Source: Sphingobium herbicidovorans (GTDB taxonomy: Bacteria > Pseudomonadota > Alphaproteobacteria > Sphingomonadales > Sphingomonadaceae). From it: 64,000 bases of DNA. The translations under genes were made by a program, and so were the position numbers. The DNA is taken from NCBI RefSeq assembly GCF_002080435.1, contig NZ_CP020538.1, forward strand, positions 2,537,501 through 2,601,500, written 5' to 3'. The notes under the pieces were generated by a model, which was not told the origin of the DNA, did not search any database, and was given only the letters and a program-made list of their open reading frames with translations. Below are positions 1 to 64,000 of this stretch, in pieces (position 1 is the first letter of the stretch; each line of letters begins with the position of its first letter).

Positions 1-2
1 CC

Positions 3-185
3 GACATAGCCCGCCGAGACAGCAACGCAGCCATGAGGGAATATCATGCGCTGGTGAAGCGAATAGAACGCGGCGACCCCATGCACCCACAGGAAGTGCA
101 GGACGTCATCGATCAGCTTGTCGATGAGGGCTATCCGTTTCAGGCCGATGCGCTGGCACGGATGAAGGTCAATTGGGATCGGTAA
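3..185 (+). CDS. C-terminal part of a hypothetical protein (5' end outside window)
   Basis: An open plus-strand frame enters from the left edge and ends at TAA 183-185, giving about 60 residues (…QDVIDQLVDEGYPFQADALA…KVNWDR). The charged, helical composition looks like a real small protein. It is convergent with the spanin gene and overlaps its 3' end by 17 bp. I recognise no family. It is probably a prophage gene near the left end, because the phage lysis genes are adjacent and the host half-gene disrupted by the phage is not visible here. Confidence 0.45.
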   Translation, partial: DIARRDSNAAMREYHALVKRIERGDPMHPQEVQDVIDQLVDEGYPFQADALARMKVNWDR

Positions 186-705
186 CCCGGTCCATCTGCA
201 CCGCCGCCTGCTGCCTCACCCAATCCTGCAAGCCGATCAGCTGCTCCGCCTGCCGCTCCGCCGCCTTCAGTCGGGCAAGAAGCGTGTCACAGTCGGTGCC
301 TCCATAAGCGCGGCAGGTGGCTGCGCTGGTGACGGACACTGGAGCGAGGTCGGTACTGCTGGAATAGGCTTGGGCGGCGATTTGTCGCCGCACGCGCTCA
401 TAGCGAGCATCAACATCGGCAAGGCGAGCCTGATAGTCATTCACGGTTCTTTCTGTGATTTTGGTCTGTTCCGCTTTCACGCGCTCGACATTGGCGGCGG
501 CTTGGCGCTGCGCCTCGGCGCTGGCGGCGCGGTAATTCGCGACCGTTTGTTCATGTGCGCGCTTCTCGTCGCCCGCCTGCGTCCGCCATCTATCCCGGTC
601 GTCCGTTCGCGCCTCCAGAACGAGAAGGACGACCATCAACCCGATGGTGAGAGCCGCCATGGGAATAGCCCACCAGAACCGGCGCAGCGTGGATAGTTCG
701 ATCAT
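169..705 (-). CDS. Rz-like inner-membrane spanin
   Basis: A 178-aa protein with one N-terminal membrane anchor (residues about 10-31) followed by a long charged coiled-coil (about 35-110). This is the layout of phage Rz (i-spanin) proteins, which link the inner and outer membranes in the last step of lysis of Gram-negative hosts. The gene follows the endolysin with a 4-bp overlap, the usual place for a spanin. Two cysteines (…ATCRAYGGTDCDTL…) lie near residue 130. I did not identify an embedded Rz1 lipoprotein frame. The function rests on architecture and position, not on a sequence motif. Confidence 0.7.
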   Translation of the reverse strand: MIELSTLRRFWWAIPMAALTIGLMVVLLVLEARTDDRDRWRTQAGDEKRAHEQTVANYRAASAEAQRQAAANVERVKAEQTKITERTVNDYQARLADVDARYERVRRQIAAQAYSSSTDLAPVSVTSAATCRAYGGTDCDTLLARLKAAERQAEQLIGLQDWVRQQAAVQMDRVTDPN

Positions 706-1391
706 GCCGCCTTGCTCCGCTTGCCGTAGGCGGCCGCCAGCCGCTCATCATATCGGTTCTCGCGGTAGGCGGTGCCGTTGTAGCCCTTAGCGAAGGCGGC
801 CCAGTCGCGGCGCTGGAGAGCCGACTTCAGGCCACGCCCGACCACGAAGCGGACAAACGCTTCCAGCTGATCACCTTCCGTGCGCGACTGGCGCCAGGCG
901 AACGACCAAGCGTCGGCGGCGTCGCAGACGGCATAATTCTCGCCCAGGATCTGGAACGCGCCATAGCTTGCCGACATGAACCCCGCATCGACGTCCAGCG
1001 CCACAGCGGCCAGCAGTTGCTCCCACCGCCGCTGCTGTGATGCAGGGTAGAGCTTCTTGTTCCACGTTCTCGATGAAATCGCTGGATAGGCCGCGTCGTA
1101 TCGATGCTTGGTCGAGCGGCTGAAGCGGTGCGGCTCAAACAGGATGGTAGGCCGGCCGTCGATGAAGGCGTCGCCCGCCGCCTCTACATCATAGACGGCC
1201 CAGATGGTCGCTGGGTCTACAGACAGGTCTTGGGCTGCGGCTGCAACGTCGCCGAGCGTGATCGGATGATCCGGGCCATCGGTCAGGCATTTCAGCGTGG
1301 CTGCGCGGCTCAAAGGTCCGAACTTCCCATCGATCGCGCCTGAATAGTAGCCGAGCGAAGCCAGCCGCCGCTGTAGCGTGGCGTGGTCCAT
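702..1391 (-). CDS. endolysin, N-acetylmuramidase (DUF3380) family
   Basis: A 229-aa phage lysin. The N-terminal 60 residues resemble a short peptidoglycan-binding module (LQRRLASLGYYSGAIDGKFG, then a helical linker). Residues about 70-225 match the DUF3380/N-acetylmuramidase domain: a catalytic-type Glu in the V-E-A region, ILFEPHRFSR, the tract YGAFQILGENY and the C-terminal AFAKGYNGTAY. It should cleave the MurNAc-GlcNAc bond of host cell wall at the end of infection. No signal peptide is visible, so export would depend on a holin. It overlaps the spanin gene by 4 bp and follows a hairpin with a T-run. Confidence 0.88.
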   Translation of the reverse strand: MDHATLQRRLASLGYYSGAIDGKFGPLSRAATLKCLTDGPDHPITLGDVAAAAQDLSVDPATIWAVYDVEAAGDAFIDGRPTILFEPHRFSRSTKHRYDAAYPAISSRTWNKKLYPASQQRRWEQLLAAVALDVDAGFMSASYGAFQILGENYAVCDAADAWSFAWRQSRTEGDQLEAFVRFVVGRGLKSALQRRDWAAFAKGYNGTAYRENRYDERLAAAYGKRSKAA

Positions 1392-1409
1392 GTCATTCTC
1401 CCATGAAAA

Positions 1410-1429
1410 AGGGCGCCCGAAAGCGCCCT
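1410..1429 (-). terminator. intrinsic-terminator-like hairpin before the endolysin
   Basis: On the minus strand a 7-bp perfect stem AGGGCGC/GCGCCCT with a 6-nt loop is followed by TTTT (positions 1409-1406). It lies between the holin-like gene and the endolysin. It could attenuate read-through or act as a processing hairpin within the late transcript. Confidence 0.6.
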
Positions 1430-1453
1430 GCCTGATCCTGATTTTCGCCTGCC

Positions 1454-1867
1454 TCAGACGTCGATCGGCCGCTTGCCTGTTGCGATGTCATTCAGCGTGC
1501 GCTCGGCGCTCAGCTCAGTCTGCACCTCCTCTCGGAGCGCAGCCTTTCGCTGGACAACTGTTTCCATCATCATGGCGTCCGCCTGCCGCAGGAAGCGATC
1601 GGTATAGAGCTTGACGATACGGTCAGCGCCCACAGTGGCCCCGGCTGTCAGCAGCGCGGCCCCTTCGCCATCAACTCCGGCCTGCTTCACGAGCCAAAAG
1701 GCAATCAGCGCGACCATGGGCAGCAACAGAATGTCCGCCACTACCAGCCACGCTTTCACCTTCACCCCGCGCTTGATCAACAGCGCATATTTCGCAGCCA
1801 GCCCGAACGTCAGCCCCACCGCGATCCATCCATATTTGGCGATGGCAGCCTCAACCCATGGCGTCAT
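1454..1867 (-). CDS. holin-like phage membrane protein
   Basis: A 137-aa protein with two hydrophobic segments near the N terminus (about residues 10-30 and 37-60) and a charged C-terminal helical tail ending TGKRPIDV. Its place just before the endolysin and its topology suggest a holin or holin-associated protein that times lysis. The open frame extends to 2077, but I chose ATG 1867 because it has a strong GGGAGGG ribosome site 9 nt upstream and avoids overlapping the preceding gene. No named family is recognised. Confidence 0.6.
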   Translation of the reverse strand: MTPWVEAAIAKYGWIAVGLTFGLAAKYALLIKRGVKVKAWLVVADILLLPMVALIAFWLVKQAGVDGEGAALLTAGATVGADRIVKLYTDRFLRQADAMMMETVVQRKAALREEVQTELSAERTLNDIATGKRPIDV

Positions 1868-1904
1868 CGCCGGATTCCCTCCCTGATAGTTCATGAAACG
1901 CAAC

Positions 1905-2189
1905 TCAACCCAGCGCCGCAGCCGCGGCGCATGTCGCGACAACCGGCCCGATCCAGTCGAGCCACTGGTCCAGCTTCGGCCAGACGCGAGGATCCAGACG
2001 GCCCCACCAGGGCATGTTGACGCGCAGCCCACCCCCGAACCGCTCGATCCAACGATATTCAGCCTGGGCGACTTCACGACCGATGAAGTAAGCGGAACCC
2101 AGCGCCGCGCCCGTCCACCAGTTGCCGGTGAGCAGGCCGACGACGGTTTGGGCGACCAGCGCCATGATGATGTGCTGCAGGAAGATCAT
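1905..2189 (-). CDS. small phage membrane protein, lysis region
   Basis: A 94-aa protein with an N-terminal hydrophobic segment (residues 3-35), a middle stretch rich in Trp and Arg (EYRWIERFGGG…NMPWWGRLDPRVWPKLDQW) and a second hydrophobic segment at the C terminus (VVATCAAAAALG). It overlaps the tail-fibre gene by 4 bp and precedes the other holin candidate. It may be the second member of a holin pair or a tail-fibre accessory. I know no experimentally described homologue. Confidence 0.6.
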   Translation of the reverse strand: MIFLQHIIMALVAQTVVGLLTGNWWTGAALGSAYFIGREVAQAEYRWIERFGGGLRVNMPWWGRLDPRVWPKLDQWLDWIGPVVATCAAAAALG

Positions 2190-3487
2190 GCGGCCTCCAA
2201 CGCTTCGACACGGGCAGTAAGGTCCGCGATCAGCGCGTCCTTTTCCTTGTCGAGTTCACGCAGGCCCCAGCTGAGCAGCAAATCCAGTTGGTCAGTCCGC
2301 AGGCCGAAGCGGTTCCCTGCTTCGCGTTCGATGGTCTCACGTGTGCCCGTCTGCAGCGGCTTGCCGTCAGCGTCGAGCAGCACTTCGGAAAAGATGGGCT
2401 CCTGCCGCACCGCTTCGTCCCACTGGTCGAAGCAGAGCCAGGCTGGCGGCGGCGGTCCCTCCCAATCGGGATCAGGCCGCTGCTCAGCCCCGGTGCCAAT
2501 GAGCGGAGCGCACAGGCCCTCACCGGCGACGATGGCCCATACGGCCTGCGCGCGGACACCGAAGTGCCAGCGCGCGCCGTCCGCGCCCTTCTCCTCGATT
2601 GACTCCAGAAACTGAAACCAGCCCAGCTCGTCAAGGATTGCGCAGGCAATCCGCAGATACTTCGCGCGATCATCCGCATGGATTCCGATCCACGACTTCT
2701 CGCGCTCGTCCGAGGTGTTGATCGAACCTGTCGCAGCGTAAATCACGGATGGCCTGTTTGATGCACCGCCGACAGAATAGGCATTATCCGCAATGGGATA
2801 GAAATGACCGGACGACGATATCCGCCACCGCTCTGAGCCGTTCACCCAGAATGACAGTTTTCCGCCGCCACGATTGGCATTGATAATCAGACCGTTCGCG
2901 GCGCCGACCTCATTCGTCGTGGAGATGAACCCGCCCGCGTTTCCATCGGCCGAGAAAATGCACATGGCGTTATTGCTGGAAGCGGCACCGACAACGTCCA
3001 GCCGGGCGGACGACGAACTGACAACGCCGATCGTCACGGACCCGTCAGCATGCAGCTTGATGCGCTCCACGCCGCCCGTAACCAGCGCCATGGCATCTGT
3101 GCCAGCGCGATAGATGCCGGTATCCTCATCGCCACTGAAGCGAAATGCGGGCGTGCCGACGCTGCCCCCGGGGAAGATGCCTTGTCCCACGCCATCCCTG
3201 ACCGTAGCAAAGGACAGCACCAGGGCGGCCGCTTGCGTGGCCAGGTCGCGCAGATAGCCCTGCACCGGCATGATGCGATAGGCCTGACCCGATGCCGTCG
3301 TGCCGACATAGTTGGTCCGCAGCGTGATCGATGTCGCCGAGTTGACCGACAATATCTCATAGGGAATGCCGTTCGGGCCGACGAAGGCTTGCCCGGCATC
3401 GACATTGCCGACCCAGCCCGTGCCGGAGCCGGTGACCGTGGGGCTGTTGTTGGTGACGGCGACCGTCCCCGTATTATACCAAGGCAA
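2186..3487 (-). CDS. tail fibre with C-terminal S74 intramolecular chaperone
   Basis: A 433-aa protein. Residues 1-85 resemble the N-terminal adaptor of phage fibres; residues 100-255 are Gly/Ser-rich beta-type sequence (FSGDEDTGIY…, SGHFYPIADNAYSVGG). From about residue 257 (INTSDEREK) there is a peptidase S74/endosialidase-chaperone domain, in which Ser259 and Lys264 keep the Ser-x4-Lys spacing of the self-cleavage dyad. A short C-terminal coiled coil (DALIADLTARVEALEA) ends it. It should form the trimeric host-binding fibre, with the chaperone released after folding. Translation starts at TTG 3487, behind GGGAG; an in-frame TGA lies just upstream. Confidence 0.85.
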   Translation of the reverse strand: MPWYNTGTVAVTNNSPTVTGSGTGWVGNVDAGQAFVGPNGIPYEILSVNSATSITLRTNYVGTTASGQAYRIMPVQGYLRDLATQAAALVLSFATVRDGVGQGIFPGGSVGTPAFRFSGDEDTGIYRAGTDAMALVTGGVERIKLHADGSVTIGVVSSSSARLDVVGAASSNNAMCIFSADGNAGGFISTTNEVGAANGLIINANRGGGKLSFWVNGSERWRISSSGHFYPIADNAYSVGGASNRPSVIYAATGSINTSDEREKSWIGIHADDRAKYLRIACAILDELGWFQFLESIEEKGADGARWHFGVRAQAVWAIVAGEGLCAPLIGTGAEQRPDPDWEGPPPPAWLCFDQWDEAVRQEPIFSEVLLDADGKPLQTGTRETIEREAGNRFGLRTDQLDLLLSWGLRELDKEKDALIADLTARVEALEAA

Positions 3488-3583
3488 TAGTCATCTCCCA
3501 TGGGCGTGCATGTCCGCGCGCATCCACGCGCAGATGATGAAGGTCGTCAGGTCAGGTGGTCGGACTGGATCGAGGCTAAGGCC

Positions 3584-4327
3584 TCACCACTCCGGAACGT
3601 GCGTCATGTCGGCGATGATGACCGCGTAGGAGCGATCGACGGAATCCTGATGGTCGTAAGCCATGTCCGGGAAGGCGTAGTCGTCATCATCCATGTAGGA
3701 CATGTCGATCGACGTCAGCACACCGCCAGACAGTCTCAGGCCCATGATCTCGCGCCGGATGCGGTAGAAGCGCAGATTGGAGCCGATCCCGTCATAGGCG
3801 CGGTCATCATCCATGCGCGTACGGCCAGCCCATTTGAAGCAGCAGAAGCCCCACTTGCGATTGGTCGGCAGCGACAGGTTGATCGGGTTTGCGACATAGT
3901 CGCTGCCGGTCAGCACCTGATGCACCCGCAGGTAACGATAGCCGGAATAATAGGTAATGACGCCCGCGGCTGTCCTGATGATACGACCCCATTTGTTGAT
4001 GGGTGTGGGCGGCGGCAGGGGAACGTCAAACACGGCGAGCTTAGACGTGCTACCACGCGCCTTGTTCGTCACCAGGAATCCGCTGTCGCTCAGGCCGGTG
4101 TAAGCATCGGCTGAGAAGAAAACGAGCGGCGTCTCGGGCGAGCCTGGCGAGGGCGCGTCTATATAACTGTATCCGTCTTTCGGATATTCGGTGAAGGTCT
4201 GATAGCTGCCCTTGTCAGGAGAACCCGTGGACGCGGTCTCCACGGCGCGAAGCATCAGGTTGCGGTAGAATTGGTCGATCTGCACCGCGCCGGAGCTTCC
4301 CAATATCCTATAGCCGTGCGGCATCAA
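3584..4327 (-). CDS. hypothetical phage tail-tip protein
   Basis: A 247-aa protein rich in Tyr, Asp and beta-type sequence (MMPHGYRILGSSG…; KWGRIIRTAAG; MSYMDDDDYAFPDMAYDH). It has no membrane segment. It overlaps the preceding 109-aa gene at ATGA and sits between the J-like protein and the fibre, so a virion tail-tip or receptor-binding role is likely. No family is recognised. The 97 bp between this gene and the fibre hold no clear signal apart from the fibre's ribosome site and a short GAGGC/GCCTC dyad. Confidence 0.65.
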   Translation of the reverse strand: MMPHGYRILGSSGAVQIDQFYRNLMLRAVETASTGSPDKGSYQTFTEYPKDGYSYIDAPSPGSPETPLVFFSADAYTGLSDSGFLVTNKARGSTSKLAVFDVPLPPPTPINKWGRIIRTAAGVITYYSGYRYLRVHQVLTGSDYVANPINLSLPTNRKWGFCCFKWAGRTRMDDDRAYDGIGSNLRFYRIRREIMGLRLSGGVLTSIDMSYMDDDDYAFPDMAYDHQDSVDRSYAVIIADMTHVPEW

Positions 4328-4653
4328 TACACCCCGTAGAGAAGCTGAACCTTGGTGACGTTGGGAGCTGGAGAAACATTGAGGTCTATCGACCAGTTAA
4401 GCGTCTGCCCCGACACCGAGATGGTGACCCCGACAACCGGTCGTCGGGGGATCGACGCATAATCATAACGGATTGCCCACCATGGCGTGCCGGTGAGGAA
4501 GATCGGGTCATTGAACGACCCGGTCCAAATGCCCCCAGACACGTTGGAGTTTGCGGCCGTGATGTCGAAGAAGCCGGAGACGCGTCCATAGCGCGCGCCT
4601 TCCTCGACCTGCAGATTGCCTGAAGCGTCCCGAACGCGCGTGCCCCAACCCAT
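4324..4653 (-). CDS. hypothetical phage tail protein
   Basis: A 109-aa, Gly/Ser/Asn-rich beta-type protein (MGWGTRVRDASGNLQ…FDITAANSNVSGG…QLLYGVY). It is tightly packed between the J-like protein and the next tail gene (1-bp and 4-bp overlaps). It probably belongs to the tail-tip complex. No family recognised. Confidence 0.65.
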   Translation of the reverse strand: MGWGTRVRDASGNLQVEEGARYGRVSGFFDITAANSNVSGGIWTGSFNDPIFLTGTPWWAIRYDYASIPRRPVVGVTISVSGQTLNWSIDLNVSPAPNVTKVQLLYGVY

Positions 4654-7310
4654 TATGTCAGCCAGCCTTCTTCAAGCACGCGAACGCCGTTACTGAGGAT
4701 ATATTCCGTCGTGCGCCCCTGACTGTCGACCGTGATATATTTCCCGTCCGACCCGTTCCCCCCGGGCGGGATCATCCGCAGCCGGTTGGACTGGATGGTC
4801 AGGTCAACGACCTGGCCATTGTTGAGGAACTTCATGCCGCCGATGACGCCGTTGACATCGACCGACAGAACCCATTGGGCAAACAGCGATGTCAGATCGT
4901 CTTCGACGGCGGCGATCGCACTCGACTGGCTCGTGATCGTCGCGGTGTGGCCGTCTACCGTTGCCGAAACGGAGTTGACTTGGTCCGCCAATGCACTGTC
5001 CGCGGCGGCTCTGATCGTCTGTTCGTTCGTGATGCCCGCTTCCGCCGTGCCCATACGAACGCCGATCTTTTCGACGGCGCGCGCAATGACCTCCTGAGCA
5101 TTCGCGCGGATGGTCCGCTCACTTGAGAAGGCGGCGCTATTCTCGCTCGTCTTGATCGTTGCGGCCAGCAGCGCGCCCGCAAGCGCATCATTCGCCGTCG
5201 CCATCACGCCCAGCTTGTTCGAAAGCTCCACGATCCCCTGCGGGCTGAGCGCTTCGATCTGTTGGACGAGCAGTTCGATATCGCCACTGTTTGTGGCTAC
5301 GTTCTGTTCGATGGTTTCGATGGCGCTGCCTTGCGCCGCGATGTCCGCCACGGCGGCGTCGATGGCTGTCTGGGCCGCCGCAGCGTCCTCCTCCAGCTGG
5401 GTCATCTGCACATCGATCTGGCTCAACTGCCCTTCGATGATCGTGATCTTGCCCAACCCCGTGACGACATTGACGAACATCGTCATGTTGCCCAGCGCTG
5501 TGCCGACACGATAGGCGATCCGCACATCATAGGCCGTTTCGCTCTCGAGCGGCGCAATGACATGCTCGACCGGCTCGACGGCCGACAGGATGGCAGAGCC
5601 GGTCCACGGCTCGTCGCCCGTTTTGCGATAGTCGATGACGATCGCGTCGGCCGAGGGCATTTCGCTCGCGCCGACCACCTGCAGGGCCGGGAAACCTTCG
5701 CCGGACGTCACGCCCGTGACGGTCCAGTTCTCAGCAAGCGGTGCGGGCGGCTTCAGGTCCGGCGCCGAGAGCCGGAACGGCTTGGGCGGCGTTGTCGTCT
5801 GCCCCAGCGCATAGGCATGCTTGGAATAGGTCTCCGTCTCGCCCGCGAACGACACCTTGCCCGTAGCGGGGTCTGGCGCACGGCGGGTGATGAGTACCGG
5901 CTGATTGACCAGCCCCTCTTCGGGCACGTTGAGATAGACGACGTCGCCTGTCTTCAGCCCGATCCATTCCGGGCCGGTCGTCCAAGTGAACGGCCCAGCC
6001 TCGCGGCTGTTGACGACGGCATAGGCTGCAAGCTGGCCGGGCTGGCTCGCGGTGTTGCCGCTGAACACCTGCACGAGCGGGAAATCGACTTCCTTCGTGC
6101 GCTGCCCACCGTCCGCCGTCACATAGTCGGCGACGGTAACTGCTGTGCCGCTAATGACCGCCCAATCGCTATCCTCATCGACGTAGCGGGGAATGACGCT
6201 GTTGAAGCGGTCGCGGCGGCTCTTGGTCGCGGAGATCGATAGGCCATCCAGCAGGTGGCGGCTCTCGATTGTCGCGATCGCGGTGCGAGGCGTCGAGGTG
6301 AGGCAGCCGATCATCGCCCCGGTCTGGGTGGGTATCGCGCCGCCAGCCTGCAGCATTCGCTTCAGCGTGTCCCACTTGCTGTCCGTCGTCCACTCGACGC
6401 CGCCGACCTTCCAGTCATTGGCCTCGCAGACATTGGCGCACTCGACAAAATCGGCGACGCGAATGGTCGAAATCGGCGCGCCGATGCCGCACACCCGCTT
6501 GCCATTCTGCCAGCGACCGAGCGCCCAGGTGAGCGCGTGCAGGCCGGGATTGTCCGACCATTCGTAGGTCACCTCATTGAGTGCGCGATGTGAGCCGGAT
6601 CCGCCGGGATAGGTGCTGTCCTTGCGCGGGTCATAGACCTTCACCCACTTGCCGATCCACGCTGGCTCCGGCGCGCCTGCGCCGAACAGATCGCCGTCAG
6701 TGTCGAAGCGGAGCGCCCACTGCGCATGCGCGATGCCGCTCAACTTGTGATTAGCGGTCCAGTCAGGGAACGGCTTGCCGCCGAAGGTCATCGCCAACGC
6801 CGAGCCGCTCGACGCCCCCAGCGACAGCTTCTGCGCCATGTAGCGGTAAAAGCGACCATTGGCGTCGCCGTCGCTGTTGGTCGAGAAGGTTACGACCTCA
6901 TTGTCGGCCGTGAACTGCTCGATGCTATGGATCGGCCCGGCGATGGACAGCAGCGCGACGAAGGCGAGAATATCGTGCTTCGACTGCTGCTTGAAGCCGT
7001 CATAGGTGCGGGCATAGGCGCGAAGGCCGGACATGCGGGTGCGGCCGATGGCATAGGGTAAGCCGCTCTGCGGGTTCGTGGTGAACGTCGTTGCCGAACC
7101 CTCCACACCCATCTTGGGCGCCGTGAACGCGGCGGCCATGGACAGCACGCCCGCGCCGAGGCTGGCATAGGTGCCGATCGACATGGCGGTTGCCGCCGTG
7201 GTCGAACCCGCCGCCGCAGCAGCAGCGCCGCCTGCCGCGATGCCGACGCCCGTTGCCACGAGCGCAACCGCCGCAACGACCATCCCCACCGTGCGCAGAG
7301 CCTTCGCCAT
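4653..7310 (-). CDS. TipJ-family tail-tip/host-specificity protein
   Basis: An 885-aa protein resembling the lambda gpJ class. It has a hydrophobic, Ala-rich N-terminal segment (residues 8-65), then the tail-tip core (GLPYAIGRTRMSG…, YKTYDGF-like region, CGIGAPISTIRVADFVECANVCE), then fibronectin-like repeats (about 520-620). A long helical/coiled region follows (about 625-800, many Gln/Ala/Thr heptads), and a short C-terminal beta domain (GGMKFLNNGQ) ends it. It forms the hub that contacts the host and leads DNA into the cell. The gene directly follows the NlpC/P60-like gene (1-bp overlap), the same order as lambda K-I-J. Confidence 0.85.
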   Translation of the reverse strand: MAKALRTVGMVVAAVALVATGVGIAAGGAAAAAAGSTTAATAMSIGTYASLGAGVLSMAAAFTAPKMGVEGSATTFTTNPQSGLPYAIGRTRMSGLRAYARTYDGFKQQSKHDILAFVALLSIAGPIHSIEQFTADNEVVTFSTNSDGDANGRFYRYMAQKLSLGASSGSALAMTFGGKPFPDWTANHKLSGIAHAQWALRFDTDGDLFGAGAPEPAWIGKWVKVYDPRKDSTYPGGSGSHRALNEVTYEWSDNPGLHALTWALGRWQNGKRVCGIGAPISTIRVADFVECANVCEANDWKVGGVEWTTDSKWDTLKRMLQAGGAIPTQTGAMIGCLTSTPRTAIATIESRHLLDGLSISATKSRRDRFNSVIPRYVDEDSDWAVISGTAVTVADYVTADGGQRTKEVDFPLVQVFSGNTASQPGQLAAYAVVNSREAGPFTWTTGPEWIGLKTGDVVYLNVPEEGLVNQPVLITRRAPDPATGKVSFAGETETYSKHAYALGQTTTPPKPFRLSAPDLKPPAPLAENWTVTGVTSGEGFPALQVVGASEMPSADAIVIDYRKTGDEPWTGSAILSAVEPVEHVIAPLESETAYDVRIAYRVGTALGNMTMFVNVVTGLGKITIIEGQLSQIDVQMTQLEEDAAAAQTAIDAAVADIAAQGSAIETIEQNVATNSGDIELLVQQIEALSPQGIVELSNKLGVMATANDALAGALLAATIKTSENSAAFSSERTIRANAQEVIARAVEKIGVRMGTAEAGITNEQTIRAAADSALADQVNSVSATVDGHTATITSQSSAIAAVEDDLTSLFAQWVLSVDVNGVIGGMKFLNNGQVVDLTIQSNRLRMIPPGGNGSDGKYITVDSQGRTTEYILSNGVRVLEEGWLT

Positions 7311-7729
7311 TACAGGACACTCCAGGCGCGCAGGATGCGGTCGGGGGCGAACGTCACCAAGCCGGGGTGATCCTCATGGAAACAGAAGAGGTTGCCATTG
7401 CCGGCATAGAGGCCGATCGCGCCCACCGGGCTGTCACCCTCGATCTGAGCGATGTCGCCGAGCAGCATGCGGGCATGAGGAATGGGCGTGAGGCCGATAC
7501 CCTCTGCCATCTCAGCCAGCGTGGAATAGCCGAGCCGCCGAAGCGCGCGGCCCGCTCCGAGCGGTGAACTGTAGCTGCCGGCCTTGCTGATCAGGATCTT
7601 GTGCCCCAGCTTCTTCAGGTGAAACGCGGCGACCTTCGCGCAATCGACCTTGCCCCACTCAAAGGGCCGGTCGCGATACCGCGCCATGGTCGCCTCGATC
7701 GCGGCGTGCCGACGTTCGAGCGGGGTCAT
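7310..7729 (-). CDS. NlpC/P60-like tail peptidase (DUF6950 type)
   Basis: A 139-aa protein from ATG 7729, which overlaps the previous stop as ATGA; the longer open frame to 7822 would invade the upstream gene. The sequence has the phage NlpC/P60-like pattern: RPFEWGKVDCAKVAA with a Cys after D, and later GAIGLYAGNGNLFCFHE with a His. These would be the Cys and His of a peptidoglycan peptidase used in lambda-type tails (gpK analogue). The third catalytic residue is not certain. Confidence 0.72.
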   Translation of the reverse strand: MTPLERRHAAIEATMARYRDRPFEWGKVDCAKVAAFHLKKLGHKILISKAGSYSSPLGAGRALRRLGYSTLAEMAEGIGLTPIPHARMLLGDIAQIEGDSPVGAIGLYAGNGNLFCFHEDHPGLVTFAPDRILRAWSVL

Positions 7730-8373
7730 CGCGGCATGCTCGCTTTCACCGCTGGAGCGTTGGCGAACCAGCCAGCCAGCCCGCTTTTGTGGTTGTTGCC
7801 CTGCGGCGGCTTCGCGCCCCAATAGAGGTTCACGTCCGTTCCCGTCATATGCTCAAGGCCCAGCTCGCCGGGCCAGATGGACTGATGCCATCCATTGGAG
7901 GCCCGCTGCCCTTCCTCCACCTCGAACAGCCGCTCGAACACACTGACCACCGTAAAGGTCACGCTGCGCTCGCCCCGCGCGTCGATCTCGACGGTCGGCA
8001 CGTCGATCTCGCCCAGGAAGACGACCTCTGGCACGCCCATGACCGCCCCATTCGCCATGTTCACCGCGCCGACGAGCAACTGCACGGAACAGCCCTGCAT
8101 GTCGGGGCTGGCAAGGGTCGCGGCTGCGCTGAGATTGGGCGGGAACAGCTTGATCGTGATTTCGGGAGCCTGATCGCCAACCTCCTCGCTCAGCTCCGAC
8201 AGTTCGGCGATCGTGCCGAACACATCATCACAGCCGACATAGGTCTCCCCGCCGATTTGGAGCGTGCCCGATCCATCGAGCAGCCGGATGGTGTACGTCG
8301 GCAGCGCGATCCTGAGCGCGCCGAACAGCAGCACGCTGGGCTGCGCCAGCGCGGACTTGAGCGTTGGGTCCAA
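7726..8373 (-). CDS. phage tail-tip protein, hub-adjacent
   Basis: A 215-aa beta-rich protein (IRLLDGSGTLQIGGETYVG…EITIKLFPPNLSAA…VVFLGEIDVPTVEID…VTFTVVSVFERLFEVEEG). Its position between the distal tail gene and the NlpC-like gene corresponds to the lambda L / gene-transfer-agent hub position. I cannot assign a named family with certainty. It starts at ATG 8373 after an intergenic hairpin. Confidence 0.65.
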   Translation of the reverse strand: MDPTLKSALAQPSVLLFGALRIALPTYTIRLLDGSGTLQIGGETYVGCDDVFGTIAELSELSEEVGDQAPEITIKLFPPNLSAAATLASPDMQGCSVQLLVGAVNMANGAVMGVPEVVFLGEIDVPTVEIDARGERSVTFTVVSVFERLFEVEEGQRASNGWHQSIWPGELGLEHMTGTDVNLYWGAKPPQGNNHKSGLAGWFANAPAVKASMPR

Positions 8374-8393
8374 GGGATGCCCCCAAAAGAAAA

Positions 8394-8416
8394 GGGCCGC
8401 CGGAGAAGGGCGACCC
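8394..8416 (-). terminator. terminator-like hairpin inside the tail operon
   Basis: On the minus strand GGGTCGCC pairs with GGCGGCCC (one wobble) around a 7-nt loop and is followed by TTTTCTTTT. It separates the membrane-protein gene ending at 8444 from the tail gene starting at 8373. Confidence 0.55.
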
Positions 8417-8443
8417 TGTCAGATTGCGACGGTGACTATGAGA

Positions 8444-8938
8444 TCAGGCGGGCAGGACACCCGCGAGGGCGAGGCCGCAGCCCAGCAGGAAGGCGATGAT
8501 CGAGCCGAACGTCAGGATGATACCGGCTGCGTAGAACTTGCCGCCCGCGACAACCTCAGCCCGTTCGGCGGCATTATCTTTGCTGGCCCCGTTCAGCACC
8601 TCCCGGTCGTACCGCATAATTTCATATTGGCAGGACAGCGAGAAATGATGCTGCGACAGAAAGGCCATGGCGAAAGCGGCAAGCGTGGCGACCAGGCCGA
8701 CGACGAAGCCCCAGAAGCTCCACCACAGCATGGCGGTGTCGAGGCGCAGCGAAATGCCGCGCTTCTGCATGTTGCCGATGAAGGTGAACAAGCCCACCAT
8801 CGCGCCACCGTTCACGAGCAGGAGCGCGGCCAGCAGCTTTTCCGCCAACACAGTCTGAGTGCGGACCCTTTCCATGAACTCGGCTTGAGCCGATGCCCGC
8901 CGCAGCTCTGTGACCTTGAAACGATTTTCTTCCATCAT
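8444..8938 (-). CDS. three-helix membrane protein within the tail operon
   Basis: A 164-aa protein with a charged N-terminal helix (residues 1-32), a hydrophobic segment (about 33-55), a second (70-95, WWSFWGFVVGLVATLAAFAMAFL) and a third at the C terminus (133-160). It is not an obvious virion component. It overlaps the upstream tail gene at ATGA and is followed by a terminator-like hairpin, so it looks like a cargo gene inserted in the late operon. It could be a superinfection-exclusion or lysis accessory protein. No family recognised. Confidence 0.7.
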   Translation of the reverse strand: MMEENRFKVTELRRASAQAEFMERVRTQTVLAEKLLAALLLVNGGAMVGLFTFIGNMQKRGISLRLDTAMLWWSFWGFVVGLVATLAAFAMAFLSQHHFSLSCQYEIMRYDREVLNGASKDNAAERAEVVAGGKFYAAGIILTFGSIIAFLLGCGLALAGVLPA

Positions 8939-9537
8939 GCGCCCTCTGAAATGGTGAAACTGAAGCTGGCAAGTCTGTCGACCGAAATCTGCCATGAGAG
9001 TTCGTCGCCAGGCGATACCAACCCCTCGATCTTCGGTGCGGCAATTTCCACCACGTCATTGACCGAAAGACTCGACCGCAGCAGCGGCCAGATCGTGGCG
9101 CTAACGGTGCCACCCGCGCCGACCGTCGCATCAGCAGATGCCATCTCCATGTATCGGCGCCCGCCGTGGATGATGGAGACCATCTGGCCTTCCTTGATGA
9201 CGTAGCCCGGCGTCATACCCTTCAGCGGCAGGGTCGTGCCGGATGCCACCACGGCCGACACCAGCGGCGCGCCGGGATTGCCAGTGTCGAAGTCTGGCTG
9301 TGGCCATTCCATCAGCAGCCGGTCCTCTCGGGCGCGCAGCAGGCGCGACTGGACGATCAGAGCCTTGTCCCGCGTCGACATGGGCGGCAGCGTAACGCGC
9401 AGCCCGAAACGGGTGCCGAGGCGGTTGATGCGCTGCTCCGGCCCGCCAAGGAATGGGGTCAGGACCGTGCCGAAGTCGCGCAGGAACGGCTCCGCTCCGC
9501 TGGGCACGGCCCAATCTGGAAGGCTAATGACAGCCAT
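8935..9537 (-). CDS. phage distal-tail type protein
   Basis: A 200-aa protein (MAVISLPDWAVPSGAEPFLRD…GGPEQRINRLGTRFGLRVTLPPM…LKGMTPGYVIKEGQMVSII). The lambda-like order tape measure, this gene, then hub proteins points to the distal-tail position. The fold is not recognisable by eye. It starts one base inside the tape-measure stop region, showing translational coupling. Confidence 0.65.
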   Translation of the reverse strand: MAVISLPDWAVPSGAEPFLRDFGTVLTPFLGGPEQRINRLGTRFGLRVTLPPMSTRDKALIVQSRLLRAREDRLLMEWPQPDFDTGNPGAPLVSAVVASGTTLPLKGMTPGYVIKEGQMVSIIHGGRRYMEMASADATVGAGGTVSATIWPLLRSSLSVNDVVEIAAPKIEGLVSPGDELSWQISVDRLASFSFTISEGA

Positions 9538-12065
9538 CAGCCACGCCCCGGTATGCGGCGGCGGCCGACGCGAGCAACATCCGAGCCGGCGGCCTTACGC
9601 GCCTGCACCCCGGACGCGACAGCCATGGGGGCGGCGACACCTGCGGCGCGCTGATCTACCACAACCTCGAAGTAGGGCGATGGGATCACCTCCACATGTG
9701 CCCGCCCGCCATTGTCATTGCCCGGTCGGCGGATATCGACCATTTCGCCCCGCGATGCCTTGAACGCCACCACATTCTTGTCGATCCCCGGCATGCCGCC
9801 CACACGGAAGCTCCCCCCGGTGTTGAAGGCGGGCAGATCCGTGAAGGGAGTTTTTCCAACATTCGCCGCCAGCCCGGCGATATTGGCGGAGGCGGTATCG
9901 AGCGAACCGGCGAGGGGATTTCCGCCGCCCAGCACACCACCCAGAACACTTGAAATGCCTCCGACGATCGCCTTTTGAAGTTGGATGCGGATCAGGTCTG
10001 CGATGATCTGGTTGGTCACCTGCTTGAACACATCGCCGAGCGAGCGCGCGCCCGTCGCGGCATCAGCCAGCCCGTTTACCACACCCTCAATGCCATCCAC
10101 CTGCACGCGCTCAAGAGCCTCCCGCGCTTCATCAGCGGAGCGTGGCAGGCGGTCGAGATAGGCTTCCAGCGGCCCCTGTGTCTGCCGGGTAACCTGATCT
10201 CGCGCACCAGACTGCAAGGCAGGCAGAGCCATCAGCCGAGCACGGGCGCGAGTTGCAGTTTCCAGATCGGAAGACGCCGCCTCAATCTCCAGCATGCGCC
10301 GCTCAACATCGAACTGCGTTTCAAGAATGCGAAGCTCAACTGCCCGCCGCTCCTGTGCGGTGCGTGCGGCGTCCGCAGACAGTTGCATCAGCTCGACAGC
10401 AAGGTCAGCCCGGTCTTGCTCACGGCGGATGGTCCGCTGGTCGATTTCATCCTGGGCACGCTGGCGGGCGAGACGCTTGCGAGCGTCTGCATTTTGATTG
10501 TTGATCTCGATCAGCTGCTGCTTCTTGGCCGCGTCGATCTGGTCATCGGCGTTGATCGACCGCTCCCGTACTTGCCGGTCGGTCTCGATCTGCTGAAGAT
10601 CAGCGTCGCGTCTCGCCTCAATTGTTCCGGTCAAATCGGCAAGGGTGGTGGTGAGGTCTGACTGCTCCCGCGCGAAATCGTCCGTGAAGCGGCGCAGGGC
10701 ATCGGCAGCGCGTTCAGCTTCATGCTGCGCCCGCTTGCGAGCAGCTTCAGCTTCCCGCGCCGCCTTCTTGCTAGCCTTGTCGTCCGCCGCAACGGCAGCA
10801 GGCTTAAGAACGGACGGGGTTTTCTTCGCATCTCGCAGCGGATTGCCCTGCAAGATACGGTCCAGCGTCGCCTTCGCGTTGGCGTTGCTGATGTTTCCCT
10901 GTGTTTGGCGGACCAATGCAGCGGCACTGGTGCTGTTCATGAAATCATCGAAGCCTTGGCGGAAAGTTCCGCCAGTGGCCGCCGAGTAGATACCTCGCCC
11001 GAATGCCTGGGGGCGCCTCCACAGTCCGGTGGCGAAGTCGAGGCCGGACGCCATGCCCTCCGGGCTGATCTTGGCTCTTTCGGGGTTCAAGTTCTGCGCC
11101 CAAACCATCCATTGACGGATTTCCTTGAGCGTATCGAGCACTGGCATTGCAGCCTGCTGGACCGTGTTCAGCTCCTGACGGAGAGCAATGCCCCAGCGCT
11201 CAGCCGCCGAGCCCATGTCATCGAAACCCTGCGCGCCATCTGTCACAAAGTTGGATATGGCCGTGGAGAACTGGCCGCCGCGGTCGAAATCGCCGAAAGC
11301 GGTAATGGCCGCGTTGCGCACCTGCCCCATGGCCTCGTCGAAGGTGACGGGCATCTGCCGGAATTCGGCGTCAATCCCGTCTGTGAACTTGCGGTCGGTG
11401 AGCGCACGAAACAGGCGGTCGGCAGTCAACTCCCCCTCTTCCGCCATCTTACGCAGGCTCCCAATGGGGACGCCAAGGCTATCGGCCAGCAGGCGGGCGA
11501 GCCGGGGGGAAGATTCCATGATCGAGTTGAATTCGTCGCCTCGGAGAACACCAGACGCGAGTGCCTGGCCGAATTGCAAGGTAGCGGAAGCCGCCTCCGC
11601 CTGGCCCGCGCCGCTGATTTTCAACGTCTTCGAAAATGTCTCGGTCGCGCGCGCTGCTTCCCACTGTTGCCCTCCCAACTCCTTCGTCGCCCGGATGAAG
11701 TTGGCATAGAGAGAGCCAGTTTCAGCCAGCCCGTTCCGCGTGGTGCTGGCGATGCGGTTCACATCTTCCTGTGCTTGTCCAAAGCTGCCGAACTGAGCCG
11801 TCGCCAGCTTCAACTGCGCCGCTAGCTGCTTCGACTGGTCAGCGAGTCGCAGATATGCAGCGCCAGCGGCCGTGACGGAGCCGATGCCGAGCGCCGCACC
11901 GATCCCTTGCAGCGCAGTGGAAATCAGCGTGGATGCGCTCGCTACCTCCTTCGCCGAGCGCGAAAACTGCTGCGTCGATTTTGAGGCCCGCTTGATACCC
12001 GTTTCGAACTCCGCAGAGTCGAGGCCCAGCGTTACCCTCAATGCGCCGATGACGCTGCGTGCCAT
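9537..12065 (-). CDS. tail tape-measure protein
   Basis: An 842-aa protein of the lambda-loop type. The N-terminal domain (residues about 1-270) is the tape-measure domain (RASKSTQQFSRSAKEVASASTLISTALQGIG, then GVLRGDEFNSIMESSPRLARLLADSLG). A long Arg/Glu/Ala-rich coiled coil follows (about 420-640). The C-terminal region (about 690-780) is Gly-rich (GGISSVLGGVLGGGNPLAG). It sets tail length and is ejected with DNA. It lies directly after the tail-assembly chaperone frames, the canonical position. Confidence 0.92.
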   Translation of the reverse strand: MARSVIGALRVTLGLDSAEFETGIKRASKSTQQFSRSAKEVASASTLISTALQGIGAALGIGSVTAAGAAYLRLADQSKQLAAQLKLATAQFGSFGQAQEDVNRIASTTRNGLAETGSLYANFIRATKELGGQQWEAARATETFSKTLKISGAGQAEAASATLQFGQALASGVLRGDEFNSIMESSPRLARLLADSLGVPIGSLRKMAEEGELTADRLFRALTDRKFTDGIDAEFRQMPVTFDEAMGQVRNAAITAFGDFDRGGQFSTAISNFVTDGAQGFDDMGSAAERWGIALRQELNTVQQAAMPVLDTLKEIRQWMVWAQNLNPERAKISPEGMASGLDFATGLWRRPQAFGRGIYSAATGGTFRQGFDDFMNSTSAAALVRQTQGNISNANAKATLDRILQGNPLRDAKKTPSVLKPAAVAADDKASKKAAREAEAARKRAQHEAERAADALRRFTDDFAREQSDLTTTLADLTGTIEARRDADLQQIETDRQVRERSINADDQIDAAKKQQLIEINNQNADARKRLARQRAQDEIDQRTIRREQDRADLAVELMQLSADAARTAQERRAVELRILETQFDVERRMLEIEAASSDLETATRARARLMALPALQSGARDQVTRQTQGPLEAYLDRLPRSADEAREALERVQVDGIEGVVNGLADAATGARSLGDVFKQVTNQIIADLIRIQLQKAIVGGISSVLGGVLGGGNPLAGSLDTASANIAGLAANVGKTPFTDLPAFNTGGSFRVGGMPGIDKNVVAFKASRGEMVDIRRPGNDNGGRAHVEVIPSPYFEVVVDQRAAGVAAPMAVASGVQARKAAGSDVARVGRRRIPGRG

Positions 12066-12118
12066 GCTTTTGACTCCGTGAGGAAAAAACTTACATTCGG
12101 CTGCCGTTAGGAGAGCCT

Positions 12119-12505
12119 ATGTCGTTCTGGAAAATCTGTACTTTCGTGGGGGCGCTTGTTGGCGGCCTCTTCATTCTCGGAGCGCTTGGTGACACCAGCG
12201 CGCCTCGGCAGGCGGCGGCGGCAGCCTTCGCGATATTCTTCGTCGCAGCCCCTTACTGCCTGCATGGCGTTCTGTTCCGCGACGCTCTTCTTGAGCGTGA
12301 CCGCCCCCCAAGATACAGGAAGACACTAATTCCAGCGGTGTTACGCATGCCGCATATAAGAATTGGTCCGACTCTCAGCCGTAGCTGGACCTTCAGCGTT
12401 TGGTCGCGGCAAGGATTTGCATCGCCGCGATCATCTGTTCGGGGGTTTGGGCCTCCTGACCGCTTCTTTCACCGAGCAGCCGATCAAGCGGCGGCACCTT
12501 GCTGA
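12119..12505 (+). CDS. possible small membrane protein on the opposite strand
   Basis: A plus-strand frame with a good AGGAG site 5 nt before ATG 12119. The first 60 residues have two plausible membrane segments (WKICTFVGALVGGLFILGALG; AAAAAFAIFFVAAPYCLHGVLF). The C-terminal half runs antisense through the tail chaperone frame (from 12393) and reads like non-coding sequence, so the gene may be C-terminally decayed or the tail accidental. It is the only plus-strand candidate in the late operon. Confidence 0.4.
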   Translation: MSFWKICTFVGALVGGLFILGALGDTSAPRQAAAAAFAIFFVAAPYCLHGVLFRDALLERDRPPRYRKTLIPAVLRMPHIRIGPTLSRSWTFSVWSRQGFASPRSSVRGFGPPDRFFHRAADQAAAPC

Positions 12506-12680
12506 TGCGGCCGATGACAGCTCCATGCCACGCCGCGTTCATCCGTTCCCGGTGTTCCCAGCGGATACGCTGGCTATATCCATCCAGCGCCGCCTTCAGA
12601 AGACGGGGCGTTTGCACCCAAAATTGTGCGGGGTCGAAGCCCGCTTCGCACCACAGCGAAAAGAGCTTCAGCCAGTTCAA
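12393..12680 (-). CDS. tail-assembly chaperone, distal (-1) frame
   Basis: A 95-aa frame (NWLKLFSLWCEAGFDPAQFWVQTPRLL…) between the first chaperone gene and the tape measure. The only nearby independent start is TTG 12680, overlapping the previous TGA. The sequence resembles gene-transfer-agent/HK97-type second tail-chaperone proteins, which are often made only as frameshift fusions. The upstream frame stays open past a slippery heptamer at 12710-12716, so the likely product is a 214-aa fusion with the preceding protein, as for lambda gpG-T. Confidence 0.75.
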   Translation of the reverse strand: MNWLKLFSLWCEAGFDPAQFWVQTPRLLKAALDGYSQRIRWEHRERMNAAWHGAVIGRISKVPPLDRLLGERSGQEAQTPEQMIAAMQILAATKR

Positions 12681-13036
12681 GCCTTTGCTTTCGCTCGACC
12701 CCGCTTCTGAGGGTTTGCATCGCCCTCGGCATCCTCCTTCTCAGGCCACGCCTGCTGCATGGCCTTCGAGACCGCATCCCGCACCGTCGGAACGCCCCAG
12801 GCGAGAACCCGGTCAGGGAAACCGTCATAGGGCATCCCATACTGCCGATAGGTTCCAGCCCAGGCCAGAGCTGCCGTCATGCCGAGATGCGCGCCGCTGT
12901 CGAACAGCCCGAGGATCGAGCTGATCGGCATGGCGGTAATTGTCTCCGCCATCATCAACGCATCGGCGTTCATGGTGATGACGTAGCTCTGGCCATCAGC
13001 CTCGAAGGAGGCTTCCCCTCTCAATGGATTGGTCAT
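12677..13036 (-). CDS. tail-assembly chaperone, proximal frame
   Basis: A 119-aa protein (MTNPLRGEASFEADGQSYVITMNADALMMAE…) of the gene-transfer-agent gp10 / lambda gpG kind. These coat the tape-measure protein during tail assembly and are absent from the virion. The C terminus is basic (QKRGRAKAKA), just after the proposed frameshift site at Asn108-Pro109. It starts within an ATGA overlap with the tail-tube gene. Confidence 0.75.
   Translation of the reverse strand: MTNPLRGEASFEADGQSYVITMNADALMMAETITAMPISSILGLFDSGAHLGMTAALAWAGTYRQYGMPYDGFPDRVLAWGVPTVRDAVSKAMQQAWPEKEDAEGDANPQKRGRAKAKA
12710..12716 (-). other. putative -1 ribosomal frameshift heptamer A AAC CCT
   Basis: Read in the frame of the proximal chaperone, codons 108-109 are AAC CCT preceded by A, which gives X XXY YYZ with X=A, Y=C, Z=T. 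Slipping back one base continues TCA GAA GCG… without a stop into the 12393 frame. The predicted fusion is 109 + 105 = 214 aa. This matches the lambda G-T gene arrangement, where the second frame is reached by programmed slippage. Confidence 0.6.
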
Positions 13037-13473
13037 GGGGCGGTCGGATCAACGGCGGACTGAGTGACCGCGCCATTCACCCGCATTGTGATCGTCGCGG
13101 TCTGGCGGTCATCGATGGGGATCTCCTTTTCATACCCCTTGATGATGGCCGAGAATTCGAAATACTGGAACGACGCGCCGGCGGGGATAGAAACAACCAC
13201 TTCCCGAGCCTCGCCGGCTTCGAGGGCATCGTTGATCAGCGTGTCGCTGGCACTGCCGGCGATATAGTTGATGCCGAACGACACTTCGCCATTGTCGATC
13301 AAGCCCGGAACATACTCGTTGGCGCGCCCGGGTGACTTGAAGTGCGTCGCCACCACATCGTTCTGCTGCGGGTTCGGCAGCGAGATCGAAATCACTTCGG
13401 CGATTTCGGTCAGGACGTCGGAATCGTTGGCGATCCAAAGCCCGGCACCGTAGCCGATCTTCACGTTGGCCAT
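13033..13473 (-). CDS. major tail tube protein
   Basis: A 146-aa protein of the siphovirus tube type: short N-terminal beta region (VKIGYGAGLWIANDSD), a middle loop, and a C-terminal beta region (FSAIIKGYEKEIPIDDRQTATITMRVNG). It polymerises into the tube through which DNA passes. It lies between the tail-completion gene and the chaperone pair, the conserved position, with a 4-bp overlap to the chaperone. Confidence 0.82.
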   Translation of the reverse strand: MANVKIGYGAGLWIANDSDVLTEIAEVISISLPNPQQNDVVATHFKSPGRANEYVPGLIDNGEVSFGINYIAGSASDTLINDALEAGEAREVVVSIPAGASFQYFEFSAIIKGYEKEIPIDDRQTATITMRVNGAVTQSAVDPTAP

Positions 13474-13486
13474 TGCATTCTACCTT

Positions 13487-13879
13487 TCAGAGAGGTTGCC
13501 ACCAGATGAGAAAATCCGCGCTGACGCGGAAAACAGTGCCGACACCCGGCACATCTTCATGGCCATCCCGCTCCGACTGGAGAAAGGACATGCCGAATAT
13601 CGTTCCGCCCGATGTGGCCGGAGTTTCCAGAATGGCTGTAAGCGCAGTTGCCACCGCCTTGGCGGCGGCCGCGCTAAGCGCCCAGGCATCGAACTGCATC
13701 AGCGTGCCGTGAGTGCCGTCAGCCCCTGAGAAGGTATAGGCGCGGCCCGGCGCCACCTTCGTGAGCGTAAGGGCTGGCAAAGCCTCCCCTTGGACGCGTG
13801 AGACGGGCGTCACTCGATTGCCGATCAGTGCCGCCAGTCCAGCGTCTGCCAGCAGGCGGGCGATAAGGTCCGCTTCCAT
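13487..13879 (-). CDS. DUF3168 tail-completion protein
   Basis: A 130-aa protein starting MEADLIARLLADAGLAALIGNRVTPVSR, with the typical DUF3168 pattern PALTLTKVAPGRAYTFSGADG and later ALSAAAAKAVATALTAIL. Members of this family (lambda gpU-like/SPP1 gp17-like) cap the tail at the neck end. It is placed after the HK97 gp10-like gene and before the tail tube. Confidence 0.82.
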   Translation of the reverse strand: MEADLIARLLADAGLAALIGNRVTPVSRVQGEALPALTLTKVAPGRAYTFSGADGTHGTLMQFDAWALSAAAAKAVATALTAILETPATSGGTIFGMSFLQSERDGHEDVPGVGTVFRVSADFLIWWQPL

Positions 13880-14308
13880 CTACCTGACTTTCGGAGCTTT
13901 TGCCGCCTGCTTGGCGACCTCGATGCCCAGAGTTGCGCCGATCAGGTCCAATGCTGTCATGCGTTCCGCCTCCCAGGCAGGGCGCATGAAGGGCTGCGCC
14001 GGTTCCTTGTAGGTGCCGAACTCCTGAGTGATCGCCTGCGGATGCTGGCCCGGTCCAACATGGATTTCGAGCGAAGCCACCGCGCCACGGTCGCCACGCT
14101 GCGACGGTGCAAGCGAAGTCGAGACATCGATGCTTTCGCGCAGATGACCACGATCCACTGGAACAATCGCTCGGGCCGCTCGAGCGATGGGTTCGCCGCC
14201 AGCCCGCAGGGCCTTAAGGCCGACACGGCGCCGCTTCCCAACCTCGCCGATCTGAGCCAGCGCCTGCTCCAGTTCCTTCATGCCGGTTAGCTTGAATGTT
14301 TCGGACAT
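13880..14308 (-). CDS. HK97 gp10-family neck/tail-joining protein
   Basis: A 142-aa protein MSETFKLTGMKELEQALAQIG… with the HK97-gp10 hallmarks: an N-terminal helix, VPVDRGHLRESIDVS, a HVGPGQHPQAITQEFGT tract and a C-terminal PFMRPAWEAE. The family forms part of the neck. The open frame extends upstream to 14551, but ATG 14308 overlaps the preceding stop (TGATG) and begins the conserved sequence. Confidence 0.85.
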   Translation of the reverse strand: MSETFKLTGMKELEQALAQIGEVGKRRRVGLKALRAGGEPIARAARAIVPVDRGHLRESIDVSTSLAPSQRGDRGAVASLEIHVGPGQHPQAITQEFGTYKEPAQPFMRPAWEAERMTALDLIGATLGIEVAKQAAKAPKVR

Positions 14309-14640
14309 CACGATACCGCCCTGACAGCGTTGATCTTTACGCCTTCGTTCAGACCCATTGGGGCTATTGCTCGAATGTCCCAGATCCCGCCGTCGAAGGC
14401 GACGCGATCCGTCAGCAACAAGCTCCGTGACTTGCTGTTCGCTAAAACCTCGAAGGTCGCGGCCTGCGCTCCCCCAGCCTGGGCAGCCTGCCGCTGTTCG
14501 TCGCCACTTCCAAAATAGACAGATGCCCAAAGCCGCGTATGCTCTACCCAAGCCTTCTCCGGCTCGTTCAGCGAGTTGCGGGTTTCCGTCGCGCGCTCGA
14601 TGATAATGCGCTTATTGCGTCGGCCTGCATCAAGCGACAT
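14308..14640 (-). CDS. head-closure (head-tail adaptor) protein
   Basis: A 110-aa protein, MSLDAGRRNKRIIIERATETRNSLNEPEKAWVEHTRLWASVYF…, the typical start of SPP1 gp16-like head-closure proteins, with later SRSLLLTDRVAFDGGIWDIRAI. It seals the portal after DNA packaging. It overlaps the connector gene by one base. Confidence 0.85.
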   Translation of the reverse strand: MSLDAGRRNKRIIIERATETRNSLNEPEKAWVEHTRLWASVYFGSGDEQRQAAQAGGAQAATFEVLANSKSRSLLLTDRVAFDGGIWDIRAIAPMGLNEGVKINAVRAVS

Positions 14641-15209
14641 CAGCGATAGACCCGATATGGCTGCAACAGCGCCTCAACCCCAACCGTCAGGGGCACCGAC
14701 GCCATAGTAGAACCCGTGGCCACGGTCGCGCGGCTGTGAAAAAGATCGCCCACAATGAGCAGGATCGCGGCCTTGATAGGAGCAGGGACCGACTGATACC
14801 CGGCACGGTAGCGGAGCCGCCCCCCCTCCGGCAGCAGCGAACCGCCTTCCCAAGGCCAACCCCCTTGAGCTGGAACGATGCGGTCGCCTGAGAAAGCGAA
14901 ATTGGCGAGGTCCGCCTGATGCTCGTCGCCGTTGCGATCGAGATAATATGCGCTGACCAGCGACAGCACAGGTCCAAAGGGCAGGCGAAGGCTGGACCCT
15001 ACTGTCAGAAGGGAAAAATGCGCCTCCAGCTCACGGGTGCCAAGTGAGCGCCCCAGCCAACCATCGGGACCGTCTATATGGGCGGTCGCGGCGGCGATTA
15101 GAGCTTCGACATAGGACTTCTGCTCTTCATCGCCCTCCAACCGCAGATGCTGATCGGCCTCCTCCCATGTGACGGCAGGAGCCGGATCGGTCATCATCAC
15201 GACGCGCAT
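14640..15209 (-). CDS. head-tail connector protein (gp6-like)
   Basis: A 189-aa protein with the connector pattern: PAVTWEEADQHLRLEGDEEQKSYVEALIAAATAHID, a following aromatic-poor beta region, and C-terminal IKAAILLIVGDLFHSRA. It belongs to the family that docks on the portal (HK97 gp6 / phiE125 gp8). The gene is packed between the Ig-like gene and the head-closure gene with one-base overlaps. Confidence 0.83.
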   Translation of the reverse strand: MRVVMMTDPAPAVTWEEADQHLRLEGDEEQKSYVEALIAAATAHIDGPDGWLGRSLGTRELEAHFSLLTVGSSLRLPFGPVLSLVSAYYLDRNGDEHQADLANFAFSGDRIVPAQGGWPWEGGSLLPEGGRLRYRAGYQSVPAPIKAAILLIVGDLFHSRATVATGSTMASVPLTVGVEALLQPYRVYR

Positions 15210-15523
15210 CAGGCGATGACCGTCGCCGTCTCGGCCGACACCGCCTTGACGGTGTTAGCGCTGTTCAGCGAATTGGCGGCCGTCACCTCGTAGGTGATCT
15301 TCGCGCCGACATCGCCAGCCTGCACGACATAGGTCGCGGCGGTCGCTCCGGCGATTGCCACGCCGCCGCGCAGCCAGCGCCGCGCGGAGACGCTGCCATT
15401 GCGGACCGTCCCGCTCGCCCCCGTCAGCGTCTGCCCAACCTGGGCGGTGCCGGTGATCGACGGCGCGACCGTGAAAGCGGGCGCGCACATGAAGCCGCGC
15501 GAGCGGCGAGCGGAACGGGACAT
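15209..15523 (-). CDS. Ig-like domain protein, possible capsid decoration
   Basis: A 104-aa protein. After a basic start (MSRSARRSRG) comes one Ig-like module of the kind seen in cell-wall and phage surface repeats (PSITGTAQVGQTLTGASGTV…WLRGGVAIAGATAATYVVQAGDVGAKITYEVTAAN). It sits between the capsid and connector genes, where decoration proteins are often encoded, so a capsid-surface role is an inference. It has no signal peptide. Confidence 0.65.
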   Translation of the reverse strand: MSRSARRSRGFMCAPAFTVAPSITGTAQVGQTLTGASGTVRNGSVSARRWLRGGVAIAGATAATYVVQAGDVGAKITYEVTAANSLNSANTVKAVSAETATVIA

Positions 15524-15526
15524 TGG

Positions 15527-15931
15527 TCAGGCCTCCTTGTTCTTGGCTTCGGGAGCCTTCTTGTTGCTGGAATCGGGCGCCTGCTTGTCCTCGGGCTTCG
15601 CCCCCGCCTTCTCCTGCGCAGCGATCGCGGCGGAGATCTCCGCCTCGGTGCTGCGCGATGCATAGCCTTGCGGGGGATAGTTAGCCGCCTTGTAGCCCGC
15701 CGCCACATACTCCTCGACTGTCGGGCCATCCTCGCGCAGCTGCTCGGACTCGTCCTTCTCGAAGGCGTGCTGGTCGCCTGCCTTCACCTCGTCGGGCGTG
15801 GCCTCACGGACCAGGCCTTTCTTGACCAGCTCGTTGAAGCGGGTCGAGGTGATGTTCCGGAGGATCATGCCGGCGGTGACGGAACCGTTGTCGCCGTAAT
15901 GATCGTCCAGGACCAATGCGTTTTTGCTCAT
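15527..15931 (-). CDS. hypothetical head-region protein
   Basis: A 134-aa protein with a folded-looking N-terminal half (LVLDDHYGDNGSVTAGMILRNITSTRFNELVKKGLVREAT) and a low-complexity Lys/Glu/Ala/Pro C-terminal tail (KPEDKQAPDSSNKKAPEAKNKEA). It follows the capsid gene after a terminator-like hairpin. It might be a head-associated factor; no family recognised. Confidence 0.6.
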   Translation of the reverse strand: MSKNALVLDDHYGDNGSVTAGMILRNITSTRFNELVKKGLVREATPDEVKAGDQHAFEKDESEQLREDGPTVEEYVAAGYKAANYPPQGYASRSTEAEISAAIAAQEKAGAKPEDKQAPDSSNKKAPEAKNKEA

Positions 15932-15983
15932 GTCGTCCTCCTTCTCGGATCATCAGCGCAGCGTGCGCCGATGATCGGAAAAG

Positions 15984-16007
15984 GGGCGCCGACCATAGCC
16001 GGCGCCC
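15984..16007 (-). terminator. intrinsic terminator after the capsid gene
   Basis: On the minus strand GGGCGCCG pairs perfectly with CGGCGCCC around an 8-nt loop and is followed by CTTTTCC. It begins 8 bp beyond the capsid stop. A partial terminator here would raise capsid mRNA relative to downstream genes. Confidence 0.7.
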
Positions 16008-16014
16008 TCATAGG

Positions 16015-17382
16015 TCAGGCGATGGTCAGCGAACCCTTCACCAGCGCAGCAGGGCGGCGCACGACAAGCGCGAGGCGCTTTTCCGCACGGACCGTCAGCA
16101 TATTCTTGATGAAGTTATCGCGGTCCTGGTCGGAAATGCGGACCTCGGTGTCCATCCGGTCGAAGATCTGCCCAGCCAGCTTGAAATTGCCGGTCAGAAA
16201 GTTGCTGGTGCCGATGCGCTTGCTCGGCACGACCGGGCGACCCCAGAGGACCGGACCTGCGATGCCCTGCGGGTTGGCGAAGATATAGCCGCCGGCAGCG
16301 TCCTTCGTCAGTTCGATGTTCGCCCACTGGGTCGGATGGATGACGATGCCGTCGGGAGCGAAATCGGCCAGTTCGACCTGCAAGATGGCGAGGCGGAGGC
16401 GGTCGATCTTCGTTTCGCCGGTGATGGTGACGCCCGCCGGCTGCGAATAGGCGGTTGCCTGCGTGTAAAGGCCGTTCAGATGCTGGCCGGTGCCGTCGCC
16501 CAGCAGCAGCTCGGCGTCTTCGACATCATCCAGGCCCCAGCGCAGTTCGCCGTCGATCAGGCTTTCCAGCTGCGGCACATCGTCCATCGCCTGACGCGAC
16601 ACCGGAATCCAGTGGGCGACCGTGCGCACCGGCGCGTCATCGACATCCCACTCATAGACGGACTCGGGCTTCTGCGCGCCTTCCGCCACGGCCGCCGCAT
16701 TGTTGGTCCGGGTCACCTGCTTGGCGAACTCGATCGAGTTGCCGTCGGTGCGACCCGGCGTGAGCAGGTCGCGGACGCGCAGGCCCATGCGAGGCAGGCC
16801 GACAATGTCGGTCTGGCGATCGGGACGGATCAGGCCGCCAGCGGAACCGGATGCCGTGGTGACCGCCTTCACGCTGAAGCCGATCGTGCCCTTGCAACCG
16901 CCCTCGACGTATGACTTCACATCGGCGTGGTTGGCGACCTCGCGGCCGAGGCTCTTCAGCTGCTGATCTTCGTCGCCACCGCCGCGACGCGACTGGGCGA
17001 GCTTCTGCGACAGCTCGGTGATTTCGCCGCGCAGCCCCTCCAGCTCATAAAGAGCCTTGTCGGCCTTTTCCTTGGTCTCGGTCGAGACCTTTTCGCCCGC
17101 CTCGCTCTTGGCTTTGAATTCCTTGGCGAACTCCTTCACCTCGCCAAGCGTGTCACCGAGCTGCTTCTGGAGGGTTTCGAGGGTTTTGTCGTCGCCGCCG
17201 GCTTCCTTGCGGCCGAACTCGCGTGCCATCGGAAGCGCCGTCATCGCCATGGCGACGGCGCCGAACAGGCTGTGGCCGCCGCCTGATGCTGCATGGGCAA
17301 CGGTGGTGGCGGCCATTGCCGCGTCAGAAATGCCGACAAGCGCCAGCGTCACGGCAAGCGCCGCGAAAATATAGTGTCGCAT
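16015..17382 (-). CDS. HK97-type major capsid protein with signal-like N terminus
   Basis: A 455-aa capsid precursor. Residues 60-115 form the coiled-coil delta/scaffold domain (DDKTLETLQKQLGDTLGEVKEF…). Residues about 165-450 are the HK97 shell domain (GGLIRPDRQTDIVGLPRMGLRVRDLLTPG; PVSRQAMDDVPQLESLIDGEL; GDGTGQHLNGL; C-terminal ALVKGSLTIA). Unusually, residues 1-25 (MRHYIFAALAVTLALVGISD then AAMAA) look like a Sec signal peptide. ATG 17382 is supported by AAGAAGGAA 7 nt upstream, while internal ATGs (17250, 17244, 17229) lack ribosome sites. The prohead protease probably removes this whole region. Confidence 0.92.
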   Translation of the reverse strand: MRHYIFAALAVTLALVGISDAAMAATTVAHAASGGGHSLFGAVAMAMTALPMAREFGRKEAGGDDKTLETLQKQLGDTLGEVKEFAKEFKAKSEAGEKVSTETKEKADKALYELEGLRGEITELSQKLAQSRRGGGDEDQQLKSLGREVANHADVKSYVEGGCKGTIGFSVKAVTTASGSAGGLIRPDRQTDIVGLPRMGLRVRDLLTPGRTDGNSIEFAKQVTRTNNAAAVAEGAQKPESVYEWDVDDAPVRTVAHWIPVSRQAMDDVPQLESLIDGELRWGLDDVEDAELLLGDGTGQHLNGLYTQATAYSQPAGVTITGETKIDRLRLAILQVELADFAPDGIVIHPTQWANIELTKDAAGGYIFANPQGIAGPVLWGRPVVPSKRIGTSNFLTGNFKLAGQIFDRMDTEVRISDQDRDNFIKNMLTVRAEKRLALVVRRPAALVKGSLTIA

Positions 17383-17395
17383 CTGGATTTCCTTC

Positions 17396-18109
17396 TTAGG
17401 CGGACTTCAGCGAGAAGCCGGCCAGGGTGTCCGAAAGGCCCTTGAGGGCCGGGGTCATCGTCTCTTCGCGGTCGGACTCCCTCCGACGCATTTCCGCGAG
17501 GCCGTGGCCGACGAGGCCGGCGGCGCGCGTCTTCGAGAAGCCTGCCTCCCGCAGGAACTTCTCGTATTCTCGATCCGTGGGCAGCTCGCCGTGAGCGAGC
17601 TTGAATTTCACCGCCTCCACTCGCGCGTCGTCATTGGCGGGGAAGGTGACGAGGCTGATCTCCACAAGGTCCAGTTTGGTCAGGGTGCGGATGCCGGTCT
17701 TTTCGTCATAGCTCGACTCGCGGACCCAATAGCCGATCGACAGGCCAGTCACCGTGCGCGCCTTCATGTGCGCATAGGCGCGCCGCTCCATGTCGCCAGC
17801 ATCGAGCAGGATGCTTCCCTTGCCGAACAAGCCATGATCGTCCTCGCGGAGGTCGCTCCACGCGCCGATCGGCTCGCTCGACCGATGCTGCCACAGCACC
17901 GGGACCGGGCGGCCTTTGCGCGCCAGCTCGGCAAGACTATCCGCGAACGCGCCCTTGGCGACCACTTCCTGATAACTGTCGACCACCCCGAAGACGGAGC
18001 CATAGCCGTTGAAACTGCCGTCCTCCTCGACGGCCTTGATGTCAAAGTCGAAGTCGCGGACCTTGAGGGCGCCGCTGTGCTTGCGACCGAATTGGGGATG
18101 CAACCGCAT
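17396..18109 (-). CDS. HK97-family prohead protease
   Basis: A 237-aa serine protease of the herpesvirus-assemblin fold that trims capsid delta domains. Visible signs are the start VRDFDFDIKAVEEDGSFNGYGSVFGVVDSYQEVVAKGAF, the PVLWQHRSSEPIG tract with the catalytic-type His, and VTGLSIGYWV with the catalytic-type Ser. KLDLVEISLVTFPAND follows. It lies between portal and capsid genes, the family's normal place. Confidence 0.92.
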   Translation of the reverse strand: MRLHPQFGRKHSGALKVRDFDFDIKAVEEDGSFNGYGSVFGVVDSYQEVVAKGAFADSLAELARKGRPVPVLWQHRSSEPIGAWSDLREDDHGLFGKGSILLDAGDMERRAYAHMKARTVTGLSIGYWVRESSYDEKTGIRTLTKLDLVEISLVTFPANDDARVEAVKFKLAHGELPTDREYEKFLREAGFSKTRAAGLVGHGLAEMRRRESDREETMTPALKGLSDTLAGFSLKSA

Positions 18110-18111
18110 CG

Positions 18112-19476
18112 TCAGTCCTCCAGTTTGGGGCCACCGTTGTGGCCAAGCATCGCCGCCTTCACGCGCGCGTCGATCATTCCATCCACGTCACCGCCGAACA
18201 GCAGGTTCAGCAGGGCGGACCGCGCGCCTTGTTCGGGCGTCAACGATCCGAGCTGATCGAGCGGCACCAGGTTCGACTGCACGGTCAGGAAATCGTCGCC
18301 GGGCATAGCGGGCAGATTTTCGCGCCGACGCATTTCGCCCCGCGTCATCACGCCGTTCTGCCCGAAGGCCGAGTAGAGCGCGGCGCGGGCTGCGCTGTCG
18401 GCCGCCATCAGCGCTTCGCGGTTGATCTCGGCATAGACCCGCTTGCGCTCGCCACGCGGCAGAAGCTGCTGCTTCACAGCCTGCTCGATGCGGCGCAGAA
18501 GCGGGTTGAGCAGCAGGGTCTGCCAACCGAGCAGGATCTGCTCCACGCCCGATCCCCACATGGTCTGCCCCTTGGCCGCGTGGCCGATGAGGATCGGGAA
18601 CATGCCGAACCAGCGACAGATTTCCTCCACGTCCCATGACCGCGACTCCAGCAGCTGAACCTCCGACGGGTTCATGCGCAGAGGCGAAAATTTGAAATCC
18701 TTCTCCAGCGGCACGATGCGGCCGCGCATTGCGTCACCTCGGAAGGCGTCGAAAATCTCGATCAGGTCGGCGCGCTGCTCAGGCTTGAGCGACTGCGCCC
18801 CGGTTTCCATGAAGCCGGATAGCTGCAGGCCGCCGTGGAACGTGTCCGCTGCCGTCTTGTTCGCGGCAATCGCACTGCCGAAGGTCCGGCGGCCCAGCTC
18901 AATCGCGGAGAGGCCCTGATCGCCGCCCAGCGTGACGCCGCGCAGGTGGAACACCTTATCAGCAGGCAGCTCTTCGACCTTCCCCCGGTCGGTAAAGTGA
19001 TAAACCCGCTCGTTATTGTTGTTCCGGCAGACCTTCACCAGATGGGGCGCCATGGGCGTCAGCGCGGTCACCCGCTGCCCCAGCATCTCCTTTTCGGCAT
19101 AGCCGTTGCCCCAGAGATCGACGCAGGCAACCATGCTCGACCAGAATTCAGACGCGGTCTGATCCCGGTTCGGCTCCTCATGCACCAGGTCGTAGAGCCA
19201 ATGGTCGGTGCGATCGACGCGGCCACCATCACTGGCCTTTTCGTGAACGCCCATACCCATCGAACCGACAACATCGGATTTGAGGCGGACGCAAGCCCAT
19301 GCTGTCGGCAGACCGAGCGTGGTGCGCTGGTTTACAACCTGCCCGGCAGAGTCGGAGGCGTAGCCGCGCCGAATTGCGCGGCGGCTCGGTTCATCTTCGG
19401 GCGCACCGCTGAGCTTGCCGCTGTCCCCGGTGCCGAACCAGCGCAGCGCGCTTCCCATCCACTGCCAATTTGCCAT
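18112..19476 (-). CDS. HK97-family portal protein
   Basis: A 454-aa portal protein. It has the typical LPTAWACVRLKSDVVGSMGMGV start, the WSSMVACVDLWGNGYAE stretch, KVFHLRGVTLGGDQGLSAIE, and the late IEQAVKQQLLPRGERKRVYAEIN region. The portal forms the dodecameric vertex for DNA entry. The stop of TerL and this gene's start share one base. Confidence 0.92.
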   Translation of the reverse strand: MANWQWMGSALRWFGTGDSGKLSGAPEDEPSRRAIRRGYASDSAGQVVNQRTTLGLPTAWACVRLKSDVVGSMGMGVHEKASDGGRVDRTDHWLYDLVHEEPNRDQTASEFWSSMVACVDLWGNGYAEKEMLGQRVTALTPMAPHLVKVCRNNNNERVYHFTDRGKVEELPADKVFHLRGVTLGGDQGLSAIELGRRTFGSAIAANKTAADTFHGGLQLSGFMETGAQSLKPEQRADLIEIFDAFRGDAMRGRIVPLEKDFKFSPLRMNPSEVQLLESRSWDVEEICRWFGMFPILIGHAAKGQTMWGSGVEQILLGWQTLLLNPLLRRIEQAVKQQLLPRGERKRVYAEINREALMAADSAARAALYSAFGQNGVMTRGEMRRRENLPAMPGDDFLTVQSNLVPLDQLGSLTPEQGARSALLNLLFGGDVDGMIDARVKAAMLGHNGGPKLED

Positions 19477-21248
19477 CAGGCGGCTTTCGGCTTCATCTGG
19501 GCGATGAAGTCATCCAGGTTGCCGCCCTGCGCCGCCGGGTTGGCCTCCAGCAGCTTCGCAGCGTTAAAACCGGCGATCAGCGGGTCGATCTTGGCCTTGC
19601 CGGCCGATTCCTTGGTAATCAGCACGGCATTCCCTTTCTGCTCTGCCTTCGCATTGCCGACGCACCACGCCATCATGCGCGAGCCGTCATGCACGACCAT
19701 TTTCAGCTTGAGCTTCCGCTCCATCGACCAGACGGCCGACGACAGGCGAAAGCCCTGGCTCACCGCGACAACCTGCGGGTGGACCAAACCTATCTCCGCG
19801 AGCGCGTCGACCAGCGCGCCGACGCCCTGCGGATCGAGGCCAATGGCCCCCTTGTCCGGCAACAGTCCGCTCGCCTTGACCTGCTCGATGACTGCGACGA
19901 TTTCCGACACGTCCTCTTCGGAGGATGAACCATCCTCGAAATCGAGGTCGCCCCATTCTTCGAGCGCCGGACCGCCATTGTGGCCGACTTTGATCAGCGA
20001 TCCGTCATCCACAAAATTCTGTAGGACGCTCTCTTCCGACTGGCGGCGCGTGAACACCTCCGGCCATGCCCAGGCGCGGAACCAGAAAAGCCACCTGCGG
20101 GTGCCGCGCTCTCGCCCTGCGACGCACAGGCCAAAGAGATCGTCCAAGCCGCCGCCGTCGATGCCGATCACCACGACCTCACACCGGCGCAGCAGCTCTT
20201 CCAGCGTCAGCGTCTTGTCGCCCGCTGCCTCCCACGAATCCGCCCCGCGCCAGCGGTGACGGCTCAGCCGAAGGCCGATTTCCACGTTCAGGTGCTTCGC
20301 CAGGAAGATCTGAAGCGCGCCAGAGCCTTCGCGCTGGGCCTCTATGAGCTTGCCCATCAGCCATTCGGCGTCGACCGAGCGGCCGATATTCGGGTTCGTC
20401 ACATAGAAATTTTCAGGGTCGAGATAAGCCTCGGCCTCGATCATCGCCTCCGGAAACTCATAGAGCATCCCGAATTTCCGCAGGTCCGTCACTGTCCCGT
20501 CGCGGATCTCGCGGAACAGCGACAGCTTGGAGGCGAAGACGCCCGCCGGGGCCTCATCGCTATGTGTCGACAGGTAAACCACAAAGCCTTCTGGCCTCGA
20601 CACCAGGCCGCCCGTGGCCTCCATCAGCATGGCATCGGCGCGAGGCATCTTGCCGAACAGCCATAGCTCTTCGACGATGATGAACGCCGCCTTCTTGCCC
20701 GACACGATGTCCGTGTCAGCGGCGACTACCTTCAACTCGGCGCGGGTAACCCGATGTTTGATAGTCCGCTGGTTCTCCACGATGTGGAGCAGCAGGTTCA
20801 GCTCAGGATCTTCGCGGACCATCCCCATTGCCGGGGTGAAGACGTTGTTCGCTACCTCCTTGGTTGGTGCCAGCACCAGCAGCTCGGCCGAGTGGCGCCA
20901 GTTGCGCACGATCGCGGTCACGGCGATCCCCGCCGCAATGGTCGATTTCGAGTTCTTCTTGCTGATCAGCAGCAGGAATTCGTTGATAAGACGCCGCGCC
21001 GTATCCGGATTATAGGCGCCGAAGATCGCGCCCACGAACTCGAAAACGAATGGCTCGCTTACCTCCCCGAAGGTCGGATAACGCCCCAGCTCGGCATCAT
21101 AGGGCAGATCGGTGATCTGCAACGACTTGAAGACAGTAAGCGCCGCCTCCGCCTCGTCAGGAAAGAGTGGATCGAACGGCACCAACGAGCGCCGCTCAAC
21201 AATCCTCTCGCGCCAATCCGGGCACGCGGTCGACCAAACCGGCTGCAC
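19476..21248 (-). CDS. terminase large subunit
   Basis: A 590-aa packaging ATPase/nuclease. The ATPase part includes [18 protein letters not shown] (Walker A type, residues about 90-107), [21 protein letters not shown] and a Walker B-like [13 protein letters not shown]. Here Glu-Glu replaces the usual Asp-Glu, as far as can be aligned by eye. The C-terminal RNase H-like nuclease begins with [21 protein letters not shown]. It cuts concatemers and pumps DNA through the portal. Confidence 0.92.
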
Positions 21249-21255
21249 AGCAGCC

Positions 21256-21720
21256 TCAGTTCAGGCGCGGCGCCGCCGGCGGGGCAAATTTGCCGGTGAC
21301 CTTGCCAGCGGCTTCCTTCGCGGCAGCCTTGATCCCGATCGGCTTTTGCGAGGCAGCCTTGGCGGGACGATCGGTGAACTTGTCCGACAGGCTCTGGAGG
21401 CGCAGGCGCTCCATCTTCTTGTCGAGCAGCGACATGGCAGCCACGCTGCCCGCCTCCACCTGGGCGACCATGGCCGCCATGTTCTTCATTTCGAGCTTGA
21501 GGCGGGCCGATGCCTTGCCGCCAAGCTCATGAAAATAATGGCGGTTCAGTGTCCGCACGGTGATCTGCAACGCGGCGGCGATAGCCTCTTCATCATGACC
21601 ACAGGCAAGCGAAAGCTGCACAAAACGGCGGTTTTCTGCGGTTGGCACATGAGGCGGCCGCCCCTTCTTCCCGCGCGACGCCGGGATCGGGTCACCGAAC
21701 AGGTCGACCACTCCGCTCAA
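21256..21720 (-). CDS. terminase small subunit-like HTH protein
   Basis: A protein of about 154 aa (…[66 protein letters not shown]), with a helix-turn-helix at about residues 25-65 and an Ala/Lys-rich C terminus. Its place directly before terL suggests it recognises the packaging site. No ATG is available at the start of the conserved sequence: TTG 21720 or GTG 21711 are the likely starts, both inside the end of the HNH gene. The longer upstream frame (to 22011) is mostly antisense-like Arg/Ser sequence. Confidence 0.75.
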
Positions 21721-22123
21721 AAATACGTCGCCCAAGAAAAAAATCCCTGAATGAGAGGGGCGGCGGTAATAGGGCCGCCGGACCCCTAGACTTTCGACCC
21801 ACCCCCCATGTCCGACCCTGCGCCCGCGCCGCCCGCGCCGCCGCCGTCTTCTGCTGGTGATGGGTGAAGCAGAGCAGCTCGACGTTGCTCGCGTCGAGGT
21901 CCGCGCCGCCATCCTTCCGCTCGACGATGTGATCAGCGATGATCCGATGCGTCGGGGTCGGACAGCCTGCCCGCTCGCAGCGGTTGCCGCGCTCGCGCTT
22001 GATGTCCGCAACCAGCCCGCGCCACTCTGGCGAGGAGTAGAACCCTTCCGCCACCTTGGGCGCGGCCTTCACCTTCGCAGGCATCCCGCCGAGGCGGGAA
22101 CCGAGAGCCTTCAGCTTTCCCAT
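21692..22123 (-). CDS. phage HNH endonuclease
   Basis: A 143-aa HNH nuclease: FYSSPEWRGLVADIKRERG, zinc-type Cys pair (RCERAGCPTPTH), IIADHIVERKDGGADLDASNVELLCFTHHQQKTA with the HNH histidines and Asn. Such nucleases next to terminase genes assist specific DNA cutting in packaging. I chose ATG 22123; the frame extends to TTG 22144, but that codon lies inside a hairpin stem. Confidence 0.87.
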   Translation of the reverse strand: MGKLKALGSRLGGMPAKVKAAPKVAEGFYSSPEWRGLVADIKRERGNRCERAGCPTPTHRIIADHIVERKDGGADLDASNVELLCFTHHQQKTAAARAARAQGRTWGVGRKSRGPAALLPPPLSFRDFFLGRRIFERSGRPVR

Positions 22124-22139
22124 GATCGCGCCTGCAAAT

Positions 22140-22180
22140 GACAACGCCCAGCGAGGCGGGGGGCCAGGCTGGGCGTTGTC
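22140..22180. repeat. 12-bp perfect inverted repeat upstream of HNH/terminase
   Basis: Arms GACAACGCCCAG (22140-22151) and CTGGGCGTTGTC (22169-22180) are perfectly complementary with a 17-nt GC-rich loop. Neither strand has a T-run after it, so it is not a plain terminator. It lies upstream of the HNH-terS-terL genes, so a packaging-site or RNA-control role is possible. Confidence 0.6.
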
Positions 22181-22287
22181 GAGTTTAGGAGAGGATGCCT
22201 TGAACAGCCATAGGCCGTCCCCAAGCGTAGATAGCTATAGGCAGAAACAGGCCGAGAAGTGGACAAACTTAATTATCGGGCCGCAAC

Positions 22288-22830
22288 TTATACCGTTTGA
22301 CATGCAACAGCCCCGGCCAATCGGGCGTTCGCGGTCTTCACGACAGCACGCATGGACCGCTCATATCGCTTGCGCAGGCCGTGCGCGCCTAGCGTCAGCC
22401 CCATTGGGCGCAACAGCTTCATCCATGGCACGCGCTTCTCGCCCCGCGCAAGCGCGCCAATGGCCAGCGCGATCAGCCGCCGGTCATCGGGCTTCGCAGC
22501 CAGCACCCAGGCGAACGCCTCCTCCATCATGCCAATGTCCTTCCGCGTGGCAGGCAGCGGCTTCAAGGGAATGTCGGAGCTGTTGCCGAGATAGCCACGG
22601 GCATCATAGTCGCCCAGCTCCCGCTCGCGGATGATGTCCGGCCAGCTGGCCTTCACCCGCAGCCAGCCCGCTTCCCGGTCGGACAGCCGCTTCATGACCA
22701 GCATGGCTTCCACCAGGCGCTCTTCCACATCGGCAAAGCTATACAACCTCCCTTCCTCCCTCTCTTGGGAGGGAGATATGGGAGGAAGATACGTAATAAT
22801 ATCAGTAGTTTGTTCGTCGTGTGGGAGCAT
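22288..22830 (-). CDS. DUF6362-like phage protein
   Basis: A 180-aa protein. YSFADVEERLVEAMLVMKRLSD…ASWPDIIRERELGD resembles the DUF6362 family found beside HNH and terminase genes in alphaproteobacterial phages. The C-terminal part (RPMGLTLGAHGLRKRYERSMRAVV) looks like a helix-turn-helix, so it could be a late-gene regulator. The N terminus is encoded by a CCTCCC/GGGAGG-rich tract related to the repeats just upstream. Confidence 0.65.
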   Translation of the reverse strand: MLPHDEQTTDIITYLPPISPSQEREEGRLYSFADVEERLVEAMLVMKRLSDREAGWLRVKASWPDIIRERELGDYDARGYLGNSSDIPLKPLPATRKDIGMMEEAFAWVLAAKPDDRRLIALAIGALARGEKRVPWMKLLRPMGLTLGAHGLRKRYERSMRAVVKTANARLAGAVACQTV

Positions 22831-22852
22831 GGGAGGAATATCCTGATAATTC

Positions 22853-22898
22853 AGCGCGCGGGTGCGCGCATGTGTAACGCGCGTGTGCGTGCGCGCCC
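22853..22898. repeat. alternating purine-pyrimidine tract
   Basis: Almost uninterrupted alternation of G/C and T/G dinucleotides (GCGCGCGGGTGCGCGCATGT… to …GTGCGTGCGCGCC) between the DUF6362-like gene and the 98-bp repeats. Such DNA can form Z-DNA. It is part of the roughly 380-bp gene-free gap 22831-23207. Confidence 0.5.
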
Positions 22899-22917
22899 GT
22901 GGGATTTAGTCGAACTC

Positions 22918-23015
22918 CCTCCCAAGCTCCCGCAAGCTCCCAAACTCGCGGAAATCTGCGGAAAATGAGGATACGCAATCCTCCCGCAGTTGGGAGAGAG
23001 GGAGGGTCAAGGCGG
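22918..23015. repeat. 98-bp diverged direct repeat, copy 1
   Basis: Begins CCTCCCAAGCTCCCGCAAGC and ends GGGAGGGTCAAGGCGG. It aligns end to end with copy 2 at 23119-23216, 201 bp away. Within it are two short CTCCC iterations, a GCGGAAA-CTGCGGAAAA block and a CCTCCC…GGGAGG dyad. It may belong to the phage replication origin or to an RNA control element next to the primase gene. Confidence 0.6.
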
Positions 23016-23118
23016 TTGGCTGATCATGGTGGATGCTCGCATCAGGTCGCGTCAGGGGCGAGGGCAGAGGGGCAAAAGCACACGCCCTTATTTCCCCTCG
23101 TTAAGTTTCGTCGGATTG

Positions 23119-23216
23119 CCTCCCATGCTCCCACATGCTCCCGAAGTGGCGGAAAACTGCGAAAAACGATGGAAAGCAAACCTCCCGAAACAGGGAGCGT
23201 GGGAGGATCAAGGCGG
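23119..23216. repeat. 98-bp diverged direct repeat, copy 2
   Basis: Begins CCTCCCATGCTCCCACATGC and ends GGGAGGATCAAGGCGG, parallel to copy 1 in order and spacing of blocks. Its last 9 bases overlap the 3' end of the primase gene. The two copies differ at many positions but keep the CCTCCC/GGGAGG dyad. Confidence 0.6.
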
Positions 23217-26200
23217 CAGATCGTCATCATCGAAACTCACCGGAGGGAGTGCCGAGGGGGGCACGGGGGGCCTTCCGCCATCTGGAGGCGGCGCACCCGC
23301 CGGCAGACCCGCAGAAGGCTTGTCGGGATAGCGAGGTGCGGGCAAATCGCTCTCCACCGGTTTCCCATCGCAGACGAAGTCGATCGGATCGAAGCGCAGG
23401 GCAATGTCCTGCCACTTCATCGTGTTCGACTTGTTGATCTTGAAGCTCTTGCGCTCCATTTCCTGCCTGAGCTTCTTGGAAGACCACGGCTTCCCCGTCT
23501 GGGGAAGGTTCTCAGACCATGTCTGCCACGCCGCAAACACCTCATGCAGCGCCGTCGATCCGACGGTGTTGCCGGGGTCGCGGGCGACGCACATCGTCAG
23601 GAACTGGCCCAACAGGTCGTTGTCTTCATGATAGGCTTGGGTGGCTTCGATCATCGCCTCCGGCATCGTCAGGCCTTCGGAGAGATAGGCCAGCGCGCCC
23701 CGGATCATCTGATTGAGGATGCCCGACATTTCAGCCCGCAGCTTTGCCTTGAGCAGAGGATCTTGCTGATCCTTCGGAATGATGATGGTCCAGGGCACAA
23801 CCTGCATGCGCCGACGGATGCCGAAGTCGGTGCCGATGCGCGGCAGATTGTTCGCCATCACGGTGTTGGTGAAGGTGATCAGCAGCTCAAAGGCGGGGCC
23901 ATACAGCTCGCGCACGCCGCCGATCGGTTCGTCGGAGGTGAGCGACTTCACAAGGCCGTCGGAGAATTTTGAATTGTCCTCCGGCTCATTGGCATAGACC
24001 ATGCGGCGACCGGCAAGCGCGGCCAGATGCGGCGATGGACCGCCGCCATTCCGCTTGAAGCCGGAATCCATGAACGTCTCAATGCCGGTCGCCCAGGCAT
24101 AGTCACCAAGGATGTGCGCATGAGTCTGAACCCACACGCCCTTGCCGTTCGACCCCTCCCCGTAGAACAGCGCCATGACCTGGGCGTCAGCAATGCCGAG
24201 GGCATTGTAGCCCGACCAGCGCATCAGCCATTCGCGCATATCGTCGGGCGGCTGCACCTGGGCGAGAAAGGCATTGAACTGGGGACAGTCGGCCGCCGGA
24301 TCATAACTCGCCTTGGCAATCTTCGTAATCTTGTCCTCACGCCTATGCTCACGCAACTCGACGCGCGCCGGCGTATCTCCGTCAGGGCGATGGAAGATCA
24401 GCGTGCCGTTCTGGACGTTCAGCGCCAGCGGCTCGGCGTCGAACTCCTCCGGCCGCGCGGAAAGGCGAGGCGGCGCGAGCTTGCGCAGACACTCAATATG
24501 GCCGCTGCTCTCCGAAGTGCGGCCCCACGCCGCCAGCTTGTCGGAAAACAGCACGATGTCGCCGTTGCTCTTCACTTGAAAGATGAAGTCGTGGCGCGGC
24601 CCGTCGTGGCGCGTCTTTCGGGCAAGGCTCCGCTGCAAATACCACATGGCGCTACGGCGAGCGTGGCGCTTTTCCTCCGCCTTCAGAAACTGCTTTTCAG
24701 CCCAGCCCGGCTCGCGCTCTTCAGTGTCATCAGGCTCCGCCTCCTCTTCGACCGAGTCGGCGTCCGGGTCGGGCAGATCGCCTTCCTCTGGCGGAAACGG
24801 CACACCGCTGGCGCGAATGAAGGCCGCTTCATCCTGTATCAGGCGCATCGTCTCCTGCGCCGCGCGGCCGAATAGGGCGTCCGCCATGCTCCGGTTCCAG
24901 CGGGTCCGGTCCCATGCGATGTAGCCGGGCGACGAGGAGCTTTCCGCCCACGCGGCGACGCAGAAGAAATCCTGCCCGTAGCGCGCAAGGAACCGTTCGA
25001 GGTTGCCTAGGTCGGTCATAGGGTACCGCGCGCATTTCAGCGTCAGCTCAGGGTCTATATCGTCCCCCAGCCCCTTTCGCTCGCCTATGGCCCTATCCCC
25101 TCCCGCTTGGGAGCGTGGTTCGCCATTATCAGTCGAAGGGGGAGGTGCGGAGGCAGAGGCAGAGGGCCGGGATGATCGATGCGGCCGCGCCGCGCGCTGG
25201 CGCGCGCGCGACGCGACGTTGGTTAGATCACGGGGAGTTGCCTCCCCGGCGGTCCAGCCGCTGTTGATGGTGGCGTGGAGTTGCTGCTCATCATCATCAC
25301 CGGGATTGTCGCGGGCGGCCGCCTCGATCGCGGAGCGGGCGAACCGCGCATCGACCGCCGGGAAGGGCGTGGATTTGACCAGCGTGCCGATGTTGAACGC
25401 GCTTTCGTTCAGCTGAGCATTGCGCGCACCGGACGCGGCGGACCGGATCAGGCGGCACTCTTCCTCCAACGCCGACAGCCCGTATTTGCGGATAGCATCC
25501 TGCTCCGCCTGGGTCAGGTCGGCGGCACGGGGCGCTTCGGCCGAGGTGGACGTTTGCGGCACGGGCTGCGGCCGCTCGTTGGCAGGGGCAGTTTTCCTGC
25601 CCTTCGATCGCAGGATCTCCACAAGCGAGGCTGGCGCGTCCACGGGGTCATCATGCCGGTTCGATAGCCACTCATAGCGGCCCTCGCTGCCATCCTCATG
25701 ATAGAGGATGCTGGGAGGGGCAACGACATAGCCGCCAAGCCCGCGCACATCGACATGCTTGGGTAGGTTGCCCCGGTTGCGGATCGGCTCCCCGCCGTCG
25801 TTCGGTTGCAGCAGGTAGACATGGACCCCGCCGCTCTGGGTCATCGCCGTCAGGCTCTTGGGCAGATCGCAACCCATCTGCTCGATCAGCGCCGCCTTAA
25901 GCGTGTCGAGCGTGAAAACCTCGCCCGTCGTCTCATCAATGCGCGGGTCGAAGTCCAGGGCGAACAGCCCGTTGCGCCCCATGGCGACGCCGATCATGGC
26001 GTTGGGCCATTTCTTCCACCATCCGGTGATGACCTGTTCGTCGGTGGTCGCATCCTTCACGCCGCTGCCGCCGTAAGGCGACTTGGCTTTCAGCTCGCGC
26101 TTCTTTCCGCCGAAAGTCTCGACGGTTTCGCTTTTCTCCCGGCATGGAAACACCGGCCAGCCCCGGCGGGCGTAGCTCAGCGCAGCTTGGCCGAGCGGTG

Positions 26201-26225
26201 ACAATAGTGGTGCAGAGCGGTTCAC
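23208..26225 (-). CDS. primase-polymerase / D5-like SF3 helicase
   Basis: A protein of about 1,005 aa that would start phage DNA replication. The N-terminal prim-pol domain (about 15-220) shows ARRGWPVFPCR, GLFALDFDPR (metal-binding Asp pair) and SGGVHVYL. The middle is basic and low in complexity. The D5/SF3 helicase (about 600-900) has LFYGEGSNGKGV (Walker A) at about residue 690, then RMVYANEPED and FTNTVMANNLPRIGTDFGIRRRMQVVPW. The C terminus is Pro/Asp-rich. The start is uncertain: GTG 26225, TTG 26231 and GTG 26255 are in frame; GTG 26225 gives the family-like beginning. Confidence 0.88.
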   Translation of the reverse strand: MNRSAPLLSPLGQAALSYARRGWPVFPCREKSETVETFGGKKRELKAKSPYGGSGVKDATTDEQVITGWWKKWPNAMIGVAMGRNGLFALDFDPRIDETTGEVFTLDTLKAALIEQMGCDLPKSLTAMTQSGGVHVYLLQPNDGGEPIRNRGNLPKHVDVRGLGGYVVAPPSILYHEDGSEGRYEWLSNRHDDPVDAPASLVEILRSKGRKTAPANERPQPVPQTSTSAEAPRAADLTQAEQDAIRKYGLSALEEECRLIRSAASGARNAQLNESAFNIGTLVKSTPFPAVDARFARSAIEAAARDNPGDDDEQQLHATINSGWTAGEATPRDLTNVASRARQRAARPHRSSRPSASASAPPPSTDNGEPRSQAGGDRAIGERKGLGDDIDPELTLKCARYPMTDLGNLERFLARYGQDFFCVAAWAESSSSPGYIAWDRTRWNRSMADALFGRAAQETMRLIQDEAAFIRASGVPFPPEEGDLPDPDADSVEEEAEPDDTEEREPGWAEKQFLKAEEKRHARRSAMWYLQRSLARKTRHDGPRHDFIFQVKSNGDIVLFSDKLAAWGRTSESSGHIECLRKLAPPRLSARPEEFDAEPLALNVQNGTLIFHRPDGDTPARVELREHRREDKITKIAKASYDPAADCPQFNAFLAQVQPPDDMREWLMRWSGYNALGIADAQVMALFYGEGSNGKGVWVQTHAHILGDYAWATGIETFMDSGFKRNGGGPSPHLAALAGRRMVYANEPEDNSKFSDGLVKSLTSDEPIGGVRELYGPAFELLITFTNTVMANNLPRIGTDFGIRRRMQVVPWTIIIPKDQQDPLLKAKLRAEMSGILNQMIRGALAYLSEGLTMPEAMIEATQAYHEDNDLLGQFLTMCVARDPGNTVGSTALHEVFAAWQTWSENLPQTGKPWSSKKLRQEMERKSFKINKSNTMKWQDIALRFDPIDFVCDGKPVESDLPAPRYPDKPSAGLPAGAPPPDGGRPPVPPSALPPVSFDDDDLPP

Positions 26226-26318
26226 AGTCAAAAAATTCCCCCCGGCAAAGCGCACCCGCTCCCGGTCAGTTGATCGTGCATATCATGGCGTCGCCGCAGG
26301 CTTGGCGAGCGCCTGCGG

Positions 26319-26759
26319 TTAGAAGGGCACTTCGTCGTCCAGGTCGGGCTGCTGATCATTGCCGGGGCGGCCGCGATCGGCGTCGGCACGGCCGCCCGCA
26401 TCATCACGGCGACGGTCCATCAGGCCGAGCGCGCCGCCAAACTTCGGCACGATGATCTCGGTCACCTTGCGTTCCACCTGCTGCCGGTCGGTATAGCGGC
26501 GTGAGCGGATAGTGCCCTCCACATAGACGGCGCTGCCCTTGCGAAGATAGGACATGGCAGTTTTGCCGAGGGCTTCATTGAAGATCACGACACGATGCCA
26601 CTCGGTCGCGCTCTTCCGCTCGCCGCTCCCCTGCTCCTTCCAATATTCGGTGGTGCCTACGCTCAGCGTGACGACCGATCCGCCACGCTGCATGTCGGCG
26701 CTCTTTGGATCTTCGCCGAGGAAGCCGATCAGCTGGGCCTTGTTCAGATTTGCAGTCAC
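26319..26759 (-). CDS. ssb: phage single-stranded DNA-binding protein
   Basis: A 146-aa SSB: OB-fold beginning TANLNKAQLIGFLGEDPKSADMQRGGSVVTLSVGTTEYWKE…TEWHRVVIFNEALGKTAMSYLRKGSAVYVEGTIRSRRYTD, then a Gly/Asp/Arg linker and the acidic tip DLDDEVPF that recruits partner enzymes. It starts at GTG 26759, which overlaps the stop of the Lar-like gene (GTGA) behind AAGGGA. It protects ssDNA made by the downstream helicase-primase. Confidence 0.93.
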   Translation of the reverse strand: MTANLNKAQLIGFLGEDPKSADMQRGGSVVTLSVGTTEYWKEQGSGERKSATEWHRVVIFNEALGKTAMSYLRKGSAVYVEGTIRSRRYTDRQQVERKVTEIIVPKFGGALGLMDRRRDDAGGRADADRGRPGNDQQPDLDDEVPF

Positions 26760-26950
26760 CACTTCGTTCCCTTGCCAGAGTTCCATTGCGCCGCTGCCGA
26801 CTCCGGATCGGCATAGGCGTCTTCGATTTTGGGACTGCGGGCGCGGCAACCCGCGCACTCCACCCATGTCTCAATCGCATCCTCGGCGACGCGACAGGTC
26901 CGCACGCCGGGCATCCGGCCGCAGCGGCAGCGGTTGAGCTTGACCGTCAT
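26756..26950 (-). CDS. Lar-like zinc-ribbon protein (restriction alleviation type)
   Basis: A 64-aa protein with CRCG near the N terminus and CAGC in the middle, followed by a DAYADPESAAAQWNSG tail. This is the pattern of Lar-family proteins (two Cys pairs and a C-terminal A-x-x-x-W-N). Lar of Rac prophage reduces type I restriction by boosting modification; whether this one does is unknown. It overlaps the methyltransferase (ATGA) and SSB genes, so it is made with both. Confidence 0.65.
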   Translation of the reverse strand: MTVKLNRCRCGRMPGVRTCRVAEDAIETWVECAGCRARSPKIEDAYADPESAAAQWNSGKGTKW

Positions 26951-27693
26951 GCCGCGCGCTCCGCGAACAGGCCGCCGCCATTGGCGTCAGCCGCGAGCAT
27001 GTGCGAATAGTCGGGATAGTCGCCGGGCCGCTCCAGCCGGCGGCGGCAGGGCGCGATCCAGCGCAGGCGCGTGTCGCGCTGCTCAAATCCACTGCCCAGC
27101 CAGACGAACCAGCAGTAGCTCGTGGCCGTGGACACGCGGGTGCCAGCCTTTTCAGCGAAGGGATCTAGGTCGCCGTATCGGATCAAGCGACCTTCCAGCA
27201 TCGCTACGCGCTCGACAAATTGCAGCACATAGTCCGGCGGTGTTTTGTCGAAGAGCGTGGCGTAGCGATCCTGCCCTTCGAGGAATGCTCCCCGCAGCAG
27301 CATCGCCACGCCACGTCCCGCGACCCGTAGGCCTGTCTGGATGAAGGCCTCGGCTAATTTGAACGGTGGGTTGGTGATGACCCAGTCCGTCTGCGGCTCC
27401 ATGCCGCCAGTGAAAGGGAAGTCGATCAGCTCATTGTCGCCATAGGCGTGAACATCGCTGGCGCGGACATCGGCGAAATATTCGCGCAGCGGCCGCACCA
27501 TATGCAACTCGCCACATGCTGGCTCCCAGGCGCGCTGCAGCTCGATCGGCTCCTCCACGACATTCTCCAGAAACTCGCACAGGGCGCGCGTGGCGAATGG
27601 CGGCGTTGGGAAATAGTCAAGGCTGTCAGGCGCGACGCGGCGGCGCTGCATGACGGCGGTGGAGCGGTTCTGCCCGGTTACGCGGTCAGTCAT
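26947..27693 (-). CDS. phage N6-adenine-type DNA methyltransferase
   Basis: A 248-aa class I methyltransferase. It shows LDYFPTPPFATRALCEFL, a SAM-site-like AWEPACGELHM, and the catalytic NPPF motif in DWVITNPPFKLAEAFIQTG, which marks N6-adenine/N4-cytosine enzymes. It probably modifies phage DNA or regulates replication and shields from host restriction. It sits in the early operon with Lar-like and SSB genes. Confidence 0.85.
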   Translation of the reverse strand: MTDRVTGQNRSTAVMQRRRVAPDSLDYFPTPPFATRALCEFLENVVEEPIELQRAWEPACGELHMVRPLREYFADVRASDVHAYGDNELIDFPFTGGMEPQTDWVITNPPFKLAEAFIQTGLRVAGRGVAMLLRGAFLEGQDRYATLFDKTPPDYVLQFVERVAMLEGRLIRYGDLDPFAEKAGTRVSTATSYCWFVWLGSGFEQRDTRLRWIAPCRRRLERPGDYPDYSHMLAADANGGGLFAERAA

Positions 27694-27695
27694 GT

Positions 27696-28154
27696 TTACG
27701 CCGCCAGCCTTTCCAGCACCCGAACAACGGGATTGTGGCTGTAAAGCCCGAGCGTGCGCGCAAGCCGCGCCGCGCTGCGGGCATGCCCTTCGGCAAGCAG
27801 CTCACGCACCTGCGGTTCAATCTCGCGCACCACGGACGCATGAGAAGTGTAGCGACGGTCCTGCGGTTTGGCAGGCAGGGGCAGAATTCCCTTTACGATC
27901 CGCGTACCACCTTTCGCGGGCGAAGATCCGGGCAGCGGCTTGCCAAGGCGCTTGGCGATGTAATGGAGATTTTCATCGCCAGGCCCATGTTGACGGCGGC
28001 TTCGCTTCAGCTCCACATGGCCGGTCTGCGCCAGCTCATACAGCCGCCGAGTGACCTTGTTGGGCGTCAGAAAAGTGGCGCGGGCATAGACGATGGTCTC
28101 CCCCGCCTTGGCTTCCCGCAGCCACTTATCGAGCATGGATTCCGCGATGATCAT
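27696..28154 (-). CDS. hypothetical early phage protein, possible winged helix
   Basis: A 152-aa basic protein, MIIAESMLDKWLREAKAGETIVYARATFLTPNKVTRRLYELAQTGHVELKRSRRQHGPGDENLHYIAKRLGK…, resembling a winged-helix N-terminal half. The C-terminal half has another helix-turn-helix-like pattern (EGHARSAARLARTLGLYSHNPVVRVLERL). ATG 28154 overlaps the previous stop as ATGA; the frame extends further but only as antisense-like sequence. DNA binding is an inference. Confidence 0.65.
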   Translation of the reverse strand: MIIAESMLDKWLREAKAGETIVYARATFLTPNKVTRRLYELAQTGHVELKRSRRQHGPGDENLHYIAKRLGKPLPGSSPAKGGTRIVKGILPLPAKPQDRRYTSHASVVREIEPQVRELLAEGHARSAARLARTLGLYSHNPVVRVLERLAA

Positions 28155-28831
28155 GCCGCCACCGCCAGACCCGCGCGGCGGACATGCTGAATATGCGCGA
28201 TGCCATCGGCTAGCGCAGCCTGCATCGCCTTGGCGGTGCTTTCGTCCAGACACAGCGACATGCCGCAGCCGGTCAGCACGAAGCCTTGGGGGAACCGGCT
28301 ATCAGCGATCGGGTGGAATAGCCTCCCGGAAGGCAGCGGCCCGCCCAGTGCGCCAAGCGGCGGCAATTCGGCGGTGCGATCATCTGAAGGCACCGGGGCC
28401 GCATCCTGACAGGGGGATACAGGTGCGGCCGCCGGTGCCTTCTCATCCGCGCCAAGGGCCTGCGACGCGGATGATGTCGTGTCGGCCTCGATCTGGCCGA
28501 ACATTTCGGGAAGAACGACGCCCTCGGTCATGTTGGCGAGGGCGAGGGCGAATTCATCGCTGGGCAGGACGTCGCCGATGAGAACCCGCTCAATCATTGT
28601 GCCGCTGTTCAGGGGATGAGTGCCCAGCTTGGGCTTCGCCACAAGCTCCTGATGCTCCATGATCCAATCGGCCAGGGCGAGCGAGCCGACGCTGCACAGG
28701 CGATCGTCCCAGTAGCCGCGATGCTTGACGGCGCAGGTGCCGATCAGGTCGCGGCCGCCACCCAGAGCGCCCCATCCGGCAGGCACGACGGCCTCGATCG
28801 AGAAATGACGATAGTTTGCGACATCCGTCAT
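28151..28831 (-). CDS. hypothetical early phage protein
   Basis: A 226-aa protein. The first about 110 residues look folded (HFSIEAVVPAGWGALGGGRDLIGTC…SVGSLALADWIMEHQELV); a Pro/Ala-rich linker follows; the end (SRFPQGFVLTGCGMSLCLDESTAKAMQAALADGIAHIQ) is again ordered. It overlaps both neighbours at ATGA. No family recognised. Confidence 0.6.
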   Translation of the reverse strand: MTDVANYRHFSIEAVVPAGWGALGGGRDLIGTCAVKHRGYWDDRLCSVGSLALADWIMEHQELVAKPKLGTHPLNSGTMIERVLIGDVLPSDEFALALANMTEGVVLPEMFGQIEADTTSSASQALGADEKAPAAAPVSPCQDAAPVPSDDRTAELPPLGALGGPLPSGRLFHPIADSRFPQGFVLTGCGMSLCLDESTAKAMQAALADGIAHIQHVRRAGLAVAA

Positions 28832-29331
28832 GCGTTCGCTCCCTTCAGTTTTGCGGTGAGTTTCAGGCGCAGCTGCGCCGAGGTGCGGTCCAGCCCATCC
28901 AGCTCGCGCAGAGCGGCGAGGGCCTCCTGTTCGGTGACATCGCGGCCGCCATCGCCAGTCGAGGCGACTGCTTCGGACACGGCGCGGGAAACATCGCCCA
29001 GCTCGCCAGCCAGCTCCGCGACCGTCAGCATCATGCCGTCCGCATCGTCGTCGCCCTGCGGCAGCGGCACGAACACGCCGCCGCGCCGCCGGCAGAGCCA
29101 GCTGGTGACATGCGGCCAGCCGGGCATTCCGACGGTGCGAGCTTCCAGGGCGTCGATCAGGTCGAGCGTGGGCGATTCGGCGACATTGGCGAGACCCATG
29201 TCACTAATCTTCTGCCGCCGGACGCCGGTCTCCTCTGCGGCCGCATCCTGACCGCCGAAGCTCTTCACCAAGGCTTTGAATGATGCTTTGCCAGACTGCT
29301 GTTCCGGCGTGAGGGCGAGGGACCGGCTCAT
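28828..29331 (-). CDS. phage regulatory protein, CII-like type
   Basis: A 167-aa protein starting MSRSLALTPEQQSGKASFKALVKSFGGQDAAAEETGVRRQKISDMGLANVAESPTLDLIDALEA, an HTH-like segment of the kind in phage CII-like regulators that sense gene dosage or oligomerise. Two further helical stretches follow (MMLTVAELAGELGDVSRAVSEA; EQEALAALRELDGLDRTSAQLRLKL). ATG 29331 has GGAGGG 9 nt upstream. The exact family is uncertain. Confidence 0.6.
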   Translation of the reverse strand: MSRSLALTPEQQSGKASFKALVKSFGGQDAAAEETGVRRQKISDMGLANVAESPTLDLIDALEARTVGMPGWPHVTSWLCRRRGGVFVPLPQGDDDADGMMLTVAELAGELGDVSRAVSEAVASTGDGGRDVTEQEALAALRELDGLDRTSAQLRLKLTAKLKGANA

Positions 29332-29439
29332 GCGGCCAGCCCTCCGGGGGCACGGCGACAAATATTCACAACCAGGCTGTGAGCCGCGCCCCCTTCGGCT
29401 ATCGTGCGGCTGTCACACCCAGCACGAAGGGACAGAAAA

Positions 29440-29670
29440 TTGAACGATACCGCGTCGGAAGCCGTCACCGCCTTTTTCGTCGTCGCGGAGATCCTGCGCG
29501 AACTGGATGACCGGCTAGGCCCCGACTTCAGCCCGACGGTGCTACGGCGAGCGACCGCGCGCATCGATGATCTGCTTAAGGCGGAAAACGATGTCGACAC
29601 GGCGAGCGGCGAGGCGCTGGCCGAAGGAATGGATTGGCTGAAGGGGATCATGCGGGAACCTCGCTCTTGA
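29440..29670 (+). CDS. small helical protein, opposite strand in early region
   Basis: A 76-aa, acidic, helical protein (LNDTASEAVTAFFVVAEILRELDDRLGPDFSPTVLRRATARIDDLLKAENDVDTASGEALAEGMDWLKGIM). TTG 29440 has GAAGG 9 nt upstream; GTG 29404 is a possible longer start. It is the only plus-strand gene in the early minus operon and overlaps the 3' end of the next gene by 23 bp. Function unknown. Confidence 0.6.
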   Translation: MNDTASEAVTAFFVVAEILRELDDRLGPDFSPTVLRRATARIDDLLKAENDVDTASGEALAEGMDWLKGIMREPRS

Positions 29671-29935
29671 GGCGGGCGATCTCGCTCTCCATTGCCTGCA
29701 CTTGCTGATAGAGCGCGGCGGTTCGCTGCTTTTCGGTGCAGAGGGCGGAGCCGATCGTCAGGAAGGCCGCACGTAGATCGGCCTCATCGGCCGCCGCATT
29801 CCCGATCATGGCGCAGGCCGCTTCGATGCGCTGAAGCTCGACCCGCTGCGCCTTCGGCGACGGGAAAGCGTTCGGTTCGTTGGCTTGGGCGGCTGCGCCC
29901 GGCAGCCATGCGATGGGCTTGAACCGCTGCATCAC
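29648..29935 (-). CDS. hypothetical early phage protein
   Basis: A 95-aa protein with an N-terminal loop region and a C-terminal coiled coil (EKQRTAALYQQVQAMESEIARLKSEV). Its ATG overlaps the Cro-like gene's stop (29932-29935). No family recognised. Confidence 0.55.
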   Translation of the reverse strand: MMQRFKPIAWLPGAAAQANEPNAFPSPKAQRVELQRIEAACAMIGNAAADEADLRAAFLTIGSALCTEKQRTAALYQQVQAMESEIARLKSEVPA

Positions 29936-30210
29936 GCCGCCTCACTCTCGGGGGCGGCAAAGTTCCGCATTTTGCCGGGAGACGGCTCAGCATCTACAGG
30001 CGAAACATCATCACCATGAGCAGTAAGCCCATAGAAATCGTTCGGCGTGACATGACCGCCAGTCTCCCGGACTATCGCCGTCATAGTTTCGCGGTCGGGA
30101 ATGCGTTCCCCATTAGCGTAGCGGCGCACCGCTTCGGCACTGCGCGCGATCGCGCCACCGAACTGACCGAAAGTCAGCCCTTCGCGGGCCAACCAATCCT
30201 GAAGCAGCAT
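29932..30210 (-). CDS. Cro-like HTH transcription regulator
   Basis: A 92-aa protein, MLLQDWLAREGLTFGQFGGAIARSAEAVRRYANGERIPDRETMTAIVRETGG…, a lambda-repressor-type helix-turn-helix. ATG 30210 has a perfect GGAGGT 6 nt upstream. It is the first gene of the leftward early operon and lies opposite the CI-like gene across three operators, so it should act as Cro, favouring lytic growth. Confidence 0.8.
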   Translation of the reverse strand: MLLQDWLAREGLTFGQFGGAIARSAEAVRRYANGERIPDRETMTAIVRETGGHVTPNDFYGLTAHGDDVSPVDAEPSPGKMRNFAAPESEAA

Positions 30211-30225
30211 GTCATACCTCCGTAT

Positions 30226-30301
30226 GACACCGATATGGTGTCGATCGCACCAATCTGTCAACACCAAATTGGCGTATGGGCGCTGCGCACCAAATTGGTG
30301 C
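30226..30301. promoter_or_regulatory. left operator cluster and leftward early promoter
   Basis: Three copies of an ACACC-N5-GGTGT palindrome: 30226-30242 (GACACC-GATAT-GGTGTC), 30261-30275 (ACACC-AAATT-GGCGT) and 30287-30301 (GCACC-AAATT-GGTGC). On the minus strand TTGACA (30261-30256) and CCATAT (30238-30233), 17 bp apart, form a promoter toward the Cro-like gene. One operator overlaps each hexamer. The third operator lies 10 bp before the CI-like start. Confidence 0.78.
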
Positions 30302-30311
30302 AAGAGGCGGT

Positions 30312-31007
30312 ATGACCATTGCCAACAACATTGCCGCTTTCCGCGAAGCCAAAGGCTGGGCGCGACCCGAGCTGGCGAAGCGCATGGATACGACGCCACA
30401 ACAGGTCGAACGCTTGGAAAAGGGCCAGCGCGGCTTAACGACGGATTGGATTGAGAAAGCGGCCCGCGCTTTAGGCGTGCCAGTCGGGGATATCATCACG
30501 CCTGGTGCAGCCGGGACAGCAGCTGCTAGCGGCGAAGATTATCATCCGGCGCCTGACATACTGCCGACGCGAAACGCTTCTGCTGATGATGGAACGGCAG
30601 AAATCATCTCACTTAACCTTGCCCTTTCGATGGGGCCGGGCACTCTGATCGAGGAGATGATCGAGGAGGAAACGGTAAGGTGGGACATCGGCCTTCTGCG
30701 GTCACTCACGCGCACGCCATTTCAGCACATTCGGCAAGTGCGAGGTGTCGGCGACAGCATGGAACCCACGCTCCGCACGGCGGATCGGATACTGATCGAT
30801 ACTTCGGAACGAACTTTAACCCGTATGCACGGCATTTACTGGATTGATCACTTCGGGGCGCATGGCTTGAAGCGTCTCCGCGCGGCAGGGCAGGGCCGAA
30901 TTGTCATCTCTTCGGACAACAAGGTTGCCGGCGGCCCAGACTTCGAGGTCGATGCCGACGAGTTGCGCATTCATGGCCGCGCAATTGGGACGTGGCGCGA
31001 GCTTTGA
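30312..31007 (+). CDS. CI-like prophage repressor, HTH-S24 type
   Basis: A 231-aa repressor. The N-terminal HTH (residues 3-60, TIANNIAAFREAKGWARPELAKRMDTTPQQVERLEKG) binds the operators; the C-terminal LexA/S24 domain has GDSMEPTL with Ser149 and HGLKRL with Lys187, the usual autocleavage dyad, so SOS induction is likely. I chose ATG 30312 (GAGG upstream); the longer frame starts inside the operators. It should maintain lysogeny by closing both flanking operator clusters. Confidence 0.87.
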   Translation: MTIANNIAAFREAKGWARPELAKRMDTTPQQVERLEKGQRGLTTDWIEKAARALGVPVGDIITPGAAGTAAASGEDYHPAPDILPTRNASADDGTAEIISLNLALSMGPGTLIEEMIEEETVRWDIGLLRSLTRTPFQHIRQVRGVGDSMEPTLRTADRILIDTSERTLTRMHGIYWIDHFGAHGLKRLRAAGQGRIVISSDNKVAGGPDFEVDADELRIHGRAIGTWREL

Positions 31008-31408
31008 AGCGTCTATCCCTCGCCGTTGTTGGCGCTGATCACCCTAACAAAAAGGGGCCAACCCGCCGGTTTGAGATCGCGCTTTGCCTGCCCGGCGAGC
31101 CTGTCCATCTCGTGCCCGAGCCGAAGAACCCCGTCGACCCACAAGCGGTAGCGGTCTATTCGGACCGCCATATTCAGATCGGCTATATCCGAGCGGAACG
31201 CGCCCAGCTGATCGGCAGCGCACTGAGTCGCGGCGGCGTGAGCGCAATATTCCAAGAAAAGGCACAGTGGGGCGCGATCGTCCGAGCGCACTTGGATGGC
31301 ACCGAGCCGGTGTTGCCGGAACCGAACGATTCCCGCGCTTTCGACTGGCCTCCGCCGGGATCGGAAGATGCCGACTGGTGGCCAGACGAGATCTACCCCG
31401 ACGACTGA
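30992..31408 (+). CDS. HIRAN-domain protein in the immunity region
   Basis: A 138-aa protein with one HIRAN domain (LAVVGADHPNKKGPTRRFEIALCLPGEPVHLVPEPKNPVDPQAVAVYSDRHIQIGYIRAERA). HIRAN modules in HLTF/Rad5-type enzymes bind DNA 3' ends; stand-alone copies are of unknown role. The end is acidic (DWWPDEIYPDD). It starts at GTG 30992 (or TTG 31004) overlapping the CI stop, so it is co-translated with the repressor and expressed in the lysogen. Confidence 0.75.
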   Translation: MARALKRLSLAVVGADHPNKKGPTRRFEIALCLPGEPVHLVPEPKNPVDPQAVAVYSDRHIQIGYIRAERAQLIGSALSRGGVSAIFQEKAQWGAIVRAHLDGTEPVLPEPNDSRAFDWPPPGSEDADWWPDEIYPDD

Positions 31409-31450
31409 CACCATATCGGTGTTGACATGTAACACCGATATGGTGTTTAA
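31408..31450 (+). promoter_or_regulatory. right operator pair and rightward promoter
   Basis: Two 15-bp operators, 31408-31422 (ACACC-ATATC-GGTGT) and 31432-31446 (ACACC-GATAT-GGTGT), are exact reverse complements of each other, 24 bp centre to centre. The second equals the left operator at 30227-30241. TTGACA (31422-31427) and GTTTAA (31445-31450), 17 bp apart, form a promoter covered by the second operator. Repressor binding would silence the rightward operon. Confidence 0.78.
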
Positions 31451-31479
31451 GGCCTCCCGTCACCAACCGGGAGGCATCT

Positions 31480-31620
31480 ATGTCCCACATCGAACTGAAC
31501 ACGGACCGAGCGCTGCTCGACGCGCAGCAGGCTGAGGCCAACGCACTCGCCTACATGATCGTATCGCTTACAGCGCTGTTGCTGGCCGTCGCGCTCGTTG
31601 CATGGGCAATCTGGGCATGA
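31480..31620 (+). CDS. 46-aa single-pass membrane protein
   Basis: ATG 31480 follows GGGAGG by 6 nt, the first gene after the right operators. The product MSHIELNTDRALLDAQQAEA… has a hydrophilic N-terminal half and a membrane helix (MIVSLTALLLAVALVAWAIWA). Its stop overlaps the next ATG (ATGA). Function unknown; a host-membrane effector early in the lytic cycle is possible. Confidence 0.65.
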   Translation: MSHIELNTDRALLDAQQAEANALAYMIVSLTALLLAVALVAWAIWA

Positions 31621-31844
31621 GCGGCGCACACCTTTCGTCGCTCGGCATGGCCGGGCTGCACCTCGAAATGGTGTCGGGCCATGTCGCCAGCCTTGCGGCA
31701 CGTGCATCGCAGAACACGGGGCTGATCGGCCAATATTCCGAGGAACTCGAAAACCAGTCGATCGCGCGCGACGCGTTCCGCGCCGAACTGGAGCGCGTCA
31801 CGGGCCTGCCGGCCGATCTGATCGAGCGGAGGCTGTCGCTATGA
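31617..31844 (+). CDS. 75-aa hypothetical early protein
   Basis: MSGAHLSSLGMAGLHLEMVSGHVASLAARASQNTGLIGQYSEELENQSIARDAFRAELERVTGLPADLIERRLSL: helical, no membrane segment. It overlaps the preceding stop and the methyltransferase start (ATGA both sides), so it is translationally coupled to both. ATG 31602 is an alternative start with no better support. Confidence 0.6.
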   Translation: MSGAHLSSLGMAGLHLEMVSGHVASLAARASQNTGLIGQYSEELENQSIARDAFRAELERVTGLPADLIERRLSL

Positions 31845-33718
31845 TCGTCGACAACTTCGCAGGCGGCGGTGGCGCATCCACCGGCATTGAGGCCGCGCTG
31901 GGCCGCGCCGTCGACCTCGCCATCAATCACGATGAGCAGGCCATTCAGATGCACGAGGTCAACCACCCCGGCACCCGCCACATCCGCAATAATATCTGGC
32001 AGATCGACCCGCGCGAGGTGACAGCTGGGCAGCATGTCGAGCTGGCGTGGTTCAGCCCCGACTGCAAGCATTTCAGCAAGGCGAAGGGCGGCAAGCCGCG
32101 CGAGAAGTCGATCCGCGACCTCGCATGGGTCGTGGTGCTGTGGGCGCAGCGGGTGAAGCCCGATGTCATCCTGCTGGAGAATGTCGAGGAGTTCCGCACC
32201 TGGGGGCCGCTCTGCGATGAGGGTAAGCCGATCAAGGAACGGGCGGGCGAGACGTTCGACAAATGGCAGCGCGAACTGCGCAAGGCCGGTTACAAGATCC
32301 AGTGGAAGGAGCTGCGCGCTTGCGACTACGGCGCGCCCACCATCCGCAAGCGCTTCTTCATGATCGCCCGCGCCGACGGCAAGCCTATCGTCTGGCCCGC
32401 GCCGACGCATGGCAAACCGGGATCGCCCGATGTCGAGAGCGGCAAGCTGCTGCCATGGCGCACCGCCGCCGAAATCATCGACTGGACGATTCCCTGCCCG
32501 TCGATCTTCGACCGCAAGAAGCCGCTGGCCGAAAAGACCCTGCGCCGGATTGCCCACGGCATCATGAAGTTCGTCGTCAACAACCCGACGCCCTTCATCG
32601 TGCCGCTGACCCACCACGGTAGCTCTGGGCGGTCCTATGGCCTGTCCGATCCGCTGCCCACAGTGACAGGCGCGAACCGGGGCGAAATGGCGCTGGTGTC
32701 GCCCCACATCACCAAGTTCCGCTCTGGCGCAGTCGGCCACGGTGTCGATGAACCGATGCACACGGTCACGGCTAACAGCTTCGTGAAGCGCCCCGGCGGC
32801 TCCGCACCGCTGGGCTTGGTCGAGGCGGCCCTGTCGCCCTTTGCCACCTATGCCCAGCAGGGCGGCGCCAACCGGCCCGCCGATGAGCCGATGCACACCG
32901 TCACGGCGTCGAATAAGGATCAGAACTGCATCGCCGCAGCCCATCTGGTTCATGTCGGGAACGGCGAGCGCGCTGGGCAGGCGCCGCGCGCCATGGACGG
33001 GGAAAAGCCGCTGGGCACGGTCGTCGCCGGCGGCACAAAGCATCATGCCGTGATGGCCTTCATGCAGAAGTTCGCGCAGAACGGCAAAGGCTCCGACCCA
33101 GGCGACCCGCTGCACACCGTCATGGCAGGCGCACCGCGCCACGCCGTCATCTGCGCCCATATCGAGCAGGCCAACGGCGGCCCCAACAATGAGAACCTCG
33201 CCGGTCGCGCGGCCAATGATCCGCTGTCGACCGTCGCCACCAGCGGCTCGCAGCAGCGCGTCGTCACTTCCAACCTGCTGAAGCTGCGCGGCACCTGCCG
33301 GGACGGCCAGCCCACGGACGAACCGCTGCACACGATCAGCGCCGGCGGCACCCACATGGCGGAGGTCCGCGCCTTCCTCATCAAATATTACGGCAACGAG
33401 CCGGACGGGTCGGGCCTATCCAGCCCACTCGGTACGGTTACGGTGAACGACCGCTTCGGCCTGGTCACCGTCATGGTCGAGGGCGAGGAATATGTGATCG
33501 TCGACATCGGCATGAGGATGCTGACGCCGCGCGAGCTGTTCAACGCGCAGGGTTTCCCGCCCGATTACATCATCGAGCACGACGCCCACGGCCTGCCCAT
33601 CACCAAAACTGCCCAGGTCGCCAAGTGCGGCAACAGCGTCTGCCCGCCGATCGCGGAAGCGCTGGTGCGCGCTCAGTTCCCGGCGGAGGTCAGTCGGATT
33701 GAAGCGGCGGCAGCATGA
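31841..33718 (+). CDS. phage DNA (cytosine-5) methyltransferase with internal repeat array
   Basis: A 625-aa enzyme. Motif I is DNFAGGGGASTG (4-15); motif IV is FSPDCKHFS with nucleophile Cys75 (PDC instead of PPC); ENV is at 113-115; motif VIII-like IRKRFFMIA at 168-176; motif IX LTPRELFNAQGFPPDY at 561-576; motif X KCGNSVCPP at 595-603. Between VIII and IX, at 270-535, eight copies of a [DEK]-P-[LM]-x-T-V unit recur every 30-40 residues, occupying the target-recognition region. It would protect phage DNA from restriction. ATG 31841 overlaps the upstream stop. Confidence 0.9.
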   Translation: MIVDNFAGGGGASTGIEAALGRAVDLAINHDEQAIQMHEVNHPGTRHIRNNIWQIDPREVTAGQHVELAWFSPDCKHFSKAKGGKPREKSIRDLAWVVVLWAQRVKPDVILLENVEEFRTWGPLCDEGKPIKERAGETFDKWQRELRKAGYKIQWKELRACDYGAPTIRKRFFMIARADGKPIVWPAPTHGKPGSPDVESGKLLPWRTAAEIIDWTIPCPSIFDRKKPLAEKTLRRIAHGIMKFVVNNPTPFIVPLTHHGSSGRSYGLSDPLPTVTGANRGEMALVSPHITKFRSGAVGHGVDEPMHTVTANSFVKRPGGSAPLGLVEAALSPFATYAQQGGANRPADEPMHTVTASNKDQNCIAAAHLVHVGNGERAGQAPRAMDGEKPLGTVVAGGTKHHAVMAFMQKFAQNGKGSDPGDPLHTVMAGAPRHAVICAHIEQANGGPNNENLAGRAANDPLSTVATSGSQQRVVTSNLLKLRGTCRDGQPTDEPLHTISAGGTHMAEVRAFLIKYYGNEPDGSGLSSPLGTVTVNDRFGLVTVMVEGEEYVIVDIGMRMLTPRELFNAQGFPPDYIIEHDAHGLPITKTAQVAKCGNSVCPPIAEALVRAQFPAEVSRIEAAAA

Positions 33719-34224
33719 ACGGCCTCACAAGCTATGTCCCGCTCGCTGATGAGGCTGCCGCGGCGGTGAAACGGCGCGAGGCGCAATTTCCGGAACTGAT
33801 CGTCGCCGGAAAAATATCGGGCGAACAGGCCGCGCAGGAAATTCGCGTCTGGCGGTCCATTGCTTCGGATTGGCACTGGGTCGTGTCGCTGGAGCGGCGA
33901 GACGCAGAACCAGCAACGCTGGAGGAGAAGGTCGCTGCGCTGGAGGAGAGCTGCCGCCGTGCGGAACGCGCGCTGCGCAAGGCTTTTGCGGCGGCGGACA
34001 GCAGCGTGCGCACCGCATGGCAGCGGGAAATGCCGATCGCGCTCATCGCCGACCGATACGGCGAGGCCGCTGCCCCATTCCTGACCGAGTGGGACCGCTA
34101 CTGGCGCTTCGCGGATCTGTTCACATGGTATCGCCGCGATCTACCCGGCAGCGACCGCTATGGCATCGCTCATTTTGTTGAGCGGCATATCCAGACCGCG
34201 CGCCAGATGAGGGCTGCCGCATGA
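33715..34224 (+). CDS. hypothetical early protein
   Basis: A 169-aa protein: helical N-terminal part (VKRREAQFPELIVAGKISGEQAAQEIRVWRSIASDW), a coiled segment (LEEKVAALEESCRRAERALRKAF) and an aromatic end (FLTEWDRYWRFADLFTWYRRDLPGSDRYGIAHFVERH). ATG 33715 overlaps the methyltransferase stop. No family recognised. Confidence 0.6.
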   Translation: MNGLTSYVPLADEAAAAVKRREAQFPELIVAGKISGEQAAQEIRVWRSIASDWHWVVSLERRDAEPATLEEKVAALEESCRRAERALRKAFAAADSSVRTAWQREMPIALIADRYGEAAAPFLTEWDRYWRFADLFTWYRRDLPGSDRYGIAHFVERHIQTARQMRAAA

Positions 34225-34394
34225 ACGCCCCGGCTCGCATCAACAAGGCCCGCGATCCGGCATTGATCGCATTTGTAGAGGCACTTGCGCGGGCGCAGGT
34301 TGCAAGAGACATTGCCGCCCTTCGCGCCGCGCGAGGAGGCGGCCTGAATGGAGATAGCGATGCGGACGGTCATCTACGCCCGGTTCAGCAATGA
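34221..34394 (+). CDS. 57-aa hypothetical protein before the integrase
   Basis: MNAPARINKARDPALIAFVEALARAQVARDIAALRAARGG… is helical and basic. ATG 34221 overlaps the previous stop (ATGA) and the frame runs 47 bp into the integrase gene. It may help couple integrase translation. The C-terminal 20 residues overlap integrase codons and are less convincing. Confidence 0.5.
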   Translation: MNAPARINKARDPALIAFVEALARAQVARDIAALRAARGGGLNGDSDADGHLRPVQQ

Positions 34395-35940
34395 AAATCA
34401 AAACCCTCGGTCCACGGCCGATCAGATAGCCCTCTGTCGCCAGCGCGCTGAGCAGGAAGGCTGGACGATTGTCGGCACGTTCGAAGATGCGGCCATCTCC
34501 GGAGCCGCCGGGATTGGCGAAGATCAGCGGCCCGGTCTGAATTCGATGATGCGCATGGTCGAGGCCGGCGGCGTCGACCAGGTGCTTGCCGAGTCAACCG
34601 ACCGCATATCGCGCCATGTCGCAGATGCCCACAATTTGCGCGAACGCATCGAGTTTGCTGGCGCGCGCCTTTTCACACTGTTCGACGGCACCGTTACCCC
34701 CATGATCGGCCTGGTGAAGGGCTTCATGGATGCGCAGTTCCGCACGGATCTCGCAAAGCGCGTGCGGCGTGGCCAGATCGGCACGGTGAAGCAGGGCAGG
34801 GCCAGTGGCGGCATTCCATATGGCTATGTCCAAGCGAACAAGCTGGATGACAAGGGCGGCGTCATTCGCGGCCTGCGCGAGATCGACCCGGAAAAAGCAG
34901 AGATCGTTCGCCGCATCTTCACGGAATATGCAAGTGGCAAAAGCCCTTTCGCCATCGTGCGCGATCTGAATGGGGAAGGGGTGCCCGGCCCTCGAGGCAA
35001 GCTGTGGCACAGCACCGCGCTACACGGTGAGAAGAACCACAAGCGCGGTATTCTCCGCAATGAAATCTACATCGGCATTTTGACCTACGGCCGCAGCCGT
35101 CAGGTTGTGAATCCACAGACCCGTCGGCGCCTCATGCGTTACAACAGCGAAGAGGAAGTCATGCGCGTGCCAGTGCCCGACATGCGCATCATCGATGATG
35201 AGCTGTGGCACAAGGTGCAGGAACATCTGGAAGCCAACAGCACCCTACAGCCTAGTCGTGCGCGGCGACCAAAGCATATCCTATCCAAGCTATCATTCTG
35301 CGGCGTATGCGGTGCCGATTTCGTCCGCACAACGAGCAATCATTGGGGATGCAGCGTCAAGCGCTATGGCGGCGCGTGCACCAACAATCGGCTGATCAGG
35401 ACCGACGATTTCGAGCGGCGGGTGCTGGCAGACCTAAAGGCGGGCATGCTCGCGCCCGACTTGGTCAGCGCCTATGTCCGCGAATACCACCGCGACTTCG
35501 CACGAGCCGCCGCCGACCTCGGCCGTGATCGAGCAAAGATCGAACGTAAGCTGGAGGAAGCGCAGCGACGCAAGGGCCGCATGCTGAAGGCCTTCGCAGA
35601 TGGCGGCAGCGAATTCGATGAAATCCGCGAAATGCTTGCCAATGCGCGCAAGGATGTCGATCAGCTCACGCGCGAACTGGCGAACATGGATGCCGTGCCC
35701 ACGGTCCTCACGCTCCACCCGCACATGGAGGAAGTTTACAGACGCCAAGTTGAGGAGCTGGATCAGGCCCTAGCAGCACCCGAAGCAAGGCTTGAGGCAG
35801 TCCCCCGCTTGCGGGCAATGATTGCCCGCGTCGTAGTGCATCCTAATTTGGAGAAGAAGCGCGGCGTCATCGTGGAAGTCGTGCGCCAGATGGATGAGAT
35901 CCTTGCGATGGCGACTGGGGCGGAGCGCCTGCGCCGATAG
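34348..35940 (+). CDS. large serine recombinase (phage integrase)
   Basis: A 530-aa serine integrase. The resolvase domain starts RTVIYARFSNENQNPRSTADQI with the nucleophile Ser at residue 14, followed by ESTDRISRHVADAHN and a long helix. The recombinase domain follows (IPYGYVQANKL…GEGVPGPRGKLWHSTALH…LRNEIYIGILTYGRS). A zinc-ribbon (CGVCGADF…CSVKRYGGACTN) and a coiled coil complete it. It integrates the phage at attB without host factors. ATG 34348 (GAGGAGG upstream) or ATG 34360 are both possible starts. Its gene lies in the repressor-controlled rightward operon. Confidence 0.93.
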   Translation: MEIAMRTVIYARFSNENQNPRSTADQIALCRQRAEQEGWTIVGTFEDAAISGAAGIGEDQRPGLNSMMRMVEAGGVDQVLAESTDRISRHVADAHNLRERIEFAGARLFTLFDGTVTPMIGLVKGFMDAQFRTDLAKRVRRGQIGTVKQGRASGGIPYGYVQANKLDDKGGVIRGLREIDPEKAEIVRRIFTEYASGKSPFAIVRDLNGEGVPGPRGKLWHSTALHGEKNHKRGILRNEIYIGILTYGRSRQVVNPQTRRRLMRYNSEEEVMRVPVPDMRIIDDELWHKVQEHLEANSTLQPSRARRPKHILSKLSFCGVCGADFVRTTSNHWGCSVKRYGGACTNNRLIRTDDFERRVLADLKAGMLAPDLVSAYVREYHRDFARAAADLGRDRAKIERKLEEAQRRKGRMLKAFADGGSEFDEIREMLANARKDVDQLTRELANMDAVPTVLTLHPHMEEVYRRQVEELDQALAAPEARLEAVPRLRAMIARVVVHPNLEKKRGVIVEVVRQMDEILAMATGAERLRR

Positions 35941-35980
35941 GCGCGCTGCAATCGACGATTTCACCGTGAACCGGGACACG

Positions 35981-36005
35981 AAAAACCCCGCCGTTGAGGG
36001 CGGGG
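35981..36005 (-). terminator. intrinsic terminator of the lysogenic membrane genes
   Basis: On the minus strand CCCCGCC pairs with GGCGGGG around a 6-nt loop (35986-36005), followed by TTTTT (35985-35981). It ends transcription of the minus-strand gene ending at 36032 and lies 45 bp beyond the integrase stop. Confidence 0.8.
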
Positions 36006-36031
36006 TCAAAAATTATCCGCTGTCAAAACGA

Positions 36032-36526
36032 CTAGTGGGAATGCCGCAGGCCGTAAGCCGCCCGGAAAGTGGAAGCTGTGACGGAACTACGCACTCCCTT
36101 ACGAGCTGCCACTATTAGCGGGAGGGATACTCCCAGCAGGATAGCATTTATGCACGCCATGGGGACGTTCGCCGCCGCCACAGAGACGAAGAAATGGAAG
36201 GCCAATTCGCCCGCTCGCGGGTCTTTGCTCATCCAGTGCTTGCTGCCATTGACGTCGCGCTTCAGCGCAACATCGCTTAGCAAGCCAATGATGGCGATCG
36301 GCAGAAGAACGCCAACCTTCCAAGACATGGCGGTATCTAGCAGGAAGTCCACGCGGTCGATGTCGGCTTGATTCGCGCGCTTGTCGTGCTGCAATTCAGC
36401 CGCAAGGACCAGCATCCGCTTGCGCGACCGATGGGCAGCAGCCTGTGCGAGAAGCGAGATCGCGACATAGCCGACCATGATCGCCAAAATGGGCCAAATC
36501 CCTGCGATGATGTCGAAAAAGGTCAT
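36032..36526 (-). CDS. prophage membrane protein near attR
   Basis: A 164-aa protein with hydrophobic segments at about 5-27, 71-87 and 113-140. Between the first two is a charged segment (RSRKRMLVLAAELQHDKRANQADIDRVDFLLDTA). It is transcribed against the integrase operon and has its own terminator, so it is probably expressed in the lysogen (lysogenic conversion, possibly superinfection exclusion). No family recognised. Confidence 0.7.
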   Translation of the reverse strand: MTFFDIIAGIWPILAIMVGYVAISLLAQAAAHRSRKRMLVLAAELQHDKRANQADIDRVDFLLDTAMSWKVGVLLPIAIIGLLSDVALKRDVNGSKHWMSKDPRAGELAFHFFVSVAAANVPMACINAILLGVSLPLIVAARKGVRSSVTASTFRAAYGLRHSH

Positions 36527-36569
36527 GCCAGCTTATCTCGCACAATCGGGTTGATACAATCTGAACGCA

Positions 36570-36845
36570 TTACCGCTTGCCTCGTTTCCTTCGGTTTTCC
36601 TCTCTGACTTGCGCCAGGTCAGACCTCAGTTTCCAGCTCACGGCATATTTGAGCCCGTACAGTATCAGCCAACATCCATAGCAGATGGGTAACGCTCCGT
36701 CATGCGTCAATGCATATTGCTTGGCCTGATCGAACGGCTTGCTGAATTCGGCCATAAGCGCCACGAAGCCAAGGATCGCTGCAAACGATCCATGAAACTT
36801 GACGGTGAACTTCCTGAACTCACTATGCCCGTCTTCACATTTCAA
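36570..36845 (-). CDS. small prophage membrane protein near attR
   Basis: A 91-aa protein with two hydrophobic helices (SFAAILGFVALMAEF; LPICYGCWLILYGLKYAV) and a basic C-terminal tail (REENRRKRGKR). It lies upstream of the 164-aa membrane gene on the same strand, likely one operon. Function unknown. Confidence 0.65.
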   Translation of the reverse strand: MKCEDGHSEFRKFTVKFHGSFAAILGFVALMAEFSKPFDQAKQYALTHDGALPICYGCWLILYGLKYAVSWKLRSDLAQVREENRRKRGKR

Positions 36846-36924
36846 AGGCGCGCCCCCCGGCGTTGCGTGTGGCGGCCTTTACAGCCTAGGTCGTCATTCT
36901 GCAATAATCTCGGTCGCTAGGGAA

Positions 36925-36960
36925 TTACGCTAATGCACCGTGTCTTTCGGCAAATTCGTC
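36925..36960. other. probable right attachment site (attR) region
   Basis: The minus-strand glycosyltransferase reading (…SRSIANHYCDEFAE) departs from the family pattern near 36945 and stops at 36925, right beside the two phage membrane genes. This marks the host-phage junction to within about 30 bp. The exact core dinucleotide of a serine integrase cannot be fixed without the left junction, which is outside the window. Confidence 0.5.
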
Positions 36961-37602
36961 ACAGTAATGGTTGGCTATCGAACGCGACCACCAGCCGCCT
37001 TCACCGGGAAGCGGCAGAACGGGAAGTTGCACTAGCTGGAACCGATCGATCATGAGGTCGAACAGCCGGATTTCGTCGGGATGCACGACATCCTCGGCAT
37101 CATGGAGAACTACCGCCTTGAACCGCGCGCCGGAAAGGTCTTCCTGCGTCACCATTGTTCGCCACAGCAGGTTTAGGCAGTCGGCTTTGGTTGTCGGGCC
37201 GGGGCGTTCATTGACACACAGGATCAGTCGATCGTCCCCGTCCGCGACTTTCGTTACTGCCGCCAACGTCCCCGGATCATTCGGGTAACCGCCCACGAAG
37301 ATGCGGTAATCGCCATCGGACCATTGGCCAAGTGCATTGCGAAGCATGGGGCCGATGACCTCTGCCTCTCCCCATGCAGGGATGAAGACGGCGATTCGTC
37401 CTGGCGTTTCAGAAGGTGGCAAGGTGGCTGTCGTCATGCGCGTGTGACGCGAATAGACAGTCAGGTTGCGCCACCACCGCCGAACCAGAAACATGATATC
37501 GACAAGGAAATCATCGACCCCGCCGATGGCCAGGCCGACCACCGCGAACAGCAATATTTCCTGGTGAATAATCGCCAATACCGCCGTCAGCGATTGCGCC
37601 AT
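36925..37602 (-). pseudogene. NfrB-like glycosyltransferase gene truncated by the prophage
   Basis: A 225-aa remnant of a family-2-type membrane glycosyltransferase of the phage N4 adsorption protein B (NfrB) class. It has an N-terminal membrane helix (HQEILLFAVVGLAIGGVDDFLVDIMF), then the GT core (IAVFIPAWGEAEVIGPMLRNAL; GGYPNDPGTLAAV; KAVVLHDAEDVVHPDEIRLFD; LPVLPLPGEGGWWSRSIANHYCDEFAE). Family members continue for several hundred residues. This one ends within 8 residues, where phage sequence begins. The 3' half should lie beyond the left prophage end. ATG 37602 gives the family-like start; 37659 and 37878 are longer alternatives. Confidence 0.82.
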
Positions 37603-37855
37603 TTGCCCACGCCCCCATTTGCCCGTTGCGGCCAGTGGCAAAAGTTGTTGGGAATTCATAGCCTTGTCGCGCGAATTTTTTCGCGAAGGGCGCGGCGCGC
37701 GGTGCAGTTTCCGTTCAAACGGTTCTTCGCCGCGTTGGGCCGAATCGCCTGTGAGCAGGGACGCTGCTATGGTCACGAATTGCCGGTACGATGACTCGAC
37801 ATAAGATCGTGGCACCTTGAGCAGTCTCTTGGAGCGATAAGGTAGGAGGGCGTGA

Positions 37856-38035
37856 ATGACCGGAGATATGGATGTCAATTATCTCCTGCACAGGCAGCAG
37901 GTTTCCTTGATACGCGCTCAGATGAGCCGGTCGAAGAAAGGGCGCGCGGCCTATGAGGGTCTGGCGCGCGGTTATACAGATCAGATAGACGCCTATCGTG
38001 AGGAAAATGCGCGGATGGTGAACATCCCCCATTGA
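37856..38035 (+). CDS. 59-aa conserved small protein
   Basis: MTGDMDVNYLLHRQQVSLIRAQMSRSKKGRAAYEGLARGYTDQIDAYREENARMVNIPH. The MDVNYLLHRQQVSL start and the GLARGY motif recur in small sphingomonad proteins of unknown function. ATG 37856 has GGAGGG 5 nt upstream. It is a helical cytosolic protein. No pathway can be assigned. Confidence 0.65.
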   Translation: MTGDMDVNYLLHRQQVSLIRAQMSRSKKGRAAYEGLARGYTDQIDAYREENARMVNIPH

Positions 38036-38118
38036 TGGCTGCGCTTCGGGTACGGAACCCCGATATGAGGCCGTGCTCATTTATCCCCTGTTCAGGGTTT
38101 GGCCGCCATGACGCGTGG

Positions 38119-38451
38119 ATGGTCAACCTATCTCTTCGCGCCCTCACCGTTGCTCTGCCCGCCGGAGCGTTGCTTTTGTCTTCCTGTGCTACCGTGTCGC
38201 CCGAATCGCGATTGCGAACTGGCTTGGTCGAGGCAGGGCTTTCGCCGCGAATGGCGCGATGCATGGCCGAGCGGATGATGGATCGGCTGAGCCTGATCCA
38301 GTTGCGGCGGGTGCAGTCGCTGGCGTCGATCCGCAAATCACGCATGGAGGATATGACGGTCGATCGGTTCCTCTACAAGGTGCGGGCGCTGGAGGATCCT
38401 GAGATATTCATGGTCACCAGCAAGGCGGCGATTATGTGTGCTATTTCGTGA
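38119..38451 (+). CDS. small lipoprotein
   Basis: A 110-aa protein with a signal peptide ending in a lipobox (ALLLSSCATV, Cys about residue 20) and a helical mature part (GLVEAGLSPRMARCMAERMMDRLSLIQLRRVQSLASI). It should be anchored in the cell envelope. The helical mature part resembles uncharacterised sphingomonad lipoproteins. ATG 38119 gives a standard signal peptide; the open frame extends upstream without support. Confidence 0.7.
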   Translation: MVNLSLRALTVALPAGALLLSSCATVSPESRLRTGLVEAGLSPRMARCMAERMMDRLSLIQLRRVQSLASIRKSRMEDMTVDRFLYKVRALEDPEIFMVTSKAAIMCAIS

Positions 38452-38593
38452 AGGAAATGGTGAATTGAACGGGATTTCCGGAATCGATTTTGCAATTTTG
38501 CAAAGTTGATTTGCGAAATCGGTCTGGCGTCCCCCGGCCGGCTGTGCTTTAGCGCCGCCATCAGCTTTTCAGGCGAAAGGACGGGCCGGGCCC

Positions 38594-39793
38594 ATGAACA
38601 TTCACGAATATCAGGCGAAGGAACTGCTGGCGAAATATGGCGCGCCGATCGCCGCCGGCTACGCCGCTTTCTCGGTCGATGAAGCCGTTGAGGCCGCCAA
38701 GAAGCTCCCCGGACCGCTCTATGTCGTAAAGTCGCAGATCCACGCTGGCGGTCGCGGCAAGGGCAAGTTCAAGGAACTTGGTCCCGACGCGAAGGGCGGC
38801 GTCCGTCTGGCCTTCAACCTGGACGAGGTGAAGGCCCACGCCACCGACATGCTGGGCAATACGCTGGTCACCATCCAGACCGGCGAAGCGGGCAAGCAGG
38901 TCAACCGCCTGTATGTGACCGACGGCGCCGACATCGCCAAGGAATTCTATCTGGCCCTGCTGGTCGACCGTGGCAGCAGCCGCATCGCGTTCGTCGTATC
39001 GACCGAAGGTGGCATGGACATTGAAGAGGTCGCCCATTCGACGCCTGAAAAGATCCACACCTTCACCGTCGATCCCGCAGCAGGTTTCCAGCCGCACCAC
39101 GGCCGTTCGGTCGCCGCTGCGCTGGGCCTGACCGGTGATCAGGCGAAGCAGGCCGCGAAGGTCGCCTCCTCGCTCTACGCCGCGTTCCTTGATACCGACG
39201 CCGAGCAGATCGAAGTCAACCCGCTGGCGCTGACCGAGCAGGGCAACCTGCTGGTGCTCGACGCCAAGGTCGGTTTCGACGGCAACGCGATGTTCCGCCA
39301 CAAGGACATCGCCGAACTGCGCGACCTGACCGAGGAAGATCCGGCGGAAGTCGAAGCCAGCGAATATGACCTGGCATACATCAAGCTGGACGGTAACATC
39401 GGCTGCATGGTGAACGGCGCGGGCCTGGCCATGGCGACCATGGACATCATCAAGCTGAACGGCGAATTCCCCGCCAACTTCCTGGACGTCGGTGGCGGCG
39501 CTTCCAAGGAGAAGGTGACCGCGGCCTTCAAGATCATTCTGAAGGACCCGGCGGTGAAGGGCATTCTCGTCAACATCTTCGGTGGCATCATGAAGTGCGA
39601 CATCATTGCCGATGGCATCGTCGCCGCCGCCAAGGAAGTTGACCTGTCGGTTCCTCTGGTCGTTCGCCTGGAAGGCACGAACGTCCAGCAGGGCAAGGAC
39701 ATTCTGGCATCGTCGGGCCTGGCGATCGTCCCCGCGGACGACCTGGGTGATGCGGCCAAGAAGATCGTGGCGGAAGTGAGGAAGGCAGCCTGA
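38594..39793 (+). CDS. sucC: succinate-CoA ligase (ADP-forming) subunit beta
   Basis: A 399-aa TCA-cycle enzyme subunit that, with SucD, converts succinyl-CoA to succinate with ATP formation. The ATP-grasp domain starts [18 protein letters not shown] with [14 protein letters not shown]; the metal/nucleotide region has [30 protein letters not shown]; the CoA-ligase domain has [26 protein letters not shown] and [18 protein letters not shown]. Length is normal. sucD is not adjacent; etfB follows after 113 bp. Confidence 0.97.
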
Positions 39794-39906
39794 GGCACTT
39801 TCCGGCCATTTAATCAGACACCATGGGCGCAGGCGGTCTTTTTGAGGGCCGCCTGCGTCCTTGTCCGCATATGCGGGCGATGGCGTGAAACCGAAAGGAT
39901 GTTGCG

Positions 39907-40656
39907 ATGAAGATCCTTGTGCCCGTGAAGCGGGTCATTGACTATAATGTGAAGCCTCGGGTGAAGGCGGACGGGACGGGCGTTGATCTGGCGAACGTCA
40001 AGATGAGCATGAACCCGTTCGACGAGATCGCGGTCGAGGAAGCCATCCGCCTGAAGGAGAAGGGCGTGGCGACCGAGGTGGTTGCGGTGTCGATTGGCGT
40101 TGCCAAGGCGCAGGAAACGCTGCGCACGGCGCTGGCCATGGGCGCGGACCGCGCGATCCTGATCCAGACCGACGATGAAGTCGAACCGCTGGGCGTCGCC
40201 AAGCTGCTCGCCAAGGTGCAGGAAGAGGAAGGCGCTGGCCTGATCATCCTGGGCAAGCAGGCGATCGACGACGACAGCAACCAGACCGGCCAGATGCTGG
40301 CGGCTCTGCTGAACCTGCCGCAGGGCACCTTTGCGTCGAAGGTCGAGGTCGAGGGCGACAAGGTCAGCGTGACCCGCGAGGTCGATGGCGGCCTGGAGAC
40401 GGTGAAGCTGAACGTCCCGGCTATCGTCACCACCGACCTGCGCTTGAACGAGCCGCGCTATGCTTCGCTGCCCAACATCATGAAGGCGAAGAGCAAGCCG
40501 CTTAGCACCAAGACGCCCGCCGATTATGGCGTGGACATCGCGCCGCGTCTGGAGACGCTGAAGGTTACCGAACCGGCCGCGCGTTCGGCTGGCGTCAAGG
40601 TGGCCGATGTCGATGAACTGGTCGCGAAGCTGAAAGCTCTGGGCGTCGCTGCCTGA
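39907..40656 (+). CDS. etfB: electron transfer flavoprotein subunit beta
   Basis: A 249-aa ETF beta subunit: [82 protein letters not shown] and the end [26 protein letters not shown]. With EtfA it carries electrons from acyl-CoA and other dehydrogenases to ETF-quinone oxidoreductase; the beta subunit holds AMP. It forms an operon with etfA. Confidence 0.97.
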
Positions 40657-40671
40657 CCATCATTCCAAGCC

Positions 40672-40721
40672 TGTTCGGGCTGAGCCGGTCGAAGCCCTTC
40701 GACACGCTCAGGGCGAACGGG
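40672..40721. repeat. sphingomonad-type palindromic (REP-like) repeat between etfB and etfA
   Basis: TTCGGGCTGAGCCGGTCGAA, then GCC, then CTTCGACACGCTCAGGGCGAA forms an imperfect dyad of about 21-bp arms. This GAGC-GTCGAAG…CTTCGAC-GCTC pattern is common between sphingomonad genes. It would fold in the etf mRNA and could tune etfB:etfA stoichiometry. A decayed copy may follow etfA (41685-41740). Confidence 0.7.
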
Positions 40722-40738
40722 GATAGAGGATCGAGAAT

Positions 40739-41668
40739 ATGAAGACTCTGGTATGGGTTGAACATGAGGGCGGCGCCGTCAAGGACGCGACCCTTTCCGC
40801 CGTCACCGCTGCTGCGAAGCTGGGTGAAGTGCATCTGCTGGTCGCTGGCGCTGGCGTCGGCGGCGTTGGTGAAGCTGCTGCCAAGATCGCTGGCGTGGGC
40901 AAGGTCCATGTCGCCGACGACGCGGCCTTTGGCCATGCGCTCGCTGAAAATGTCGCGCCGCTGATCGCCGATCTGATGGGTAGCCATGACGCCTTCGTCG
41001 CGCCTGCCACCAGCAACGGCAAGAATATCGCGCCGCGCGTCGCGGCTCTGCTGGACGTGATGCAGATCAGTGACATATTGTCGGTGGAGAGCGAAGACAC
41101 CTTCACGCGTCCCATCTATGCGGGCAACGCCATCGCGACCGTCAAGTCGAAGGACGCGAAGAAGGTCATCACCGTACGCGGCACCGCTTTTGAAAAGGCG
41201 GAGCGTGAGGGCGGTTCGGGCGCGGTGGAAGCCGTGTCGTCGACCGGCGACAAGGGTCTGTCGAGCTTCGTCGGCGCTGAGATCGCCAAGCAGGAGCGTC
41301 CGGAACTGACCTCTGCGAAGGTGATCGTGTCGGGCGGCCGTGCGCTGAAGGATGGCGAGACGTTCGAGCAGGTGATCTTCCCGCTGGCCGACAAGCTGGG
41401 CGCGGCGGTTGGCGCGTCGCGCGCTGCCGTTGACGCGGGTTACGTGCCCAATGACTATCAGGTCGGCCAGACGGGCAAGATCGTTGCGCCGGAAGTCTAT
41501 ATCGCGGTCGGCATTTCCGGCGCGATCCAGCATCTGGCGGGGATGAAGGACAGCAAGACCATCGTCGCCATCAACAAGGATGAGGATGCGCCGATTTTCC
41601 AGGTCGCGGACATCGGCCTGGTGGGCGACCTGTTCAAGGTCGTGCCGGAATTGACGAGCAAGCTGTAA
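40739..41668 (+). CDS. etfA: electron transfer flavoprotein subunit alpha
   Basis: A 309-aa ETF alpha subunit. The N-terminal domain has [25 protein letters not shown]; the C-terminal FAD domain has [109 protein letters not shown]-contacting segments are intact and the length is normal. It is cotranscribed with etfB across the REP-like repeat. Confidence 0.97.
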
Positions 41669-41765
41669 GGGATTTTAGCTCCGTTCGAGCCGGGCTGGTC
41701 GATGGCCGCATGGGCCATGGGTAAGGCTGGGGCGAACGGCGTGGGAATACATAGTTTGCAGAAAG

Positions 41766-41793
41766 AGGGCGCGGCCGTTGGTCGCGCCCTTTT
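41766..41793 (+). terminator. intrinsic terminator of the etf operon
   Basis: AGGGCGCG pairs perfectly with CGCGCCCT around a 9-nt loop and is followed by TTT-C-TT. It lies about 100 bp after etfA and just before the convergent lipoprotein gene's stop, so it may serve both directions. Confidence 0.75.
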
Positions 41794-41798
41794 CATTG

Positions 41799-42146
41799 TC
41801 ATTCGCAGCGTATGTCATTGCGATCGATGGCGCGGCCCGCCAGCGCGCCGCCGCCTGCGCCCAAAATGGTGCCGAGCGTTTTCGAGCCGCCCGGTGCGAT
41901 GATGTTGCCCAGGACGCCGCCCGCGATCGCGCCGACAATCGTGCCGGTGGTGCCATCGTCGCGCTTGCAATAATAGCGGCCGTCGGCGTCGCGATAGATA
42001 TAATCATTTTCGCCAATCGGGCGGCCTGAATAATAGGGGCCGGGGCCGGACGGACGATCATAGCCGTAGCGGTCGCCATAGCGGTCCGACGTACAGGCGG
42101 CGAGCGGCAGCGCCAGCAGCGCGGCAGCGATAAGGGGGGTGCGCAT
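41799..42146 (-). CDS. glycine-zipper 2TM-type lipoprotein
   Basis: A 115-aa envelope protein. The signal peptide ends in a lipobox ([10 protein letters not shown], Cys18). A Tyr/Gly/Pro-rich linker is followed by [52 protein letters not shown], a glycine-zipper hairpin (GxxxG repeats) as in SlyB/Rickettsia 17-kDa antigen-like proteins. It is placed convergently to etfA. Confidence 0.85.
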
Positions 42147-42361
42147 TCATCTCTCTCCTCATTTTATCCCGCTCTGGCGACAACCCCTGACAGGGCAGGA
42201 AGTTGCGTGACCGGAACGGTTAGCGGAGAGGCGGGAGAATGGTGGAAAATAGTCCGCCCGCCACAACGCCGCGAAAGGGGGGGAAACGCGGAGCCGGGCG
42301 GGCGTTGCCAGCGGCCAGAGGGATTAGCCGCCGGAACTGGAATTTTTAAACGATCGGCCGG

Positions 42362-42601
42362 TCAGCTGGCGAGTGGCGACGTCGATGCCGAGGGGGTGTG
42401 ACGCGGCGCGCTGGGCGTGACCGAAGGTGAAAGGTCGCTGCTGCCAAGCGTGCTGGCGTTGCCCGTCCGATGGGACAGGTCATCGCGCGCCTGATTATAG
42501 CGGGAGACAAGGTCTTCCTTGAACTCGGTCAGCTTGCCTTCGTCATACAGCTTCTTGCCGACATAGCCGGCGATGGCGCCGAAAATCAGAGTACGGATCA
42601 T
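42362..42601 (-). CDS. 79-aa YtxH-like small membrane-associated protein
   Basis: MIRTLIFGAIAGYVGKKLYDEGKLTEFKEDLVSRYNQARDDLSHRTGN… has a short N-terminal hydrophobic helix, an amphipathic stretch and a disordered Ser/Thr/Pro tail. ATG 42601 has AAGGAG 9 nt upstream. A GGAAC-N16-GGTT element lies 46 bp upstream, so it is likely part of the EcfG general stress regulon. Function unknown. The 215 bp on its 3' side (42147-42361) hold no gene. Confidence 0.7.
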   Translation of the reverse strand: MIRTLIFGAIAGYVGKKLYDEGKLTEFKEDLVSRYNQARDDLSHRTGNASTLGSSDLSPSVTPSAPRHTPSASTSPLAS

Positions 42602-42646
42602 TTTGTCTCGCTCCTTGCGATTGGACTTGCCAGGATTTGCAAGGAT

Positions 42647-42671
42647 AACCGGCAGAGCGGCGTTGGGTTCC
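42647..42671 (-). promoter_or_regulatory. EcfG-type stress promoter (near consensus)
   Basis: On the minus strand GGAAC (42671-42667), 16 nt, then GGTT (42650-42647). The alphaproteobacterial EcfG consensus is GGAAC-N16/17-CGTT; one base of the -10 deviates. It points to the 79-aa gene. Confidence 0.6.
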
Positions 42672-42733
42672 GGACCCATTCGGGTAATCGACAGGGCGAG
42701 GACAGGAGGCGATGGGAAGTCGCGTCCGCGCGG

Positions 42734-42928
42734 TCAGACCTGCTCTGCGGCCTTTGCCGTGGCGGCTTCGCGGCGGGCGCGATTGGTGTCGGCGATATCC
42801 TGACGCTGGGCCATGGCGAGGAAGGCTGCTTCCGACCGCAGGCAGCGATAGCGGACATTGTCCAGGGTCGCGGCGTCGGCGTCGCGACGGGCCTGGGCGG
42901 CGAGGCCGTGATAGTCGGGATGGGACAT
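42734..42928 (-). CDS. 64-aa conserved hypothetical protein
   Basis: MSHPDYHGLAAQARRDADAATLDNVRYRCLRSEAAFLAMAQRQDIADTNRARREAATAKAAEQV: helical, hydrophilic, a typical small alphaproteobacterial cytosolic protein. AAGGGAG lies 9 nt before ATG. No function known. Confidence 0.65.
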   Translation of the reverse strand: MSHPDYHGLAAQARRDADAATLDNVRYRCLRSEAAFLAMAQRQDIADTNRARREAATAKAAEQV

Positions 42929-43010
42929 GGGCTTTGCTCCCTTGCTGAAAAACGGATGCCGCCGGGAGGCAGGCCGGGCGCCGCATCATGCAGCGTCCGG
43001 CCCGATCGAA

Positions 43011-43223
43011 TTATTGCGCGTGCGCGATATTCACGGCAGCCATCTTGCCGCGACCGTCCTGCTCCAGATCATAGGAGACGCGGTCCTTTTCGCGCAGCGT
43101 GGCCAGGCCAGCGCGCTCAACGGCGGTGATGTGGACGAATGCGTCCGGGCTGCCGTCATCGGGAGCGATGAAGCCATAGCCCTTGTCGGCGTTGAAAAAT
43201 TTGACGGTTCCGACGATGCTCAT
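43011..43223 (-). CDS. CspA-family cold-shock protein
   Basis: A 70-aa single cold-shock domain: MSIVGTVKFFNADKGYGFIAPDDGSPDAFVHITAVERAGLATLREKDRVSYDLEQDGRGKMAAVNI. RNP1 (KGYGFI) and RNP2 (AFVHI) are intact. It binds single-stranded RNA as a chaperone and is probably cold- or growth-phase regulated through its long leader. The member of the family (CspA to CspE) cannot be told. Confidence 0.93.
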   Translation of the reverse strand: MSIVGTVKFFNADKGYGFIAPDDGSPDAFVHITAVERAGLATLREKDRVSYDLEQDGRGKMAAVNIAHAQ

Positions 43224-43412
43224 GGGTATTTCCTTCTTCGTGCGGCGCGTCCCGTGTGGACGGGCCTTGCGCTAGAGGGGCAGGGAAAGAAGGAAGTTTG
43301 GTGCCGCAAAGCGCCGAAAGACCGTCGATTTGCGACTGTAGCAGGGGCTGTATAGGGCAAGGGGCGCGCAATAGCAAATCGGACGGGAAAGGGGATCGCG
43401 TGCGCGAGCCTG

Positions 43413-44411
43413 TCAGCCCACCTCCGTCAGCGCCGCGAAGCCGAAAAAGGCGTCGCGGGCGCGGGCGGCGGCGGCTTCATAGGGGCGGCGCTGCGCTTCC
43501 TCCAGCAGGCTGAGAGCTTCGCTTTCCTGTGGAGTGAGGTCGCGCTCATAGGCGTCAATGTCGTAGATGTCGCCGCTCTCTTCACCGTCGAAGCCGGGTG
43601 GGGCGGGATAGTCGGTGCGCCAGGCTTCGCGCTCCTCATCCCACCATGCGCCGCGCAGGCGGGCGGCGGCTTCATCGGGCGGAAGGGTGGCGCGATCGAC
43701 GATTGGAGGGCGAAGTTCACACCGTTCATGGGAGGGGTGGGGATCGGCCCTTTTGCTGTCCTGCAACGCCATGCGCGCGGCGATGAAGAGGGCGGCGGAG
43801 GCTCCGGGAGAGAGGGCGGTGGCGGTGGCTTCGATGCGGTCGGGGAGGGCGGGATCGAGCGCGGCGAGATCGGCCAGGGCGGCTTCGTCCATATCGGGTG
43901 CGTCGGGGTGCGCGGGGGCGGGGCCGGGCTGGTCCGCCTGATCCGCTATCCGGTCTTCCGGGCAGATGAGGTCGAGAAAGGCGGCGAAATCCTGCGCGAC
44001 GACGCGGGCGAGCGCGGCGTCGGAGCCTTCCGGTGGGTTGTCGGCCATACGGTCGAGGCGGGAGAGCATCGACATGGCGAGGCGGTTGTCGTGGCGGCGG
44101 CGGGTGATGGTGTCTTCGTCCTTGTGGATCACTTCCTCATGGCCGGTTAGGGCGCGGGCGAGCAGTTCGTCGGCGAGGCGCGCGCGGGCGATGAGGATGG
44201 CCGCGTCCCAGCCAAGGCGAAAGGCCGCGCCGTCGCGGCGGATGCGCAGGGCATAGGCGGCGCGGGTGCTGATCTGCGCGGCGTCGCAGGCGGAGCGGAT
44301 GATGCCGGTGGCGGCGAGGGTTTCAAGGAAGTGCCGCTGCCGCGCGGGGCTCCAGCCGTCGGCGCGGACTTGATCGGCGGCCGTGGGGAGGGAGGAGAAG
44401 TGGTAGGACAT
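43413..44411 (-). CDS. hypothetical protein with N-terminal HTH
   Basis: A 332-aa protein. Residues 15-85 look like a helix-turn-helix (WSPARQRHFLETLAATGIIRSACDAAQISTRAAYALRIRRDGAAFRLGWDAAI), similar to sphingomonad HTH-type proteins of unknown role. The middle is Ala/Asp/Pro-rich and the C terminus (AAARLRGAWWDEEREAWRTDYPAPPGFDGEESGDI) is acidic. It is a cytosolic, possibly DNA-binding protein. Confidence 0.72.
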   Translation of the reverse strand: MSYHFSSLPTAADQVRADGWSPARQRHFLETLAATGIIRSACDAAQISTRAAYALRIRRDGAAFRLGWDAAILIARARLADELLARALTGHEEVIHKDEDTITRRRHDNRLAMSMLSRLDRMADNPPEGSDAALARVVAQDFAAFLDLICPEDRIADQADQPGPAPAHPDAPDMDEAALADLAALDPALPDRIEATATALSPGASAALFIAARMALQDSKRADPHPSHERCELRPPIVDRATLPPDEAAARLRGAWWDEEREAWRTDYPAPPGFDGEESGDIYDIDAYERDLTPQESEALSLLEEAQRRPYEAAAARARDAFFGFAALTEVG

Positions 44412-44501
44412 GGCAAAGCTCCTTTTTATGGGAGGGTTTGCCCGGGAGGGTATAACAGGTGAGGGGTTGTAGGACAGAACAAAATGGGAACGGCGGTGGC
44501 G

Positions 44502-44777
44502 TCAGGGATATTGTTGCCGGGTGTGTTTGACGGTCAATATTTCTATGACGTCGGCTCCGACGCGGTAGACGAGCATGTAATTGGGGGTGACGAGGGCTTC
44601 CCGCGTCTCGGGGACACGACCGGCGCGATACATGTAGGGATGATCGGCCAAGCGAGTGGCGGTATATTCCAGCAGTTCTGCAAGGCGAGCGGCAGCGGCG
44701 GGATTGCGATCAGAGATATAGTCGATGATGCGCCGCGCATCCTCGCGCGCGATCGGGCGCCAAATAACGTGCGGCAT
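44502..44777 (-). CDS. ParE/RelE-family toxin
   Basis: A 91-aa type II toxin: VIWRPIAREDARRIIDYISDRNPAAAARLAELLEYTATRLADHPYMYRAGRVPETREALVTPNYMLVYRVGADVIEILTVKHTRQQYP, the classical helix-beta ParE/RelE fold (start, GRVP-x-TRE, YxLVYRV, I-x-ILxVxHxRQ). It is translated after its antitoxin with a TGATG overlap. Whether it acts on gyrase (ParE) or ribosomes (RelE) cannot be told. Confidence 0.9.
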   Translation of the reverse strand: MPHVIWRPIAREDARRIIDYISDRNPAAAARLAELLEYTATRLADHPYMYRAGRVPETREALVTPNYMLVYRVGADVIEILTVKHTRQQYP

Positions 44778-44959
44778 CAGACGTGCTTGGCTTTCTTCGC
44801 CTCAATGATCGCGCGCAGTTCCGCCATGACCTGATCGTGCGGGATGCCGGGCCGGGGATCGGCCAAGGACGCCTCCACCTGTGCGCGAAACCAGGCGTCA
44901 TAAGCCTCGGCTTCCTCGGTCGTCGCGAACTCGGACTCGATGGGGGTGAGTTTGGTCAT
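44777..44959 (-). CDS. antitoxin of the ParE/RelE-type pair
   Basis: A 60-aa protein, MTKLTPIESEFATTEEAEAYDAWFRAQVEASLADPRPGIPHDQVMAELRAIIEAKKAKHV. DPRPGIPHDQVMAELRAIIE is the C-terminal helix typical of RelB/ParD-type antitoxins coupled with ParE/RelE toxins. It neutralises the toxin and should repress the operon. It is directly upstream of the toxin and overlaps it. Confidence 0.83.
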   Translation of the reverse strand: MTKLTPIESEFATTEEAEAYDAWFRAQVEASLADPRPGIPHDQVMAELRAIIEAKKAKHV

Positions 44960-45155
44960 CGAGAGAATATATCAATCACGCCCCATCAAACCAAGTTGAT
45001 TAAGGTTTGGGACTGTTTGCCAGATGCAGTGCCTTGTCGATAGAGTCCAGATATGAGAGGGCGCTGAGCGTTGGACAAATAGCGTAGTGCCTCGCAATTG
45101 CTGGACTTAGTGCTGTACGTTTCATGGAAGACGCCGTCGCGGCGAAGGGGGAAAA

Positions 45156-46595
45156 ATGGCCATTTTGGATGAAGTCGCTGCATGGAAGCTGGAGGCCGCA
45201 GACGAGGATTCAAAGCGATATTTCTACCACATTGGCGAGGTTCGTGATCTTGAGAATGGTAGCAAATCTTATGTAATAGGACGAAAAGGAACTGGCAAAA
45301 CCGCAATATGTAAATACTTTGAAACTACAGAGGACTATAATAGGTTTTGTATAAAGCTGTCATTTAAGGAATTTCCCTTCAACCTGCTATATGGATTGGA
45401 GGACAAGGATTATACTCGTCCCAGCCAATATATTTCTCTCTGGAAATATTTCATATATAATTCAATTCTGAAAATGATGGCCACGAATGCTGCCGTTGAT
45501 AGCTCTACTCGAGGGCGCCTGTCAGCTATCTATCCTACTGACTCCTTTGACTATATGTCTTCTGTGATCCAGAAATGGACAAAAAAATCTATGGGACTGG
45601 CGATTTTGGGCGTGTCTGGTCAATCAGCTACAGATCGACAAATTCAAAAGCTCGAAGATATCTGGCAGGAACTTATTCCTGCAATGGAAAAAATAATAAC
45701 AGATCATGTTGATGGTTCGAAATACTACGTCGTATTTGATGAGCTAGATGAGGACTACCGAAATTACTGGGAGGAAGATTCTAGAAGCAAATATATATCA
45801 TTGGTAACAAGCCTATTTAAGGCAGTTTCTAACGTAAAAAGAGTTTTTTCAGAGCGGAATATTGGTATCCACCCAATAGTTTTTCTGCGAGATGATATCT
45901 ACGAGCTTTTATCTGATCCTGATAAAAATAAGTGGGAAGACCAAAAAATCTCTCTTAATTGGAAAAGGGAGAAAATTAAGCATATGCTTGGGTTTAGAAT
46001 ATCAAGGTCATTTGATGAGCATTCTGACTATTTCAATTTTGACATTATGTTTCCTAGAATTTTACAACATAAAACCGTTAATTTAAACAGCAATAGGATC
46101 GTTAATGTATTTGACTTCATTTATGAATTAACTCACTCGCGGCCGAGAGATTTTGTCAGATTTCTGCGAGATTGTGCGAAGTCATCGATCGAACAGGGTC
46201 ACAAGCTTATAACCAGTGACACCGTGAGGGGCATTGACAGCGAATACTCCAATCATTTGCGTCAAGAATTGATTAACGAGGTGAGTGGAGTTATTCCTGA
46301 CATAAATAACATTTTGTCAGTAATAGGCGCTACTCACAATCAGAGATTCTCACCCGATAAGTTTATAGAACTAATAGAGAACTACGCTAAAAGTAACGAC
46401 TGTGATAATTACACCAAGAATTTGGGTCCATTATACATCGCAAAAATTCTATTTCATTTCAGCATAATTGGTAATGCTCCCAGATCCTCAGGAAACAGGC
46501 CGGTTTATAAGTTTCAAAGGGAATATCTCACCCTGAACAATAACGAGCCGATCGTTGTGCATAGAGGGTTGTTGAGGACGTTAGGGCTGCAATGA
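45156..46595 (+). CDS. AT-rich P-loop ATPase (Sll1717-type), probable acquired defence-like gene
   Basis: A 479-aa protein with Walker A YVIGRKGTGKTAICKYF (residues 39-55) and Walker B YYVVFDELDEDY (about 189-200). A sensor-like RVFSERNIGIHPIVFLRDDIYELL follows, with LTHSRPRDFVRFLRDC and a C-terminal helical region. The layout resembles the 'P-loop ATPase, Sll1717 family', relatives of STAND/AAA ATPases common in genomic islands. Base composition is far more AT-rich than all neighbours. AAGGGGG lies 5 nt before ATG. It has no partner gene of matching composition. A defence or stress role is inference only. Confidence 0.8.
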   Translation: MAILDEVAAWKLEAADEDSKRYFYHIGEVRDLENGSKSYVIGRKGTGKTAICKYFETTEDYNRFCIKLSFKEFPFNLLYGLEDKDYTRPSQYISLWKYFIYNSILKMMATNAAVDSSTRGRLSAIYPTDSFDYMSSVIQKWTKKSMGLAILGVSGQSATDRQIQKLEDIWQELIPAMEKIITDHVDGSKYYVVFDELDEDYRNYWEEDSRSKYISLVTSLFKAVSNVKRVFSERNIGIHPIVFLRDDIYELLSDPDKNKWEDQKISLNWKREKIKHMLGFRISRSFDEHSDYFNFDIMFPRILQHKTVNLNSNRIVNVFDFIYELTHSRPRDFVRFLRDCAKSSIEQGHKLITSDTVRGIDSEYSNHLRQELINEVSGVIPDINNILSVIGATHNQRFSPDKFIELIENYAKSNDCDNYTKNLGPLYIAKILFHFSIIGNAPRSSGNRPVYKFQREYLTLNNNEPIVVHRGLLRTLGLQ

Positions 46596-46620
46596 TATAA
46601 GAAGGAGGCTTCGCTGCGGA

Positions 46621-49613
46621 TCACTCCGCCGCAACCGCCTCCATCCCCAACAACGGCGCCAAATAGCGCCCGGTAAAGCTCCGGGCGTTCTTCGCTACCT
46701 TCTCCGGCGTGCCTTCGGCGACGACTTCGCCGCCTTTGACCCCGCCTTCCGGCCCCATGTCGATGATCCAGTCGGCGGTCTTGATGACGTCGAGATTGTG
46801 TTCGATCACGACGACGCTGTTGCCCTGTTCGACCAGGGCGTGGAGGACTTCGAGGAGTTTGCGGACGTCTTCGAAGTGGAGGCCGGTGGTGGGCTCGTCC
46901 AATATGTAGAGGGTCTGGCCGGTGGCGCGGCGGGAGAGTTCCTTGGCGAGCTTGACGCGCTGGGCTTCGCCGCCGGACAGGGTGGTGGCCTGCTGGCCGA
47001 CCTTGATATAGCCGAGGCCGACTTCGGCGAGCATCGCCATCTTGTCGCGGATGGGGGGGACGGCCTTGAAGAATTCCACCGCGTCCTCGACGGTCATGTC
47101 GAGCACGTCGGCGATGCTGTGGCCCTTGAACTTCACCTCCAGCGTTTCGCGATTGTAGCGCGCGCCGTGGCAGACGTCGCAGGTGACATAGACGTCGGGG
47201 AGGAAGTGCATTTCGATCTTGAGCAGGCCGTCGCCGGTGCAGGCTTCGCAGCGGCCGCCCTTGACGTTGAAGCTGAAGCGGCCGGGCTTGTAGCCGCGCG
47301 CCTGCGCTTCGGGGAGGCCTGCGAACCAGTCGCGGATGTTGGTGAAGGCTCCCGTGTAGGTGGCCGGGTTGGAGCGGGGGGTGCGGCCGATGGGCGACTG
47401 GTCGATGTCGATCACCTTGTCGCAATGTTCGAGGCCGGTGATCTTGTCATGCGGCCCGGCGACGATGCGCGCGCCGTTCAGGGTGCGGGCGGACGCGGCG
47501 TAGAGGGTGTCGATGGTGAAGCTGGACTTGCCCGATCCCGATACGCCGGTGATGCAGGTGAAGGTGCCGAGCGGGATGCTGGCGGTGACGTTCTGCAGAT
47601 TGTTGGCGCGGGCGTTGTGGACGGTGAGCTTCTTGCCATTGCCCTTGCGGCGCTTTGTGGGGACTTCGATGCGGCGGGTGCCGTTCAAATAGTCCGCGGT
47701 CAGGCTGTCGCGGTGGGCGAGCAGTTCGTTGAGGGTGCCCTGCGCGACGATGGTGCCGCCGTGGACGCCTGCGCCCGGTCCCATGTCCACGATATAGTCG
47801 GCCATGCGGATCGCGTCCTCGTCATGCTCCACGACGATGACGGTGTTGCCGAGGTCGCGCAGGCGCTTCAAGGTGACGAGCAGGCGGTCATTGTCGCGCT
47901 GGTGCAGGCCGATGCTGGGTTCGTCGAGGACGTAGAGGACGCCCGACAGGCCGCTGCCGATCTGCGACGCGAGGCGGATGCGCTGGGACTCGCCGCCTGA
48001 CAGGGTGCCGCTGGTGCGGTCGAGGTTCAGATAGTCAAGGCCGACATTGTTGAGGAAGCCGAGGCGCTCGACAATTTCCTTGAGGATGGCCTTGGCGATC
48101 TGGTTCTGTTGGTCGGTGAGCTGGGCGGGGAGGGTGGAGAAGAAGCCGAGCGCGTCCACCACCGAGCGGCGGGTGGACATGGAGATGTCCTCGCCAGCGA
48201 TCTTGACGGCGCGGGCTTCGGGTTTGAGGCGCGCGCCGTGGCAGGTTTCGCACGGCATGGCGGTTTGGTATTTGGACAGCTCCTCGCGCATCCAGGCGGA
48301 GTCGGTCTGGAGCAGGCGGCGGTTCAAGTTGCCGATGACGCCTTCGAAGGCTTTCTTGACCTCGTAGCTTTTCTTGCCGTCCTGGAAGCGGAGGGTGACG
48401 GGCTTGCCCCCGGTGCCGTGGAGGATGATGAGCTTAACCTCCGGCGGCAAGTCGATCCACGGGGTTTCGAGGTTGAAGCCGAACTCCTTGGCGAGGGAGC
48501 CGAGGACTTGCATGTAGTAGGGGCTGGGCGGGTTGGACTTGGCCCAGGGGACGATCGCGCCCTTTTTGAGCGTCAGATGCTCGTTGGGGACGACGAGTTC
48601 GGGGTCGAACTCCTGCCGCTCGCCAAGGCCGTCGCATGCCGGGCACGCGCCTTGCGGGGCGTTGAAGGAGAAGAGGCGGGGTTCGATCTCTGGAATGGTG
48701 AAGCCGCTGACGGGGCAGGCGAATTTTTCGCTGAACACGATGCGGTTGGCGGGGATGCCGGCGTTTTTCATGCCGCTCTTGGCCCTCTCCGGTTGGGAAA
48801 GGGCGGTGGCGTCGTCGGGGGTGGAGAGGGTGTCCCCCCTCTCCCCGGCCATCCCCCCGAGGGGGAGGGAGTCTGTAGTGCTTCAATTGTGGTGTCGGCG
48901 AGGTCGACATAGGCGAGGCCATCCGCCAGCTTCAGCGCCTGTTCGAAACTGTCGGCGAGGCGGGTGGACATGTCGGGGTCCACGGCGAGGCGGTCGACGA
49001 CGACTTCGATGTCATGCTTGTATTTCTTGTCGAGGGCGGGGGCTTCCTCGATCAGGTACATTTCGCCATCAATGCGGACGCGGGTGTAGCCCGCCTTCTG
49101 CCATTCCAGCAGTTCCTTCTTATACTCGCCCTTGCGGCCGCGCACGACGGGGGCGAGGAGGTAGAAGCGCGTGCCCTGCGGAAGCTGCATCACGCGGTCG
49201 ACCATCTGGCTGACGGTCTGGGCGCTGATCGGCTCCCCGGTGGCGGGGGAATAGGGGACGCCGACGCGCGCCCAGAGCAGGCGCATATAGTCGTAGATCT
49301 CGGTGACGGTGGCGACGGTGGAGCGCGGGTTGCGGCTGGTCGTCTTCTGCTCGATGGAGATGGCGGGGGACAGGCCGTCGATATGCTCGACGTCCGGCTT
49401 CTGCATCATCTCAAGGAACTGGCGGGCGTAGGCGGAGAGGGACTCCACATAGCGGCGCTGACCCTCGGCATAGATGGTGTCGAAGGCGAGGGAGGATTTG
49501 CCCGACCCGGAAAGGCCGGTAATGACGATCAGGCTGTCGCGGGGCAGATCGACGTCCACGCCCTTGAGGTTGTGCTCACGCGCGCCGCGCACGGAAATGG
49601 TGGTCAGACTCAT
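46621..49613 (-). pseudogene. uvrA: uvrA (excinuclease ABC subunit A) split into two frames
   Basis: The N-terminal part (from ATG 49613, [57 protein letters not shown]) has Walker A and continues to [10 protein letters not shown], then enters a Pro/Gly-rich run and stops at 48768. The C-terminal part resumes in another frame ([27 protein letters not shown]…[10 protein letters not shown]) with the zinc-finger Cys residues, [26 protein letters not shown] and the second ATPase [10 protein letters not shown]…[15 protein letters not shown]. Between them lies the palindromic insertion at 48781-48876. Either the gene is inactive, or one base in a G/C run is misread and the protein carries about 32 extra residues. 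Confidence 0.85.
48781..48876. repeat. GC-rich palindromic insertion in uvrA
   Basis: About 96 bp rich in CTCCC/GGGAG with CCCTCTCC (48783-48790) pairing GGAGAGGG (48833-48840), and a second C6/G5 dyad (48852-48868). The surrounding UvrA codons fit the family on both sides, so this block is foreign to the gene. The segment between codon GAA (48884-48882) and AAG (48780-48778) is 101 nt, not a multiple of three. Confidence 0.65.
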
Positions 49614-49737
49614 GAGGGCGTGTTGTTCCAGATTTGTTCTTTGGGGGCAAGCGTGTCGCGCGGATATGGGCGCGCGCATCGCGGCCCGCAAGCGGGCGGG
49701 GGTGTCGAATAGTCAAGCACTGTTAACCGAATGAGCC

Positions 49738-49853
49738 TATAGTGTGACGGAAACGCTGCATCGGCGGCGTCAGATGTTCAAGAGATCCCGGAGAGCCCGA
49801 CAGCATCCTGGATACGCCCCCGGCCATCCCTTGCGCCGGGGGCGTTCTTGTTT
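49738..49853 (+). ncRNA. candidate small RNA with strong terminator
   Basis: TATAGT (49738-49743) could be a -10 box, and an 11-bp perfect hairpin ACGCCCCCGGC/GCCGGGGGCGT (49814-49845) followed by TCTTGTTT ends the segment. No open frame starts between them, and the nearest plus-strand gene begins downstream at 49945, so a terminator here implies a short transcript. The -35 region is weak. The block lies in the 331-bp gap between uvrA and the next gene. Confidence 0.35.
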
Positions 49854-49874
49854 CCGTGCCGAAACCATGACTGC

Positions 49875-49900
49875 GGAACCGCCCATCGACGCTGGCCGTT
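49875..49900 (+). promoter_or_regulatory. EcfG-type general-stress promoter
   Basis: GGAAC (49875-49879), 17 nt, CGTT (49897-49900) matches the alphaproteobacterial EcfG consensus exactly. It lies 44 bp before the start of the 77-aa gene. Confidence 0.72.
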
Positions 49901-49944
49901 GATTGAGGGAGGCGCACCCATATGCCGCGCCGCAGGAGAGCATG

Positions 49945-50178
49945 ATGAGCAACAAGACCGATGTTCGGCCCAACAGCCGCGAAGAAGCGCATGACCATCG
50001 CCCCACCGACGCGCAGGACCATGCCATTACCAATGAGGAAAAGCTGGACGAAGGGCTGATGGACAGCATGGACGCGTCCGATCCGCCATCCGTCACAAAG
50101 CCCGGCGACCATGGCGACCCGGTGCCTTCTTCCGGATTCCATGAGGATGAGGAAGATGAGGACGACGCCAAGCGATAG
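49945..50178 (+). CDS. 77-aa hydrophilic, stress-type protein
   Basis: MSNKTDVRPNSREEAHDHRPTDAQDHAITNEEKLDEGLMDSMDASDPPSVTKPGDHGDPVPSSGFHEDEEDEDDAKR: highly charged, probably disordered, no membrane segment. ATG 49945 (or 49942) follows AGGAG. The EcfG promoter upstream indicates general-stress control. Function unknown. Confidence 0.75.
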   Translation: MSNKTDVRPNSREEAHDHRPTDAQDHAITNEEKLDEGLMDSMDASDPPSVTKPGDHGDPVPSSGFHEDEEDEDDAKR

Positions 50179-50273
50179 ACGGCGCTGATAATGGTGATAT
50201 GATCAGCATTCGAGGCGAGCCGTATCGGCGGATGGCCGGGCGGTTCGCATCACCGGCGAGAGGAGCCTTGTTG

Positions 50274-50522
50274 ATGCCGACTTCCACTACCCCCGCGATC
50301 GAACGCATTGCCCGTGTGCTGGCGGGGCGCCAGTTGAGCCTGAATGGCGAGGGTAGCGATCCGCACGCGTCGGGAGCCGTGGACGCGAGCTGGCCCGATC
50401 ATGTCGATGACGCCTATGCGATCCTTCACACATTACGCGAACCGGACGAGCAGATGGCCCAGGCGGGCGATGTCGCGACATGGCGCAGGATGATCGGCGC
50501 GGTACTGGAGCGGCGGCCGTAG
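50274..50522 (+). CDS. 82-aa conserved hypothetical protein
   Basis: MPTSTTPAIERIARVLAGRQLSLNGEGSDPHASGAVDASWPDHVDDAYAILHTLREPDEQMAQAGDVATWRRMIGAVLERRP. The W-x-x-H-V-D-D-A-Y-A-I-L-x-T-L-R-E-P stretch is a familiar alphaproteobacterial pattern of unknown function. GGAG lies 9 nt before ATG 50274; the frame is open further up. It is cytosolic and helical. Confidence 0.68.
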   Translation: MPTSTTPAIERIARVLAGRQLSLNGEGSDPHASGAVDASWPDHVDDAYAILHTLREPDEQMAQAGDVATWRRMIGAVLERRP

Positions 50523-50545
50523 GGCGTTAAACGCGTGGTCGAAGC

Positions 50546-50905
50546 ATGAGCGGGCCGAAACTGAGGATAAAGACCCAGATCTATTGCGGTGACGAGATCG
50601 CGATGGGCCCGGGAAAGGCCGACCTGCTGGACGCCATCGCCAGCGAGGGTTCGATTTCGGCGGCGGGCCGCAAGCTCAAGATGAGCTATCGGCGATGCTG
50701 GATGCTTGTGGATGTCATGAACCGTTGTTGGGCCGGGCCTTTGGTGGCGACGTCGACCGAGGGCGCGCTGGTGACCGAACTGGGACAGCAGGTACTGGCC
50801 CAATATCGCGGATTGCAGAAGGCCACGGCCAGCGCGGCGGGCCAGACGCACTGGCCCGATCTTGCACAACAGGTGAGAGGAGAACCGTTGCCGCCGCGCG
50901 GATAG
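50546..50905 (+). CDS. ModE-like winged-HTH protein
   Basis: A 119-aa protein: LRIKTQIYCGDEIAMGPGKADLLDAIASEGSISAAGRKLKMSYRRCWMLVDVMNRCWAGPLVATSTEGALVTELGQQVLAQYRGLQ is the N-terminal winged-helix domain of ModE/LysR type. It lacks the C-terminal molybdate-binding domains of full ModE. Such short forms regulate molybdate or formate genes; the target here is unknown as no mod genes are in view. Confidence 0.85.
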   Translation: MSGPKLRIKTQIYCGDEIAMGPGKADLLDAIASEGSISAAGRKLKMSYRRCWMLVDVMNRCWAGPLVATSTEGALVTELGQQVLAQYRGLQKATASAAGQTHWPDLAQQVRGEPLPPRG

Positions 50906-51057
50906 CTATTCCATTCGGCGCATTCACAAAATTTACATGTTGCACCGCACAACGAAACATGATTCCTTGTAAAAGTCGACGCGGTCGGCGCTTAATCTTA
51001 CAGTAACCATGAAGGGCGCATGATCTGTCGATCGACTTGAAGTCGGAGGGCAAGAGC

Positions 51058-51606
51058 ATGGGCACCAATGCAAGACCGGCTGACGGGGCCATTACACTGG
51101 CTGAATTGCGTGAATTCGCCAGTTTCCCGTCTGCCACGCAGCGCTATATCCGCCGATCGCTGGATATCGGCCTCCACCGCCGCGACGCCATGAAGCTGTG
51201 GTCGCGCGACATGGTGGAGGAAGCGAGCATCCGCGCGCAGGCCCGCATCTATGGGCGCATCGACGAGATAAAGGCACGCGTGCCCGACGACAGCGGCCTT
51301 GACCAGATGGAGCCGTTCATGGCCCCGCTGGTGACGATTTCCGCCTTTGACCTGGGCCAGGACAGGCTGTGCAGCTTTTCCTCCTATCGTTTCCTGTACG
51401 AGCGGTTGCTGGGCGCGGGGTCCCGCCCATGGCTGCCGGGAGCCTTTTGCGCGGCGGCGAGCCTGCCGCACCTTCATCCCGAAAAGCGCCGGGCTTTGCT
51501 CCAGTCGATCAGCGAGGCGGCGGCGACGGCGGTGGGCTGGTCCAATCGCGAGCCGACCTTCTATCCCGAATGGGTGGAGAAGGTGGACATGAGCAAGGCG
51601 AACTGA
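51058..51606 (+). CDS. hypothetical protein
   Basis: A 182-aa protein, MGTNARPADGAITLAELREFASFPSATQRYIRRSLDIGLHRRDAMKLWSRDMVEEASIRAQARIYGRIDEIKARVP…, with helical N-terminal half and C-terminal FYPEWVEKVDMSKAN. GGAGGG lies 8 nt before ATG 51058; TTG 51037 is an upstream alternative. No family recognised. Confidence 0.6.
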   Translation: MGTNARPADGAITLAELREFASFPSATQRYIRRSLDIGLHRRDAMKLWSRDMVEEASIRAQARIYGRIDEIKARVPDDSGLDQMEPFMAPLVTISAFDLGQDRLCSFSSYRFLYERLLGAGSRPWLPGAFCAAASLPHLHPEKRRALLQSISEAAATAVGWSNREPTFYPEWVEKVDMSKAN

Positions 51607-51754
51607 AAGCGGCGAGGCGCTTGTCCAAGAGGACGGGCGCTACCGTTTGAAGCGATGACGGCGTGGTGGGCATGGCTCGCCGCGCCGTTGCTTTATCCTC
51701 GCGGGCGATGGATCGAGCGGCGGGCCGATAGCCACGCTTGGGCTGAAGCAAAAA

Positions 51755-51776
51755 GCCCCGCCTGAACAGACGGGGC
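51755..51776 (-). terminator. intrinsic-terminator-like hairpin
   Basis: On the minus strand GCCCCGTC/GGCGGGGC (one G-T pair) around a 6-nt loop is followed by TTTTT (51754-51750). It could end the transcript of the SDR gene about 250 bp upstream (on minus). The 421-bp gap 51607-52027 otherwise holds only this and the next hairpin. Confidence 0.55.
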
Positions 51777-51915
51777 CAGTTTGGGTCGCACTGCAGGAAA
51801 ACCTGCGCTCCCAATAGGTCATGGATAGGGCCGGGGTGCCATATATCAAAAGTGATAAAATCAAGAAAAACTATATAATCTCAATCAGTTATTCTTTGGA
51901 TTCAGACACAAGAAC

Positions 51916-51946
51916 GGCCCTGCCCGGGCTTGTATCGGGCGGGGCC
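51916..51946. repeat. 11-bp hairpin in the gap before the SDR gene
   Basis: GGCCCTGCCCG (51916-51926) pairs with CGGGCGGGGCC (51936-51946), one mismatch, loop 9 nt, no T-run on either side. It lies in AT-richer surroundings 82 bp beyond the SDR stop. It may be a processing or stabilising structure. Confidence 0.5.
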
Positions 51947-52027
51947 ATCAAGGAATGCAGCGGAATCTGCGTGCACTAAATGCTTGATTTGGCGATTAGT
52001 TCACGCGCGCGATGAATAAAATGATCG

Positions 52028-52882
52028 CTAACCGTTTATAATCGTTCCGCCGTTCGGGTGAAGGACCTGACCCGACATGTAGCTGGAGTCCTCGCAGGCG
52101 AGGAACAGGAAGGCCGGGGCGACTTCGTTGGGCTGGCCGGGGCGGCCCATGGGGGTCGATTCGCCGAAATGCTCCAGCTTCTCCTGACTGGCGCCGCCGC
52201 TGGGGTTGAGCGGCGTCCAGATCGGGCCGGGGGCGACGGCGTTGACGCGGATGCCGTCCTTCACCAGATTTTCCGACAGGCTGCGGGTGAAGGCCGTAAT
52301 CGCGCCCTTGGTGCTGCTATAGTCCAGCAGTTCCGACGATCCCCGATACATGGTGACACTGGTGCAGTTGATGATCGCCGCGCCTTTTTTCAGGTGCGGG
52401 CGGGCAGCCTGCGTCAGGAAGAACATGCCGAAGATGTTCGTCTGGAACGTGCGGCGCAGCTGTTCCTCCGTGATGTCGGTGATGTCCTGATCGGGATGTT
52501 GTTCGCCGGCATTGTTCACGAGGATGTCGAGGCGGCCGAAACGGTCGATGACCTTTTTGACGGCGTCTTCGCAGAACGCCTTGTCGCCGATATCCCCGGC
52601 GATGGTGAGCGCCTGCTGGCCTTCGCCCTCGACGATCTGCGCGGTTTTCCTGGCGTCGTCATGCTCGCACAGATAGAGGATGGCGACGTCCGCGCCTTCA
52701 CGGGCATAGAGGGCCGCGACCGCGCGGCCTATGCCGCTGTCGGCGCCGGTGACCAGGGCGACCTTGCCCGCGAGCCGACCGGAGCCGGGATAGCGGGGTT
52801 CCCATTCGGGTTTTGGCTCCAGCTTGCTTTCGTGGCCGGGCAGGGCGTCTTCGTTGATCATCTCTTCATGATGGTCGGACAT
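52028..52882 (-). CDS. SDR oxidoreductase, YghA / general-stress type
   Basis: A 284-aa NAD(P)-dependent short-chain dehydrogenase. The N-terminal extension (EPKPEWEPRYPGSGRLAGKVALVTG) is typical of the YghA/GSP39-like family. Motifs are TGADSGIGRAVA (cofactor), LVNNAGEQHP, INCTSVT (catalytic Ser), LDYSSTKGAITAF (Tyr-x3-Lys) and C-terminal SYMSGQVLHPNGGTIING. AAGGAG lies 8 nt before ATG 52882. Substrate unknown; homologues are stress-induced aldehyde/alcohol enzymes. Confidence 0.92.
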   Translation of the reverse strand: MSDHHEEMINEDALPGHESKLEPKPEWEPRYPGSGRLAGKVALVTGADSGIGRAVAALYAREGADVAILYLCEHDDARKTAQIVEGEGQQALTIAGDIGDKAFCEDAVKKVIDRFGRLDILVNNAGEQHPDQDITDITEEQLRRTFQTNIFGMFFLTQAARPHLKKGAAIINCTSVTMYRGSSELLDYSSTKGAITAFTRSLSENLVKDGIRVNAVAPGPIWTPLNPSGGASQEKLEHFGESTPMGRPGQPNEVAPAFLFLACEDSSYMSGQVLHPNGGTIING

Positions 52883-52905
52883 CGCACATCTCCTTTCCCC
52901 CGGCC

Positions 52906-52930
52906 AACACGTGGGGAAAGGGATGGTTCA
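52906..52930 (-). promoter_or_regulatory. possible degenerate EcfG promoter of the SDR gene
   Basis: On the minus strand TGAAC (52930-52926), 16 nt, TGTT (52909-52906): correct spacing, one change in each hexamer versus GGAAC…CGTT. It lies 24 bp before the start. Weak by itself. Confidence 0.35.
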
Positions 52931-53092
52931 GCGGCGTCTATATTTACGCTGCAACTGAGCAGGCGGCTCCAGATTGGCGGCGTCAGGCGCCGCAAAAGGA
53001 AGGCGCGACCTCCGACCGCACGCACGGGACGCTAAGCGCACCGGAAGAATAAAACTGCCTTGGGACCGACGACAGCCTGGGGCGGGTGAAGC

Positions 53093-53455
53093 CTAGCCGA
53101 TAATCGCAGGAGCAGTGCCATAATAGCTGGACACGCGGTCGGCATAGGCTTGGTTGAACTCCGGAGCGTTATTCGCCCAGCTCGGCCCGCCCTCAAGCAC
53201 TCGCCTGTCAATTGTGACGATATAATCGTCGCCTTCCGTCTCATAGGCGAGCAAGCTGAATGGAACAGGATAGAAGCTCTGGTTGAAACCGAGAAAACCG
53301 CCAAGGCTTAGCACGGCATAGGTCGACTGACCTGAACGCTTGTCCACCATAAGCGCCTTGACGTGGCCGAGGCTATCACCATCGCGTGACCGCACCTTTA
53401 AACCGGAGGTGGTTGCTTCAACCAGCGTCGGCGTTGCAACGGGGGATTCTGTCAT
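53093..53455 (-). CDS. PRC-barrel domain protein
   Basis: A 120-aa protein with one PRC-barrel: VEATTSGLKVRSRDGDSLGHVKALMVDKRSGQSTYAVLSLGGFLGFNQSFYPVPFSLLAYETEGDDYIVTIDRRVLEGGPSW. Such proteins in alphaproteobacteria are stress-associated and may act with ribosome or photosynthetic assembly factors; the role here is unknown. ATG 53455 has AAAGGA 9 nt upstream. It follows the DUF2383 gene and may share its stress promoter. Confidence 0.88.
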   Translation of the reverse strand: MTESPVATPTLVEATTSGLKVRSRDGDSLGHVKALMVDKRSGQSTYAVLSLGGFLGFNQSFYPVPFSLLAYETEGDDYIVTIDRRVLEGGPSWANNAPEFNQAYADRVSSYYGTAPAIIG

Positions 53456-53490
53456 GACCGGGTCCTTTTGCGACAGCTGCTGCTGATTGT

Positions 53491-53520
53491 GAGGGCCGGT
53501 CAAACTGAGTCCCGGCCCTC
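53491..53520. repeat. hairpin between the DUF2383 and PRC-barrel genes
   Basis: GAGGGCCGG/CCGGCCCTC, a perfect 9-bp stem with a 12-nt loop, no T-run on either strand. It begins 8 bp after the DUF2383 stop on the transcript and may separate or stabilise the two cistrons. Confidence 0.55.
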
Positions 53521-53527
53521 ATGAAAA

Positions 53528-53980
53528 TCAGCCTCCCATTGAATGCTTCAGCGCACTCATCTCGTCATGGCCAGCCCGGACCGACTGCCACGCGTCGTCC
53601 ACCGCGGTCCTTGCGGTGGGCGACAGGTCGACTTCCGCAAGAGCGGTCTCGAACTTCGCCTTGAGATAGTCTTCGCCGCGCTCGATCTCAGCCACGATTG
53701 CTTTGTCATCGCGGCCCGTCACGGCCTCTCTAAGGCTTTGGAAAGCGCGATGAGCGCCACCAAGTAGCGTACCATCGTCCTCTGGATTGCCGCCTGCGGC
53801 CGCCACCGCGGATTGAAGCTTCGTAACCGCGGATTGACGCTCACGAGCGCGCGCGTTGAACTTGTCGGCAAGAGTTTGGTTGGCGATGTCGCCTGCCGAT
53901 TTCTGGTAGCCTTCGACGCTGTCGAGAAGAGTAGCGATTAGCGTGTTGAGCACGCCGACGTCCTTGGTACTGGTGGTCAT
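53528..53980 (-). CDS. DUF2383 / PA2169-type four-helix-bundle protein
   Basis: A 150-aa ferritin-like helical protein: VGVLNTLIATLLDSVEGYQKSAGDIANQTLADKFNARARERQSAVTKLQSAVAAAGGNPEDDGTLLGGAHRAFQSLREAVTGRDDKAIVAEIERGEDYLKAKFETAL is the PA2169/DUF2383 pattern. Metal residues are not certain. ATG 53980 has GAAGGATG 8 nt before it. The promoter upstream is an exact EcfG match. Homologues are stress proteins of unknown biochemical role. Confidence 0.88.
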   Translation of the reverse strand: MTTSTKDVGVLNTLIATLLDSVEGYQKSAGDIANQTLADKFNARARERQSAVTKLQSAVAAAGGNPEDDGTLLGGAHRAFQSLREAVTGRDDKAIVAEIERGEDYLKAKFETALAEVDLSPTARTAVDDAWQSVRAGHDEMSALKHSMGG

Positions 53981-54013
53981 AGTTTCATCCTTCGATGCCG
54001 GAGGTGTGTCGTG

Positions 54014-54038
54014 AACGCCCCGTGCTCCCCGCCGTTCC
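54014..54038 (-). promoter_or_regulatory. EcfG-type promoter, exact match, of the DUF2383 gene
   Basis: On the minus strand GGAAC (54038-54034), 16 nt, CGTT (54017-54014). This equals the sphingomonad/Caulobacter general-stress consensus and lies 33 bp before the start codon. Confidence 0.75.
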
Positions 54039-54277
54039 GTCGCACCGGCCATGCGGGAAGCCATGAAGCCCATGCCGGCCAACAGCGCGGGGACAAGGAT
54101 CATCGACCGACAGTAGCGGCAGCAACGCGCAATTTTATGCGCTCATTTTATATCGAGGGCCTCGAGCCGGGCCTGATCGCGCAGGGTTGCCAAGGATCAC
54201 CCGGGCTCGTGACTGGACTTGCGCTCCGGTGAGGCTACAACAGTGCCGAGCCATTTCCATCGGGCACGGATGAGCGC

Positions 54278-54661
54278 ATGACCAGGCCTAAACTTGCAGC
54301 GGTCAAATTGCAGACCTCGGATCTTGCGGCGTGCGAGCGTTTCTTCGGAGACGTGTTCGGATTCGAGGTCACTCACCGTTACGGCGGCGCCGTCGGGGAT
54401 GCTTTCGCGGAAACAGTTATGGCGTTGCCTGGAGAGGACGGGCTGCTGCTCAAGTTTCTCCAACCGAGCGAAGGCAGCGCGAACGCTATGGGAGCGACCA
54501 TCCAAATCCGGCTGGATGATGTCGATAAGGCTCTAAAGGCTGGCGTGGCGGCTGGCGCGTCAGTTCTGATGCAGCCAACCAGTTTCCTGGAAGCTGGAGT
54601 CCGCATGGCGGTAATCAGGACTGGTCAAGACCTTGAGATCGAACTTGTACAAGCCGTTTGA
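54278..54661 (+). CDS. VOC-family (glyoxalase-like) protein
   Basis: A 127-aa vicinal-oxygen-chelate protein: two beta-alpha-beta units, LAAVKLQTSDLAACERFFGDVFGFEVTHRYG and AMGATIQIRLDDVDKALKAGVAAGASVLMQPTSFLEAGVRMAVIRTGQDLEIELVQ, the final Glu being the usual metal ligand. The first metal ligand position looks like Lys instead of His, so it may not be a glyoxalase. Substrate unknown. Confidence 0.85.
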   Translation: MTRPKLAAVKLQTSDLAACERFFGDVFGFEVTHRYGGAVGDAFAETVMALPGEDGLLLKFLQPSEGSANAMGATIQIRLDDVDKALKAGVAAGASVLMQPTSFLEAGVRMAVIRTGQDLEIELVQAV

Positions 54662-55315
54662 GCAGCATCGCCGCTGGCTGCCCGAGGCGCTTCTCTAGCG
54701 GCTAGGGTGTCAGGTCCTGCTAAGACATAATTCGGATAGGCTTATATAAAAATCCTACAAATGCTCGCCAAGATTAATCACGGGCAAGTATCTAGGCTTG
54801 GCTACAATTGATTTCACGCGGCGAATCATGAAAATGCCGCTACGGTAGCGGGGAAACATCGGCGTGGAGAGGGTGCATAGGAAGTTATCGCTGACTGCTG
54901 GATCATAGGTAGGCCAGGTGACATTCGCTGATGCCGTCAGGAGATCGACGGCACTGGCATGCTTTGGTTTAGCGCCCACATCAGCTCGATAAGTCTTTCG
55001 CACTCTTCCACTTGCTCTTCGCCCCGGAGATGTTGGAAGTGCCGCTTCACATGTCGATCCACGTATAGCGACCGTCCAGCGTACGCCATCGTCCATTTCC
55101 CAAAGCGTCTAACCGATCGTTGGGGAACAGGTAATAGAGTTATCTGATCGTGACGCTTATCTTTTTGAATGCTAGCCATGATCTCATCTACTGAGCTGCC
55201 CGGTCCTTCCAGCAACTGCGCGAACCGTGCACCAGTATAAATCAGAGATCCTGACCTGCCCCCCGCTGGCTCCCTCGATTTGATGTAGAGTCTGCCCCAA
55301 CGAAGGAGCAGACGA

Positions 55316-55579
55316 ATGAGGAAGAGCCGTTTCACCGAGGAGCAGATCATCGGCATGATCAAGGAGCAGGAGGCCGGGCTCCCCACGGCGGAGGTTTGCC
55401 GCAAGCATGGGCTGAGCCCGGCGACATTCTACAAGCTGAAGGCCAAGTACGGCGGCCTGGAGGTGTCCGATGCACGGCGGCTGCGCCAGCTGGAGGACGA
55501 GAACGCGAAGCTCAAGCGGTTGCTCGCCGAGAGCGTGCTGGACAACGCGATCCTGAAGGACCTGTTGGGAAAAGTCTGA
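55316..55579 (+). CDS. IS3-family transposase OrfA
   Basis: 87 aa: [87 protein letters not shown]. It has the N-terminal helix-turn-helix that binds the ends and a leucine zipper. It ends after the slippery run G GGA AAA (55567-55573), where -1 slippage makes the full transposase. Confidence 0.94.
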
Positions 55580-56469
55580 CGACGCCAGGCCAGCGACGGG
55601 ACGCAGCGCTCGGCGTGATGCGGGACTACGAGGTCTCGCAGCGCCGGGCTTGCGGGCTGGTTGGCGTCGATCCCAAGACGGTCCGGCGAGAACGTCCGCC
55701 CGACCACGCCGAGATCCGCGAGGAGATGCGCGAGATCGCCGCTGCGCGTCGCCGGTTCGGTTACCGGCGCGTCGGCGTGATGCTCGAACGCAAGGGGCAC
55801 ATCATGAACCACAAGAAGCTCTACCGGCTGTACCGGGAGGAGGGTCTGTCGGTCCGCCGCCGGCGCGGGCGCAAGCGGGCTCGCGGCAGTCGAACGCCGA
55901 TGCCGGTCCCGCTGCGGCCGAACGCCCGCTGGTCGATGGACTTCGTGGCCGATACGTTCGGCGCCTCCCGCCGGCTGCGCATCTTGGCGATCAACGATGA
56001 CTTCTGTCGCGAAAACCTCTGCCTCGTAGGTGACACCAGCATCTCCGGCGTGCGGGTGGCGCGCGAGCTGGACACGCTGGTGCGGCTATATGGCAAACCG
56101 ACTTGCATCGTCAGCGACAACGGGACCGAGTTCACCAGCCGGGCGATCCTGAAATGGGCGAGCGAGAACCGGGTCGAGTGGCACTACATCGATCCCGGCA
56201 AGCCGCAGCAGAATGCGTTCATTGAATCGTTCAATGGGTCGCTGCGCGACGAGCTCTTGAATGAGGAACTGTTCGACAGCCTTGCCGACGCCCGCCGCAA
56301 GCTGGCTGTCTGGCGCTATGACTATAACAACGTCAGACCGCACTCATCCCTGGGGAACCGAACACCGGCACAAGCGCGCCGGGCGTTCCTGCAAAATGGA
56401 AGCGTCCCACCCGGCGCGCTTGTGCCGGTGGGACAGCACGAATATCAAACCGGTGGACTCTCGTTATGA
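55573..56469 (+). CDS. IS3-family transposase OrfB (DDE domain)
   Basis: About 298 aa as the frameshift part of OrfAB (independent start possibly ATG 55618). It has HTH_21 ([24 protein letters not shown]) and the rve/DDE core: MDFVADTF (Asp), [12 protein letters not shown] (Asp), [19 protein letters not shown] (Glu). The C-terminal [19 protein letters not shown] is typical. No frame damage visible. Confidence 0.94.
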
Positions 56470-56609
56470 CCGCGGGACCAGCGGGGGGCAGGTCAATCCG
56501 CTCACATCCATTATGCCATTTCGGATTCGAGCGCTTTTTACCATGGAGTTTACCTCCTCCTCGGCGATTTCGCCGGGGACAAGCGACCGACTGACATATA
56601 AAATGGACT

Positions 56610-58409
56610 TCACCGTGGGCTCCTTGGATCATTGGGGAACAACAGCCTACCGGGCTGATCCTGCTTCAGCAAAGAGACGACCCATTGAGATGTTTTTGCT
56701 GGTGCGTACAAAAATCCCTGCCCAAAGTTGCATCCCATGGCGACCACGGCGTCATGCTGAGCGGGCGTTTCGATCCCTTCTGCTACCGACTTCACGCCCA
56801 GGTTACGGCCTAAATTGACCAGAGCCGCCACGATTGCAGTATCGTCCGGGCTGATGTGGATGTTTTTAATAAATGATTGGTCGATCTTGATGATATCGAC
56901 AGGAAATTGCTTGAGGTGGGACAAGGACGCGTAGCCAGTTCCGAAATCGTCCAAGGCGATTGATATTCCTTCTTCGCTGAGCAACTGAAGTGCTTCGTCC
57001 ACATGTTCGGCGCCCCGCCCCAGGAACACGGTTTCTCTCACTTCTACCTGTATTCGAGAAGGAGGAATGCCGCTGCGATGAAGCCGACCCAAAAGGCGCT
57101 CTGCGAAGCCGCTGTCGCTTAAGTCTGCTGCCGAAATGTTGATCGCGACGTGACCATAAGGCAGGCCCTCCCTCTGCCAGGCGCAGATGTCGTCCAGCAC
57201 GCTGCTTATGATGCGTTCACTGATCGCTGATGCTAGCGTGGGTTCCTCGAGCGCGGCCGAGATTGCTTGCGGGGAATTGATCTTGCCAGCCGGCGAGCGC
57301 CACCGAAGCAGGGCTTCGAAACCAGCCACAGCATGAGTGAGAAAGCACAGCTTGGGTTGGTAATGTGGCTCTATGCGTCCCCCGGACAAAGCCGTCCGAG
57401 CCACGTTGATCATGGATGCATCGATTTGCAGCTTCTGGCGAAGCTCGTTCCTGAATATGCTGAGGGAGCCGAGACGCAGGCGCTTCGCGTCATAAAGCGC
57501 AATATCGGCTGCTTTGAAAAGTTCTGAACTTGAACGTCCGTGGCGAGGGAATGTGGCTGCGCCGATGCTGGCTTGGCAATCGACAGATCGATCTTTGAAG
57601 CTGAAAGGCGAACTCAGGGCTGAGAAAATCTTCCGGCTTAGCGCCTCAAGGTCCTCCTTCGTGTTCGCCGCCGTCAACACCGCGAACTCGTCGCCACCCA
57701 GCCGGGCGGCAAAGTTCGGACGAACAGCGTTGTTCAGCCGAACCGCAACATTGCGGAGCAGCGCGTCTCCTGCATCGTGGCCCAGAGTATCATTGATATA
57801 TTTGAAGTTATCCAGATCACAAAGCAGCATAGAAAATCCGCCGCCGCTGTGCTTTCGAGCCTTTACTCGCTTTTCTATTTCTTCCTGGAAAGCGGCACGA
57901 TTAGGCAGCCCCGTGACCGCATCCTCAAAAGACAGGCGACGCAGTCTCGCTTCCGCTTCTTTCCTGCCCGTAATGTCCCGCAATACGACGAGTACGTACC
58001 AGTCCAGCCCATGGATTACGCGTGTCGCTTCCACTTCACGCCAAGCGCTTCGTAGGTCTGGTGAAGGTGATTTAAACTCTACTTCGATTTGATTGCACTG
58101 CTCGACCGATAGGAGTGACTGCACCACGTTGATAAGTTCGGAAGGCGCCATATCATGCAGAGACGAACCCGGCAGTTTTGATGGATCATTGCGAAAAAAA
58201 GAACCGCAGCGATCATTGAAGCGGACCACGTGCCATGCCGAATCGAGCAGGAACGCCGCGTGCGGGGACTGGCTCACCATCTCACCAAGGAGCGAAACAG
58301 CCATCGTTTCGCAGGAACGCGGCCTTATGGCGCCGGGGTTCTGTTCCGAATCGCCAGGCGAGAGTGGTTCTGAAGCGAGGACGCCGGCGAAATGCTTATT
58401 GTGCAGCAT
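56610..58409 (-). CDS. PAS-GGDEF-EAL c-di-GMP signalling protein
   Basis: A 599-aa protein (ATG 58409, GAGGA upstream; TTG 58412 adds one residue). It has a PAS domain (about 40-150, SQSPHAAFLLDSAWHVVRFNDRC… VLRDITGRKEAEARL), GGDEF (about 160-320) with LGGDEF intact but no RxxD inhibition site just before it, and EAL (about 335-590) with FEALLRW, AINISAADL, IALDDFGTGYASL, IKIDQSFI and AEGIETPAQ. Both cyclase and phosphodiesterase residues are present. Its stop overlaps the BLUF start, and it would have worked with that light sensor. Confidence 0.92.
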   Translation of the reverse strand: MLHNKHFAGVLASEPLSPGDSEQNPGAIRPRSCETMAVSLLGEMVSQSPHAAFLLDSAWHVVRFNDRCGSFFRNDPSKLPGSSLHDMAPSELINVVQSLLSVEQCNQIEVEFKSPSPDLRSAWREVEATRVIHGLDWYVLVVLRDITGRKEAEARLRRLSFEDAVTGLPNRAAFQEEIEKRVKARKHSGGGFSMLLCDLDNFKYINDTLGHDAGDALLRNVAVRLNNAVRPNFAARLGGDEFAVLTAANTKEDLEALSRKIFSALSSPFSFKDRSVDCQASIGAATFPRHGRSSSELFKAADIALYDAKRLRLGSLSIFRNELRQKLQIDASMINVARTALSGGRIEPHYQPKLCFLTHAVAGFEALLRWRSPAGKINSPQAISAALEEPTLASAISERIISSVLDDICAWQREGLPYGHVAINISAADLSDSGFAERLLGRLHRSGIPPSRIQVEVRETVFLGRGAEHVDEALQLLSEEGISIALDDFGTGYASLSHLKQFPVDIIKIDQSFIKNIHISPDDTAIVAALVNLGRNLGVKSVAEGIETPAQHDAVVAMGCNFGQGFLYAPAKTSQWVVSLLKQDQPGRLLFPNDPRSPR

Positions 58410-58848
58410 CAACGCCGTCCTCAGAAGTGATGAATTCTACGACGATACCTTCCGCACGACCAGCGTAAACGGGATGAGCGCGAAATTCAGCGTTAAATCG
58501 CTGATAATTCCCGCGTGCATCTGCTAGTCGGCATTGGACACATTGACTTTCCTGAGTAGAGAATAAAGCCGCGGCCGCGCGATTCATTGATCTAATATCG
58601 TCGTGGTGAAGCGAACTATACTCATTGAATAAGCCGTGCTCAAAGAAGTTCGTGCCGGTAAATTCAATCCATTCTGAGTTGAAAATCTTCATCCTGCCAT
58701 CTTGGCTTGACCACCAGGCTTTGTTTGGCAGGGCATCCAAATGCGCTCGCAACAGAGCGTATGCCGGCCTTCCAAGCTGCAAGGGCTCGTGTTCTTGCAG
58801 CCCGCACATTCTGGTGGACCGGAACTGCTTGGAGCATATGAATGACAT
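58396..58848 (-). CDS. PAS-domain protein, first gene of the sensory operon
   Basis: A 150-aa protein with one PAS fold (about 30-140: ALLRAHLDALPNKAWWSSQDGRMKIFNSEWIEFTGTNFFEHGLFNEYSSLHHDDIRSMNRAAAALFSTQ…RLADARGNYQRFNAEFRAHPVYAG). ATG 58848 has GGGAGGAG upstream. It overlaps the GGDEF-EAL gene by 14 bp. Without an output domain, it probably passes a signal to its neighbours. Confidence 0.78.
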   Translation of the reverse strand: MSFICSKQFRSTRMCGLQEHEPLQLGRPAYALLRAHLDALPNKAWWSSQDGRMKIFNSEWIEFTGTNFFEHGLFNEYSSLHHDDIRSMNRAAAALFSTQESQCVQCRLADARGNYQRFNAEFRAHPVYAGRAEGIVVEFITSEDGVDAAQ

Positions 58849-59073
58849 AGGCTCTCCTCCCCAAAGGCTTTTTTCTGTGCAAGGAAGAATATGCTCGGTG
58901 AGTAAACTTTGGCCTGAAGCTGCTCTTCGGAGAACCCGTACGTGTTTACCGCAACCCGTCTCATTTGGCTGGTTTATCAACAGAAAATGTGAAAGAGTCC
59001 CGGCAAGTAGCTAGGCATCCAGGACAGCGGTCGGGTCAACCAAGCGCACTAGCCTGTTGATGCGAGATCACAC

Positions 59074-59733
59074 GTGACCTGTAATTACGCTTATATCGTA
59101 GACGCTGACAAGGCGTCTCGCCTCGATCTTTACCGCAGATTAGGCGACTTCGAATTGCAGACGCGGTCGTTTATGGCGCATGCCGATTTTCTTGAAGATT
59201 GCGTCAACCTGGCGCCGGGGCTGGTCTTCATGGACGTTGGCAACGGCACTGAAAATGGCTTCGACATCATCGAAGCCGTGGCCAGGACCGCGATAGCGTC
59301 GCCTATCATCGCGATGACCCAATTCGCTGACGTTTATATCGCCGTTGCTGCCATTCGGCGCGGAGCAACCGATTTTCTGGTCAAGCCGATTTCCGACGAG
59401 GAACTGAGCAGTGTGGTTGAAGGCTGCCTGGAAATCTTGTCCAAACGACGCGTGGTGGCGGATCAAATGCAGCAGGACAGGGCTTTGCTGTCCCGCCTGA
59501 CTTGCAGGGAGGTTGAGGTTCTCCGCCTCGTTGCCGAGGGGGACGGGAACAAGCAAATCGCAGATCGGCTTGGGGTGAGCGTACGAACCGTTGAGACCCA
59601 TCGAGCGACTATCGCCAAGAAGTTGAATGTAGTTAATTCAGTGGCAGCGGTGGCCCTTCTGTCGAGGTATGAAGCGGCAAAATCCGCTCAGGGCGCGCGG
59701 ATCCTGATTGCTGCGGGCAAGGAGTCAGGGTGA
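59074..59733 (+). CDS. FixJ/NarL-family response regulator
   Basis: A 219-aa regulator. The receiver (about 5-120) has YIVDADK (acidic pocket), LVFMDVGNG with phospho-acceptor Asp54, IIAMTQFADV (switch Thr) and FLVKPISDEEL (Lys). The LuxR-type HTH follows: SRLTCREVEVLRLVAEGDGNKQIADRLGVSVRTVETHRATIAKKLNV. It starts at GTG 59074. It is divergent from the PAS/GGDEF-EAL/BLUF operon and probably linked to it in signalling; no histidine kinase is adjacent. Confidence 0.93.
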   Translation: MTCNYAYIVDADKASRLDLYRRLGDFELQTRSFMAHADFLEDCVNLAPGLVFMDVGNGTENGFDIIEAVARTAIASPIIAMTQFADVYIAVAAIRRGATDFLVKPISDEELSSVVEGCLEILSKRRVVADQMQQDRALLSRLTCREVEVLRLVAEGDGNKQIADRLGVSVRTVETHRATIAKKLNVVNSVAAVALLSRYEAAKSAQGARILIAAGKESG

Positions 59734-59754
59734 TCTGATTTGAAAGGCAGCGGC

Positions 59755-59928
59755 ATGGATGAGAGAGGTCATTCTTATTTACTGTCACGCGCAAGGCGGT
59801 TCCGACGTATCGCTCGGGAAGTGAGTGACAAGGCGACTAGCAATAATTTGCATACCATCGCTGAAGGCTTTGACGCGGAAGCAAAGACCATGGAATTAGG
59901 TGAAAAGATTGTGCCTCCCTCCAAATAG
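59755..59928 (+). CDS. 57-aa helical small protein
   Basis: MDERGHSYLLSRARRFRRIAREVSDKATSNNLHTIAEGFDAEAKTMELGEKIVPPSK. The pattern LLSRARRFRRIAREVSD…LHTIAEGFDAEA is like small alphaproteobacterial proteins of unknown function. It follows the response regulator by 21 bp. TTG 59740 is an upstream alternative. Confidence 0.65.
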   Translation: MDERGHSYLLSRARRFRRIAREVSDKATSNNLHTIAEGFDAEAKTMELGEKIVPPSK

Positions 59929-60697
59929 GAGGATATGGCAGGCTTTGCTCTTTCGCTGCCTAAGGGTGGCCATATGCGATTGCGGCTCCGTGATCCCGCA
60001 TTGTGCGTCACACCAATCTGTAAGCCCTCCCCGTAGCGGAAATCACCGCTGAAGGACTACAAGTCTGGCGTAGGGCGAACTATAAAAAGCCTTTATTTTC
60101 AATACTAAAGTAGGATCTACCTACGTCTATAGCGGAAATACCACACTTCGTGCTCGTTTTGAACTATCTAATTGAAATTTAGTGCTTAATCTCGACAATC
60201 AGAGTCTTTTTTTCTTAAAGGTAATCACCGGGTAACCACCGAAATGGTGACGTAATTAGAGCCAAATCGGCTTAGCTTGGAAATATCAATGAATGGATGT
60301 GCTGCGCCATCCGGATGGCGCTCGGATCGGTTTTGAAGTTGTTCTCGCGAACGTCGCAAATAACTCGCCGGCCGTGAGCGCACGCAAGGGCGCGCTCACG
60401 TGCGGGGATAGAGAGTGCAGTGTTCGGCAAATCGCGCACGAAGGTAAGAGGGATAGGTATTCAATGATTGACGCGGTTGGTCATTTGAGGTCGGACTTGA
60501 AGAGGGTGAGCCAAATCCATCCCTCTTCCATCCACTCCAGCGCTACCGCGAATTGAACCTGCTCCACCGCCACCAGGCCTGCTAGGCAGCACGCTCGCAC
60601 CTCGCTTCGCTTCCTCGGCGATAATAGGGAGCCGATACCCCTCAATGTCAGGCTCAGGGAAAAGGCGGGCGAGGGTTTTTCTGCGACTTGGTGACTA
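59929..60697. other. long intergenic region without a convincing gene
   Basis: About 770 bp. I see no supported coding frame: the best (60293-60556, 87 aa) lacks a clear ribosome site and protein-like pattern. It holds a 9-bp perfect hairpin CGTGAGCGC/GCGCTCACG near 60374-60402, AT-rich stretches around 60070-60230, and repeats GGTAATCACC/GGTAACCACC at about 60220-60240. The right part carries the promoter of the GntR gene. Confidence 0.5.
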
Positions 60698-60715
60698 TAT
60701 CCTATTAATATGATA
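60698..60715. promoter_or_regulatory. palindromic operator upstream of the GntR-family gene
   Basis: TATCCTATTAATATGATA, an 18-bp near-perfect palindrome (two symmetric mismatches) 51 bp before the regulator start. A related sequence TGTCATATTAATAATATA lies before the dehydratase gene. Both share CATATTAATA-like cores, suggesting autoregulation and cluster control by the adjacent GntR protein. Confidence 0.6.
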
Positions 60716-60766
60716 TGCGGTTATGCGACCTTCTGAAAAGTGGGCCTCAACCAACCAAGGTGAAAT

Positions 60767-61462
60767 GTGCAGGAATTTGGGCGTAATCTAACTTATGGGC
60801 TTCAAAACGCATTGGGACGGGCGATCGTTTCGGGAGATTATGCGGATCGTCCCTTTCCTAGTGAAGCGGATCTGACAAAGGAGCATGGCGTCAGCCGATC
60901 CGTGACGCGCGAGGCGGTCAAGATGTTGGCGGCCAAGGGGCTGGTCGGTGCACGTCCCAAGCAGGGCACCTTTGTCTTGCCCGAAGAATCGTGGAGCCTG
61001 TTCGACCCCGATGTTCTCCGCTGGCTGCTTGATCGAAAGCTGTCCTATGACCTCCTCCGGCACTTTACAGAGTTGCGTATTGCAGTCGAGCCGCAGGCAG
61101 CAGCTCTAGCTGCCGTGCGTGCATCGCCGCAGCAAATTACTGCGATCAGCGATGGGCTCGATCGCATGAGTGCTGCGGAAAAAGGAGAAGACGACACACT
61201 CGACGCCGACATCGCATTTCACGTCGCGATTTTGCGGGCGTCCAACAATCCCTTCTTCGCGCAGTTTCGAGATGTGGTCGCGACGGCCCTGCGAACGTCC
61301 ATCCGCTTTACCAATCGCCTGGCTGGCCGGTCGGCGAACATCGCTGAGCACGCCATGGTTCATGACGCCATCAAGGCGCGCGAGCCGACGCGTGCCAGCG
61401 CTGCGATGACCAAGCTGATCAACGATGTCCTCCTCCTGATCGATCAACCAGCAGGAAAATGA
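60767..61462 (+). CDS. FadR-type GntR transcription regulator (FCD domain)
   Basis: A 231-aa regulator. The winged HTH has LGRAIVSGDYADRPFPSEADLTKEHGVSRSVTREAVKMLAAKGLVGARPKQGTFV; the FCD ligand domain has LRHFTELRIAVEPQAAALAAVRAS, DADIAFHVAILRASNNPFFAQF and EHAMVHDAIKAREPTRASAAMTKLI, with metal-type Asp/His positions. Such proteins sense sugar acids. It starts at GTG 60767 behind AAGG. It probably represses the dehydrogenase and dehydratase genes. Confidence 0.93.
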   Translation: MQEFGRNLTYGLQNALGRAIVSGDYADRPFPSEADLTKEHGVSRSVTREAVKMLAAKGLVGARPKQGTFVLPEESWSLFDPDVLRWLLDRKLSYDLLRHFTELRIAVEPQAAALAAVRASPQQITAISDGLDRMSAAEKGEDDTLDADIAFHVAILRASNNPFFAQFRDVVATALRTSIRFTNRLAGRSANIAEHAMVHDAIKAREPTRASAAMTKLINDVLLLIDQPAGK

Positions 61463-61470
61463 GAAACTGA

Positions 61471-62400
61471 ATGAGCATCCCCATCGCCCTCGTCGGTGTC
61501 GGCAAGATTGCGTGCGATCAGCACATGCCTACCATCGCCGCATCTGCGCACTTTCATCTGGCTGGCGCGGTTTCCTCGCATGCGAGCGATTTGAGCGTTC
61601 CAGTTCGCGGTGACCTGACGTCGCTCAAGTCGGCTGTCCCTGACCTGGCCGCAATCGCCGTCTGTACGCCCCCCGTGGATAGGCTCCGCTTGTTAAAGGA
61701 GGCGTTTTCGCTGGGCCTTCATGTCCTGATGGAAAAGCCGCCCGCCAAAACGTTGGCCGAGGCCGAGATGTTTGCGCCAGCGGCGCGCAACGCTGGCAGG
61801 ACATTGTTGCAGAGCTGGCATTCACGTTGCGCCGCTGCGGTCGAGCCGATGCGCCGGTGGCTTGTCGGGCAGACCGTCCGTCATGTGACAATTAATTGGC
61901 TGGAGGATGTGCGGGTCTGGCATCCGGGCCAGGAGTGGATATGGAGCCCAGGTGTTGGCGTCTTCGATCCGGGGATTAACGCATTGTCGATCCTGACCGA
62001 GATCCTCCCGTCGGATTTGTCCGTGAGGGAAAGTCTCCTCTCGATTCCTGCCAATCGCTCTGCGCCCATCGCCGCCAGCCTGATGATAGAGGCGTCGGCG
62101 GGCCATGATGTCTCGGTTCAATTTTCCTTTGATCAGCGGGGGCCACAAAGCTGGACCATCGACATTGAGACCGCGACGGAACGGGCGACCCTGCTCGACG
62201 GTGGCTCTCACTGGGCGATCGGCGGGGTTGAGCAGCCCCTGGAGGATGACCGCCCGGAATATGCGCGGCTCTACGATCAATTTGCCGATCTCATCGCCAA
62301 TGGCGAGAGCGACGTTGATCTGCGACCTTTCCGGCTGGTGGCGGACGCATTTTTTCTCGGTGAGACAAAGCAGGCGCCCAACTTTCTATGGGACAGTTGA
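61471..62400 (+). CDS. D-galactose / L-arabinose 1-dehydrogenase-like (Gfo/Idh/MocA)
   Basis: A 309-aa NAD(P)-dependent enzyme. The Rossmann part starts IPIALVGVGKIACDQHMP; AIAVCTPPVDR and LHVLMEKPPAKTLAEAE give the E-K-P motif; SWHSRCAAAVEPMRRWL and VRHVTINWLEDVRVWHPGQEWIW are typical of alphaproteobacterial galactose/arabinose dehydrogenases. It would oxidise the aldose to its lactone in the first step of an oxidative sugar pathway. It lies 8 bp after the regulator gene. Confidence 0.85.
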   Translation: MSIPIALVGVGKIACDQHMPTIAASAHFHLAGAVSSHASDLSVPVRGDLTSLKSAVPDLAAIAVCTPPVDRLRLLKEAFSLGLHVLMEKPPAKTLAEAEMFAPAARNAGRTLLQSWHSRCAAAVEPMRRWLVGQTVRHVTINWLEDVRVWHPGQEWIWSPGVGVFDPGINALSILTEILPSDLSVRESLLSIPANRSAPIAASLMIEASAGHDVSVQFSFDQRGPQSWTIDIETATERATLLDGGSHWAIGGVEQPLEDDRPEYARLYDQFADLIANGESDVDLRPFRLVADAFFLGETKQAPNFLWDS

Positions 62401-62416
62401 GTAGCCCAATGGCGCT

Positions 62417-62434
62417 TGTCATATTAATAATATA
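62417..62434. promoter_or_regulatory. putative GntR operator upstream of the dehydratase
   Basis: TGTCATATTAATAATATA resembles the palindrome at 60698-60715 (CATATTAATA core). It lies 47 bp before the dehydratase start, between it and the dehydrogenase stop, so the dehydratase may also have its own promoter. Confidence 0.5.
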
Positions 62435-62480
62435 CTTATAGACCGCACATCGGTTGATGATGGCGAATAAGGAAGACGCG

Positions 62481-64000
62481 ATGGCCGAGGAGGGTGGGAG
62501 AAAGTTGCGTTCTCAGGCATGGTTCGACAATCCTGCCAACCCTGACATGACGGCTCTCTATATCGAGCGCTATCTCAACTATGGGTATGGGCTGGAAGAG
62601 TTGCAGTCGGGTCGGCCGGTCATCGGCATCGCCCAATCGGGGAGCGACCTTGTCCCCTGCAATCGCCATCATCTGGTGCTCGCACAGCGTGTCAGGGACG
62701 GTATCCGGGATGCGGGCGGCATCCCGATCGAGTTCCCGACGCATCCCTTGCAGGAGACGGGCAAGCGCCCCACGGCGGGTCTGGACCGGAACCTTGCCTA
62801 TATCGGGCTGGTGGAATTGCTCTACGGCTACCCGCTGGACGGGGTGGTGCTCACGATCGGGTGTGACAAGACCACACCATCGGCGCTGATGGCGGCGGCA
62901 ACCGTCAACATTCCGGCCATCGCCTTATCGGTGGGGCCGATGCTCAACGGCTGGTACGAGGGCAAACGGACGGGATCTGGCACTATCGTCTGGAAAGCGA
63001 GAGAGATGCTCGCTGCCGGTGAAATCGATTATGCCGGGTTCATCAAGCTGGTGGCATCCTCGGCGCCTTCGACCGGGTATTGCAACACCATGGGCACGGC
63101 AACGACCATGAATTCGCTGGCGGAGGCGCTGGGCATGTCGCTGCCGGGGTCCGCAGCGATTCCCGCACCATATCGTGATCGACAGGAAGCGGCCTATGAA
63201 ACGGGCAAGCAGATTGTGGAAATGGTCGCGACCGATCGTAAGCCGTCCGACATATTGACCCGGTCGGCCTTCTTGAACGCCGTCAAGGTGAACTCCGCCA
63301 TCGGAGGATCGACGAACGCGCCCATCCACCTCAACGCCATCGCGCGCCATGTCGGAGTGGAACTCACGCTCTCCGATTGGACGCGCGAAGGGGCGGACGT
63401 GCCCTTGCTGGTCAATCTGCAACCTGCGGGCGAATATCTGGGTGAGGACTATTATCGGGCGGGCGGTGTTCCAGCCGTTATGGGTGAGCTGTACCGCGCA
63501 GGCCTGCTCGATGGCGAAGCGGTCTGCTGCAACGGACGGAGCGTGGCCGACAATGTGGGTCATGTCCCGATCTTGGACGAGGCAGTCATCCGTCCTTTCT
63601 CCCGCCCACTGAAGCTCGCCGCCGGACTGACCGTCCTGTCTGGCAATCTGTTCGACGGGGCCGTCATGAAGCTGTCCGTTATTTCGGACGAGTTTCGTGA
63701 GCGCTATCTCAGTGACCCTGCCGATCCGGACGCCTTCGAGGCGAAGGTGGTCGTGTTCGACGGGCCGGAGGATTATCATCACCGGATCGATGATCCCGCC
63801 CTGGGTATTGACGAGCGGACAGTGCTGGTGATCCGCGGGACTGGTCCTGTCGGCTATCCGGGTGGTGCCGAAGTCGTCAACATGCGGCCACCGGCGGCGT
63901 TGATCCGTGCGGGCGTCCATGCGCTGCCCTGTATCGGCGATGGACGGCAATCCGGGACGAGCGGCAGTCCGTCGATACTCAACGCCGCGCCGGAAGCCGC
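62481..64000 (+). CDS. IlvD/Edd sugar-acid dehydratase (C-terminus outside window)
   Basis: 506 of about 590 residues are visible; the frame is open to the window end. Cys60 (LVPCNRH), Cys128 (TIGCDK) and Cys201 (GYCNTMG) with Lys130 match the Fe-S ligands and the carbamylated Lys of L-arabinonate-dehydratase-type enzymes. It should dehydrate a galactonate/arabinonate-like acid to a 2-keto-3-deoxy acid, following the neighbouring dehydrogenase. I chose ATG 62481 (AAGGAAG 6 nt upstream) over ATG 62457/62460. [16 protein letters not shown] near the end fits the family's active-site loop. Confidence 0.92.

Follow-up and report, generated by a model that had tools for sequence, protein, structure and literature searches.

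The window analysed here is a stretch of 64,000 nucleotides from Sphingobium herbicidovorans, and all positions below are given in its coordinates. On its minus strand, a BLUF gene of 142 codons is split by an IS3-family insertion sequence (IS), with the two pieces of the gene lying on either side of the element (Table 1). The first 18 bases of the two IS ends agree as an inverted repeat, and the tetranucleotide ATCC is found on both sides of the element. The broken gene is likely the last of an operon, preceded by a gene for a GGDEF-EAL protein, and a response regulator gene diverges from this operon.

Table 1. Features of the interrupted BLUF locus, ordered by position in the window
Feature	Position	Strand	Remarks
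BLUF gene, 3' piece	54937..55251	-	remaining codons, including the retained duplicate; PF04940, 1.2e-14
Predicted chimera P0001, 137 aa	54937..55350	-	IS-antisense N-terminus, then BLUF C-terminal part
Target duplication ATCC, left copy	55248..55251	none	
IS3-family insertion sequence	55252..56495	+	1244 bp
Left terminal inverted repeat	55252..55269	+	18 bp
IS orfA, 87 aa	55316..55579	+	HTH_Tnp_1, PF01527, 4.2e-25
IS orfB frame, 357 aa	55396..56469	+	from the listed TTG; NF033516 match
Product from the BLUF start, 49 aa	56464..56613	-	38 BLUF residues and 11 from the IS
Right terminal inverted repeat	56478..56495	-	18 bp
Target duplication ATCC, right copy	56496..56499	none	
BLUF gene, 5' piece	56500..56613	-	codons 1-38; GTG start
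GGDEF-EAL protein, 600 aa	56610..58412	-	presumed partner enzyme; EAL 1.3e-65, GGDEF 1e-39
AAGGAG, putative ribosome-binding-like site of the BLUF gene	56620..56625	-	read in the sequence
194-aa protein, no Pfam family	58396..58980	-	first gene of the likely operon; overlaps the GGDEF-EAL gene
FixJ/NarL-type response regulator	59074..59733	+	divergent from the operon; Response_reg 3.5e-14, GerE 1.6e-18

The rejoined BLUF gene and its intact counterpart

Joining the two pieces on the minus strand (56613-56500 followed by 55251-54937) gives a frame of 429 nt, or 142 codons, with a single stop at its end and with AAGGAG six bases ahead of the GTG start. The rejoined protein matches the BLUF family PF04940 with 78 bits (cut-off 25, 5.9e-22) over positions 3-92 of the 92-position profile. 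The 3' piece alone scores 54.7 bits (profile 37-92), and the truncated 49-residue 5' product reaches 14.6 bits (0.035, profile 3-38), which is under the family cut-off. Tyr6, Asn32 and Gln50, the flavin switch residues of BLUF domains, are all present in the rejoined protein at columns conserved among relatives: in an alignment of 15 sequences, with the rejoined protein itself left out of the counts, Gln50 never varies, and Tyr6 and Asn32 seldom do. By these features the rejoined gene is assigned to the BLUF family as encoding a full-length protein, for which flavin binding and a photocycle are predicted.

The same gene is found whole at the same place in Sphingobium subterraneum (locus L004, 7801-8229), where it encodes 142 residues and starts 15 bases past the stop codon of the GGDEF-EAL orthologue. 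The two proteins share 100 of 142 residues (the GTG counted as Met) and align without a gap at the junction. The order of all four genes, namely the regulator, the 194-residue gene, the GGDEF-EAL gene and the BLUF gene, is kept in this relative, which serves as the intact counterpart for comparison. The empty site can be reconstructed from one ATCC duplicate and this gapless alignment with a 70%-identical relative, in which the target tetranucleotide is not conserved. The sequence-only reading, on which this analysis builds, had described the IS ends, the duplication, the two flanking BLUF pieces, and a GTG-initiated, in-frame protein of 142 residues with an AAGGAG site and the three switch residues. 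Each of these points is borne out, as are the BLUF match of the rejoined translation and the contiguity of the two pieces in a relative.

A protein search with 10 matches revealed no empty allele in this species: the only 100% identity was to P0001 of the window itself, over 74% of the query, and no other match was both full-length and nearly identical; the genome collections searched for sister alleles hold one genome per species. Among the PLSDB plasmids no close BLUF relative was found: the 128 records all have less than 60% identity and none covers 80%.

At the amino acid level, identity to S. subterraneum is 72.2% for the GGDEF-EAL protein, 72.1% for the 3' BLUF piece and 63.2% for the 5' piece, which is short. 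The somewhat higher divergence of the 5' piece would fit a gene that was already non-functional before the IS landed, and two other BLUF genes in the genome could have made it dispensable. We regard such prior decay as quite improbable: neither piece contains a stop or a frameshift, the switch residues are kept, and in the 5' piece dN is well below dS (0.27 versus 1.39, over 38 codons only). For the 3' piece dS is saturated and gives no ratio.

The structure of the S. subterraneum BLUF protein was predicted from a 9-sequence alignment. The model has a mean pLDDT of 72.9 and a pTM of 0.66, and it is poor past residue 80. The segment around the junction comprises a helix (14-34) and a strand (38-43), and the local pLDDT there is about 82-85. 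In this model the insertion, which lies after codon 38, maps to the boundary between helix 1 and strand 2. The best PDB match of this orthologue is the BLUF-family receptor 2byc (1.2e-13), and Slr1694 is matched with 8e-5.

Two frames remain at the locus. Translation from the original start yields the 49-residue stub, and P0001 is predicted to start at an ATG at position 55350, inside the IS and antisense to orfA; inspection of the sequence upstream of this ATG showed no obvious ribosome-binding site. P0001 lacks BLUF residues 1-38, including the true Tyr6 and the Asn32 region. Because the cut parts Tyr6 and Asn32 from Gln50, neither product carries the whole flavin site, and neither alone completes a flavin switch. 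At this locus there is no uninterrupted frame in which Tyr, Asn and Gln occur together. P0001 nevertheless passes the Pfam BLUF cut-off with 56 bits, so that counts of photoreceptor domains would include it despite the lost Tyr6/Asn32 part, which calls for care in annotation.

Both frames exist, and gene prediction lists P0001 among the proteins; the cut separates whole secondary-structure elements, leaving strand 1 and helix 1 on the stub and strands 2-5 with the C-terminal helices on the chimera. One could therefore imagine the 49-residue stub and the 137-residue chimera combining to form a BLUF domain that is split yet functional. The stub, however, has lost strand 2 and gained 11 foreign residues, and the chimera would have to be translated from its antisense start within the IS. 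We know of no natural split BLUF domain, and we consider this assembly extremely unlikely.

The insertion sequence, its copies and the age of the event

The orfB frame matches NF033516, the NCBIfam model of IS3 family transposases, with 229.3 bits (cut-off 160) and contains catalytic-type DDE residues spaced D-58-D-35-E. The IS3 transposase match, the 35-residue second spacing of the DDE residues and the terminal inverted repeats place the element in the IS3 family, and the OrfA/OrfB layout is also like that of this family. The true orfB product is probably an OrfAB fusion generated by a -1 frameshift. The element had been called IS407-type in the sequence-only reading. The family level of that label stands with the NF033516 match, whereas the narrower placement in the IS407 group is tentative, following from the 4-bp target duplication and from the TGACC... 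ends, which resemble those of IS407.

The genome carries four full-length copies of the element, the window copy included. Two of the three other copies are identical to it at all 1244 positions, and the third differs by the deletion of one C near its end. A perfect 4-bp duplication flanks three of the four copies, as expected for the IS407 group, and each has its own tetranucleotide (ATCC in the window, TCAC and TGAA elsewhere). The remaining copy, on contig C2, is without a 4-bp duplication. It occupies positions 2546-3789 of locus L189 (G000:C2:194000-200000), with a glycoside hydrolase 65-type frame on one side and an acyl-CoA dehydrogenase frame on the other, has the flanks GTGAG and TTTGC, and may mark a rearrangement or deletion. 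Among the 94 genomes of the genus, 12 have IS matches at E<=1e-100, the own genome included; the nearest full-length copy in the 93 others is 81% identical, and partial copies reach 90%.

A multi-copy repeat, present here in four places, can be misplaced by assembly, and the IS could in principle be carried by just a fraction of the cells. An artefact or a mixed population of this kind is very unlikely, since the perfect ATCC duplication occurs at this copy alone, the insertion is located deep in a 2.9-Mb contig of a 5-contig, 4.24-Mb assembly, and the order of the flanks is that of S. subterraneum.

The near-identity of four copies in one genome suggests a recent spread of the element; gene conversion is another way in which the copies could have stayed alike. 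The insertion into the BLUF gene had been called recent in the sequence-only reading since the flanking frames are undamaged, which proves a weak basis for dating. In the two BLUF pieces, 58 of 1278 possible single substitutions (4.5%) create a stop, and with an indel rate assumed at one tenth, the expected share of frames still intact is 54% at a neutral divergence of 1% and 4% at 5%. The undamaged frame argues only against an old insertion and dates the event poorly; the near-identical IS copies say more about recency, in an indirect manner. Substitution rates yielded no date: measured against the single close relative, dS comes to about 1.3-1.4 or is saturated.

It had also been proposed that clean excision would restore the gene. 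This holds on paper, as the rejoined frame attests, and is unlikely to occur in nature: copy-out/paste-in elements should rarely be lost exactly, together with one duplicate. IS3-family elements are reported to transpose via figure-of-eight and minicircle intermediates (PMC3219604). A literature search for precise excision of IS407 or IS3-family elements with a 4-bp duplication returned nothing.

The partner enzyme and the loss of a light input

The GGDEF-EAL gene upstream of the BLUF gene, a neighbour that the sequence-only reading had passed over, has an open frame with the motifs GGDEF, EALLRW and DDFG, and its product shows a weak N-terminal PAS match (0.0033, under the cut-off). Its TGA stop overlaps the GTG start of the BLUF gene as GTGA, and the insertion should therefore spare the enzyme gene. 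The 194-residue protein encoded first in the likely operon matches no Pfam family at E<=0.001 or at E<=0.1; S. subterraneum has a homologue in the corresponding position, with 47.6% identity across 164 codons, and the protein could be an unrecognised sensor domain. The orthologue of the FixJ/NarL-type regulator, also at the same place in that species, is 77.9% identical at the amino acid level.

This arrangement recalls PapB and PapA of Rhodopseudomonas palustris. According to a review, PapB is a short BLUF protein that joins PapA, a solo EAL protein, in a heterotetrameric complex and reduces the formation of biofilm under blue light (PMC8846402). In both cases a short BLUF protein stands alone and the EAL protein has a gene of its own; in the window the two genes are adjacent. 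They differ in that PapA is a solo EAL protein whereas the partner here is a 600-residue GGDEF-EAL protein with a weak PAS match, and in that the sensor gene of this strain is broken. Because the partner is a GGDEF-EAL protein, the locus is likened to PapA/PapB and not filed as a member of that system. In BlrP1 of Klebsiella pneumoniae, which is also among the structure-search matches of the S. subterraneum BLUF orthologue, and in other fused BLUF-EAL proteins, the same combination of BLUF domain and EAL output is carried by one polypeptide rather than by two genes. PixD (Slr1694), BlrB and other short BLUF proteins have the same domain as the protein here and other partners. Short proteins make up 64% of BLUF proteins in a review that lists two of them in Sphingobium xenophagum (PMC4844311).

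By analogy with PapB-PapA, the intact BLUF protein would bind its GGDEF-EAL neighbour and set c-di-GMP turnover by light; such control by contact is suggested by the gene order. An active-looking copy of the IS3-family element has inserted into the stand-alone sensor gene and inactivated it, and in this strain the enzyme would run without BLUF input on whatever else controls it. That the IS inactivated the sensor and left an intact GGDEF-EAL partner without its light input is, in our judgement, very probable. Probably one light-controlled switch is left here without a sensor, and the locus illustrates how the last gene of an operon, encoding a light sensor, can be lost with the c-di-GMP enzyme remaining intact.

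The claim of the sequence-only reading that the strain has lost blue-light input was too broad. Two other BLUF genes (C1:11101-11376 and C2:172969-173241), each of which has Tyr, Asn and Gln at the positions aligned with the switch residues, and one gene with a PHY domain (phytochrome-type, in an 899-codon frame) remain in the genome; one input line has therefore been lost, and not blue-light sensing as such. The GAF profile hits nine places, all unspecific. A search of the genome for LOV proteins with one degenerate motif pattern, which deviating LOV proteins would escape, gave no match.

Taken by itself, a gene broken by an IS is ordinary gene loss and of modest interest. Loss of a BLUF gene is already known elsewhere, because BlsA is reported to have been lost in several A. 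baumannii strains (PMC9948694), and in Acinetobacter an IS has been reported ahead of a BLUF locus, on its upstream side (PMC9020721). Searches of the literature for BLUF together with insertion sequences, for BLUF in Sphingobium and for BLUF with GGDEF-EAL operons returned no title on this locus.

Coupled GGDEF-EAL/BLUF pairs recur elsewhere in the family, at no fewer than five loci (L004, L153, L242, L243 and L244). Among the genus BLUF loci with several kb of flank, a GGDEF/EAL-type gene lies immediately upstream on the same strand in 2 of 37 (S. subterraneum and L153); in this set L171 and L175 were without a BLUF match in that scan, and L155, where the GGDEF/EAL-type gene ends 585 bases off, was left uncounted. 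None of 30 further short loci of the genus, whose flanks reach about 1.5 kb at most and one of which is the same place as a long locus, has such a neighbour. In other genera of the family the neighbour is present at 3 of 20 BLUF loci, mostly highest matches, and at all three (L242, L243 and L244), as at L153, the BLUF gene starts within a few bases of the GGDEF/EAL stop. The enzyme frame of L153 is without the GGDEF motif, and the paired enzymes accordingly differ in their cyclase half. As the counts cover fetched BLUF loci, the pairing is a recurrent yet minority arrangement among these.

We tentatively propose, at somewhat less than even chance, that sphingomonads possess a recurring two-gene light/c-di-GMP switch, made of a GGDEF-EAL protein and a translationally coupled stand-alone BLUF protein, and that this strain represents a natural knock-out of the sensor in which the enzyme has been spared. 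Such a switch would be unlike the fused BLUF-EAL proteins and unlike PapA with its solo EAL domain.

A module of response regulator and BLUF gene shared across the genus was also considered and set aside, there being no conserved gene between the two on the BLUF strand comparable to the operon here. A regulator frame is found no more than a few kb from many of the fetched genus BLUF genes, and many stand-alone BLUF genes, among them those of L168 on contig C2 of this genome and of several genus loci, lie at most about 1 kb from a response-regulator frame on the opposite strand.
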